Shown here piece after piece: positions 1-64,000 of a stretch of 64,000 bases of DNA (its first letter is position 1; each line of letters starts with the position of its first letter). Under the pieces are notes generated by a model that saw only the letters and a list, made by a program, of their open reading frames with translations, was not told where the DNA came from and did not search any database. The position numbers were made by a program, and so were the translations under genes. Origin of the DNA: Gordius sp. MW1 (taxonomy: Eukaryota > Nematomorpha > Gordioida > Gordea > Gordiidae); assembly GCA_964036665.1 (NCBI GenBank), contig OZ038530.1, positions 4,154,001-4,218,000 of the forward strand. Direction: 5' to 3'.

Positions 1-345
1 CTTAAAACCTCTTTGCGGAAGTCAATCGAGGATAATAGGATTCTCAAATTGGCTTACTTTTATATATTTTTTCATGCTCTTTCACATAGAATCGAAAAAA
101 ATAAATATTTTTACCTCAAAATTTTTCACATATTTTCCTTTCAACCGTATGCATCCGATGAAAGTTGTCGTTTTCAGACGTGGTTTCTATGATCCCAAGT
201 AAAAATTTATCAGAATCTGAAAACTATTACTTTGAAATCATGATCGCATAGAGCCATTTTCAAAAATTAAGCACTCACGTTGCGATACAACAAACTAATT
301 GCAACAATAAAACGTTGTCTTTTGTCAAAATGATAGTTCTCGCAG
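1..345 (+). repeat. Reference satellite monomer (A type)
   Basis: First full monomer, 345 bp, 109 G+C by hand count (about 32%). Landmarks in order: head 'cttaaaacctctttgcgg'; a TATA-like stretch near 59-70; A/T tracts at about 94-145 (including 'aaaattttt'), of the kind that can bend DNA; 'gcatccgatg' near 150; a type-specific zone from about 140 to 260; an 8-bp perfect palindrome ATCATGAT at 237-244; a longer dyad at 279-305; and the tail 'agttctcgcag'. A-type marks are 'cctttcaaccgtatgc', 'ctatgatccc', 'gaatctgaaaac', 'gagccattttc' and 'aattgcaac'. The length is close to two nucleosome repeats, which is common for satellites, but this is only a length comparison. No internal half-length duplication is visible. 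Confidence 0.93.
279..305. other. Dyad symmetry carried by most monomers
   Basis: GTTGCGAT, an 11-nt spacer (acaacaaacta), then ATCGCAAC. The arms are perfect 8-bp inverted copies in most monomers. In this first monomer and other A-type copies the right arm is ATTGCAAC, a C-to-T change at a CpG that costs one base pair. The 1030 and 3420 monomers have a spacer 3 nt shorter, the 5810 monomer loses 4 nt of the spacer and right arm, and a monomer near 47426 has ATCGAAAC. The word 'acgttg' also occurs on both sides of the dyad. It could be a binding site for a dimeric protein or a small RNA hairpin; nothing in the sequence decides between these. Confidence 0.7.
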
Positions 346-864
346 CTTAAAACCTCTTTGCGGAAGTCAATCGAGGATAATAGGATTCTCAAATTGGCTT
401 ACTTTTATATATTTTTTCATGCTCTTTCACATAGAATTGAAAAATCTTTTTACCTCAAAATTTTTCACATTTTTTTCTTTCAACCGTATTCATCCGATTA
501 GAGTTGTCGTTTTCAGAGGTGGTTTCCATGATAAAAAATAAAAATTTATCAGAATCAGAAAATTATTACTTTGAAATCATGATCGCATAGTGCATTTTTG
601 AAAAATTAAGCACTCACGTTGCGATACAACAAACTAATCGCAACAATAAAACGTTGTCTTTTGTCAAAATGATAGTTCTCGCAGCTTAAAACCTCTTTGC
701 GGAAGTCAATCGAGGATAATAGGATTCTCAAATTGGCTTACTTTTATATATTTTTTCATGCTCTTTCACATAGAATCGAAAAAAATAAATATTTTTACCT
801 CAAAATTTTTCACATATTTTTCTTTGAACCGTATTCATCCGATGAAAGTTGTCGTTTTCAAACG

Positions 865-3800
865 TGGTTTCTATGATCCCAAGTAAAAATTTATCAGAAT
901 CTAAAAACTATTACTTTGAAATCATGATCGCATAGTGCATTTTTGAAAAATTAAGCACTCACGTTGCGATACAACAAACTAATCGCAACAATAAAACATT
1001 GTCTTTTGTCAAAATGATAGTTCTCGCAGCTTAAAACCTCTTTTCGGAAGTCAATCGAGGATAATAGGATTCTCAAATATGCCTACTTTTATATATTTTT
1101 TTATGCTCTTTCACATAGAATCGAAAAAAAATATATTTTTACCTCAAAATTTTTCACATATATTTCTTTCAACCGTATTCATCCGATGAAAGTTGTCGTT
1201 TTCAGACGTGGTTTCCATGATAAAAAGTAAAAATTTATCAGAATCAGAAAACTATTACTTTGAAATCATGATCGCATAGTGCATTTTTGAAAAATTAAGC
1301 ACTCACGTTGCGATACAAACTAATCGCAACAATAAAACGTTTTCTTTTGTCAAAATGATAGTTCTCGCAGCTTAAAACCTCTTTTCGGAAGTAAATCGAT
1401 GATAATAGGATTCTCAAATTGGCTTACTTTTATATATTTTTTCATGCTCTTTCACATAGAATCGAAAAAAAAAATATTTTTACCTCAAAATTTTTCACAT
1501 ATTTTTCTTTGAACCGTATTCATCCGATGAAAGTTGTCGTATTAAGACGTGGGTTCTATGATAAAAAGTAAAAATTTATCAGAATCAGAGAACTATTACT
1601 TTGAAATCATGATCGCATAGACCAGTTTTCAAAAATTAAGCAATCACGTTGCGATACAACAAACTAATCGCAACAATAAAACGTTGTCTTTTGTCAAAAT
1701 GATAGTTCTCGCAGCTTAAAACCTCTTTGCGGAAGTCAATCGAGGATAATAGGATTCTCAAATTGGCTTACTTTTATATATTTTTTCATGCTCTTTCACA
1801 TAGAATCGAAAAAAATAAATATTTTTACCTCAAAATTTTTCACATATTTTTCTTTGAACCGTATTCATCCGATGAAAGTTGTCTTTTTCAGACGTGGTTT
1901 CTATGATCCCAAGTAAAAATTTATCAGAATCTGAAAACTATTACTTTGAAATCATGATCGCATAGACCAGTTTTAAAAAATTAAGCAATCACGTTGCGAT
2001 ACAACAAACTAATCGCAACAATAAAACGTTGTCTTTTGTCAAAATGATAGTTCTCGCAGTTTAAACCTCTTTTCGGAAGTCAATCGAGGATAATATTCTT
2101 AAATTGGCTTACTGTTATATATTTTTTCATGCTCTTTCACATAGAATCGAAAAAAAAAATATTTTTACCTCAAAATTTTTCACATATTTTTCTTTGAACC
2201 GTATTCATCCGATGAAAGTTGTCGTATTAAGACGTGGTTTCTATGATGAAAAGTAAAAATTTATCAGAATCAGACAACTATTACTTTGAAATCATGATCG
2301 CATAGACCAGTTTTCAAAAATTAAGCAATCACGTTGCGATACAACAAACTAATCGCAACAATAAAACGTTGTCTTTTGTCAAAATGATATTTCTCGCAGC
2401 TTAAAACCTCTTTTCGGAAGTCAATCGAGGATAATAGGATTCTCAAATTGGCTTACTTTTATATATTTTTTCATGCTCTTTCACATAGAATCGAAAAAAA
2501 AAATATTTTTACGTCAAAATTTTTCACATATTTTCCTTTCAACCGTATGCATCCGATAAAAGTTGTCGTTTTCAGACGTGGTTTCTATGATCCCAAGTAA
2601 AAATTTATCAGAATCAGAGAACTATTACTTTGAAATCATGATCGCATAGACCAGTTTTCAAAAATTAAGCAATCACGTTGCGATACAACAAACTAATCGC
2701 AACAATAAAACGTTATCATTAAAATGATAGTTCTCGCAGCTTAAAGCCTCTTTTCGGAAGTCAATCGAGGATAATAGGATTCTCAAATTGGCTTACTTTT
2801 ATATATTTTTTCATGCTCTTTCACATAGAATCGAAAAAAATAAATATTTTTACCTCAAAATTTTTCACATATTTTTCTTTGAACCGTATTCATCCGATGA
2901 AAGTTGTCGTATTCAGACGTGGTTTCCATGATAAAAAGTAAAAATTTATCAGAATCAGAGAACTATTACTTTGAAATCATGATCGCATATACCAGTTTTC
3001 AAAAATTAAGCAATCACGTTGCGATACAACAAACTAATCGCAACAATAAAACGTTGTCTTTAAAATGATATTTCTCGCAGCTTAAAACCTCTTTTCGGAA
3101 GTCAATCGAGGATAATAGGATTCTCAAATTGGCTTACTTTTATATATTTTTTCATGCTCTTTCACATAGAATTGAAAAATCTTTTTACCTCAAAATTTTT
3201 CACATTTTTTTCTTTCAACCGTATTCATCCGATTAGAGTTGTCGTTTTCAGAGGTGGTTTCTATGATCCCAAGTAAAAATTTATCAGAATCTAAAAACTA
3301 TTACTTTGAAATCATGATCGCATAGTGCATTTTTGAAAAATTAAGCACTCACGTTGCGATACAACAAACTAATCGCAACAATAAAACATTGTCTTTTGTC
3401 AAAATTATAGTTCTCGCAGCTTAAAACCTCTTTTCGGAAGTCAATCGAGGATAATAGGATTCTCAAATATGCCTACTTTTATATATTTTTTTATGCTCTT
3501 TCACATAGAATCGAAAAAAAATATATTTTTACCTCAAAATTTTTCACATATATTTCTTTCAACCGTATTCATCCGATGAAAGTTGTCGTTTTCAGACGTG
3601 GTTTCCATGATAAAAAGTAAAAATTTATCAGAATCAGAAAACTATTACTTTGAAATCATGATCGCATAGTGCATTTTTGAAAAATTAAGCACTCACGTTG
3701 CGATACAAACTAATCGCAACAATAAAACGTTTTCTTTTGTCAAAATGATAGTTCTCGCAGCTTAAAACCTCTTTTCGGAAGTAAATCGATGATAATAGGA

Positions 3801-5644
3801 TTCTCAAATTGGCTTACTTTTATATATTTTTTCATGCTCTTTCACATAGAATCGAAAAAAAAAATATTTTTACCTCAAAATTTTTCACATATTTTTCTTT
3901 GAACCGTATTCATCCGATGAAAGTTGTCGTATTAAGACGTGGGTTCTATGATAAAAAGTAAAAATTTATCAGAATCAGAGAACTATTACTTTGAAATCAT
4001 GATCGCATAGACCAGTTTTCAAAAATTAAGCAATCACGTTGCGATACAACAAACTAATCGCAACAATAAAACGTTGTCTTTTGTCAAAATGATAGTTCTC
4101 GCAGCTTAAAACCTCTTTGCGGAAGTCAATCGAGGATAATAGGATTCTCAAATTGGCTTACTTTTATATATTTTTTCATGCTCTTTCACATAGAATCGAA
4201 AAAAATAAATATTTTTACCTCAAAATTTTTCACATATTTTTCTTTGAACCGTATTCATCCGATGAAAGTTGTCTTTTTCAGACGTGGTTTCTATGATCCC
4301 AAGTAAAAATTTATCAGAATCTGAAAACTATTACTTTGAAATCATGATCGCATAGACCAGTTTTAAAAAATTAAGCAATCACGTTGCGATACAACAAACT
4401 AATCGCAACAATAAAACGTTGTCTTTTGTCAAAATGATAGTTCTCGCAGTTTAAACCTCTTTTCGGAAGTCAATCGAGGATAATATTCTTAAATTGGCTT
4501 ACTGTTATATATTTTTTCATGCTCTTTCACATAGAATCGAAAAAAAAAATATTTTTACCTCAAAATTTTTCACATATTTTTCTTTGAACCGTATTCATCC
4601 GATGAAAGTTGTCGTATTAAGACGTGGTTTCTATGATGAAAAGTAAAAATTTATCAGAATCAGACAACTATTACTTTGAAATCATGATCGCATAGACCAG
4701 TTTTCAAAAATTAAGCAATCACGTTGCGATACAACAAACTAATCGCAACAATAAAACGTTGTCTTTTGTCAAAATGATATTTCTCGCAGCTTAAAACCTC
4801 TTTTCGGAAGTCAATCGAGGATAATAGGATTCTCAAATTGGCTTACTTTTATATATTTTTTCATGCTCTTTCACATAGAATCGAAAAATAAAATATTTTT
4901 ACGTCAAAATTTTTCACATATTTTCCTTTCAACCGTATGCATCCGATAAAAGTTGTCGTTTTCAGACGTGGTTTCTATGATCCCAAGTAAAAATTTATCA
5001 GAATCAGAGAACTATTACTTTGAAATCATGATCGCATAGACCAGTTTTCAAAAATTAAGCAATCACGTTGCGATACAACAAACTAATCGCAACAATAAAA
5101 CGTTATCATTAAAATGATAGTTCTCGCAGCTTAAAGCCTCTTTTCGGAAGTCAATCGAGGATAATAGGATTCTCAAATTGGCTTACTTTTATATATTTTT
5201 TCATGCTCTTTCACATAGAATCGAAAAAAATAAATATTTTTACCTCAAAATTTTTCACATATTTTTCTTTGAACCGTATTCATCCGATGAAAGTTGTCGT
5301 ATTCAGACGTGGTTTCCATGATAAAAAGTAAAAATTTATCAGAATCAGAGAACTATTACTTTGAAATCATGATCGCATATACCAGTTTTCAAAAATTAAG
5401 CAATCACGTTGCGATACAACAAACTAATCGCAACAATAAAACGTTGTCTTTAAAATGATATTTCTCGCAGCTTAAAACCTCTTTTCGGAAGTCAATCGAG
5501 GATAATAGGATTCTCAAATTGGCTTACTTTTATATATTTTTTCATGCTCTTTCACATAGAATTGAAAAAACTTTTTACCTCAAAATTTTTCACATTTTTT
5601 TCTTTCAACCGTATTCATCCGATTAGAGTTGTCGTTTTCAGAGG
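865..5644 (+). repeat. 7-monomer higher-order repeat, 2390 bp, two copies
   Basis: Monomers at 1030, 1371, 1715, 2060, 2400, 2740 and 3081 recur at 3420, 3761, 4105, 4450, 4790, 5130 and 5471, an offset of 2390 bp throughout. Private variants are shared at this offset: 'aaatatgcctac' near 1076/3466, 'cgttttcttttg' near 1338/3728, a head reading 'gtttaaacc' at 2059/4449, and 'cgttatcattaaaatg' near 2710/5100. By eye only a few substitutions separate the copies, for example g/t at about 1015/3405 and a/t near 4889. The start is placed by the crossover inside the 3081 monomer. Outside the unit the sequence departs from the pattern. Confidence 0.9.
3081..3419 (+). repeat. Chimeric monomer at the 2390-bp duplication junction
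   Basis: The left part, up to 'gaggtggttt', matches the 346 and 5471 monomers and shares their marks ('attgaaaaa-ctttttacc', 'cacattttttt', 'gattagag', 'gagg'). From 'ctatgatccc' on it matches the tail of the 685 monomer ('gaatctaaaaac', 'cattgtc'). The switch must lie in the shared 7-bp word 'tggtttc' at 3255-3261. This is the expected signature of an unequal homologous exchange between a 5471-like and a 685-like monomer. Confidence 0.85.
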
Positions 5645-6486
5645 TGGTTTCCATGATAAAAAGTAAAAATTTATCAGAATCAGAAGACTATTACTTTGAA
5701 ATCATGATCGCATAGTGCATTTTTGAAAAATTAAGCACTCACGTTGCGATACAACAAACTAATCGCAACAATAAAACGTTGTCTTTTGTCAAAATGATAG
5801 TTCTCGCAGCTTAAAACCTCTTTTCGGAAGTAAATCGATGATAATAGGATTCTCAAATTGGCTTACTTTTATATATTTTTTCATGCTCTTTCACATAGAA
5901 TCGAAAAAAATAAATATTTTTACCTCAAAATTTTTCACATATTTTTCTTTGAACCGTATTCATCCGATGAAAGTTGTCTTTTTCAGACGTGGTTTCTATG
6001 ATAAAAAGTAAAAATTTATCAGAATAAGAACTATTACTTTGAAATCATGATCGCATATACCAGTTTTCAAAAATTAAGCAATCACGTTGCGATACAACAA
6101 ACGCAACAATAAAACGTTGTTTAAAATGATATTTATCGCAGCTTAAAACCTCTTTTCTAAAGTCAATCGAGGATAATAGGATTCTCAAATTGGCTTACTT
6201 TTTTATATTTTTTCAAGCTCTTTCACGTAGAATCGAAAAAAATAAATCTTTTTACCTCAAAATTTTTCACATTTTTTTCTTTCAACCGTATTCATCCGAT
6301 AAAAGTGTTCGTTTTCAGAGGTGGTTTAAATGATAAAAAGTAAAAACTTATCAGAATCTAAAAACTATTACTTTGAAATCATGATCGCATAGTGCATTTT
6401 TGAAAAATTAAGCACTCACGTTGCGATACAACAAACTAATCGCAACAATAAAACGTTGTCTTTTGTCAAAATGATAGTTCTCGCAG
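5645..6486 (+). repeat. Irregular satellite monomers between HOR blocks
   Basis: The end of the 5471 monomer, then monomers at 5810 (332 bp) and 6142. The 5810 copy has small deletions ('gaataagaactatt', a shortened dyad, and 'gttgtttaaaatg' in place of 'gttgtcttttgtcaaaatg') and starts like the 1371 type ('gtaaatcgatgat'). The 6142 copy carries private changes such as 'ttttctaaag', 'ttcaagctc' and 'cacgtagaatc'. They read as older, less homogenised copies at the edge of the 2390-bp HOR. No gene is present. Confidence 0.8.
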
Positions 6487-7522
6487 CTTAAAACCTCTTT
6501 TCGGAAGTCAATCGAAGATAATAGGATTCTCAAATTGGCCTACTTTTATGTATTTTTTCATGCTCTTTCACATAGAATCGAAAAAAAATAAATATTTTTA
6601 CCTCAAAATTTTTCACATATTTTCCTTTCAACCGTAAGCATCCGATGAAAGTTGTCGTTTTCAGACGTGGTTTCTATGATCCCAAGTAAAAATTTATCAG
6701 AATCTGAAAACTATTACTTTGAAATCATGATCGCATAGAGCCATTTTCAAAAATTAAGCACTCACGTTGCGATACAACAAACTAATCGCAACAATAAAAC
6801 GTTGTCTTTTGTCAAAATGATAGTTCTCGCAGCTTAAAACCTCTTTGCGGAAGTCAATCGAGGATAATAGGATTCTCAAATTGGCTTACTTTTATATATT
6901 TTTTCATGCTCTTTCACATAGAATCGAAAAAAATAAATATTTTTACCTCAAAATTTTTCATATATTTTTCTTTGAACCGTATTCATCCGATGAAAGTTGT
7001 CGTTTTCAGACGTCGTTTCTATGATCCCAAGTAAAAATTTATCAGAATCTAAAAACTATTACTTTGAAATCATGATCGCATGGTGCATTTTTGAAAAATT
7101 AAGCACTCACGTTGCGATACAACAAATTAATCGCAACAATAAAACGTTGTCTTTTGTCAAAATGATAGTTCTCGCAGCTTAAAACCTCTTTTCGGAAGTC
7201 AATCGAAGATAATAGGATTCTCAAATTGGCCTACTTTTATGTATTTTTTCATGCTCTTTCACATAGAATCGAAAAAAATAAATATTTTTACCTCAAAATT
7301 TTTCACATATTTTCCTTTCAACCGTAAGCATCCGATGAAAGTTGTCGTTTTCAGACGTGGTTTCTATGATCCCAAGTAAAAATTTATCAGAATCTGAAAA
7401 CTATTACTTTGAAATCATGATCGCATAGAGCCATTTTCAAAAATTAAGCACTCACGTTGCGATACAACAAACTAATCGCAACAATAAAACGTTGTCTTTT
7501 GTCAAAATGATAGTTCTCGCAG
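6487..7522 (+). repeat. Dimeric repeat (A'/B), ~690 bp
   Basis: Monomers at 6487 and 7178 share 'gaagat', 'tatgtatt' and 'ccgtaagc' (A' type). The monomer at 6833 is B type ('ctttgaacc', 'gtcgtttctatgatccc', 'gcatggtgc', 'caaattaatcgc'); the next monomer, at 7523, is B-like in its first half only. The same A'/B string, including the private 'gcatggtgc', recurs at 51272-52306, about 44.78 kb away. Confidence 0.8.
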
Positions 7523-9906
7523 CTTAAAACCTCTTTGCGGAAGTCAATCGAGGATAATAGGATTCTCAAATTGGCTTACTTTTATATATTTTTTCATGCT
7601 CTTTCACATAGAATCGAAAAAAATAAATATTTTTACCTCAAAATTTTTCACATATTTTTCTTTGAACCGTATTCATCCGATGAAAGTTGTCGTTTTCAGA
7701 CGTGGTTTCTATGATCCCAAGTAAAAATTTATCAGAATCTAAAAACTATTACTTTGAAATCAAAATCGCATAGAGCAGTTTTCAAAAATTAAGCACTCAC
7801 GTTGCGATACAACAAACTAATCGCAACAAAAAACGTTGCTTTTGTCAAAATGATTGTTCTCGCGGCTTAAAACCTCTTTTCGGAAGTCAATCGAGGATAA
7901 TAGGATTCTCAAATTGGCCTACCTTTATATATTTTTTCATGCTCTTTCACATAAAATCGAAAAAAATAAATATTTTTACCTCAAAATTTTTCACATATTT
8001 TTCTTTGAACCGTATTCATCCGATGAAAGTTGTCGTTTTCAGACGTGGTTTCTATGATCCCAAGTAAAAATTTATCAGAATCTAAAAACTATTACTTTGA
8101 AATCAAAATCGCATAGAGCAGTTTTCAAAAATTAAGCACTCACGTTGCGATACAACAAACTAATCGCAACAATAAAACGTTGTCTTTTGTCAAAATGATA
8201 GTTCTCGCAGCTTCAAACCTCTTTTCGGAAGTCAATCGAGGATAATAGGATTCTCAAATTGGCTTACTTTTATATATTTTTTCATGCTCTTTCACATAGA
8301 ATCGAAAAAAATAAATATTTTTTTTTCAACCGTATGCATCCGATAAAAGTTGTCGTTTTCAGACGTGGTTTCCATGATAAAAAGTAAAAATTTATCAGAA
8401 TCAGAAAATTATTACTTTGAAATCATGATCGCATAGTGCATTTTTGAAAAATTAAGCACTCACGTTGCGATACAACAAACTAATCGCAACAATAAAACGT
8501 TGTCTTTTGTCAAAATGATAGTTCTCGCAGCTTAAAACCTCTTTTCGGAAGTCAATCGAGGATAATAGGATTCTCAAATTGGCTTACTTTTATATATTTT
8601 TTCATGCTCTTTCACATAGAATCGAAAAAAATAAATATTTTTATCTCAAAATTTTTCACATATTTTTCTTTGAACCGTATTCATCCGATGAAAGTTGTCG
8701 TTTTCAGACGTGGTTTCTATGATCCCAAGTAAAAATTTATCAGAATCTAAAAACTATTACTTTGAAATCAAAATCGCATAGAGCAGTTTTCAAAAATTAA
8801 GCACTCACGTTGCGATACAACAAACTAATCGCAACAATAAAACGTTGTCTTTTGTCAAAATGATAGTTCTCGCAGCTTCAAACCTCTTTTCGGAAGTCAA
8901 TCGAGGATAATAGGATTCTCAAATTGGCTTACTTTTATATATTTTTTCATGCTCTTTCACATAGAATCGAAAAAAATAAATATTTTTACCTCAAAATTTT
9001 TCACATATTTTTCTTTGAACCCTATTCATCCGATGAAAGTTGTCGTTTTCAGACGTGGTTTCTATGATCCCAAGTAAAAATTTATCAGAATCTAAAAACT
9101 ATTACTTTGAAATCAAAATCGCATAGAGCAGTTTTCAAAAATTAAGCACTCACGTTGCGATACAACAAACTAATCGCAACAAAAAACGTTGCTTTTGTCA
9201 AAATGATAGTTCTCGCGGCTTAAAACCTCTTTTCGGAAGTCAATCGAGGATAATAGGATTCTCAAATTGGCCTACCTTTATATATTTTTTCATGCTCTTT
9301 CACATAGAATCGAAAAAAATAAATATTTTTACCTCAAAATTTTTCACATATTTTTCTTTGAACCGTATTCATCCGATGAAAGTTGTCGTTTTCAGACGTG
9401 GTTTCTATGATCCCAAGTAAAAATTTATCAGAATCTAAAAACTATTACTTTGAAATCAAAATCGCATAGAGCAGTTTTCAAAAATTAAGCACTCACGTTG
9501 CGATACAACAAACTAATCGCAACAATAAAACGTTGTCTTTTGTCAAAATGATAGTTCTCGCAGCTTCAAACCTCTTTTCGGAAGTCAATCGAGGATAATA
9601 GGATTCTCAAATCGGCTTACTTTTATATATTTTTTCATGCTCTTTCACATAGAATCGAAAAAAATAAATATTTTTACCTCAAAATTTTACTCATATTTTT
9701 TTTTCAACCATATGCATCCGATGAAAGTTGTCGTTTTCAGACGTGGTTTCCATGATAAAAAGTAAAAATTTATCAGAATCAGAAAATTATTACTTTGAAA
9801 TCATGATCGCATAGTGCATTTTTGAAAAAAAGCACTCACGTTGCGATACAACAAACTAATCGCAACAATAAAACGTTGTCTTTTGTCAAAATGATAGTTC
9901 TCGCAG
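7523..9906 (+). repeat. 1353-bp repeat of satellite monomers
   Basis: Monomers at 7523, 7866 and 8211 correspond to 8876, 9219 and 9564 at an offset of 1353 bp. Shared private marks are a shortened 'acaaaaaacgttgctttt' near 7826/9179, 'ctcgcggctt' near 7859/9212, and the head 'cttcaaacc' at 8211/9564. The 8211 monomer is only 320 bp because about 25 bp are missing around 8321-8325, where the 'acctcaaaatttttcac' stretch should be. The 8531 monomer lies between the two sets and resembles 7866. Markers in this block reappear at 43681-44369 and 47818-48161. Confidence 0.75.
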
Positions 9907-12900
9907 CTTAAAACCTCTTTGCGGAACTCAATCGAGGATAATAGGATTCTCAAATTGGCTTACTTTTATATATTTTTTCATGCTCTTTCACATAGAATCG
10001 AAAAAAATAAATATTTTTACCTCAAAATTTTTCACATATTTTCCTTTCAACCGTATGCATCCGATGAAAGTTGTCGTTTTCAGACGTGGTTTCTATGATC
10101 CCAAGTAAAAAATTATCAGAAACTGAAAACTATTACTTTGAAATCATGATCGCATAGAGCCATTTTCAAAAATTAAGCACTCACGTTGCGATACAACAAA
10201 CTAATTGCAACAATAAAACGTTGTCTTTTGTCAAAATGATAGTTCTCGCAGCTTAAAACCTCTTTGCGGAAGTCAATCGAGGATAATAGGATTCTCAAAT
10301 TGGCTTACTTTTATATATTTTTTCATGCTCTTTCATATAGAATCGAAAAAAATAAATATTTTTACCTCAAAATATTTTACATATTTTTCTTTGAACCGTA
10401 TTCATCCGATGAAAGTTGTCGTTTTCAGACGTCGTTTCTATGATCCCAAGTAAAAATTTATCAGAATCTAAAAACTATTACTTTGAAATCAAAATCGCAT
10501 AGAGCAGTTTTCAAAAATTAAGCACTCACGTTGCGATACAACAAACTAATCGCAACAATAAAACGTTGTCTTTTGTCAAAATGATAGTTCTCGCAGCTTA
10601 AAACCTCTTTTCGGAAGTCAATCGAGGACAATAGGATTCTCAAATTGGCTTACTTTTATATATTTTTTCATGCTCTTTCACATAGAATCGAAAAAAATAA
10701 ATATTTTTACCTCAAAATTTTACTCATATTTTTTTTCAACCGTATGCATCCGATGAAAGTTGTCGTTTTCAGACGTGGTTTCCATGATAAAAAGTAAAAA
10801 TTTATCAGAATCAGAAAATTATTACTTTGAAATCATGATCGCATAGTGCATTTTTGAAAAATTAAGCACTCACGTTGCGATACAACAAACTAATCGCAAC
10901 AATAAAACGTTGTCTTTTGTCAAAATGATAGTTCTCGCAGCTTAAAACCTCTTTGCGGAAGTCAATCGAGGATAATAGGATTCTCAAATTGGCTTACTTT
11001 TATATATTTTTTCATGCTCTTTCACATAGAATCGAAAAAAATAAATATTTTTACCTCAAAATTTTACTCATATTTTTTTTCAACCGTATGCATCCGATGA
11101 AAGTTGTCGTTTTCAGACCTAATTTCCATGATAAAAAGTAAAAATTTATCAGAATCAAAAAATTATGACTTTGAAATCATGATCGCATAGTGCATTTTTG
11201 AAAAATTAAGCACTCACGTTGCGATACAACAAACTAATCGCAACAATAAAACGTTGTCTTTTGTCAAAATGATAGTTCTCGCAGCTTAAAACCTCTTTGC
11301 GGAAGTCAATCGAAGATAATAGGATTCTCAAATTGGCTTACTTTTATATATTTTTTCATGCTCTTTCACATAGAATCGAAAAAAATAAATATTTTTACCT
11401 CAAAATTTTTCACATATTTTTCTTTCAACCGTATTCATCCGATGAAAGTTGTCGTTTTCAGACGTGGTTTCCATGATAAAAAGTAAAAATTTATCAGAAT
11501 CAGAAAACTATTACTTTGAAATCATGATCGCATAGTGCATTTTTGAAAAATTAAGCACTCACGTTGCGATACAACAAACTAATCGCAACAATAAAACGTT
11601 GTCTTTTGTCAAAATGATAGTTCTCGCAGCTTAAAACCTCTTTGCGGAAATCAATCGAAGATAATAGGATTCTCAAATTGGCTTACTTTTATATATTTTT
11701 TCATGCTCTTTCACATAGAATCGAAAAAAATAAATATTTTTACCTCAAAATTTTTCACATATATCCTTTCAACCGTATGCATCTGATGAAAGTTGTCGTT
11801 TTCAGACGTGGTTTTTATGATCCCAAGTAAAAATTTATCAGAATCAGAAAACTATTACTTTGAAATCATGATCGCATAGTGCATTTTTGAAAAATTAAGC
11901 ACTCACGTTGCGATACAACAAACTAATCGCAACAATAAAACGTTGTCTTTTGTCAAAATGATAGTTCTCGCAGCTTAAAACCTCTTTGCGGAAATCAATC
12001 GAAGATAATAGGATTCTCAAATTGGCTTACTTTTATATATTTTTTCATGCTCTTTCACATAGAATCGAAAAAAATAAATATTTTTACCTCAAAATTTTTC
12101 ACATATTTTTCTTTCAACCGTATTCATCCGATGAAAGTTGTCGTTTTCAGACGTGGTTTCCATGATAAAAAGTAAAAATTTATCAGAATCTAAAAACTAT
12201 TACTTTGAAATCATGATCGCATAGAGCAGTTTTCGAAAATTAAGCACTCACGTTGCGATACAACAAACTATTCGCAACAATAAAACGTTGTCTTTTTCTT
12301 TTGTCAAAATGATAGTTCTCGCAGCTTAAAACCTCTTTTCGGAAGTCAATCGAGGATAATAGGATTCTCAAATTGGCTTACTTTTATATATTTTTTCATG
12401 CTCTTTCACATAGAATCGAAAAAAATAAATATTTTTACCTCAAAATTTTACTCATATTTTTTTTTCATCCGTATGCATCCGATGAAAGTTGTCGTTTTCA
12501 GACGTGGTTTCCATGATAAAAAGTAAAAATTTATCAGAATCAGAAAATTATTACTTTGAAATCATGATCGCATAGTGCATTTTTGAAAAATTAAGCACTC
12601 ACGTTGCGATACAACAAACTAATCGCAACAATAAAACGTTGTCTTTTTCTTTTGTCAAAATGATAGTTCTCGCAGCTTAAAACCTCTTTTCGGAAGTCAA
12701 TCGAGGATAATAGGATTCTCAAATTGGCTTACTTTTATATATTTTTTCATGCTCTTTCACATAGAATCGAAAAAAATAAATATTTTTACCTCAAAATTTT
12801 ACTCATATTTTTTTTTCATCCGTATGCATCCGATGAAAGTTGTCGTTTTCAGACGTGGTTTCCATGATAAAAAGTAAAAATTTATCAGAATCAGAAAATT

Positions 12901-14055
12901 ATTACTTTGAAATCATGATCGCATAGTGCATTTTTGAAAAATTAAGCACTCACGTTGCGATACAACAAACTAATCGCAACAATAAAACGTTGTCTTTTGT
13001 CAAAATGATAGTTCTCGCAGCTTAAAACCTCTTTGCGGAAGTCAATCGAGGATAATAGGATTCTCAAATTGGCTTACTTTTATATATTTTTTTATGCTCT
13101 TTCACATAGAATCGAAAAAAATAAATATTTTTACCTCAAAATTTTTCACATATTTTCCTTTCAACCGTATGCATCCGATGAAAGTTGTCGTTTTCAGACG
13201 TGGTTTTTATGATCCCAAGTAAAAATTTATCAGAATCTGAAAACTATTACTTTGAAATCATGATCGCATAGAGCCATTTTCAAAAATTAAGCACTCACGT
13301 TGCGATACAACAAACTAATTGCAACAATAAAACGTTGTCTTTTGTCAAAATGATAGTTCTCGCAGCTTAAAACCTCTTTGCGGAAGTCAATCGAGGATAA
13401 TAGGATTCTCAAATTGGCTTACTTTTATATATTTTTTCATGCTCTTTCATATAGAATCGAAAAAAATAAATATTTTTACCTCAAAATATTTTACATATTT
13501 TTCTTTGAACCGTATTCATCCGATGAAAGTTGTCGTTTTCAGAAGTCGTTTCTATGATCCCAAGTAAAAATTTATCAGAATCTAAAAACTATTACTTTGA
13601 AATCAAAATCGCATAGAGCAGTTTTCAAAAATTAAGCACTCACGTTGCGATACAACAAACTAATCGCAACAATAAAACGTTGTCTTTTGTCAAAATGATA
13701 GTTCTCGCAGCTTAAAACCTCTTTTCGGAAGTCAATCGAGGACAATAGGATTCTCAAATTGGCTTACTTTTATATATTTTTTCATGCTCTTTCACATAGA
13801 ATCGAAAAAAATAAATATTTTTACCTCAAAATTTTACTCATATTTTTTTTTCATCCGTATGCATCCGATGAAAGTTGTCGTTTTCAGACGTGGTTTCCAT
13901 GATAAAAAGTAAAAATTTATCAGAATCAGAAAATTATTACTTTGAAATCAGGATCGCATAGTGCATTTTTGAAAAATTAAGCACTCACGTTGCGATACAA
14001 CAAACTAATCGCAACAATAAAACGTTGTCTTTTGTCAAAATGATAGTTCTCGCAG
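9907..14055 (+). repeat. Satellite zone with precursors of the 2413-bp HOR
   Basis: The string 9907 (A), 10252 ('catatagaatcg'), 10597 ('aggacaatagg'), 10941 ('cctaatttcc'), 11285 ('cgaagat') has the same order of types as the first five monomers of the 2413-bp HOR that starts at 14056. Monomers 13021, 13366 and 13711 repeat the first three. Between them, 11974 and 12325 are 351 bp long because of an extra TCTTTT in 'gtctttttcttttgtc' (near 12290 and 12641). No fixed HOR period runs across the zone. Confidence 0.7.
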
Positions 14056-17000
14056 CTTAAAACCTCTTTGCGGAAGTCAATCGAGGATAATAGGATTCTC
14101 AAATTGGCTTACTTTTATATATTTTTTTATGCTCTTTCACATAGAATCGAAAAAAATAAATATTTTTACCTCAAAATTTTTCACATATTTTCCTTTCAAC
14201 CGTATGCATCTGATGAAAGTTGTCGTTTTCAGACGTGGTTTTTATGATCCCAAGTAAAAATTTATCAGAATCTGAAAACTATTACTTTGAAATCATGATC
14301 GCATATAGCCATTTTCAAAAATTAAGCACTCACGTTGCGATACAACAAACTAATTGCAACAATAAAACGTTGTCTTTTGTCAAAATGATAGTTCTCGCAG
14401 CTTAAAACCTCTTTGCGGAAGTCAATCGAGGATAATAGGATTCTCAAATTGGCTTACTTTTATATATTTTTTCATGCTCTTTCATATAGAATCGAAAAAA
14501 ATAAATATTTTTACCTCAAAATATTTTACATATTTTTCTTTGAACCGTATTCATCCGATGAAAGTTGTCGTTTTCAGAAGTCGTTTCTATGATCCCAAGT
14601 AAAAATTTATCAGAATCTAAAAACTATTACTTTGAAATCAAAATCGCATAGAGCAGTTTTCAAAAATTAAGCACTCACGTTGCGATACAACAAACTAATC
14701 GCAACAATAAAACGTTGTCTTTTGTCAAAATGATAGTTCTCGCAGCTTAAAACCTCTTTTCGGAAGTCAATCGAGGACAATAGGATTCTCAAATTGGCTT
14801 ACTTTTATATATTTTTTCATGCTCTTTCACATAGAATCGAAAAAAATAAATATTTTTACCTCAAAATTTTACTCATATTTTTTTTCAACCGTATGCATCC
14901 GATGAAAGTTGTCGTTTTCAGACGTGGTTTCCATGATAAAAAGTAAAAGTTTATCAGAATCAGAAAATTATTACTTTGAAATCATGATCGCATAGTGCAT
15001 TTTTGAAAAATTAAGCACTCACGTTGCGATACAACAAACTAATCGCAACAATAAAACGTTGTCTTTTGTCAAAATGATAGTTCTCGCAGCTTAAAACCTC
15101 TTTGCGTAAGTCAATCGAGGATAATAGGATTCTCAAATTGGCTTACTTTTATATATTTTTTCATGCTCTTTCACATAGAATCGAAAAAAATAAATATTTT
15201 TACCTCAAAATTTTACTCATATTTTTTTTTCAACCGTATGCATCCGATGAAAGTTGTCGTTTTCAGACCTAATTTCCATGATAAAAAGTAAAAATTTATC
15301 AGAATCAGAAAATTATGACTTTGAAATCATGATCGCATAGTGCATTTTTGAAAAATTAAGCACTCACGTTGCGATACAACAAACTAATCGCAACAATAAA
15401 ACGTTGTCTTTTGTCAAAATGATAGTTCTCGCAGCTTAAAACCTCTTTGCGGAAGTCAATCGAAGATAATAGGATTCTCAAATTGGCTTACTTTTATATA
15501 TTTTTTCATGCTCTTTCACATAGAATCGAAAAAAATAAATATTTTTACCTCAAAATTTTTCACATATTTTTCTTTCAACCGTATTCATCCGATGAAAGTT
15601 GTCGTTTTCAGACGTGGTTTCCATGATAAAAAGTAAAAATTTATCAGAATCAGAAAACTATTACTTTGAAATCATGATCGCATAGTGCATTTTTGCAAAA
15701 TTAAGCACTCACGTTGCGATACAACAAACTAATCGCAACAATAAAACGTTGTCTTTTGTCAAAATGATAGTTCTCGCAGCTTAAAACCTCTTTTCGGAAG
15801 TCAATCGAGGATAATAGGATTCTCAAATTGGCCTACCTTTATATATTTTTTCATGCTCTTTCACATAGAATCGAAAAAAAAAAATATTTTTACCTCAAAA
15901 TTTTTCACATATTTTTCTTTGAACCGTATTCATCCGATGAAAGTTGTCGTTTTCAGACGTGGTTTCTATGATCCCAAGTAAAAATTTATCAGAATCTAAA
16001 AACTATTACTTTGAAATCAAAATCGCATAGAGCAGTTTTCAGAAATTAAGCACTCACGTTGCGATACAACAAACTAATCGCAACAATAAAACGTTGTCTT
16101 TTGTCAAAATGATAGTTCTCGCAGCTTAAAACCTCTTTTCGGAAGTCAATCGAGGATAATAGGATTCTCAAATTGGCTTACTTTTATATATTTTTTCATG
16201 CTCTTTCACATAGAATCGAAAAAAATAAATATTTTTACCTCAAAATTTTACTCATATTTTTTTTCAACCGTATGCATCCGATGAAAGTTGTCGTTTTCAG
16301 ACGTGGTTTCCATGATAAAAAGTAAAAATTTATCAGAATCAGAAAATTATTACTTTGAAATCATGATCGCATAGTGCATTTTTGAAAAATTAAGCACTCA
16401 CGTTGCGATACAACAAACTAATCGCAACAATAAAACGTTGTCTTTTGTCAAAATGATAGTTCTCGCAGCTTAAAACCTCTTTGCGGAAGTCAATCGAGGA
16501 TAATAGGATTCTCAAATTGGCTTACTTTTATATATTTTTTTATGCTCTTTCACATAGAATCGAAAAAAATAAATATTTTTACCTCAAAATTTTTCACATA
16601 TTTTCCTTTCAACCGTATGCATCTGATGAAAGTTGTCGTTTTCAGACGTGGTTTTTATGATCCCAAGTAAAAATTTATCAGAATCTGAAAACTATTACTT
16701 TGAAATCATGATCGCATATAGCCATTTTCAAAAATTAAGCACTCACGTTGCGATACAACAAACTAATTGCAACAATAAAACGTTGTCTTTTGTCAAAATG
16801 ATAGTTCTCGCAGCTTAAAACCTCTTTGCGGAAGTCAATCGAGGATAATAGGATTCTCAAATTGGCTTACTTTTATATATTTTTTCATGCTCTTTCATAT
16901 AGAATCGAAAAAAATAAATATTTTTACCTCAAAATATTTTACATATTTTTCTTTGAACCGTATTCATCCGATGAAAGTTGTCGTTTTCAGAAGTCGTTTC

Positions 17001-18881
17001 TATGATCCCAAGTAAAAATTTATCAGAATCTAAAAACTATTACTTTGAAATCAAAATCGCATAGAGCAGTTTTCAAAAATTAAGCACTCACGTTGCGATA
17101 CAACAAACTAATCGCAACAATAAAACGTTGTCTTTTGTCAAAATGATAGTTCTCGCAGCTTAAAACCTCTTTTCGGAAGTCAATCGAGGACAATAGGATT
17201 CTCAAATTGGCTTACTTTTATATATTTTTTCATGCTCTTTCACATAGAATCGAAAAAAATAAATATTTTTACCTCAAAATTTTACTCATATTTTTTTTCA
17301 ACCGTATGCATCCGATGAAAGTTGTCGTTTTCAGACGTGGTTTCCATGATAAAAAGTAAAAATTTATCAGAATCAGAAAATTATTACTTTGAAATCATGA
17401 TCGCATAGTGCATTTTTGAAAAATTAAGCACTCACGTTGCGATACAACAAACTAATCGCAACAATAAAACGTTGTCTTTTGTCAAAATGATAGTTCTCGC
17501 AGCTTAAAACCTCTTTGCGTAAGTCAATCGAGGATAATAGGATTCTCAAATTGGCTTACTTTTATATATTTTTTCATGCTCTTTCACATAGAATCGAAAA
17601 AAATAAATATTTTTACCTCAAAATTTTACTCATATTTTTTTTTCAATCGTATGCATCCGATGAAAGTTGTCGTTTTCAGACCTAATTTCCATGATAAAAA
17701 GTAAAAATTTATCAGAATCAGAAAATTATGACTTTGAAATCATGATCGCATAGTGCATTTTTGAAAAATTAAGCACTCACGTTGCGATACAACAAACTAA
17801 TCGCAACAATAAAACGTTGTCTTTTGTCAAAATGATAGTTCTCGCAGCTTAAAACCTCTTTGCGGAAGTCAATCGAAGATAATAGGATTCTCAAATTGGC
17901 TTACTTTTATATATTTTTTCATGCTCTTTCACATAGAATCGAAAAAAATAAATATTTTTACCTCAAAATTTTTCACATATTTTTCTTTCAACCGTATTCA
18001 TCCGATGAAAGTTGTCGTTTTCAGACGTGGTTTCCATGATAAAAAGTAAAAATTTATCAGAATCAGAAAACTATTACTTTGAAATCATGATCGCATAGTG
18101 CATTTTTGAAAAATTAAGCACTCACGTTGCGATACAACAAACTAATCGCAACAATAAAACGTTGTCTTTTGTCAAAATGATAGTTCTCGCAGCTTAAAAC
18201 CTCTTTTCGGAAGTCAATCGAGGATAATAGGATTCTCAAATTGGCCTACCTTTATATATTTTTTCATGCTCTTTCACATAGAATCGAAAAAAAAAAATAT
18301 TTTTACCTCAAAATTTTTCACATATTTTTCTTTGAACCGTATTCATCCGATGAAAGTTGTCGTTTTCAGACGTGGTTTCTATGATCCCAAGTAAAAATTT
18401 ATCAGAATCTAAAAACTATTACTTTGAAATCAAAATCGCATAGAGCAGTTTTCAAAAATTAAGCACTCACGTTGCGATACAACAAACTAATCGCAACAAT
18501 AAAACGTTGTCTTTTGTCAAAATGATAGTTCTCGCAGCTTAAAACCTCTTTTCGGAAGTCAATCGAGGATAATAGGATTCTCAAATTGGCTTACTTTTAT
18601 ATATTTTTTCATGCTCTTTCACATAGAATCGAAAAAAATAAATATTTTTACCTCAAAATTTTACTCATATTTTTTTTCAACCGTATGCATCCGATGAAAG
18701 TTGTCGTTTTCAGACGTGGTTTCCATGATAAAAAGTAAAAATTTATCAGAATCAGAAAATTATTACTTTGAAATCATGATCGCATAGTGCATTTTTGAAA
18801 AATTAAGCACTCACGTTGCGATACAACAAACTAATCGCAACAATAAAACGTTGTCTTTTGTCAAAATGATAGTTCTCGCAG
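14056..18881 (+). repeat. 7-monomer higher-order repeat, 2413 bp, two copies
   Basis: Unit starts are 14056 and 16469; monomers in copy 1 start at 14056, 14401, 14746, 15090, 15435, 15780 and 16125. Diagnostic marks recur at exactly +2413: 'gcatctgatg' with 'gcatatagcc' in monomer 1, 'cagaagtcg' in monomer 2, 'aggacaat' in monomer 3, 'gcgtaag' with 'cctaatttcc' in monomer 4. Only scattered substitutions separate the copies ('gtaaaagttt' near 14945, 'tttgcaaaatt' near 15694, 'ttcagaaatt' near 16037, 'caatcgt' near 17644). The change of TAG to TAT in 'gcatatagcc' opens a 61-codon frame in monomer 1 of every copy, which explains identical short ORFs here; they are not genes. Confidence 0.92.
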
Positions 18882-21800
18882 CTTAAAACCTCTTTGCGGA
18901 AGTCAATCGAGGATAATAGGATTCTCAAATTGGCTTACTTTTATATATTTTTTTATGCTCTTTCACATAGAATCGAAAAAAATAAATATTTTTACCTCAA
19001 AATTTTTCACATATTTTCCTTTCAACCGTATGCATCTGATGAAAGTTGTCGTTTTCAGACGTGGTTTTTATGATCCCAAGTAAAAATTTATCAGAATCTG
19101 AAAACTATTACTTTGAAATCATGATCGCATATAGCCATTTTCAAAAATTAAGCACTCACGTTGCGATACAACAAACTAATTGCAACAATAAAACGTTGTC
19201 TTTTGTCAAAATGATAGTTCTCGCAGCTTAAAACCTCTTTGCGGAAGTCAATCGAGGATAATAGGATTCTCAAATTGGCTTACTTTTATATATTTTTTCA
19301 TGCTCTTTCATATAGAATCGAAAAAAATAAATATTTTTACCTCAAAATATTTTACATATTTTTCTTTGAACCGTATTCATCCGATGAAAGTTGTCGTTTT
19401 CAGAAGTCGTTTCTATGATCCCAAGTAAAAATTTATCAGAATCTAAAAACTATTACTTTGAAATCAAAATCGCATAGAGCAGTTTTCAAAAATTAAGCAC
19501 TCACGTTGCGATACAACAAACTAATCGCAACAATAAAACGTTGTCTTTTGTCAAAATGATAGTTCTCGCAGCTTAAAACCTCTTTTCGGAAGTCAATCGA
19601 GGACAATAGGATTCTCAAATTGGCTTACTTTTATATATTTTTTCATGCTCTTTCACATAGAATCGAAAAAAATAAATATTTTTACCTCAAAATTTTACTC
19701 ATATTTTTTTTTCAACCGTATGCATCCGATGAAAGTTGTCGTTTTCAGACCTAATTTCCATGATAAAAAGTAAAAATTTATCAGAATTAGAAAATTATGA
19801 CTTTGAAATCATGATCGCATAGTGCATTTTTGAAAAATTAAGCACTCACGTTGCGATACAACAAACTAATCGCAACAATAAAACGTTGTCTTTTGTCAAA
19901 ATGATAGTTCTCGCAGCTTAAAACCTCTTTGCGGAAGTCAATCGAAGATAATAGGATTCTCAAATTGGCTTACTTTTATATATTTTTTCATGCTCTTTCA
20001 CATAGAATCGAAAAAAATAAATATTTTTACCTCAAAATTTTTCACATATTTTTCTTTCAACCGTATTCATCCGATGAAAGTTGTCGTTTTCAGACGTGGT
20101 TTCCATGATAAAAAGTAAAAATTTATCAGAATCAGAAAACTATTACTTTGAAATCATGATCGCATAGTGCATTTTTGAAAAATTAAGCACTCACGTTGCG
20201 ATACAACAAACTAATCGCAACAATAAAACGTTGTCTTTTGTCAAAATGATAGTTCTCGCAGCTTAAAACCTCTTTTCGGAAGTCAATCGAGGATAATAGG
20301 ATTCTCAAATTGGCCTACCTTTATATATTTTTTCATGCTCTTTCACATAGAATCGAAAAAAAAAAATATTTTTACCTCAAAATTTTTCACATATTTTTCT
20401 TTGAACCGTATTCATCCGATGAAAGTTGTCGTTTTCAGACGTGGTTTCTATGATCCCAAGTAAAAATTTATCAGAATTTCAAAACTATTACTTTGAAATC
20501 AAAATCGCATAGAGCAGTTTTCAAAAATTAAGCACTCACGTTGCGATACAACAAACTAATCGCAACAATAAAACGTTGTCTTTTGTCAAAATGATAGTTC
20601 TCGCAGCTTAAAACCTCTTTTCGGAAGTCAATCGAGGATAATAGGATTCTCAAATTGGCTTACTTTTATATATTTTTTCATGCTCTTTCACATAGAATCG
20701 AAAAAAATAAATATTTTTACCTCAAAATTTTACTCATATTTTTTTTCAACCGTATGCATCCGATGAAAGTTGTCGTTTTCAGACGTGGTTTCCATGATAA
20801 AAAGTAAAAATTTATCAGAATCAGAAAATTATTACTTTGAAATCATGATCGCATAGTGCATTTTTGAAAAATTAAGCACTCACGTTGCGATACAACAAAC
20901 TAATCGCAACAATAAAACGTTGTCTTTTGTCAAAATGATAGTTCTCGCAGCTTAAAACCTCTTTGCGGAAGTCAATCGAGGATAATAGGATTCTCAAATT
21001 GGCTTACTTTTATATATTTTTTTATGCTCTTTCACATAGAATCGAAAAAAATAAATATTTTTACCTCAAAATTTTTCACATATTTTCCTTTCAACCGTAT
21101 GCATCTGATGAAAGTTGTCGTTTTCAGACGTGGTTTTTATGATCCCAAGTAAAAATTTATCAGAATCTGAAAACTATTACTTTGAAATCATGATCGCATA
21201 TAGCCATTTTCAAAAATTAAGCACTCACGTTGCGATACAACAAACTAATTGCAACAATAAAACGTTGTCTTTTGTCAAAATGATAGTTCTCGCAGCTTAA
21301 AACCTCTTTGCGGAAGTCAATCGAGGATAATAGGATTCTCAAATTGGCTTACTTTTATATATTTTTTCATGCTCTTTCATATAGAATTGAAAAAAATAAA
21401 TATTTTTACCTCAAAATATTTTACATATTTTTCTTTGAACCGTATTCATCCGATGAAAGTTGTCGTTTTCAGAAGTCGTTTCTATGATCCCAAGTAAAAA
21501 TTTATCAGAATCTAAAAACTATTACTTTGAAATCAAAATCGCATAGAGCAGTTTTCAAAAATTAAGCACTCACGTTGCGATACAACAAACTAATCGCAAC
21601 AATAAAACGTTGTCTTTTGTCAAAATGATAGTTCTCGCAGCTTAAAACCTCTTTTCGGAAGTCAATCGAGGACAATAGGATTCTCAAATTGGCTTACTTT
21701 TATATATTTTTTCATGCTCTTTCACATAGAATCGAAAAAAATAAATATTTTTACCTCAAAATTTTACTCATATTTTTTTTTCAACCGTATGCATCCGATG

Positions 21801-23019
21801 AAAGTTGTCGTTTTCAGACCTAATTTCCATGATAAAAAGTAAAAATTTATCAGAATTAGAAAATTATGACTTTGAAATCATGATCGCATAGTGCATTTTT
21901 GAAAAATTAAGCACTCACGTTGCGATACAACAAACTAATCGCAACAATAAAACGTTGTCTTTTGTCAAAATGATAGTTCTCGCAGCTTAAAACCTCTTTG
22001 CGGAAGTCAATCGAAGATAATAGGATTCTCAAATTGGCTTACTTTTATATATTTTTTCATGCTCTTTCACATAGAATCGAAAAAAATAAATATTTTTACC
22101 TCAAAATTTTTCACATATTTTTCTTTCAACCGTATTCATCCGATGAAAGTTGTCGTTTTCAGACGTGGTTTCCATGATAAAAAGTAAAAATTTATCAGAA
22201 TCAGAAAACTATTACTTTGAAATCATGATCGCATAGTGCATTTTTGAAAAATTAAGCACTCACGTTGCGATACAACAAACTAATCGCAACAATAAAACGT
22301 TGTCTTTTGTCAAAATGATAGTTCTCGCAGCTTAAAACCTCTTTTCGGAAGTCAATCGAGGATAATAGGATTCTCAAATTGGCCTACCTTTATATATTTT
22401 TTCATGCTCTTTCACATAGAATCGAAAAAAAAAAATATTTTTACCTCAAAATTTTTCACATATTTTTCTTTGAACCGTATTCATCCGATGAAAGTTGTCG
22501 TTTTCAGACGTGGTTTCTATGATCCCAAGTAAAAATTTATCAGAATTTCAAAACTATTACTTTGAAATCAAAATCGCATAGAGCAGTTTTCAAAAATTAA
22601 GCACTCACGTTGCGATACAACAAACTAATCGCAACAATAAAACGTTGTCTTTTGTCAAAATGATAGTTCTCGCAGCTTAAAACCTCTTTTCGGAAGTCAA
22701 TCGAGGATAATAGGATTCTCAAATTGGCTTACTTTTATATATTTTTTCATGCTCTTTCACATAGAATCGAAAAAAATAAATATTTTTACCTCAAAATTTT
22801 ACTCATATTTTTTTTCAACCGTATGCATCCGATGAAAGTTGTCGTTTTCAGACGTGGTTTCCATGATAAAAAGTAAAAATTTATCAGAATCAGAAAATTA
22901 TTACTTTGAAATCATGATCGCATAGTGCATTTTTGAAAAATTAAGCACTCACGTTGCGATACAACAAACTAATCGCAACAATAAAACGTTGTCTTTTGTC
23001 AAAATGATAGTTCTCGCAG
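18882..23019 (+). repeat. 6-monomer higher-order repeat, 2069 bp, two copies
   Basis: Unit starts are 18882 and 20951, with monomers at 18882, 19227, 19572, 19917, 20262 and 20607. The order matches the preceding 7-mer except that monomers 3 and 4 are replaced by one chimera (19572, repeated at 21641). Both copies share newer marks absent from the 2413-bp copies, such as 'cagaatttcaaaac' (20472, 22541) and 'cagaattagaaaa' in the chimera. The 6-mer therefore arose by deletion of one monomer from the 7-mer and was then itself duplicated. Confidence 0.9.
19572..19916 (+). repeat. Chimeric monomer that converted the 7-mer to a 6-mer
   Basis: The head carries 'ttttcgg' and 'aggacaat', as in HOR monomer 3 (14746). 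The tail carries 'cctaatttcc' and 'aattatgac', as in HOR monomer 4 (15090). The exchange lies between the 'acaat' near 19605 and the 'ccta' near 19750, a stretch where the parents are nearly identical. One full monomer length is lost (2413 minus 2069 = 344 bp). The same chimera is at 21641-21985. Confidence 0.85.
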
Positions 23020-24399
23020 CTTAAAACCTCTTTGCGGAAGTCAATCGAGGATAATAGGATTCTCAAATTGGCTTACTTTTATATATTTTTTCATGCTCTT
23101 TCACATAGAATCGAAAAAAATAAATATTTTTACCTCAAAATTTTACTCATATTTTTTTTTCAACCGTATGCATCCGATGAAAGTTGTCGTTTTCAGACCT
23201 AATTTCCATGATAAAAAGTAAAAATTTATCAGAATCAGAAAATTATGACTTTGAAATCATGATCGCATAGTGCATTTTTGAAAAATTAAGCACTCACGTT
23301 GCGATACAACAAACTAATCGCAACAATAAAACGTTGTCTTTTGTCAAAATGATAGTTCTCGCAGCTTAAAACCTCTTTGCGGAAGTCAATCGAAGATAAT
23401 AGGATTCTCAAATTGGCTTACTTTTATATATTTTTTCATGCTCTTTCACATAGAATCGAAAAAAATAAATATTTTTACCTCAAAATTTTTCACATATTTT
23501 TCTTTCAACCGTATTCATCCGATGAAAGTTGTCGTTTTCAGACGTGGTTTCCATGATAAAAAGTAAAAATTTATCAGAATCAGAAAACTATTACTTTGAA
23601 ATCATGATCGCATAGTGCATTTTTGAAAAATTAAGCACTCACGTTGCGATACAACAAACTAATCGCAACAATAAAACGTTGTCTTTTGTCAAAATGATAG
23701 TTCTCGCAGCTTAAAACCTCTTTTCGGAAGTCAATCGAGGATAATAGGATTCTCAAATTGGCCTACTTTTATATATTTTTTCATGCTCTTTCACATAGAA
23801 TCGAAAAAAAATAAATATTTTTACCTCAAAATTTTTCACATATTTTTCTTTGAACCGTATTCATCCGATGAAAGTTGTCGTTTTCAGACGTCGTTTCTAT
23901 GATCCCAAGTAAAAATTTATCAGAATCTAAAAACTATTACTTTGAAACCATGATCGCATAGTGCATTTTTGAAAAATTAAGCACTCACGTTGCGATACAA
24001 CAAACTAATCGCAACAATAAAACGTTGTCTTTTGTCAAAATGATAGTTCTCGCAGCTTAAAACCTCTTTTCGGAAGTCAATCGAAGATAATAGGATTCTC
24101 AAATTGGCCTACTTTTATATATTTTTTCATGCTCTTTCACATAGAATCGAAAAAAAAAAAAATTTTACCTCAAAATTTTTCACATATTTTTCTTTCAACC
24201 GTATTCATCCGATGAAAGTTGTCGTTTTCAGACGTGGTTTCCATGATAAAAAGTAAAAATTTATCAGAATCAGAAAACTATTTCTTTGAAATCATGATCG
24301 CATAGTGCATTTTTGAAAAATTAAGCACTCACGTTGCGATACAACAAACTAATCGCAACAATAAAACGTTGTCTTTTGTCAAAATGATAGTTCGGGCAG

Positions 24400-27300
24400 C
24401 TTAAAACCTCTTTTCGGAAGTCAATCGAGGATAATAGGATTCTCAAATTGGCTTACTTTTATATATTTTTTCATGCTCTTTCACATAGAATTGAAAAAAA
24501 TAAATATTTTTACCTCAAAATTTTTCACATATTTTCCTTTCAACCGTATGCATCCGATGAAAGTTGTCGTTTTCAGACGTGGTTTCTATGATCCCAAGTA
24601 AAAATTTATCAGAATCTGAAAACTATTACTTTGAAATCATGATCGCATAGAGCCATTTTCAAAAATTAAGCACTCACGTTGCGATACAACAAACTAATTG
24701 CAACAATAAAACGTTGTCTTTTGTCAAAATGATAGTTCTCGCAGCTTAAAACCTCTTTGCGGAAGTCAATCGAGGATAATAGGATTCTCAAATTGGCTTA
24801 CTTTTATATATTTTTTCATGCTCTTTCACATAGAATCGAAAAAAATAAATATTTTTACCTCAAAATTTTTCACATATTTTTCTTTGAACCGTATTCATCC
24901 GATGAAAGTTGGCGTTTTCAGACGTCGTTTCTATGATCCCAAGTAAAAATTTATCAGAATCTAAAAACTATTACTTTGAAATCAAAATCGCATAGAGCAG
25001 TTTTCAAAAATTAAGCACTCACGTTGCGATACAACAAACTAATCGCAACAATAAAACGTTGTCTTTTGTCAAAATGATAGTTCTCGCAGCTTAAAACCTC
25101 TTTTCGGAAGTCAATCGAGGCTAATAGGATTCTCAAATTGGCTTACCTTTATATATTTTTCATGCTCTTTCACATAGAATCGAAAAAAATAAATATTTTT
25201 ACCTCAAAATTTACCTCATATTTTTTTTTCAACCGTATGCATCCGATGAAAGTTGTCGTTTTCAGACGTGGTTTCCATGATAAAAAGTAAAAATTTATCA
25301 GAATCAGAAAATTATTACTTTGAAATCATGATCGCATAGTGCATTTTTGAAAAATTAAGCACTCACGTTGCGATACAACAAACTAATCGCAACAATAAAA
25401 CATTGTCTTTTGTCAAAATGATAGTTCTCGCAGCTTAAAACCTCTTTGCGGAAGTCAATCGAGGATAATAGGATTCTCAAATTGGCTTACTTTTATATAT
25501 TTTTTCATGCTCTTTCACATAGAATCGAAAAAAATAAATATTTTTACCTCAAAATTTTTCACATATTTTCCTTTCAACCGTATGCATCCGATGAAAGTTG
25601 TCGTTTTCAGACGTGGTTTCTATGATCCCAAGTAAAAATTTATCAGAATCTGAAAACTATTACTTTGAAATCATGATCGCATAGAGTCATTTTCAAAAAT
25701 TAAGCACTCACGTTGCGATACAACAAACTAATTGCAACAATAAAACGTTGTCTTTTGTCAAAATGATAGTTCTCGCAGCTTAAAACCTCTTTGCGGAAGT
25801 CAATCGAGGATAATAGGATTCTCAAATTGGCTTACTTTTATATATTTTTTCATGCTCTTTCACATAGAATCGAAAAAAATAAATATTTTTACTTCAAAAT
25901 TTTTCACATATTTTTCTTTGAACCGTATTCATCCGATGAAAGTTGTCGTTTTCAGACGTCGTTTCTATGATCCCAAGTAAAAATTTATCAGAATCTAAAA
26001 ACTATTACTTTGAAATCATGATCGCATAGTGCATTTTTGAAAAATTAAGCACTCACGTTGCGATACAACAAACAAATCGCAACAATAAAACGTTGTCTTT
26101 TGTCAAAATGATAGTTCTCGCAGCTTAAAACCTCTTTTCAGAAGTCAATCGAGAATAATAGGATTCTTAAATTGGCCTACTTTTATATATTTTTTCATGC
26201 TCTTTCACATAGAATCGAAAAAAAAAATATTTTTACCTCAAAATTTTTCACATATTTTTCTTTCAACCGTATTCATCCGATGAAAGTTGTCGTTTTCAGA
26301 CGTGGTTTCCATGATAAAAAGTAAAAATTTATCAGAATCAGAAAACTATTTCTTTGAAATCATGATCGCATAGTGCATTTTTGAAAAATTAAGCACTCAC
26401 GTTGCGATACAACAAACTAATCGCAACAATAAAACGTTGTCTTTTGTCAAAATGATAGTTCTCGCAGCTTAAAACCTCTTTTCAGAAGTCAATCGAGAAT
26501 AATAGGATTCTTAAATTGGCCTACTTTTATATATTTTTTCATGCTCTTTCACATAGAATCGAAAAAAAAAATATTTTTACCTCAAAATTTTTCACATATT
26601 TTACTTTCAACCGTATTCATCCGATGAAAGTTGTCGTTTTCAGACGTGGTTTCCATGATAAAAAGTAAAAATTTATCAGAATCAGAAAACTATTTCTTTG
26701 AAATCATGATCGCATAGTGCATTTTTGAAAAATTAAGCACTCACGTTGCGATACAACAAACTAATCGCAACAATAAAACGTTGTCTTTTGTCAAAATGAT
26801 AGTTCTCGCAGCTTAAAACCTCTTTGCGGAAGTCAATCGAGGATAATAGGATTCTCAAATTGGCTTACTTTTATATATTTTTTCATGCTCTTTCACATAG
26901 AATCGAAAAAAATAAATATTTTTACCTCAAAATTTTACTCATATTTTATTTTCAACCGTATGCATCCGATGAAAGTTGTCGTTTTCAGACGTAATTTCCA
27001 TGATAAAAAGTAAAAATTTATCAGAATCAGAAAACTATTACTTTGAAATCATGATCGCATAGTGCATTTTTGAAAAATTAAGCACTCACGTTGCGATACA
27101 ACAAACTAATCGCAACAATAAAACATTGTCTTTTGTCAAAATGATAGTTCTCGCAGCTTAAAACCTCTTTTCAGAAGTCAATCGAGAATAATAGGATTCT
27201 TAAATTGGCCTACTTTTATATATTTTTTCATGCTCTTTCACATAGAATTGAAAAAAATAAATATTTTTACCTCAAAATTTTTCACATATTTTCCTTTCAA

Positions 27301-29913
27301 CCGTATGCATCCGATGAAAGTTGTCGTTTTCAGACGTGGTTTCTATGATCCCAAGTAAAAATTTATCAGAATCTGAAAACTATTACTTTGAAATCATGAT
27401 CGCATAGAGCCATTTTCAAAAATTAAGCACTCACGTTGCGATACAACAAACTAATTGCAACAATAAAACGTTGTCTTTTGTCAAAATGATAGTTCTCGCA
27501 GCTTAAAACCTCTTTGCGGAAGTCAATCGAGGATAATAGGATTCTCAAATTGGCTTACTTTTATATATTTTTTCATGCTCTTTCACATAGAATCGAAAAA
27601 AATAAATATTTTTACCTCAAAATTTTTCACATATTTTTCTTTGAACCGTATTCATCCGATGAAAGTTGGCGTTTTCAGACGTCGTTTCTATGATCCCAAG
27701 TAAAAATTTATCAGAATCTAAAAACTATTACTTTGAAATCAAAATCGCATAGAGCAGTTTTCAAAAATTAAGCACTCACGTTGCGATACAACAAACTAAT
27801 CGCAACAATAAAACGTTGTCTTTTGTCAAAATGATAGTTCTCGCAGCTTAAAACCTCTTTTCGGAAGTCAATCGAGGCTAATAGGATTCTCAAATTGGCT
27901 TACCTTTATATATTTTTCATGCTCTTTCACATAGAATCGAAAAAAATAAATATTTTTACCTCAAAATTTACCTCATATTTTTTTTTCAACCGTATGCATC
28001 CGATGAAAGTTGTCGTTTTCAGACGTGGTTTCCATGATAAAAAGTAAAAATTTATCAGAATCAGAAAATTATTACTTTGAAATCATGATCGCATAGTGCA
28101 TTTTTGAAAAATTAAGCACTCACGTTGCGATACAACAAACTAATCGCAACAATAAAACATTGTCTTTTGTCAAAATGATAGTTCTCGCAGCTTAAAACCT
28201 CTTTGCGGAAGTCAATCGAGGATAATAGGATTCTCAAATTGGCTTACTTTTATATATTTTTTCATGCTCTTTCACATAGAATCGAAAAAAATAAATATTT
28301 TTACCTCAAAATTTTTCACATATTTTCCTTTCAACCGTATGCATCCGATGAAAGTTGTCGTTTTCAGACGTGGTTTCTATGATCCCAAGTAAAAATTTAT
28401 CAGAATCTGAAAACTATTACTTTGAAATCATGATCGCATAGAGTCATTTTCAAAAATTAAGCACTCACGTTGCGATACAACAAACTAATTGCAACAATAA
28501 AACGTTGTCTTTTGTCAAAATGATAGTTCTCGCAGCTTAAAACCTCTTTGCGGAAGTCAATCGAGGATAATAGGATTCTCAAATTGGCTTACTTTTATAT
28601 ATTTTTTCATGCTCTTTCACATAGAATCGAAAAAAATAAATATTTTTACTTCAAAATTTTTCACATATTTTTCTTTGAACCGTATTCATCCGATGAAAGT
28701 TGTCGTTTTCAGACGTCGTTTCTATGATCCCAAGTAAAAATTTATCAGAATCTAAAAACTATTACTTTGAAATCATGATCGCATAGTGCATTTTTGAAAA
28801 ATTAAGCACTCACGTTGCGATACAACAAACAAATCGCAACAATAAAACGTTGTCTTTTGTCAAAATGATAGTTCTCGCAGCTTAAAACCTCTTTTCAGAA
28901 GTCAATCGAGAATAATAGGATTCTTAAATTGGCCTACTTTTATATATTTTTTCATGCTCTTTCACATAGAATCGAAAAAAAAAATATTTTTACCTCAAAA
29001 TTTTTCACATATTTTTCTTTCAACCGTATTCATCCGATGAAAGTTGTCGTTTTCAGACGTGGTTTCCATGATAAAAAGTAAAAATTTATCAGAATCAGAA
29101 AACTATTTCTTTGAAATCATGATCGCATAGTGCATTTTTGAAAAATTAAGCACTCACGTTGCGATACAACAAACTAATCGCAACAATAAAACGTTGTCTT
29201 TTGTCAAAATGATAGTTCTCGCAGCTTAAAACCTCTTTTCAGAAGTCAATCGAGAATAATAGGATTCTTAAATTGGCCTACTTTTATATATTTTTTCATG
29301 CTCTTTCACATAGAATCGAAAAAAAAAATATTTTTACCTCAAAATTTTTCACATATTTTACTTTCAACCGTATTCATCCGATGAAAGTTGTCGTTTTCAG
29401 ACGTGGTTTCCATGATAAAAAGTAAAAATTTATCAGAATCAGAAAACTATTTCTTTGAAATCATGATCGCATAGTGCATTTTTGAAAAATTAAGCACTCA
29501 CGTTGCGATACAACAAACTAATCGCAACAATAAAACGTTGTCTTTTGTCAAAATGATAGTTCTCGCAGCTTAAAACCTCTTTGCGGAAGTCAATCGAGGA
29601 TAATAGGATTCTCAAATTGGCTTACTTTTATATATTTTTTCATGCTCTTTCACATAGAATCGAAAAAAATAAATATTTTTACCTCAAAATTTTACTCATA
29701 TTTTATTTTCAACCGTATGCATCCGATGAAAGTTGTCGTTTTCAGACGTAATTTCCATGATAAAAAGTAAAAATTTATCAGAATCAGAAAACTATTACTT
29801 TGAAATCATGATCGCATAGTGCATTTTTGAAAAATTAAGCACTCACGTTGCGATACAACAAACTAATCGCAACAATAAAACGTTGTCTTTTGTCAAAATG
29901 ATAGTTCTCGCAG
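24400..29913 (+). repeat. 8-monomer higher-order repeat, 2757 bp, two copies
   Basis: Monomers at 24400, 24745, 25090, 25434, 25779, 26124, 26468 and 26812 recur at 27157, 27502, 27847, 28191, 28536, 28881, 29225 and 29569. Shared private marks include 'gaaagttggcg' (24904/27661), 'cgaggctaat' (25117/27874), 'aatttacctc' in the third monomer, 'tagagtcat', 'tacttcaaaa', and 'ttttcag' with 'gattcttaaatt' in the sixth and seventh. Apart from the head of the 27157 monomer the two copies look almost identical. Confidence 0.9.
27157..27501 (+). repeat. Chimeric monomer at the 2757-bp duplication junction
   Basis: The first ~55 bp ('ttttcagaag', 'cgagaataat', 'gattcttaaattggcctac') are those of the 26124/26468 type. 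From 'agaattgaaaa' onward it is the 24400 type ('cctttcaaccgtatgc', 'gaatctgaaaac'). The exchange lies between about 27213 and 27247, where both parents are identical. It marks the boundary between the two 8-mer copies. Confidence 0.85.
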
Positions 29914-31292
29914 CTTAAAACCTCTTTTCGGAAGTAAATCGATGATAATAGGATTCTCAAATTGGCTTACTTTTATATATTTTTTCATGCTCTTTCACAT
30001 AGAATCGAAAAAAATAAATATTTTTACCTCAAAATTTTACTCATATTTTATTTTCAACCGTATGCATCCGATGAAAGTTGTCGTTTTCAGACGTAATTTC
30101 CATGATAAAAAGTAAAAATTTATCAGAATCAGAAAACTATTACTTTGAAATCATGATCGAATAGTGCATTTTTGAAAAATTAAGCACTCACGTTGCGATA
30201 CAACAAACTAATCGCAACAATAAAACGTTGTCTTTTGTCAAAATGATAGTTCTCGCAGCTTAAAACCTCTTTTCGGAAGTAAATCGATGATAATAGGATT
30301 CTCAAATTGGAATACCTTTATATATTTTTTCATGCTCTTTCACATAGAATCGAAAAAAATAAATATTTTTACCTCAAAATTTTTCACATATTTTTCTTTG
30401 AACCGTATTCATCCGATGAAAGTTGTCGTTTTCAGACGTCGTTTCTATGATCCCAAGTAAATATTTATCAGAATCAGAAAACTATTTCTTTGAAATCATG
30501 ATCGCATAGTGCATTTTTGAAAAATTAAGCACTCACGTTGCGATACAACAAACTAATCGCAACAATAAAACGTTGTCTTTTGTCAAAATGATAGTTCTCG
30601 CAGCTTAAAACCTCTTTTCGGAAGTCAATCGAGGATAATAAGATTCTCAAATTGGCCTACCGTTATATATTTTTTCATGCTCTTTCACATAGAATCGAAA
30701 AAAATAAATATTTTTACCTCAAAATTTTTCACATATTTTTCTTTGAACCGTTTTCATCCGATGAAAGTTGTCGTTTTCAGACGTCGTTTCTATGATCCCA
30801 AGTAAAAATTTATCAGAATCTAAAAACTATTACTTTGAAATCATGATCGCATAGTGCATTTTTGAAAAATTAAGCACTCACGTTGCGATACAACAAACAA
30901 ATCGCAACAATAAAACGTTGTCTTTTGTCAAAATGATAGTTCTCGCAGCTTAAAACCTCTTTTCAGAAGTCAATCGAGAATAATAGGATTCTTAAATTGG
31001 CCTACTTTTATATATTTTTTCATGCTCTTTCACATAGAATCGAAAAAAAAAATATTTTTACCTCAAAATTTTTCACATATTTTTCTTTCAACCGTATTCA
31101 TCCGATGAAAGTTGTCGTTTTCAGACGTGGTTTCCATGATAAAAAGTAAAAATTTATCAGAATCAGAAAACTATTTCTTTGAAATCATGATCGCATAGTG
31201 CATTTTTGAAAAATTAAGCACTCACGTTGCGATACAACAAACTAATCGCAACAATAAAACGTTGTCTTTTGTCAAAATGATAGTTCGGGCAG

Positions 31293-31637
31293 CTTAAAAC
31301 CTCTTTTCGGAAGTCAATCGAGGATAATAGGATTCTCAAATTGGCTTACTTTTATATATTTTTTCATGCTCTTTCACATAGAATTGAAAAAAATAAATAT
31401 TTTTACCTCAAAATTTTTCACATATTTTCCTTTCAACCGTATGCATCCGATGAAAGTTGTCGTTTTCAGACGTGGTTTCTATGATCCCAAGTAAAAATTT
31501 ATCAGAATTTCAAAACTATTACTTTGAAATCAAAATCGCATAGAGCAGTTTTCAAAAATTAAGCACTCACGTTGCGATACAACAAACTAATCGCAACAAT
31601 AAAACGTTGTCTTTTGTCAAAATGATAGTTCTCGCAG
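31293..31637 (+). repeat. Chimeric monomer at the 8962-bp duplication junction
   Basis: The left side is 24400 type: it is preceded by 'agttcgggcag' and contains 'agaattg', 'cctttcaaccgtatgc' and 'ctatgatccc'. The right side is 22331 type: 'cagaatttcaaaac', 'aaaatcgcatagagcag'. The exchange falls between about 31445 and 31507. It joins the end of copy 1 of the segmental duplication to the start of copy 2. Confidence 0.82.
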
Positions 31638-34600
31638 CTTAAAACCTCTTTTCGGAAGTCAATCGAGGATAATAGGATTCTCAAATTGGCTTACTTTTAT
31701 ATATTTTTTCATGCTCTTTCACATAGAATCGAAAAAAATAAATATTTTTACCTCAAAATTTTACTCATATTTTTTTTCAACCGTATGCATCCGATGAAAG
31801 TTGTCGTTTTCAGACGTGGTTTCCATGATAAAAAGTAAAAATTTATCAGAATCAGAAAATTATTACTTTGAAATCATGATCGCATAGTGCATTTTTGAAA
31901 AATTAAGCACTCACGTTGCGATACAACAAACTAATCGCAACAATAAAACGTTGTCTTTTGTCAAAATGATAGTTCTCGCAGCTTAAAACCTCTTTGCGGA
32001 AGTCAATCGAGAATAATAGGATTCTCAAATTGGCTTACTTTTATATATTTTTTCATGCTCTTTCACATAGAATCGAAAAAAATAAATATTTTTACCTCAA
32101 AATTTTACTCATATTTTTTTTTCAACCGTATGCATCCGATGAAAGTTGTCGTTTTCAGACCTAATTTCCATGATAAAAAGTAAAAATTTATCAGAATCAG
32201 AAAATTATGACTTTGAAATCATGATCGCATAGTGCATTTTTGAAAAATTAAGCACTCACGTTGCGATACAACAAACTAATCGCAACAATAAAACGTTGTC
32301 TTTTGTCAAAATGATAGTTCTCGCAGCTTAAAACCTCTTTGCGGAAGTCAATCGAAGATAATAGGATTCTCAAATTGGCTTACTTTTATATATTTTTTCA
32401 TGCTCTTTCACATAGAATCGAAAAAAATAAATATTTTTACCTCAAAATTTTTCACATATTTTTCTTTCAACCGTATTCATCCGATGAAAGTTGTCGTTTT
32501 CAGACGTGGTTTCCATGATAAAAAGTAAAAATTTATCAGAATCAGAAAACTATTACTTTGAAATCATGATCGCATAGTGCATTTTTGAAAAATTAAGCAC
32601 TCACGTTGCGATACAACAAACTAATCGCAACAATAAAACGTTGTCTTTTGTCAAAATGATAGTTCTCGCAGCTTAAAACCTCTTTTCGGAAGTCAATCGA
32701 GGATAATAGGATTCTCAAATTGGCCTACTTTTATATATTTTTTCATGCTCTTTCACATAGAATCGAAAAAAAATAAATATTTTTACCTCAAAATTTTTCA
32801 CATATTTTTCTTTGAACCGTATTCATCCGATGAAAGTTGTCGTTTTCAGACGTCGTTTCTATGATCCCAAGTAAAAATTTATCAGAATCTAAAAACTATT
32901 ACTTTGAAACCATGATCGCATAGTGCATTTTTGAAAAATTAAGCACTCACGTTGCGATACAACAAACTAATCGCAACAATAAAACGTTGTCTTTTGTCAA
33001 AATGATAGTTCTCGCAGCTTAAAACCTCTTTTCGGAAGTCAATCGAAGATAATAGGATTCTCAAATTGGCCTACTTTTATATATTTTTTCATGCTCTTTC
33101 ACATAGAATCGAAAAAAAAAAAAATTTTACCTCAAAATTTTTCACATATTTTTCTTTCAACCGTATTCATCCGATGAAAGTTGTCGTTTTCAGACGTGGT
33201 TTCCATGATAAAAAGTAAAAATTTATCAGAATCAGAAAACTATTTCTTTGAAATCATGATCGCATAGTGCATTTTTGAAAAATTAAGCACTCACGTTGCG
33301 ATACAACAAACTAATCGCAACAATAAAACGTTGTCTTTTGTCAAAATGATAGTTCGGGCAGCTTAAAACCTCTTTTCGGAAGTCAATCGAGGATAATAGG
33401 ATTCTCAAATTGGCTTACTTTTATATATTTTTTCATGCTCTTTCACATATAATTGAAAAAAATAAATATTTTTACCTCAAAATTTTTCACATATTTTCCT
33501 TTCAACCGTATGCATCCGATGAAAGTTGTCGTTTTCAGACGTGGTTTCTATGATCCCAAGTAAAAATTTATCAGAATCTGAAAACTATTACTTTGAAATC
33601 ATGATCGCATAGAGCCATTTTCAAAAATTAAGCACTCACGTTGCGATACAACAAACTAATTGCAACAATAAAACGTTGTCTTTTGTCAAAATGATAGTTC
33701 TCGCAGCTTAAAACCTCTTTGCGGAAGTCAATCGAGGATAATAGGATTCTCAAATTGGCTTACTTTTATATATTTTTTCATGCTCTTTCACATAGAATCG
33801 AAAAAAATAAATATTTTTACCTCAAAATTTTTCACATATTTTTCTTTGAACCGTATTCATCCGATGAAAGTTGGCGTTTTCAGACGTCGTTTCTATGATC
33901 CCAAGTAAAAATTTATCAGAATCTAAAAACTATTACTTTGAAATCAAAATCGCATAGAGCAGTTTTCAAAAATTAAGCACTCACGTTGCGATACAACAAA
34001 CTAATCGCAACAATAAAACGTTGTCTTTTGTCAAAATGATAGTTCTCGCAGCTTAAAACCTCTTTTCGGAAGTCAATCGAGGCTAATAGGATTCTCAAAT
34101 TGGCTTACCTTTATATATTTTTCATGCTCTTTCACATAGAATCGAAAAAAATAAATATTTTTACCTCAAAATTTACCTCATATTTTTTTTTCAACCGTAT
34201 GCATCCGATGAAAGTTGTCGTTTTCAGACGTGGTTTCCATGATAAAAAGTAAAAATTTATCAGAATCAGAAAATTATTACTTTGAAATCATGATCGCATA
34301 GTGCATTTTTGAAAAATTAAGCACTCACGTTGCGATACAACAAACTAATCGCAACAATAAAACATTGTCTTTTGTCAAAATGATAGTTCTCGCAGCTTAA
34401 AACCTCTTTGCGGAAGTCAATCGAGGATAATAGGATTCTCAAATTGGCTTACTTTTATATATTTTTTCATGCTCTTTCACATAGAATCGAAAAAAATAAA
34501 TATTTTTACCTCAAAATTTTTCACATATTTTCCTTTCAACCGTATGCATCCGATGAAAGTTGTCGTTTTCAGACGTGGTTTCTATGATCCCAAGTAAAAA

Positions 34601-37094
34601 TTTATCAGAATCTGAAAACTATTACTTTGAAATCATGATCGCATAGAGTCATTTTCAAAAATTAAGCACTCACGTTGCGATACAACAAACTAATTGCAAC
34701 AATAAAACGTTGTCTTTTGTCAAAATGATAGTTCTCGCAGCTTAAAACCTCTTTGCGGAAGTCAATCGAGGATAATAGGATTCTCAAATTGGCTTACTTT
34801 TATATATTTTTTCATGCTCTTTCACATAGAATCGAAAAAAATAAATATTTTTACTTCAAAATTTTTCACATATTTTTCTTTGAACCGTATTCATCCGATG
34901 AAAGTTGTCGTTTTCAGACGTCGTTTCTATGATCCCAAGTAAAAATTTATCAGAATCTAAAAACTATTACTTTGAAATCATGATCGCATAGTGCATTTTT
35001 GAAAAATTAAGCACTCACGTTGCGATACAACAAACAAATCGCAACAATAAAACGTTGTCTTTTGTCAAAATGATAGTTCTCGCAGCTTAAAACCTCTTTT
35101 CAGAAGTCAATCGAGAATAATAGGATTCTTAAATTGGCCTACTTTTATATATTTTTTCATGCTCTTTCACATAGAATCGAAAAAAAAAATATTTTTACCT
35201 CAAAATTTTTCACATATTTTTCTTTCAACCGTATTCATCCGATGAAAGTTGTCGTTTTCAGACGTGGTTTCCATGATAAAAAGTAAAAATTTATCAGAAT
35301 CAGAAAACTATTTCTTTGAAATCATGATCGCATAGTGCATTTTTGAAAAATTAAGCACTCACGTTGCGATACAACAAACTAATCGCAACAATAAAACGTT
35401 GTCTTTTGTCAAAATGATAGTTCTCGCAGCTTAAAACCTCTTTTCAGAAGTCAATCGAGAATAATAGGATTCTTAAATTGGCCTACTTTTATATATTTTT
35501 TCATGCTCTTTCACATAGAATCGAAAAAAAAAATATTTTTACCTCAAAATTTTTCACATATTTTTCTTTCAACCGTATTCATCCGATGAAAGTTGTCGTT
35601 TTCAGACGTGGTTTCCATGATAAAAAGTAAAAATTTATCAGAATCAGAAAACTATTTCTTTGAAATCATGATCGCATAGTGCATTTTTGAAAAATTAAGC
35701 AGTCACGTTGCGATACAACAAACTAATCGCAACAATAAAACGTTGTCTTTTGTCAAAATGATAGTTCTCGCAGCTTAAAACCTCTTTGCGGAAGTCAATC
35801 GAGGATAATAGGATTCTCAAATTGGCTTACTTTTATATATTTTTTCATGCTCTTTCACATAGAATCGAAAAAAATAAATATTTTTACCTCAAAATTTTAC
35901 TCATATTTTATTTTCAACCGTATGCATCCGATGAAAGTTGTCGTTTTCAGACGTAATTTCCATGATAAAAAGTAAAAATTTATCAGAATCAGAAAACTAT
36001 TACTTTGAATCATGATCGCATAGTGCATTTTTGAAAAATTAAGCACTCACGTTGCGATACAACAAACTAATCGCAACAATAAAACGTTGTCTTTTGTCAA
36101 AATGATAGTTCTCGCAGCTTAAAACCTCTTTTCGGAAGTAAATCGATGATAATAGGATTCTCAAATTGGCTTACTTTTATATATTTTTTCATGCTCTTTC
36201 ACATAGAATCGAAAAAAATAAATATTTTTACCTCAAAATTTTACTCATATTTTATTTTCAACCGTATGCATCCGATGAAAGTTGTCGTTTTCAGACGTAA
36301 TTTCCATGATAAAAAGTAAAAATTTATCAGAATCAGAAAACTATTACTTTGAAATCATGATCGAATAGTGCATTTTTGAAAAATTAAGCACTCACGTTGC
36401 GATACAACAAACTAATCGCAACAATAAAACGTTGTCTTTTGTCAAAATGATAGTTCTCGCAGCTTAAAACCTCTTTTCGGAAGTAAATCGATGATAATAG
36501 GATTCTCAAATTGGAATACCTTTATATATTTTTTCATGCTCTTTCACATAGAATCGAAAAAAATAAATATTTTTACCTCAAAATTTTTCACATATTTTTC
36601 TTTGAACCGTATTCATCCGATGAAAGTTGTCGTTTTCAGACGTCGTTTCTATGATCCCAAGTAAATATTTATCAGAATCAGAAAACTATTTCTTTGAAAT
36701 CATGATCGCATAGTGCATTTTTGAAAAATTAAGCACTCACGTTGCGATACAACAAACTAATCGCAACAATAAAACGTTGTCTTTTGTCAAAATGATAGTT
36801 CTCGCAGCTTAAAACCTCTTTTCGGAAGTCAATCGAGGATAATAAGATTCTCAAATTGGCCTACCGTTATATATTTTTTCATGCTCTTTCACATAGAATC
36901 GAAAAAAATAAATATTTTTACCTCAAAATTTTTCACATATTTTTCTTTGAACCGTTTTCATCCGATGAAAGTTGTCGTTTTCAGACGTCGTTTCTATGAT
37001 CCCAAGTAAAAATTTATCAGAATCTAAAAACTATTACTTTGAAATCATGATCGCATAGTGCATTTTTGAAAAATTAAGCACTCACGTTGCGATA
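31502..37094 (+). repeat. Segmental duplication, copy 2 (~5.6 kb), one 8-mer shorter
   Basis: Matches 22540-30890 but contains one 2757-bp unit (33362-36117) where copy 1 has two. Offset bookkeeping is consistent: +8962 on the left, then +6204 on the right, which equals 8962 minus 2757 minus 1. The extra base is a missing 'a' in 'tactttgaatcatg' near 36009. Rare marks reappear in order: 'aaattggaatacc' (30304/36508) and 'ggcctaccgttat' with 'gaaccgttttc' (30604/36808 monomers). Similarity stops near 37094. Confidence 0.85.
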
Positions 37095-38531
37095 CAACAA
37101 ACTAATCGCAACAATAAAACGTTGTCTTTTGTCAAAATGATAGTTCTCGCAGCTTAAAACCTCTTTTCGGAAGTCAATCGAGGATAATAGAATTCTCAAA
37201 TTGGCCTACTTTTATATATTTTTTCATGCTCTTTCACATAGAATCGAAAAAAAAAATATTTTTACCTCAAAATTTTTCACATATTTTTCTTTGAACCGTA
37301 TTCATCCGATGAAAGTTGTCGTTTTCAGACGTCGTTTCTATGATCCCAAGTAAATATTTATCAGAATCAGAAAACTATTTCTTTGAAATCATGATCGCAT
37401 AGTGCATTTTTGAAAAATTAAGCACTCACGTTGCGATACAACAAACTAATCGCAACAATTAAACGTTGTCTTTTGTCAAAATGATAGTTCTCGCAGCTTA
37501 AAACCTCTTTGCGGAAGTCAATCGAGGATAATAGGATTCTCAAATTGGCTTACTTTTATATATTTTTTCATGCTCTTTCACATAGAATCGAAAAAAATTA
37601 ATATTTTTACCTCAAAATTTTTCACATATTTTTCTTTCAACCGTATTCATCCGATGAAAGTTGTCGTTTTCAGACGTGGTTTCCATGATAAAAAGTAAAA
37701 ATTTATCAGAATCAGAAAACTATTACTTTGAAATCATGATCGCATAGTGCATTTTTGAAAAATTAAGCACTCACGTTGCGATACAACAAACTAATCGCAA
37801 CAATAAAACGTTGTCTTTTGTCAAAATGATAGTTCTCGCAGCTTAAAACCTCTTTTCGGAAGTCAATCGAGGATAATAGGATTCTCAAATTGGCCTACTT
37901 TTATATATTTTTTCATGCTCTTTCACATAGAATCGAAAAAAAATAAATATTTTTACCTCAAAATTTTTCACATATTTTTCTTTGAACCGTATTCATCCGA
38001 TGAAAGTTGTCGTTTTCAGACGTCGTTTCTATGATCCCAAGTAAAAATTTATCAGAATCTAAAAACTATTACTTTGAAACCATGATCGCATAGTGCATTT
38101 TTGAAAAATTAAGCACTCACGTTGCGATACAACAAACTAATCGCAACAATAAAACGTTGTCTTTTGTCAAAATGATAGTTCTCGCAGCTTAAAACCTCTT
38201 TTCGGAAGTCAATCGAAGATAATAGGATTCTCAAATTGGCCTACTTTTATATATTTTTTCATGCTCTTTCACATAGAATCGAAAAAAAAAAAAAATTTAC
38301 CTCAAAATTTTTCACATATTTTTCTTTCAACCGTATTCATCCGATGAAAGTTGTCGTTTTCAGACGTGGTTTCCATGATAAAAAGTAAAAATTTATCAGA
38401 ATCAGAAAACTATTTCTTTGAAATCATGATCGCATAGTGCATTTTTGAAAAATTAAGCACTCACGTTGCGATACAACAAACTAATCGCAACAATAAAACG
38501 TTGTCTTTTGTCAAAATGATAGTTCTCGCAG
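37095..38531 (+). repeat. Satellite monomers linking two HOR blocks
   Basis: The monomer at 37153 combines a 'ggcctac' head with 'gtcgtttctatgatcccaagtaaatatt'. Monomers 37497, 37842 and 38188 follow 32327, 32672 and 33018 at an offset of 5170, including 'gaaaccatgatc' (near 38077), but the 'agttcgggcag' tail is replaced by the ordinary 'agttctcgcag', and the following 33362 and 33707 types are skipped. So another exchange lies at the end of the 38188 monomer. No gene is present. Confidence 0.7.
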
Positions 38532-41500
38532 CTTAAAACCTCTTTTCGGAAGTCAATCGAGGCTAATAGGATTCTCAAATTGGCTTACCTTTATATATTT
38601 TTCATGCTCTTTCACATAGAATCGAAAAAAATAAATATTTTTACCTCAAAATTTACCTCATATTTTTTTTCAACCGGATGCATCCGATGAAAGTTGTCGT
38701 TTTCAGACGTGGTTTCCATGATAAAAAGTAAAAATTTATCAGAATCAGAAAATTATTACTTTGAAATCATGATCGCATAGTGCATTTTTGAAAAATTAAG
38801 CACTCACGTTGCGATACAACAAACTAATCGCAACAATAAAACATTGTCTTTTGTCAAAATGATAGTTCTCGCAGCTTAAAACCTCTTTGCGGAAGTCAAT
38901 CGAGGATAATAGGATTCTCAAATTGGCTTACTTTTATATATTTTTTCATGCTCTTTCACATAGAATCGAAAAAAATAAATATTTTTACCTCAAAATTTTT
39001 CACATATTTTCCTTTCAACCGTATGCATCCGATGAAAGTTGTCGTTTTCAGACGTGGTTTCTATGATCCTAAGTAAAAATTTATCAGAATCTGAAAACTA
39101 TTACTTTGAAATCATGATCGCATAGAGTCATTTTCAAAAATTAAGCACTCACGTTGCGATACAACAAACTAATTGCAACAATAAAACGTTGTCTTTTGTC
39201 AAAATGATAGTTCTCGCAGCTTAAAACCTCTTTGCGGAAGTCAATCGAGGATAATAGGATTCTCAAATTGGCTTACTTTTATATATTTTTTCATGCTCTT
39301 TCACATAGAATCGAAAAAAATAAATATTTTTACTTCAAAATTTTTCACATATTTTTCTTTGAACCGTATTCATCCGATGAAAGTTGTCGTTTTCAGACGT
39401 CGTTTCTATGATCCCAAGTAAAAATTTATCAGAATCTAAAAACTATTACTTTGAAATCATGATCGCATAGTGCATTTTTGAAAAATTAAGCACTCACGTT
39501 GCGATACAACAAACTAATCGCAACAATAAAACGTTGTCTTTTGTCAAAATGATAGTTCTCGCAGCTTAAAACCTCTTTTCGGAAGTCAATCGAGAATAAT
39601 AGGATTCTTAAATTGGCCTACCGTTATATATTTTTTCATGCTCTTTCACATAGAATCGAAAAAAATAAATATTTTTACCTCAAAATTTTTCACATATTTT
39701 TCTTTGAACCGTTTTCATCCGATGAAAGTTGTCGTTTTCAGACGTCGTTTCTATGATCCCAAGTAAAAATTTATCAGAATCTAAAAACTATTACTTTGAA
39801 ATCATGATCGCATAGTGCATTTTTGAAAAATTAAGCACTCACGTTGCGATACAACAAACTAATCGCAACAATAAAACGTTGTCTTTTGTCAAAATGATAG
39901 TTCTCGCAGCTTAAAACCTCTTTTCGGAAGTCAATCGAGGATAATAGGATTCTCAAATTGGCCTACTTTTATATATTTTTTCATGCTCTTTCACATAGAA
40001 TCGAAAAAAAATAAATATTTTTACCTCAAAATTTTTCACATATTTTTCTTTGAACCGTATTCATCCGATGAAAGTTGTCGTTTTCAGACGTCGTTTCTAT
40101 GATCCCAAGTAAAAATTTATCAGAATCTAAAAACTATTACTTTGAAACCATGATCGCATAGTGCATTTTTGAAAAATTAAGCACTCACGTTGCGATACAA
40201 CAAACTAATCGCAACAATAAAACGTTGTCTTTTGTCAAAATGATAGTTCTCGCAGCTTAAAACCTCTTTTCGGAAGTCAATCGAAGATAATAGGATTCTC
40301 AAATTGGCCTACTTTTATATATTTTTTCATGCTCTTTCACATAGAATCGAAAAAAAAAAAAATTTTACCTCAAAATTTTTCACATATTTTTCTTTCAACC
40401 GTATTCATCCGATGAAAGTTGTCGTTTTCAGACGTGGTTTCCATGATAAAAAGTAAAAATTTATCAGAATCAGAAAACTATTTCTTTGAAATCATGATCG
40501 CATAGTGCATTTTTGAAAAATTAAGCACTCACGTTGCGATACAACAAACTAATCGCAACAATAAAACGTTGTCTTTTGTCAAAATGATAGTTCTCGCAGC
40601 TTAAAACCTCTTTTCGGAAGTCAATCGAGGCTAATAGGATTCTCAAATTGGCTTACCTTTATATATTTTTCATGCTCTTTCACATAGAATCGAAAAAAAT
40701 AAATATTTTTACCTCAAAATTTACCTCATATTTTTTTTCAACCGGATGCATCCGATGAAAGTTGTCGTTTTCAGACGTGGTTTCCATGATAAAAAGTAAA
40801 AATTTATCAGAATCAGAAAATTATTACTTTGAAATCATGATCGCATAGTGCATTTTTGAAAAATTAAGCACTCACGTTGCGATACAACAAACTAATCGCA
40901 ACAATAAAACATTGTCTTTTGTCAAAATGATAGTTCTCGCAGCTTAAAACCTCTTTGCGGAAGTCAATCGAGGATAATAGGATTCTCAAATTGGCTTACT
41001 TTTATATATTTTTTCATGCTCTTTCACATAGAATCGAAAAAAATAAATATTTTTACCTCAAAATTTTTCACATATTTTCCTTTCAACCGTATGCATCCGA
41101 TGAAAGTTGTCGTTTTCAGACGTGGTTTCTATGATCCTAAGTAAAAATTTATCAGAATCTGAAAACTATTACTTTGAAATCATGATCGCATAGAGTCATT
41201 TTCAAAAATTAAGCACTCACGTTGCGATACAACAAACTAATTGCAACAATAAAACGTTGTCTTTTGTCAAAATGATAGTTCTCGCAGCTTAAAACCTCTT
41301 TGCGGAAGTCAATCGAGGATAATAGGATTCTCAAATTGGCTTACTTTTATATATTTTTTCATGCTCTTTCACATAGAATCGAAAAAAATAAATATTTTTA
41401 CTTCAAAATTTTTCACATATTTTTCTTTGAACCGTATTCATCCGATGAAAGTTGTCGTTTTCAGACGTCGTTTCTATGATCCCAAGTAAAAATTTATCAG

Positions 41501-41860
41501 AATCTAAAAACTATTACTTTGAAATCATGATCGCATAGTGCATTTTTGAAAAATTAAGCACTCACGTTGCGATACAACAAACTAATCGCAACAATAAAAC
41601 GTTGTCTTTTGTCAAAATGATAGTTCTCGCAGCTTAAAACCTCTTTTCGGAAGTCAATCGAGAATAATAGGATTCTTAAATTGGCCTACCGTTATATATT
41701 TTTTCATGCTCTTTCACATAGAATCGAAAAAAATAAATATTTTTACCTCAAAATTTTTCACATATTTTTCTTTGAACCGTTTTCATCCGATGAAAGTTGT
41801 CGTTTTCAGACGTCGTTTCTATGATCCCAAGTAAAAATTTATCAGAATCTAAAAACTATT
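38532..41860 (+). repeat. 6-monomer higher-order repeat, 2068 bp, ~1.6 copies
   Basis: Monomers at 38532, 38875, 39220, 39565, 39910 and 40256 recur from 40600 at +2068. Shared private marks are 'ccggatgcatcc', 'gatcctaag' (39065/41133) and 'ggcctaccgttat' on a 'gagaataat' head (39565/41633). The 39565 type is itself chimeric, combining a 35086-like head with the 'ccgttat'/'gaaccgttttc' body of 36808. The second copy is interrupted at 41861 by a non-satellite insertion, and the satellite after it does not continue this HOR. Confidence 0.85.
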
Positions 41861-41861
41861 A
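41850..41861. repeat. Left target-site duplication (12 bp)
   Basis: 'taaaaactatta' is the satellite sequence immediately left of the insertion and is repeated exactly at 42172-42183 on the right. In uninterrupted monomers this word occurs once, followed by 'ctttgaaatc'. The split monomer is 667 bp, which is 345 plus 322, and 322 equals the 310-bp insert plus one extra 12-bp copy. The last base also fits the palindrome, so the true duplication could be 11-12 bp. Confidence 0.88.
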
Positions 41862-42171
41862 TAAATTTCATTGTATAAATACGGTGGATTTGGATTGATA
41901 GCGTAGGTAGAGGGAAATGGAACGCAATATTTCGGACACTTGTAGTCCATCTTCAGGAAAAAAAAAAAAAAAGGAGAAGATGAAGTCTCAAAAAATAAAA
42001 ATTTTTATTTTTTGAGACTTCATCTTCTCCTTTTTTTTTTTTTTTTTTCCTGAAGATGGACTACAAGTGTCCGAAATATTGCGTTCCATTTCCCTCTACC
42101 TACGCTATCAATCCAAATCCACCGTATTTATACAATGAAATTTATATAAACGGATTGAAAATTATTGATTA
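41862..42171. mobile_element. Fold-back (perfect inverted-repeat) insertion, 310 bp
   Basis: The only non-satellite DNA in the window. The left arm (to 42001) and right arm (42002-42145) are exact reverse complements meeting with no spacer at 'aaaaa|ttttt'. The sole difference found is an A run of 15 (41958-41972) opposite a T run of 18 (42031-42048). Beyond the right arm are 26 unpaired bases (42146-42171, containing 'cggattgaaaattattg') with no left counterpart. A 12-bp target-site duplication flanks the insert. It has no coding capacity, so it would be non-autonomous. Candidates are a fold-back/MITE-type DNA element, or a short retroelement fragment copied back on itself during target-primed insertion. 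The one-sided tail and long duplication fit the second at least as well. The family was not recognised. Confidence 0.85.
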
Positions 42172-42183
42172 TAAAAACTATTA
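42172..42183. repeat. Right target-site duplication (12 bp)
   Basis: Exact copy of 41850-41861, followed directly by the normal satellite continuation 'ctttgaaatcatgatcgc'. The monomer resumes in phase with no satellite bases lost. This argues for insertion into an intact monomer rather than a mis-assembly or deletion. Confidence 0.88.
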
Positions 42184-42299
42184 CTTTGAAATCATGATCG
42201 CATAGTGCATTTTTGAAAAATTAAGCACTCACGTTGCGATACAACAAACTAATCGCAACAATAAAACGTTGTCTTTTGTCAAAATGATAGTTCTCGCAG

Positions 42300-45200
42300 C
42301 TTAAAACCTCTTTTCGGAAATCAATCGAGGATAATAGGATTCTCAAATTGGCCTACCTTTATATATTTTTTCATGCTCTTTCACATAGAATCGAAAAAAA
42401 TAAATATTTTTACCTCAAAATTTTTCACATATTTTTCTTTGAACCGTATTCATCCGATGAAAGTTGTCGTTTTCAGACGTCGTTTCTATGATCCCAAGTA
42501 AAAATTTATCAGAATCTAAAAACTATTACTTTGAAATCATGATCGCATAGTGCATTTTTGAAAAATTAAGCACTCACGTTGCGATACAACAAACTAATCG
42601 CAACAATAAAACGTTGTCTTTTGTCAAAATGATAGTTCTCGCAGCTTAAAACCTCTTTTCGGAAGTCAATCGAGGATAATATGATTCTCAAATTGGCCTA
42701 CTTTTATATATTTTTTCATGCTCTTTCACATAGAATCGAAAAAAAAAAATATTTTTACCTCAATATTTTTCACATATTTTTCTTTCAACCGTATTCATCC
42801 GATGAAAGTTGTCGTTTTCAGACGTGGTTTCCATGATAAAAAGTAAAAATTTATCAGAATCAGAAAACTATTTCTTTGAAATCATGATCGCATAGTGCAT
42901 TTTTGAAAAATTAAGCACTCACGTTGCGATACAACAAACTAATCGCAACAATAAAACGTTGTCTTTTGTCAAAATGATAGTTCTCGCAGCTTAAAACCTC
43001 TTTGCGGAAGTCAATCGAGGATAATAGGATTCTCAAATTGACTTACTTTTATATATTTTTTCATGCTCTTTCACATAGAATCGAAAAAAATAAATATTTT
43101 TACCTCAAAATTTTACTCATATTTTATTTTCAACCGTATGCATCCGATGAAAGTTGTCGTTTTCAGACGTAATTTCCATGATAAAAAGTAAAAATTTATC
43201 AGAATCAGAAAACTATTACTTTGAAATCATGATCGCATAGTGCATTTTTGAAAAATTAAGCACTCACGTTGCGATACAACAAACTAATCGCAACAATAAA
43301 ACGTTGTCTTTTGTCAAAATGATAGTTCTCGCAGCTTAAAACCTCTTTTCGGAAATAAATCGATGATAATAGGATTCTCAAATTGGCTTACTTTTATATA
43401 TTTTTTCATGCTCTTTCACATAGAATCGAAAAAAATAAATATTTTTACCTCAAAATTTTTCACATATTATTCTTTGAACCGTATTCATCCGATGAAAGTT
43501 GTCGTTTTCAGACGTGGTTTCCATGATAAAAAGTAAATATTTATCAGAATCAGAAAACTATTTCTTTGAAATCATGATCGCATAGTGCATTTTTGAAAAA
43601 ATTAAGCACTCACGTTGCGATACAACAAACTAATCGCAACAATAAAACGTTGTCTTTTGTCAAAATGATAGTTCTCGCAGCTTAAAACCTCTTTTCGGAA
43701 GTCAATCGAGGATAGTAGGATTCTCAAATTGGCTTACTTTTATATATTTTTTCATGCTCTTTCACATAGAATCGAAAAAAATAAATATTTTTACCTCAAA
43801 ATTTTTCACATATTTTTCTTTGAACCGTATTCATCCGATGAAAGTTGTCGTTTTCAGACGTGGTTTCTATGATCCCAAGTAAAAATTTATCAGAATCTAA
43901 AAACTATTACTTTGAAATCAAAATCGCATAGAGCAGTTTTCAAAAATTAAGCACTCACGTTGCGATACAACAAACTAATCGCAACAAAAAAACGTTGCTT
44001 TTGTCAAAATGATAGTTCTCGCAGCTTTAAACCTCTTTTCGGAAGTCAATCGAGGATAATAGGATTCTCAAATTGGCCTACCTTTATATATTTTTTCATG
44101 CTCTTTCACATAGAATCGAAAAAAATAAATATTTTTACCTCAAAATTTTTCACATATTTTTCTTTGAACCGTATTCATCCGATGAAAGTTGTCGTTTTCA
44201 GACGTGGTTTCTATGATCCCAAGTAAAAATTTATCAGAATCTAAAAACTATTACTTTGAAATCAAAATCGCATAGAGCAGTTTTCAAAAATTAAGCACTC
44301 ACGTTGCGATACAACAAACTAATCGCAACAATAAAACGTTGTCTTTTGTCAAAATGATAGTTCTCGCAGCTTAAAACCTCTTTTCGGAAGTCAATCGAGG
44401 ATAATAGGATTCTCAAATTGGCTTACTTTTATATATTTTTTCATGCTCTTTCACATAGAATCGAAAAAAATAAATATTTTTACCTCAAAATTGTACTCAT
44501 ATTTTTTTTTCAACCGTATGCATCCGATGAAAGTTGTCGTTTTCAGACGTGGTTTCCATAATAAAAAGTAAAAATTTATCAGAATCAGAAAATTATTACT
44601 TTCAAATCATGATCGCATAGTGCATTTTTGAAAAATTAAGCACTCACGTTGCGATACAACAAACTAATCGCAACAATAAAACGTTGTCTTTTGTCAAAAT
44701 GATAGTTCTCGCAGCTTAAAACCTCTTTGCGGAAGTCAATCGAGGATAATAGGATTCTCAAATTGGCTTACTTTTATATATTTTTTCATGCTCTTTCACA
44801 TAGAATCGAAAAAAATAAATATTTTTACCTCAAAATTTTTCACATATTTTTCTTTCAACCGTATGCATCCGATGAAAGTTGTCGTTTTCAGACGTGGTTT
44901 CCATGATAAAAAGTAAAAATTTATCAGAATCAGAAAACTATTACTTTGAAATCATGATCGCATAGTGCATTTTTGAAAAATTAAGCACTCACGTTGCGAT
45001 ACAACAAACTAATCGCAACAATAAAACGTTGTCTTTTGTCAAAATGATAGTTCTCGCAGCTTAAAACCTCTTTGCGGAAGTCAGTCGAGGAATAGGATTC
45101 TCAAATTGGCTTACTTTTATATATTTTTTCATGCTCTTTCACATAGAATCGAAAAAAATAAATATTTTTACCTCAAAATTTTTCACATATTTTTCTTTGA

Positions 45201-48200
45201 ACCGTATTCATCCGATGAAAGTTGTCGTTTTCAGACGTGGTTTCCATGATAAAAAGTAAAAATTTATCAGAATCCGAAAACTATTACTTTGAAATCATGA
45301 TCGCATAGTGCATTTTTGAAAAGTTAAGCACTCACGTTGCGATACAACAAACTAATCGCAACAATAAAACGTTGTCTTTTGTCAAAATGATAGTTCTCGC
45401 AGCTTAAAACCTCTTTTCGGAAGTCAATCGAGGATAATAGGATTCTCAAATTGGCCTACTTTTATATATTTTTTCATGCTCTTTCACATAGAATCGAAAA
45501 AAAAAATATTTTTACCTCAAAATTTTTCACATATTTTTCTTTCAACCGTATTCATCCGATGAAAGTTGTCGTTTTCAGACGTGGTTTCCATGATAAAAAG
45601 TAAAAATTTATCAGAATCAGAAAACTATTTCTTTGAAATCATGATCGCATAGTGCATTTTTGAAAAATTAAGCACTCACGTTGCGATACAACAAACTAAT
45701 CGCAACAATAAAACGTTGTCTTTTGTCAAAATGATAGTTCTCGCAGCTTAAAACCTCTTTTCGGAAGTCAATCGAGGATAATAGGATTCTCAAATTGGCT
45801 TACTTTTATATATTTTTTTATGCTCTTTCACATAGAATTGAAAAAAATAAATATTTTTACCTCAAAATTTTTCACATATTTTCCTTTCAACCGTATGCAT
45901 CCGATGAAAGTTGTCGTTTTCAGACGTGGTTTCTATGATCCCAAGTAAAAATTTATCAGATCTGAAAACTATTACTTTGAAATCATGATCGCATAGAGCC
46001 ATTTTCAAAAATTAAGCACTCACGTTGCGATACAACAAACTAATTGCAACAATAAAACGTTGTCTTTTGTCAAAATGATAGTTCTCGCAGCTTAAAACCT
46101 CTTTGCGGAAGTCAATCGAGGATAATAGGATTCTCAAATTGGCTTACTTTTATATATTTTTTCATGCTCTTTCACATAGAATCGAAAAAAATAAATATTT
46201 TTACCTCAAAATTTTTCACATATTTTTCTTTGAACCGTATTCATCCGATGAAAGTTGTCGTTTTCAGACGTGGTTTCTATGATCCCAAGTAAAAATTTAT
46301 CAGAATCTAAAAACTATTACTTTGAAATCAAAATCGCATAGAGCAGTTTTCAAAAATTAAGCACTCACGTTGCGATACAACAAACTAATCGCAACAATAA
46401 AACGTTGTCTTTTTCTTTTGTCAAAATGATAGTTCTCGCAGCTTAAAACCTCTTTTCGGAAGTCAATCGAGGATAATAGGATTCTCAAATTGGCTTACTT
46501 TTATATATTTTTTCATGCTCTTTCACATAGAATCGAAAAAAAAAATATTTTTACCTCAAAATTTTTCACATATTTTTCTTTGAACCGTATGCATCCGATG
46601 AAAGTTGTCGTTTTCAGACGTGGTTTCCATGATAAAAAGTAAAAATTTATCAGAATCAGAAAATTATTACTTTGAAATCATGATCGCATAGTGCATTTTT
46701 GAAAAATTAAGCACTCACGTTGCGATACAACAAACTAATCGCAACAATAAAACGTTGTATTTTGTCAAAATGATAGTTCTCGCAGCTTAAACCCTCTTTG
46801 CGGAAGTCAATCGAGGATAATAGGATTCTCAAATTGGCTTACTTTTATATATTTTTTCATGCTCTTTCACATAGAATCGAAAAAAATAAATATTTTTACC
46901 TCTAAATTTTTCACATATTTTTCTTTGAACCGTATTCATCCGATGAAAGTTGTCGTTTTCAGACGTCGTTTCTATGATCCCAAGTAAAAATTTATCAGAA
47001 TCTAAAAAACTATTACTTTGAAATCATGATCGCATAGTGCATTTTTGAAAAATTAAGCACTCACGTTGCGATACAACAAACTAATCGCAACAATAAAACG
47101 TTGTCTTTTGTCAAAATGATAGTTCTCGCAGCTTAAAACCTCTTTTCGGAAGTCAATCGAGGATAATAGGATTCTCAAATTGGCCTACTTTTATATATAT
47201 TTTCATGCTCTTTCACATAGAATCGAAAAAAAAACTATTTTTACCTCAAAATTTTTCACATATTTTTCTTTCAACCGTATTCATCCGATGAAATTGTCGT
47301 TTTCAGACGTGGTTTCCATGATAAAAAGTAAAAATTTATCAGAATCAGAAAACTATTTCTTTGAAATCATGATCGCATAGTGCATTTTTGAAAAATTAAG
47401 CACTCACGTTGCGATACAACAAACTAATCGAAACAATAAAACGTTGTCTTTTGTCAAAATGATAGTTCTCGCAGCTTAAAACCTCTTTTCGGAAGTCAAT
47501 CGAGGATAATAGGATTCTCAAATTGGCCTACCTTTATATATTTTTTCATGCTCTTTCACATAGAATCAAAAAAAAAATATTTTTACCTCAAAATTTTTCA
47601 CATATTTTTCTTTGAACCGTATTCATCCGATGAAAGTTGTCGTTTTCAGACGTGGTTTCTATGATCCCAAGTAAAAATTTATCAGAATCTAAAAACTATT
47701 ACTTTGAAATCATGATCGCATAGAGCAGTTTTCGAAAATTAAGCACTCACGTTGCGATACAACAAACTAATCGCAACAATAAAACGTTGTCTTTTGTCAA
47801 AATGATAGTTCTCGCAGCTTAAAACCTCTTTTCGGAAGTCAATCGAGGATAATAGGATTCTCAAATTGGCTTACTTTTATATATTTTTTCATGCTCTTTC
47901 ACATAGAATCGAAAAAAATAAATATTTTTACCTCAAAATTTTTCACATATTTTTCTTTGAACCGTATTCATCCGATGAAAGTTGTCGTTTTCAGACGTGG
48001 TTTCTATGATCCCAAGTAAAAATTTATCAGAATCTAAAAACTATTACTTTGAAATCAAAATCGCATAGAGCAGTTTTCAAAAATTAAGCACTCACGTTGC
48101 GATACAACAAACTAATCGCAACAAAAAAACGTTGCTTTTGTCAAAATGATAGTTCTCGCAGCTTAAAACCTCTTTTCGGAAGTCAATCGAGGATAATAGG

Positions 48201-49891
48201 ATTCTCAAATTGGCTTACTTTTATATATTTTTTCATGCTCTTTCACATAGAATCGAAAAAAATAAATATTTTTACCTCAAAATTTTTCACATATTTTTCT
48301 TTGAACCGTATTCATCCGATGAAAGTTGTCGTTTTCAGACGTGGTTTCTATGATCCCAAGTAAAAATTTATCAGAATCTAAAAACTATTACTTTGAAATC
48401 AAAATCGCATAGAGCAGTTTTCAAAAATTAAGCACTCACGTTGCGATACAACAAACTAATCGCAACAATAAAACGTTGTCTTTTTCTTTTGTCAAAATGA
48501 TAGTTCTCGCAGCTTAAAACCTCTTTTCGGAAGTCAATCGAGGATAATAGGATTCTCAAATTGGCTTACTTTTATATATTTTTTCATGCTCTTTCACATA
48601 GAATCGAAAAAAATAAATATTTTTACCTCAAAATTTTACTCATATTTTTTTTTCATCCGTATGCATCCGATGAAAGTTGTCGTTTTCAGACGTGGTTTCC
48701 ATGATAAAAAGTAAAAATTTATCAGAATCAGAAAATTATTACTTTCAAATCATTATCGCATAGTGCATTTTTGAAAAATTAAGCACTCACGTTGCGATAC
48801 AACAAACTAATCGCAACAATAAAACGTTGTCTTTTGTCAAAATGATAGTTCTCGCAGCTTAAAACCTCTTTGCGGAAGTCAATCGAGGATAATAGGATTC
48901 TCAAATTGGCTTACTTTTATATATTTTTTCATGCTCTTTCACATAGAATCGAAAAAAATAAATATTTTTACCTCAAAATTTTTCACATATTTTCCTTTCA
49001 ACCGTATGCATCCGATGAAAGTTGTCGTTTTCAGACGTGGTTTTTATGATCCCAAGTAAAAATTTATCAGAATCTGAAAACTATTACTTTGAAATCATGA
49101 TCGCATAGAGCCATTTTCAAAAATTAAGCACTCACGTTGCGATACAACAAACTAATTGCAACAATAAAACGTTGTCTTTTGTCAAAATGATAGTTCTCGC
49201 AGCTTAAAACCTCTTTTCGGAAGTCAATCGAGGATAATAGGATTCTCAAATTGGCCTACTTTTATATATTTTTTCATGCTCTTTCACATAGAATCGAAAA
49301 AAAAAATATTTTTACCCCAAAATTTTTCACATATTTTTCTTTCAACCGTATTCATCCGATGAAAGTTGTCGTTTTCAGACGTGGTTTCCATGATAAAAAG
49401 TAAAAATTTATCAGAATCAGAAAACTATTTCTTTGAAATCATGATCGCATAGTGCATTTTTGAAAAATTAAGCACTCACGTTGCGATACAACAAACTAAT
49501 CGCAACAATAAAACGTTGTCTTTTGTCAAAATGATAGTTCTCGCAGCTTAAAACCTCTTTTCGGAAGTCAATCGAAGATAATAGGATTCTCAAATTGGCC
49601 TACTTTTATGTATTTTTTCATGCTCTTTCACATAGAATCGAAAAAAATAAATATTTTTACCTCAAAATTTTTCACATATTTTTCTTTCAACCGTATGCAT
49701 CCGATGAAAGTTGTCGTTTTCAGACGTGGTTTCTATGATCCCAAGTAAAAATTTATCAGAATCTGAAAACTATTACTTAGAAATCATGATCGCATAGAGC
49801 CATTTTCAAAAATTAAGCACTCACGTTGCGATACAACAAACTAATCGCAACAATAAAACGTTGTCTTTTGTCAAAATGATAGTTCTCGCAG
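42300..49891 (+). repeat. Satellite zone without a fixed HOR period
   Basis: Twenty-two monomers (42300 to 49547) mixing most types seen elsewhere, with many private substitutions and small indels: a missing base pair in 'gatctgaaaac' near 45960, 'gatgaaattgtcg' near 47288, 'gtcgaggaatagg' near 45085. Monomers at 46091 and 48162 carry the same TCTTTT insertion as 11974 and 12325. Monomers at 43681 and 47818 carry the 'aaaaaacgttgctttt' change of the 7523-9906 block. No multi-kb duplication with a constant offset was found by eye. Confidence 0.7.
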
Positions 49892-52800
49892 CTTAAAACC
49901 TCTTTGCGGAAGTCAATCGAGGATAATAGGATTCTCAAATTGGCTTACTTTTATATATTTTTTCATGCTCTTTCACATAGAATCGAAAAAAATAAATATT
50001 TTTACCTCAAAATTTTTCACATATTTTCCTTTCAACCGTATGCATCCGATGAAAGTTGTCGTTTTCAGACGTGGTTTTTATGATCCCAAGTAAAAATTTA
50101 TCAGAATCTGAAAACTATTACTTTGAAATCATGATCGCATAGAGCCATTTTCAAAAATTAAGCACTCACGTTGCGTTACAACAAACTAATTGCAACAATA
50201 AAACGTTGTCTTTTGTCAAAATGATAGTTCTCGCAGCTTAAAACCTCTTTGCGGAAGTCAATCGAGGATAATAGGATTCTCAAATTGGCTTACTTTTATA
50301 TATTTTTTCATGCTCTTTCACATAGAATCGAAAAAAATAAATATTTTTACCTCAAAATTTTTCACATATTTTTCTTTGAACCGTATTCATCCGATGAAAG
50401 TTGTCGTTTTCAGACGTCGTTTCTATGATCCCAAGTAAAAATTTATCAGAATCTAAAAACTATTACTTTGAAATCATGATCGCATAGTGCATTTTTGAAA
50501 AATTAAGCACTCACGTTGCGATACAACAAACTAATCGCAACAATAAAACGTTGTCTTTTGTCAAAATGATAGTTCTCGCAGCTTAAAACCTCTTTGCGGA
50601 AGTCAATCGAGGATAATAGGATTCTCAAATTGGCTTACTTTTATATATTTTTTCATGCTCTTTCACATAGAATCGAAAAAAATAAATATTTTTACCTCAA
50701 AATTTTTCACATATTTTCATTTCAACCGTATGCATCCGATGAAAGTTGTCGTTTTCAGACGTGGTTTTTATGATCCCAAGTAAAAATTTATCAGAATCTG
50801 AAAACTATTACTTTGAAATCATGATCGCATAGAGCCATTTTCAAAAATTAAGCACTCACGTTGCGATACAACAAACTAATTGCAACAATAAAACGTTGTC
50901 TTTTGTCAAAATGATAGTTCTCGCAGCTTAAAACCTCTTTGCGGAAGTCAATCGAGGATAATAGGATTCTCAAATTGGCTTACTTTTATATATTTTTTCA
51001 TGCTCTTTCACATAGAATCGAAAAAAATAAATATTTTTACCTCAAAATTTTTCACATATTTTTCTTTGAACCGTATTCATCCGATGAAAGTTGTAGTTTT
51101 CAGACGTCGTTTCTATGATCCCAAGTAAAAATTTATCAGAATCTAAAAACTATTACTTTGAAATCATGATCGCATAGTGCATTTTTGAAAAATTAAGCAC
51201 TCACGTTGCGATACAACAAACTAATCGCAACAATAAAACGTTGTCTTTTGTCAAAATGATAGTTCTCGCAGCTTAAAACCTCTTTTCGGAAGTCAGTCGA
51301 AGATAATAGGATTCTCAAATTGGCCTACTTTTATGTATTTTTTCATGCTCTTTCACATAGAATCGAAAAAAATAAATATTTTTACCTCAAAATTTTTCAC
51401 ATATTTTCCTTTCAACCGTAAGCATCCGATGAAAGTTGTCGTTTTCAGACGTGGTTTCTATGATCCCAAGTAAAAATTTATCAGAATCTGAAAACTATTA
51501 CTTTGAAATCATGATCGCATAGAGCCATTTTCAAAAATTAAGCACTCACGTTGCGATACAACAAACTAATCGCAACAATAAAACGTTGTCTTTTGTCAAA
51601 ATGATAGTTCTCGCAGCTTAAAACCTCTTTGCGGAAGTCAATCGAGGATAATAGGATTCTCAAATTGGCTTACTTTTATATATTTTTTCATGCTCTTTCA
51701 CATAGAATCGAAAAAAATAAATATTTTTACCTCAAAATTTTTCATATATTTTTCTTTGAACCGTATTCATCCGATGAAAGTTGTCGTTTTCAGACGTCGT
51801 TTCTATGATCCCAAGTAAAAATTTATCAGAATCTAAAAACTATTACTTTGAAATCATGATCGCATGGTGCATTTTTGAAAAATTAAGCACTCACGTTGCG
51901 ATACAACAAATTAATCGCAACAATAAAACGTTGTCTTTTGTCAAAATGATAGTTCTCGCAGCTTAAAACCTCTTTTCGGAAGTCAATCGAAGATAATAGG
52001 ATTCTCAAATTGGCCTACTTTTATGTATTTTTTCATGCTCTTTCACATAGAATCGAAAAAAATAAATATTTTTACCTCAAAATTTTTCACATATTTTCCT
52101 TTCAACCGTAAGCATCCGATGAAAGTTGTCGTTTTCAGACGTGGTTTCTATGATCCCAAGTAAAAATTTATCAGAATCTGAAAACTATTACTTTGAAATC
52201 ATGATCGCATAGAGCCATTTTCAAAAATTAAGCACTCACGTTGCGATACAACAAACTAATCGCAACAATAAAACGTTGTCTTTTGTCAAAATGATAGTTC
52301 TCGCAGCTTAAAACCTCTTTGCGGAAGTCAATCGAGGATAATAGGATTCTCAAATTGGCTTACTTTTATATATTTTTTCATGCTCTTTCACATAGAATCG
52401 AAAAAAATAAATATTTTTACCTCAAAATATTTCACATATTTTTCTTTGAACCGTATTCATCCGATGAAAGTTGTCGTTTTCAGACGTCGTTTCTATGATC
52501 CCAAGTAAAAATTTATCAGAATCTAGAAACTATTACTTTGAAATCATGATCGCATAGTGCATTTTTGAAAAATTAAGCACTCACGTTGCGATACAACAAA
52601 TTAATCGCAACAATAAAACGTTGTCTTTTGTCAAAATGATAGTTCTCGCAGCTTAAAACCTCTTTTCGGAAGTCAATCGAAGATAATAGGATTCTCAAAT
52701 TGGCCTACTTTTATGTATTTTTTCATGCTCTTTCACATAGAATCGAAAAAAATAAATATTTTTACCTCAAAATTTTTCACATATTTTCCTTTCAACCGTA

Positions 52801-53341
52801 AGCATCCGATGAAAGTTGTCGTTTTCAGACGTGGTTTCTATGATCCCAAGTAAAAATTTATCAGAATCTGAAAACTATTACTTTGAAATCATGATCGCAT
52901 AGAGCCATTTTCAAAAATTAAGCACTCACGTTGCGATACAACAAACTAATCGCAACAATAAAACGTTGTCTTTTGTCAAAATGATAGTTCTCGCAGCTTA
53001 AAACCTCTTTGCGGAAGTCAATCGAGGATAATAGGATTCTCAAATTGGCTTACTTTTATATATTTTTTCATGCTCTTTCACATAGAATCGAAAAAAATAA
53101 ATATTTTTACCTCAAAATTTTTCACATATTTTCCTTTCAACCGTAAGCATCCGATGAAAGTTGTCGTTTTCAGACGTGGTTTTTATGATCCCGAGTAAAA
53201 ATTTATCAGAATCTGAAAACTATTACTTTGAAATCATGATCGCATAGAGCCATTTTCAAAAATTAAGCACTCACGTTGCGATACAACAAACTAATTGCAA
53301 CAATAAAACGTTGTCTTTTGTCAAAATGATAGTTCTCGCAG
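49892..53341 (+). repeat. Alternating A/B dimers, ~690 bp
   Basis: Monomers alternate between A ('caaccgtatgc' or 'ccgtaagc', 'gtggttt', 'gagccattttc') at 49892, 50582, 51272, 51962 and 52652, and B ('ctttgaacc', 'gtcgtttc' or 'gtagttttcagacgtcg', 'gtgcattttt') at 50237, 50927, 51617 and 52307; 52997 is again A. Every monomer is 345 bp, so the dimer is 690 bp. The 51617 copy carries the 'gcatggtgc' change that removes a stop codon and opens the same 61-codon frame as at 6997. Confidence 0.82.
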
Positions 53342-56300
53342 CTTAAAACCTCTTTGCGGAAGTCAATCGAGGATAATAGGATTCTCAAATTGGCTTACTT
53401 TTATATATTTTTTCATGCTCTTTCACATAGAATCGAAAAAAATAAATATTTTTACCTCAAAATTTTTCATATATTTTCCTTTCAACCGTATGCATCCGAT
53501 GAAAGTTGTCGTTTTCAGACGTGGTTTCTATGATCCCAAGTAAAAATTTATCAGAATCTGAAAACTATTACTTTGAAATCATGATCGCATAGAGCCATTT
53601 TCAAAAATTAAGCACTCACGTTGCGATACAACAAACTAATTGCAACAATAAAACGTTGTCTTTTGTCAAAATGATAGTTCTCGCAGCTTAAAACCTCTTT
53701 GCGGAAGTCAGTCGAGGAATAGGATTCTCAGCTTACTTTTATATATTTTTTCATGCTCTTTCACATAGAATCGAAAAAAATAAATATTTTTACCTTAAAA
53801 TTTTTCACATATTTTTCTTTGAACCGTATTCATCCGATGAAAGTTGTCGTTTTCAAACGTCGTTTCTATGATCCCAAGTAAAAATCTTTCAGAATCTAAA
53901 AACTATTACTTTGAAATCATGATCGCATAGTGCATTTTTGAAAAATTAAGCACTCACGTTGCGATACAACAAACTAATCGCAACAATAAAACGTTGTCTT
54001 TTGTCAAAATGATAGTTCTCGCAGCTTAAAACCTCTTTTCGGAAGTCAATCGAGGATAATAGGATTCTCAAATTGGCCTACTTTTATATATTTTTTCATG
54101 CTCTTTCACATAGAATCGAAAAAAAAAAATATTTTTACCTCAAAATTTTTCACATATTTTTCTTTCAACCGTATTCATCCGATGAAAGTTGTCGTTTTCA
54201 GACGTGGTTTCCATGATAAAAAGTAAAAATTTATCAGAATCAGAAAACTATTGCTTTGAAACAATGATCGCATAGTGCATTTTTGAAAAATTAAGCACTC
54301 ACGTTGCGATACAACAAACTAATCGCAACAATAAAACGTTGTCTTTTGTCAAAATGATAGTTCTCGCAGCTTAAAACCTCTTTTCGGAAGTCAATCGAGG
54401 ATAATAGGATTCTCAAATTGGCTTACTTTTATATATTTTTTCATGCTCTTTCACATAGAATTGAAAAAAATAAATATTTTTACCTCAAAATTTTTCACAT
54501 ATTTTCCTTTCAACCGTATGCATCCGATGAAAGTTGTCGTTTTTCAGACGTGGTTTCTATGATCCCAAGTAAAAATTTATCAGATCTGAAAACTATTACT
54601 TTGAAATCATGATCGCATAGAGCCATTTTCAAAAATTAAGCACTCACGTTGCGATACAACAAACTAATTGCAACAATAAAACGTTGTTTTTTGTCAAAAT
54701 GATAGTTCTCGCAGCTTAAAACCTCTTTGCGGAAGTCAATCGAGGATAATAGGATTCTCAAATTGGCTTACTTTTATATATTTTTTCATGCTCTTTCACA
54801 TAGAATCGAAAAAAATAAATATTTTTACCTCAAAATTTTTCACATATTTTCCTTTCAACCGTATGCATCCGATGAAAGTTGTCGTTTTCAGACGTGGTTT
54901 CTATGATCCCAAGTAAAAATTTATCAGAATCTGAAAACTATTACTTTGAAATCATGATCGCATAGAGCCATTTTCAAAAATTAAGCACTCACGTTGCGAT
55001 ACAACAAACTAATTGCAACAATAAAACGTTGTCTTTTGTCAAAATGATAGTTCTCGCAGCTTAAAACCTCTTTGCGGAAGTCAATCGAGGATAATAGGAT
55101 TCTCAAATTGGCTTACTTTTATATATTTTCTCATGCTCTTTCACATAGAATCGAAAAAAATAAATATTTTTACCTCAAAATTTTTCACATATTTTTCTTT
55201 GAACAGTATTCATCCGATTAAAGTTGTCGTTTTCAGACGTCGTTTCTATGATCCCAAGTAAAAATTTATCAGAATCTAAAAACTATTACTTTGAAATCAT
55301 GATCGCATAGTGCATTTTTGAAAAATTAAGCACTCACGTTGCGATACAACAAACTAATCGCAACAATAAAACGTTGTCTCTTGTCAAAATGATAGTTCTC
55401 GCAGCTTAAAACCTCTTTTCGGAAGTCAATCGAAGATAATAGGATTCTCAAATTGGCCTACTTTTATGTATTTTTTCATGCTCTTTCACATAGAATCGAA
55501 AAAAATAAATATTTTTACCTCAAAATTTTTCACATATTTTCCTTTCAACCGTATGCATCCGATGAAAGTTGTCGTTTTCAGACGTGGTTTCTATGATCCC
55601 AAGTAAAAATTTATCAGAATCTGAAAACTATTACTTTGAAATCATGATCGCAAAGAGCCATTTTCAAAAATTAAGCACTCACGTTGCGATACAACAAACT
55701 AATCGCAACAATAAAACGTTGTCTTTTGTCAAAATGATAGTTCTCGCAGCTTAAAACCTCTTTGCGGAAGTCAATCGAGGATAATAGGATTCTCAAATTG
55801 GCTTACTTTTATATATTTTTTCATGCTCTTTCACATAGAATCGAAAAAAATAAATATTTTTACCTCAAAATTTTTCACATATTTTCCTTTCAACCGTAAG
55901 CATCCGATGAAAGTTGTCGTTTTCAGACGTGGTTTTTATGATCCCGAGTAAAAATTTATCAGAATCTGAAAACTATTACTTTGAAATCATGATCGCATAG
56001 AGCCATTTTCAAAAATTAAGCACTCACGTTGCGATACAACAAACTAATTGCAACAATAAAACGTTGTCTTTTGTCAAAATGATAGTTCTCGCAGCTTAAA
56101 ACCTCTTTGCGGAAGTCAATCGAGGATAATAGGATTTTCAAATTGGCTTACTTTTATATATTTTTTCATGCTCTTTCACATAGAATCGAAAAAAATAAAT
56201 ATTTTTACCTCAAAATTTTTCACATATTTTCCTTTCAACCGTATGCATCCGATGAAAGTTGTCGTTTTCAGACGTGGTTTCTATGATCCCAAGTAAAAAT

Positions 56301-57816
56301 TTATCAGAATCTGAAAACTATTACTTTGAAATCATGATCGCATAGAGCCATTTTCAAAAATTAAGCACTCACGTTGCGATACAACAAACTAATTGCAACA
56401 ATAAAACGTTGTCTTTTGTCAAAATGATAGTTCTCGCAGCTTAAAACCTCTTTGCGGAAGTCAGTCGAGAAATAGGATTCTCATATTGGCTTACTTTTAT
56501 ATATTTTTTCATGCTCTTTCACATAGAATCGAAAAAAATAAATATTTTTACCTTAAAATTTTTCACATATTTTTCTTTGAACCGTATTCATCCGATGAAA
56601 GTTGTCGTTTTCAGACGTCGTTTCTATGATCCCAAGTAAAAATCTATCAGAATCTAAAAACTATTACTTTGAAATCATGATCGCATAGTGCATTTTTGAA
56701 AAAGTAAGCACTCACGTTGCGATACAACAAACTAATCGCAACAATAAAACGTTGTCTTTTGTCAAAATGATAGTTCTCGCAGCTTAAAACCTCTTTTCGA
56801 AGTCAATCGAGGATAATAGGATTCTCAAATTGGCCTACTTTTATATATTTTTTCATGCTCTTTCACATAGAATCGAAAAAAAAAAATATTTTTACCTCAA
56901 AATTTTTCACATATTTTTCTTTCAACCGTATTCATCCGATGAAAGTTGTCGTTTTCAGACGTGGTTTACATGATAAAAAGTAAAAATTTATCAGAATCAG
57001 AAAACTATTGCTTTGAAACAATGATCGCATAGTGCATTTTTGAAAAATTAAGCACTCACGTTGCGATACAACAAACTAATCGCAACAATAAAACGTTGTC
57101 TTTTGTCAAAATGATAGTTCTCGCAGCTTAAAACCTCTTTTCGGAAGTCAATCGAGGATAATAGGATTCTCAAATTGGCTTACTTTTATATATTTTTTCA
57201 TGCTCTTTCACATAGAATTGAAAAAAATAAATATTTTTACCTCAAAATTTTTCACATATTTTCCTTTCAACCGTATTCATCCGATGAAAGTTGTCGTTTT
57301 CAGACGTGGTTTACATGATAAAAAGTAAAAATTTATCAGAATCAGAAAACTATTGCTTTGAAACAATGATCGCATAGTGCATTTTTGAAAAATTAAGCAC
57401 TCACGTTGCGATACAACAAACTAATCGCAACAATAAAACGTTGTCTTTTGTCAAAATGATAGTTCTCGCAGCTTAAAACCTCTTTTCGGAAGTCAATCGA
57501 GGATAATAGGATTCTCAAATTGGCTTACTTTTATATATTTTTTCATGCTCTTTCACATAGAATCGAAAAAAATAAATATTTTTACCTTAAAATTTTTCAC
57601 ATATTTTTCTTTGAACCGTATTCATCCGATGAAAGTTGTCGTTTTCAGACGTCGTTTCTATGATCCCAAGTAAAAATCTATCAGAATCTAAAAACTATTA
57701 CTTTGAAATCATGATCGCATAGTGCATTTTTGAAAAATTAAGCACTCACGTTGCGATACAACAAACTAATCGCAACAATAAAACGTTGTCTTTTGTCAAA
57801 ATGATAGTTCTCGCAG

Positions 57817-58161
57817 CTTAAAACCTCTTTTCGGAAGTCAATCGAGGATAATAGGATTCTCAAATTGGCTTACTTTTATATATTTTTTCATGCTCTTTCA
57901 CATAGAATTGAAAAAAATAAATATTTTTACCTCAAAATTTTTCACATATTTTCCTTTCAACCGTAAGCATCCGATGAAAGTTGTCGTTTTCAGACGTGGT
58001 TTCTATGATCCCAAGTAAAAATTTATCAGAATCTGAAAACTATTACTTTGAAATCATGATCGCATAGAGCCATTTTCAAAAATTAAGCACTCACGTTGCG
58101 ATACAACAAACTAATCGCAACAATAAAACGTTGTCTTTTGTCAAAATGATAGTTCTCGCAG
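57817..58161 (+). repeat. Chimeric monomer at the 5165-bp duplication junction
   Basis: The head ('ttttcgg', 'cgaggat', 'ggcttac', 'agaattg') is that of the 54370 type. The body ('ccgtaagc', 'gaatctgaaaac', 'gagccattttc', 'aatcgcaac') is that of the 52652 type, whose own head reads 'cgaagat', 'ggcctac', 'tatgtatt'. The exchange lies between about 57908 and 57965. Everything to the right follows the 52.8-kb region at +5165. Confidence 0.75.
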
Positions 58162-60224
58162 CTTAAAACCTCTTTGCGGAAGTCAATCGAGGATAATAGG
58201 ATTCTCAAATTGGCTTACTTTTATATATTTTTTCATGCTCTTTCACATAGAATCGAAAAAAATAAATATTTTTACCTCAAAATTTTTCACATATTTTCCT
58301 TTCAACCGTAAGCATCCGATGAAAGTTGTCGTTTTCAGACGTGGTTTTTATGATCCCGAGTAAAAATTTATCAGAATCTGAAAACTATTACTTTGAAATC
58401 ATGATCGCATAGAGCCATTTTCAAAAATTAAGCACTCACGTTGCGATACAACAAACTAATTGCAACAATAAAACGTTGTCTTTTGTCAAAATGATAGTTC
58501 TCGCAGCTTAAAACCTCTTTGCGGAAGTCAATCGAGGATAATAGGATTCTCAAATTGGCTTACTTTTATATATTTTTTCATGCTCTTTCACATAGAATCG
58601 AAAAAAATAAATATTTTTACCTCAAAATTTTTCATATATTTTCCTTTCAACCGTATGCATCCGATGAAAGTTGTCGTTTTCAGACGTGGTTTCTATGATC
58701 CCAAGTAAAAATTTATCAGAATCTGAAAACTATTACTTTGAAATCATGATCGCATAGAGCCATTTTCAAAAATTAAGCACTCACGTTGCGATACAACAAA
58801 CTAATTGCAACAATAAAACGTTGTCTTTTGTCAAAATGATAGTTCTCGCAGCTTAAAACCTCTTTGCGGAAGTCAGTCGAGGAATAGGATTCTCAGCTTA
58901 CTTTTATATATTTTTTCATGCTCTTTCACATAGAATCGAAAAAAATAAATATTTTTACCTTAAAATTTTTCACATATTTTTCTTTGAACCGTATTCATCC
59001 GATGAAAGTTGTCGTTTTCAAACGTCGTTTCTATGATCCCAAGTAAAAATCTTTCAGAATCTAAAAACTATTACTTTGAAATCATGATCGCATAGTGCAT
59101 TTTTGAAAAATTAAGCACTCACGTTGCGATACAACAAACTAATCGCAACAATAAAACGTTGTCTTTTGTCAAAATGATAGTTCTCGCAGCTTAAAACCTC
59201 TTTTCGGAAGTCAATCGAGGATAATAGGATTCTCAAATTGGCCTACTTTTATATATTTTTTCATGCTCTTTCACATAGAATCGAAAAAAAAAAATATTTT
59301 TACCTCAAAATTTTTCACATATTTTTCTTTCAACCGTATTCATCCGATGAAAGTTGTCGTTTTCAGACGTGGTTTCCATGATAAAAAGTAAAAATTTATC
59401 AGAATCAGAAAACTATTGCTTTGAAACAATGATCGCATAGTGCATTTTTGAAAAATTAAGCACTCACGTTGCGATACAACAAACTAATCGCAACAATAAA
59501 ACGTTGTCTTTTGTCAAAATGATAGTTCTCGCAGCTTAAAACCTCTTTTCGGAAGTCAATCGAGGATAATAGGATTCTCAAATTGGCTTACTTTTATATA
59601 TTTTTTCATGCTCTTTCACATAGAATTGAAAAAAATAAATATTTTTACCTCAAAATTTTTCACATATTTTCCTTTCAACCGTATGCATCCGATGAAAGTT
59701 GTCGTTTTTCAGACGTGGTTTCTATGATCCCAAGTAAAAATTTATCAGATCTGAAAACTATTACTTTGAAATCATGATCGCATAGAGCCATTTTCAAAAA
59801 TTAAGCACTCACGTTGCGATACAACAAACTAATTGCAACAATAAAACGTTGTTTTTTGTCAAAATGATAGTTCTCGCAGCTTAAAACCTCTTTGCGGAAG
59901 TCAATCGAGGATAATAGGATTCTCAAATTGGCTTACTTTTATATATTTTTTCATGCTCTTTCACATAGAATCGAAAAAAATAAATATTTTTACCTCAAAA
60001 TTTTTCACATATTTTCCTTTCAACCGTATGCATCCGATGAAAGTTGTCGTTTTCAGACGTGGTTTCTATGATCCCAAGTAAAAATTTATCAGAATCTGAA
60101 AACTATTACTTTGAAATCATGATCGCATAGAGCCATTTTCAAAAATTAAGCACTCACGTTGCGATACAACAAACTAATTGCAACAATAAAACGTTGTCTT
60201 TTGTCAAAATGATAGTTCTCGCAG

Positions 60225-60569
60225 CTTAAAACCTCTTTGCGGAAGTCAATCGAGGATAATAGGATTCTCAAATTGGCTTACTTTTATATATTTTCTCATG
60301 CTCTTTCACATAGAATCGAAAAAAATAAATATTTTTACCTCAAAATTTTTCACATATTTTTCTTTGAACAGTATTCATCCGATTAAAGTTGTCGTTTTCA
60401 GACGTCGTTTCTATGATCCCAAGTAAAAATTTATCAGAATCTGAAAACTATTACTTTGAAATCATGATCGCATAGAGCCATTTTCAAAAATTAAGCACTC
60501 ACGTTGCGATACAACAAACTAATTGCAACAATAAAACGTTGTCTTTTGTCAAAATGATAGTTCTCGCAG
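60225..60569 (+). repeat. Chimeric monomer at the 1718-bp duplication junction
   Basis: The left part matches 55060 ('tattttctcatg', 'gaacagtatt', 'gattaaag', 'gacgtcgtttc'). From 'gaatctgaaaac' it switches to an A-type tail ('gagccattttc', 'aattgcaac') where 55060 has 'gaatctaaaaac' and 'gtgcattttt'. The exchange lies between about 60409 and 60443. The next monomer, 60570, is a copy of 58852. Confidence 0.8.
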
Positions 60570-63500
60570 CTTAAAACCTCTTTGCGGAAGTCAGTCGAGG
60601 AATAGGATTCTCAGCTTACTTTTATATATTTTTTCATGCTCTTTCACATAGAATCGAAAAAAATAAATATTTTTACCTTAAAATTTTTCACATATTTTTC
60701 TTTGAACCGTATTCATCCGATGAAAGTTGTCGTTTTCAAACGTCGTTTCTATGATCCCAAGTAAAAATCTTTCAGAATCTAAAAACTATTACTTTGAAAT
60801 CATGATCGCATAGTGCATTTTTGAAAAATTAAGCACTCACGTTGCGATACAACAAACTAATCGCAACAATAAAACGTTGTCTTTTGTCAAAATGATAGTT
60901 CTCGCAGCTTAAAACCTCTTTTCGGAAGTCAATCGAGGATAATAGGATTCTCAAATTGGCCTACTTTTATATATTTTTTCATGCTCTTTCACATAGAATC
61001 GAAAAAAAAAAATATTTTTACCTCAAAATTTTTCACATATTTTTCTTTCAACCGTATTCATCCGATGAAAGTTGTCGTTTTCAGACGTGGTTTCCATGAT
61101 AAAAAGTAAAAATTTATCAGAATCAGAAAACTATTGCTTTGAAACAATGATCGCATAGTGCATTTTTGAAAAATTAAGCACTCACGTTGCGATACAACAA
61201 ACTAATCGCAACAATAAAACGTTGTCTTTTGTCAAAATGATAGTTCTCGCAGCTTAAAACCTCTTTTCGGAAGTCAATCGAGGATAATAGGATTCTCAAA
61301 TTGGCTTACTTTTATATATTTTTTCATGCTCTTTCACATAGAATTGAAAAAAATAAATATTTTTACCTCAAAATTTTTCACATATTTTCCTTTCAACCGT
61401 ATGCATCCGATGAAAGTTGTCGTTTTTCAGACGTGGTTTCTATGATCCCAAGTAAAAATTTATCAGATCTGAAAACTATTACTTTGAAATCATGATCGCA
61501 TAGAGCCATTTTCAAAAATTAAGCACTCACGTTGCGATACAACAAACTAATTGCAACAATAAAACGTTGTTTTTTGTCAAAATGATAGTTCTCGCAGCTT
61601 AAAACCTCTTTGCGGAAGTCAATCGAGGATAATAGGATTCTCAAATTGGCTTACTTTTATATATTTTTTCATGCTCTTTCACATAGAATCGAAAAAAATA
61701 AATATTTTTACCTCAAAATTTTTCACATATTTTCCTTTCAACCGTATGCATCCGATGAAAGTTGTCGTTTTCAGACGTGGTTTCTATGATCCCAAGTAAA
61801 AATTTATCAGAATCTGAAAACTATTACTTTGAAATCATGATCGCATAGAGCCATTTTCAAAAATTAAGCACTCACGTTGCGATACAACAAACTAATTGCA
61901 ACAATAAAACGTTGTCTTTTGTCAAAATGATAGTTCTCGCAGCTTAAAACCTCTTTGCGGAAGTCAATCGAGGATAATAGGATTCTCAAATTGGCTTACT
62001 TTTATATATTTTCTCATGCTCTTTCACATAGAATCGAAAAAAATAAATATTTTTACCTCAAAATTTTTCACATATTTTTCTTTGAACAGTATTCATCCGA
62101 TTAAAGTTGTCGTTTTCAGACGTCGTTTCTATGATCCCAAGTAAAAATTTATCAGAATCTAAAAACTATTACTTTGAAATCATGATCGCATAGTGCATTT
62201 TTGAAAAATTAAGCACTCACGTTGCGATACAACAAACTAATCGCAACAATAAAACGTTGTCTTTTGTCAAAATGATAGTTCTCGCAGCTTAAAACCTCTT
62301 TTCGGAAGTCAATCGAAGATAATAGGATTCTCAAATTGGCCTACTTTTATGTATTTTTTCATGCTCTTTCACATAGAATCGAAAAAAATAAATATTTTTA
62401 CCTCAAAATTTTTCACATATTTTCCTTTCAACCGTATGCATCCGATGAAAGTTGTCGTTTTCAGACGTGGTTTCTATGATCCCAAGTAAAAATTTATCAG
62501 AATCTGAAAACTATTACTTTGAAATCATGATCGCAAAGAGCCATTTTCAAAAATTAAGCACTCACGTTGCGATACAACAAACTAATCGCAACAATAAAAC
62601 GTTGTCTTTTGTCAAAATGATAGTTCTCGCAGCTTAAAACCTCTTTGCGGAAGTCAATCGAGGATAATAGGATTCTCAAATTGGCTTACTTTTATATATT
62701 TTTTCATGCTCTTTCACATAGAATCGAAAAAAATAAATATTTTTACCTCAAAATTTTTCACATATTTTCCTTTCAACCGTAAGCATCCGATGAAAGTTGT
62801 CGTTTTCAGACGTGGTTTTTATGATCCCGAGTAAAAATTTATCAGAATCTGAAAACTATTACTTTGAAATCATGATCGCATAGAGCCATTTTCAAAAATT
62901 AAGCACTCACGTTGCGATACAACAAACTAATTGCAACAATAAAACGTTGTCTTTTGTCAAAATGATAGTTCTCGCAGCTTAAAACCTCTTTGCGGAAGTC
63001 AATCGAGGATAATAGGATTTTCAAATTGGCTTACTTTTATATATTTTTTCATGCTCTTTCACATAGAATCGAAAAAAATAAATATTTTTACCTCAAAATT
63101 TTTCACATATTTTCCTTTCAACCGTATGCATCCGATGAAAGTTGTCGTTTTCAGACGTGGTTTCTATGATCCCAAGTAAAAATTTATCAGAATCTGAAAA
63201 CTATTACTTTGAAATCATGATCGCATAGAGCCATTTTCAAAAATTAAGCACTCACGTTGCGATACAACAAACTAATTGCAACAATAAAACGTTGTCTTTT
63301 GTCAAAATGATAGTTCTCGCAGCTTAAAACCTCTTTGCGGAAGTCAGTCGAGAAATAGGATTCTCATATTGGCTTACTTTTATATATTTTTTCATGCTCT
63401 TTCACATAGAATCGAAAAAAATAAATATTTTTACCTTAAAATTTTTCACATATTTTTCTTTGAACCGTATTCATCCGATGAAAGTTGTCGTTTTCAGACG

Positions 63501-64000
63501 TCGTTTCTATGATCCCAAGTAAAAATCTATCAGAATCTAAAAACTATTACTTTGAAATCATGATCGCATAGTGCATTTTTGAAAAATTAAGCACTCACGT
63601 TGCGATACAACAAACTAATCGCAACAATAAAACGTTGTCTTTTGTCAAAATGATAGTTCTCGCAGCTTAAAACCTCTTTTCGAAGTCAATCGAGGATAAT
63701 AGGATTCTCAAATTGGCCTACTTTTATATATTTTTTCATGCTCTTTCACATAGAATCGAAAAAAAAAAATATTTTTACCTCAAAATTTTTCACATATTTT
63801 TCTTTCAACCGTATTCATCCGATGAAAGTTGTCGTTTTCAGACGTGGTTTACATGATAAAAAGTAAAAATTTATCAGAATCAGAAAACTATTGCTTTGAA
63901 ACAATGATCGCATAGTGCATTTTTGAAAAATTAAGCACTCACGTTGCGATACAACAAACTAATCGCAACAATAAAACGTTGTCTTTTGTCAAAATGATAG

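Follow-up and report, generated by a model that had tools for sequence, protein, structure and literature searches.

What is the 310-bp insert that breaks one monomer of an otherwise continuous satellite array, and how did it come to be there? The window (the whole 64,000-nt stretch that was analysed) is made of a 345-bp satellite from position 1 to position 64000, reported as a single Tandem Repeats Finder row of 186 copies with 94% matches, and one of its monomers is interrupted between 41850 and 42183 by the insert at 41862-42171. The insert is flanked by a 12-bp target-site duplication (TSD), TAAAAACTATTA, whose left copy (41850-41861) and right copy (42172-42183) match exactly. Between them lie two inverted arms, one of 140 bp (41862-42001, sense on the - strand) and one of 143 bp (42002-42144, + strand), which we read as an inverted and a direct pLTR (pseudo-LTR), respectively. 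When the arms were aligned with one another, 140 of the 140 aligned bases were identical, and one 3-nt gap was left at a homopolymer tract that is A15 in the left arm (41958-41972) and T18 in the right arm (42031-42048). The arms meet head to head at 42001/42002, without a loop, at what would be the RNA 5′ end of the element; the palindromic centre is TAAAAATTTTTA, and the sequence at the centre is TTTTTATTTTTTGAG. In a scan for palindromes that covered the whole window minus 20 bp at each end, 42001/42002 was the only centre with at least 9 bp per side, and the palindrome there runs uninterrupted for 44 bp per side, up to the homopolymer difference. To the right of the right arm, 27 nt (42145-42171, + strand) form a one-sided “tail” that has no partner in the left arm, so the insert is asymmetric. 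The left junction is ambiguous by 2 nt (TA), which can be assigned to the target or to the arm. The earlier note had described a fold-back inside a satellite monomer, and these measurements bear that description out: the 12-bp duplication is exact, the centre is loop-less and the A15/T18 tract is the sole difference between the arms. The arm lengths given there, 141 and 144 bp, are within a base or two of those measured here, and the unmatched 27 nt on the right arm had been overlooked.

On the + strand, going outward from the centre, the right arm opens with a 54-nt leader, TTTTTATTTTTTGAGACTTCATCTTCTCC-T18-CCTGAAG, and continues as ATGGACTACAAGTGTCCGAAATATTGCG in an open frame. The leader of the left arm is 51 nt long, and both leaders end in CTGAAG immediately before an ATG. 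In the right arm the frame stays open from the ATG at 42056 for 116 nt, to the right junction (42056-42171, + strand), and its translation as far as that junction is MDYKCPKYCVPFPSTYAINPNPPYLYNEIYINGLKIID; in the left arm 89 nt were counted from the A of the ATG to the left junction, which by arithmetic corresponds to 41862-41950 on the - strand. Of 20,000 dinucleotide shuffles of the post-ATG sequence, 1,550 contain no stop either, and the frame runs open through the whole 170-nt arm, including the part before the ATG, with stops in the other five frames. Because shuffled sequences can be open too and the frame extends upstream, the frame taken alone is weak evidence and the ATG is only a putative start. 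Pfam returned no family for the 38-aa start of the frame.

The ATG lies within a second feature of the arms. The core of the hammerhead ribozyme is CUGANGA...GAAA with stem II, and when both strands of the window were scanned for a hammerhead-like core in which a 4-bp stem II is followed by GAAA, there were two matches, one per arm (CTGAAGA-T-GGAC..GTCC-GAAA; 41930-41956 on the - strand and 42050-42076 on the + strand). By reading, stem II of this core carries an additional U at its base, and no stem I is formed with the flanks; there are no hammerheads among the 45 matches that Rfam gave for the insert and its surroundings or among the 3 for the right arm alone. In 40,000 random 170-nt arms, drawn from the dinucleotide frequencies of the arm and scanned on both strands, the core motif occurred three times and never with the ATG in place, counts that give no clean p-value since the motif was defined post hoc. 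At the level of sequence, then, the motif is a hammerhead core without a visible stem I, and we do not claim a working ribozyme. A degenerate form of the core pattern had a single match in the viral_contigs collection, at 7579-7638 of the phage-like contig L001. That motif shares with the insert the extra U at stem II, but its flanking stems are present; Rfam scores it against Hammerhead_3 at 26 bits with an E value of 0.0011, short of the 48.5 bits set as the gathering score, and by eye it sits upstream of a small open frame.

Judged by this anatomy, the insert is very probably a Penelope-like retrotransposon (PLE), an assignment made from the arrangement of its parts rather than from sequence comparison with a PLE or with the host genome. 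Each pLTR would then be a 5′ leader followed by the opening 89-116 nt of the ORF. Among the peculiarities of PLEs are inverted pLTRs and short extensions at the 3′ end (PMC8969392, in the part available), and in rotifer Penelope copies, as far as the accessible part of PMC3846280 goes, pLTRs are direct and inverted, most commonly head to head, hold the first codons of the ORF, and show palindromes at the inverted junction. Here the arms are inverted with the ATG side outward, and each contains an ATG followed by an open frame, with the reservations about openness given above. An optional 3′ tail on one pLTR measures 31 bp in rotifer Penelope (PMC3846280, same part) and 30-40 bp in an anole PLE, in which it corresponds to the sequence between two reverse transcriptase (RT) start sites (PMC11167929); the tail of the insert, on one side only, is slightly short at 27 nt. 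The commonest RT start of the purified anole PLE is 111-118 nt into the ORF (PMC11167929), and the insert ends at +116 on the right and at +89 on the left, provided that the ATG is the true start. Rotifer Penelope TSDs are 8, 9 and 10 bp long in named copies and absent from others (PMC3846280, in the part available), the anole enzyme prefers AT-rich targets and carries out cleavage and extension on both target strands (PMC11167929), and the insert has a short TSD, of 12 bp, in an AT-rich target. On one strand this target contains, perhaps by chance, the ATT motif at which the anole enzyme cleaves (CTATTA). PLEs carry minimal type I hammerheads lacking helix III (PMC7761336, in the part available), and in the anole PLE stem II of the hammerhead marks the beginning of the ORF, C3 and G8 lying before the start codon (PMC11167929); of such a ribozyme near the start codon, the insert has a core and stem II, with no visible stem I and no Rfam match. 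The single ORF of PLEs encodes a telomerase-like RT and usually a GIY-YIG endonuclease. Of such a frame, no more than the first 116 nt could lie in the insert, and no reverse transcriptase or endonuclease sequence is present in it. No related PLE was found in the collections of phages, viral contigs and prokaryote genomes, where a eukaryotic PLE is not expected. A tRNA-derived SINE was also considered and rejected: ARAGORN predicted no tRNA gene in 41700-42400, a search that a decayed head could escape, and no tRNA family is among the Rfam matches.

The satellite preserves an uninterrupted counterpart of the target. A single copy of TAAAAACTATTA lies 2,068 bp upstream, at 39782-39793, and when the insert and one TSD copy are removed, the host monomer shows no differences from the monomer at that site. 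In the comparison of the neighbouring blocks, there is one difference upstream of the left junction (40363), the next mismatch being at 39783; on the downstream side, 148 bp pass without a difference before four appear in the next monomer and six in the one after it. The identical empty site 2,068 bp upstream argues for a recent insertion, and the absence of substitutions among the 140 aligned arm bases by itself bounds divergence at less than about 2.1% (95%). The view taken earlier, that the insertion is very recent, is thus supported by arm identity, identical TSD copies and the identical empty site in the neighbouring block. The simplest order of events is duplication of the block followed by insertion, the alternative being a later exchange between copies.

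Such copying is evident elsewhere in the array. A six-monomer block of 2,068 bp (window 37693-41864) has a tandem copy that differs from it at one position, on the border of a poly(A) tract, and from the fold-back it is 148 bp to the next mismatch downstream in this block duplication. A recent large segmental copy links 22468-27048 with sequence 8,962 bp downstream (about 26 monomers), and 1,500-bp windows within it are up to 100% identical. Other offsets that reach at least 99.8% in 1,500-bp windows are 1,718, 2,068, 2,069, 2,390, 2,413, 2,757, 5,165, 6,205 and 6,883 bp. At 847-5657, seven uneven monomers (344, 341, 345, 340, 344, 341 and 335 bp; 2,390 bp in all) recur at an offset of 2,390 bp. 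Words taken from the satellite had no match in the viral_contigs or genome_contigs collections, nor did satellite DNA match anything in the plasmid collection.

As to how the insert arose, we tentatively propose that target-primed reverse transcription from both sides produced it as a natural end product, with one region of a PLE RNA copied from two PLE start sites and the cDNAs joined 5′ to 5′ without a loop, a proposal that we hold to be plausible and slightly short of probable. In particular, the endonuclease of the element would make a staggered cut in AT-rich satellite DNA, and the freed 3′ ends (41861 on the top strand and, on the bottom strand, the position opposite 42172) would both prime reverse transcription in the 5′ portion of the ORF, at about +89 and about +116. 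Both cDNAs would extend to the 5′ end of the RNA, where we infer that an end-to-end jump or repair would unite them and leave a loop-less centre. Given the orientation of the arms, each target 3′ end continues into the antisense strand of the frame, as expected of cDNA. Priming on both sides would explain the TSD, the pair of end points and the head-to-head arrangement. Since arms copied from one RNA region would be identical at birth, nothing would be needed to keep them identical, and the earlier suggestion that they are kept so becomes superfluous. The A15/T18 difference fits two separate reverse transcriptions and would equally fit later slippage or a sequencing error. Taken as a whole, a recent body-less PLE insertion, with two pLTRs head to head, one of them tailed, inside a 12-bp TSD and with two-sided priming included, is on balance the probable account of this locus.

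A PLE could also have inserted by self-priming, whereby the cDNA would snap back at a palindrome of the pLTR 5′ end and the second arm would be copied from the first. This is the published reading for the Penelope inverted repeats with junction palindromes of Adineta vaga, for which self-priming was proposed and the origin left open in 2013 (PMC3846280, in the part available), and the centre of our insert, TAAAAATTTTTA, is likewise palindromic. Several features of the insert speak against it, however, and we consider it unlikely here. The end of the antisense arm is A-rich and unpaired: at the cDNA 3′ end of the left arm (..CTCAAAAAATAAAAA), at least the last 9 nt were unpaired in six of six folds of the last 20-140 nt, computed with RNA parameters, so a plain snap-back would not be expected to yield a loop-less centre. 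Moreover, head-to-head arms made by self-priming would require an antisense template (PMC3846280, in the part available), two separate initiations, and not snap-back, would predict a tail on one side only and close to the published size, and the lengths of the A tracts differ by 3. The modeled folds thus make plain snap-back of the cDNA appear less likely, although the true 5′ end of the element may hold extra bases.

Readings outside the PLEs are weaker still. A single fold-back event at a staggered break, involving RNA or DNA of another kind (the 5′ end of a cellular mRNA, or a polymerase-mediated templated insertion) and unrelated to PLEs, would sit well with the weak open frame and with the absence of PLE homology from the collections searched (phage, viral and prokaryote; Pfam), but it would turn the hammerhead-like core with its ATG at stem II, the +116 end and the one-sided tail into coincidences, and we regard it as distinctly improbable. 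The earlier note had raised the possibility of a new fold-back family, for which a PLE pLTR pair is the better reading. Long inverted repeats and a TSD would indeed suit a non-autonomous fold-back DNA transposon or MITE, yet the insert has neither a loop nor an internal region, and its outer ends are unequal: the left end lacks any match to the 27 nt on the right, so that the inverted repeats do not reach both outer ends as those of such an element would. We rejected this candidate, which we consider highly improbable. Perfect palindromes are also a known form of artefact, and the insert might on that ground be a product of library construction or assembly. A library fold-back should, however, have inverted the flanking satellite too, and should lack a TSD and a one-sided tail, whereas here the satellite runs in the same orientation on both sides, the TSD is exact, the tail is one-sided and the empty paralogue is intact. 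On this reasoning from the assembled sequence, an artefact is unlikely, and of all the explanations weighed it is the one to which we give least credence.

Any RNA transcribed from the site would fold into a very stable hairpin, with a computed energy of -231 kcal/mol. The hairpin also colours searches of the region. The 45 matches in Rfam, chiefly to microRNA models, all fall below gathering scores, and we read 44 of them as products of the perfect hairpin; the remaining one (41835-41861) lies in the satellite. The 3 matches of the right arm, all below gathering scores, are taken as chance. A scan for bacterial promoters and terminators, inapplicable to a eukaryote, returned six terminator-like matches that are the hairpin itself. 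Small RNAs against rotifer Penelopes have been reported (PMC3846280, in the part available). The insert has most likely been inert since it was inserted; double-stranded RNA from the hairpin, or outward transcription of the satellite, is possible, and the two facing pLTRs could send transcripts outward into both satellite strands.

In L1-type twin priming, both target ends prime on one RNA and an inversion results, with two pieces that come from different regions of the RNA, one of them ending in poly(A). We rejected this mechanism for the insert, the arms of which represent the same RNA region and include no 3′ end or poly(A) tail. Among PLEs, no body-less inverted pLTR pair is described in the parts available of PMC7761336, PMC8969392, PMC12910113, PMC3846280 and PMC11167929, which cover the literature on PLE hammerheads and PLE diversity only partly, so that this is no proof of absence. 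The main text of the 2024 in vitro paper accounts for the tail, shows priming on both strands and draws no link from these to inverted pLTRs (PMC11167929). Were two-sided priming general, it would supply the origin of the inverted pLTRs of PLEs and of the one-sided tail, in place of self-priming. The locus, which retains its two outer ends and the junction alongside an identical empty target, offers a simple case in which to test a link between two-sided priming and inverted pLTRs.

The known elements closest to the insert in anatomy are described in rotifers and in the anole. Like Pen2_Av and Pen2a_Av of Adineta vaga, as far as the available part of PMC3846280 describes them, the insert has inverted pLTRs with a putative ORF start inside the pLTR and a palindromic junction, and it shares with them a tail that is optional and confined to one pLTR and a short TSD, present in several of the rotifer copies. 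Unlike the insert, those elements also carry ORF or captured sequence, and dimensions differ: the tail is 27 bp in the insert and 31 bp in the rotifer elements, the TSD 12 bp as against 8-10 bp, and the arms 140-170 bp as against 181-218 bp. Poseidon of Anolis carolinensis (PAc) has been described in tandem arrays, whereas the insert is a body-less pair, and the PAc hammerhead cleaves in the presence of its protein, whereas the core in the insert shows no stem I and has no Rfam match (PMC11167929). On the reading proposed here, PAc nevertheless resembles the insert in having its ATG at stem II, an RT start (111-118 nt) that coincides with the +116 end, a tail that equals the gap between RT starts, priming on both strands, and an AT-rich target (PMC11167929).
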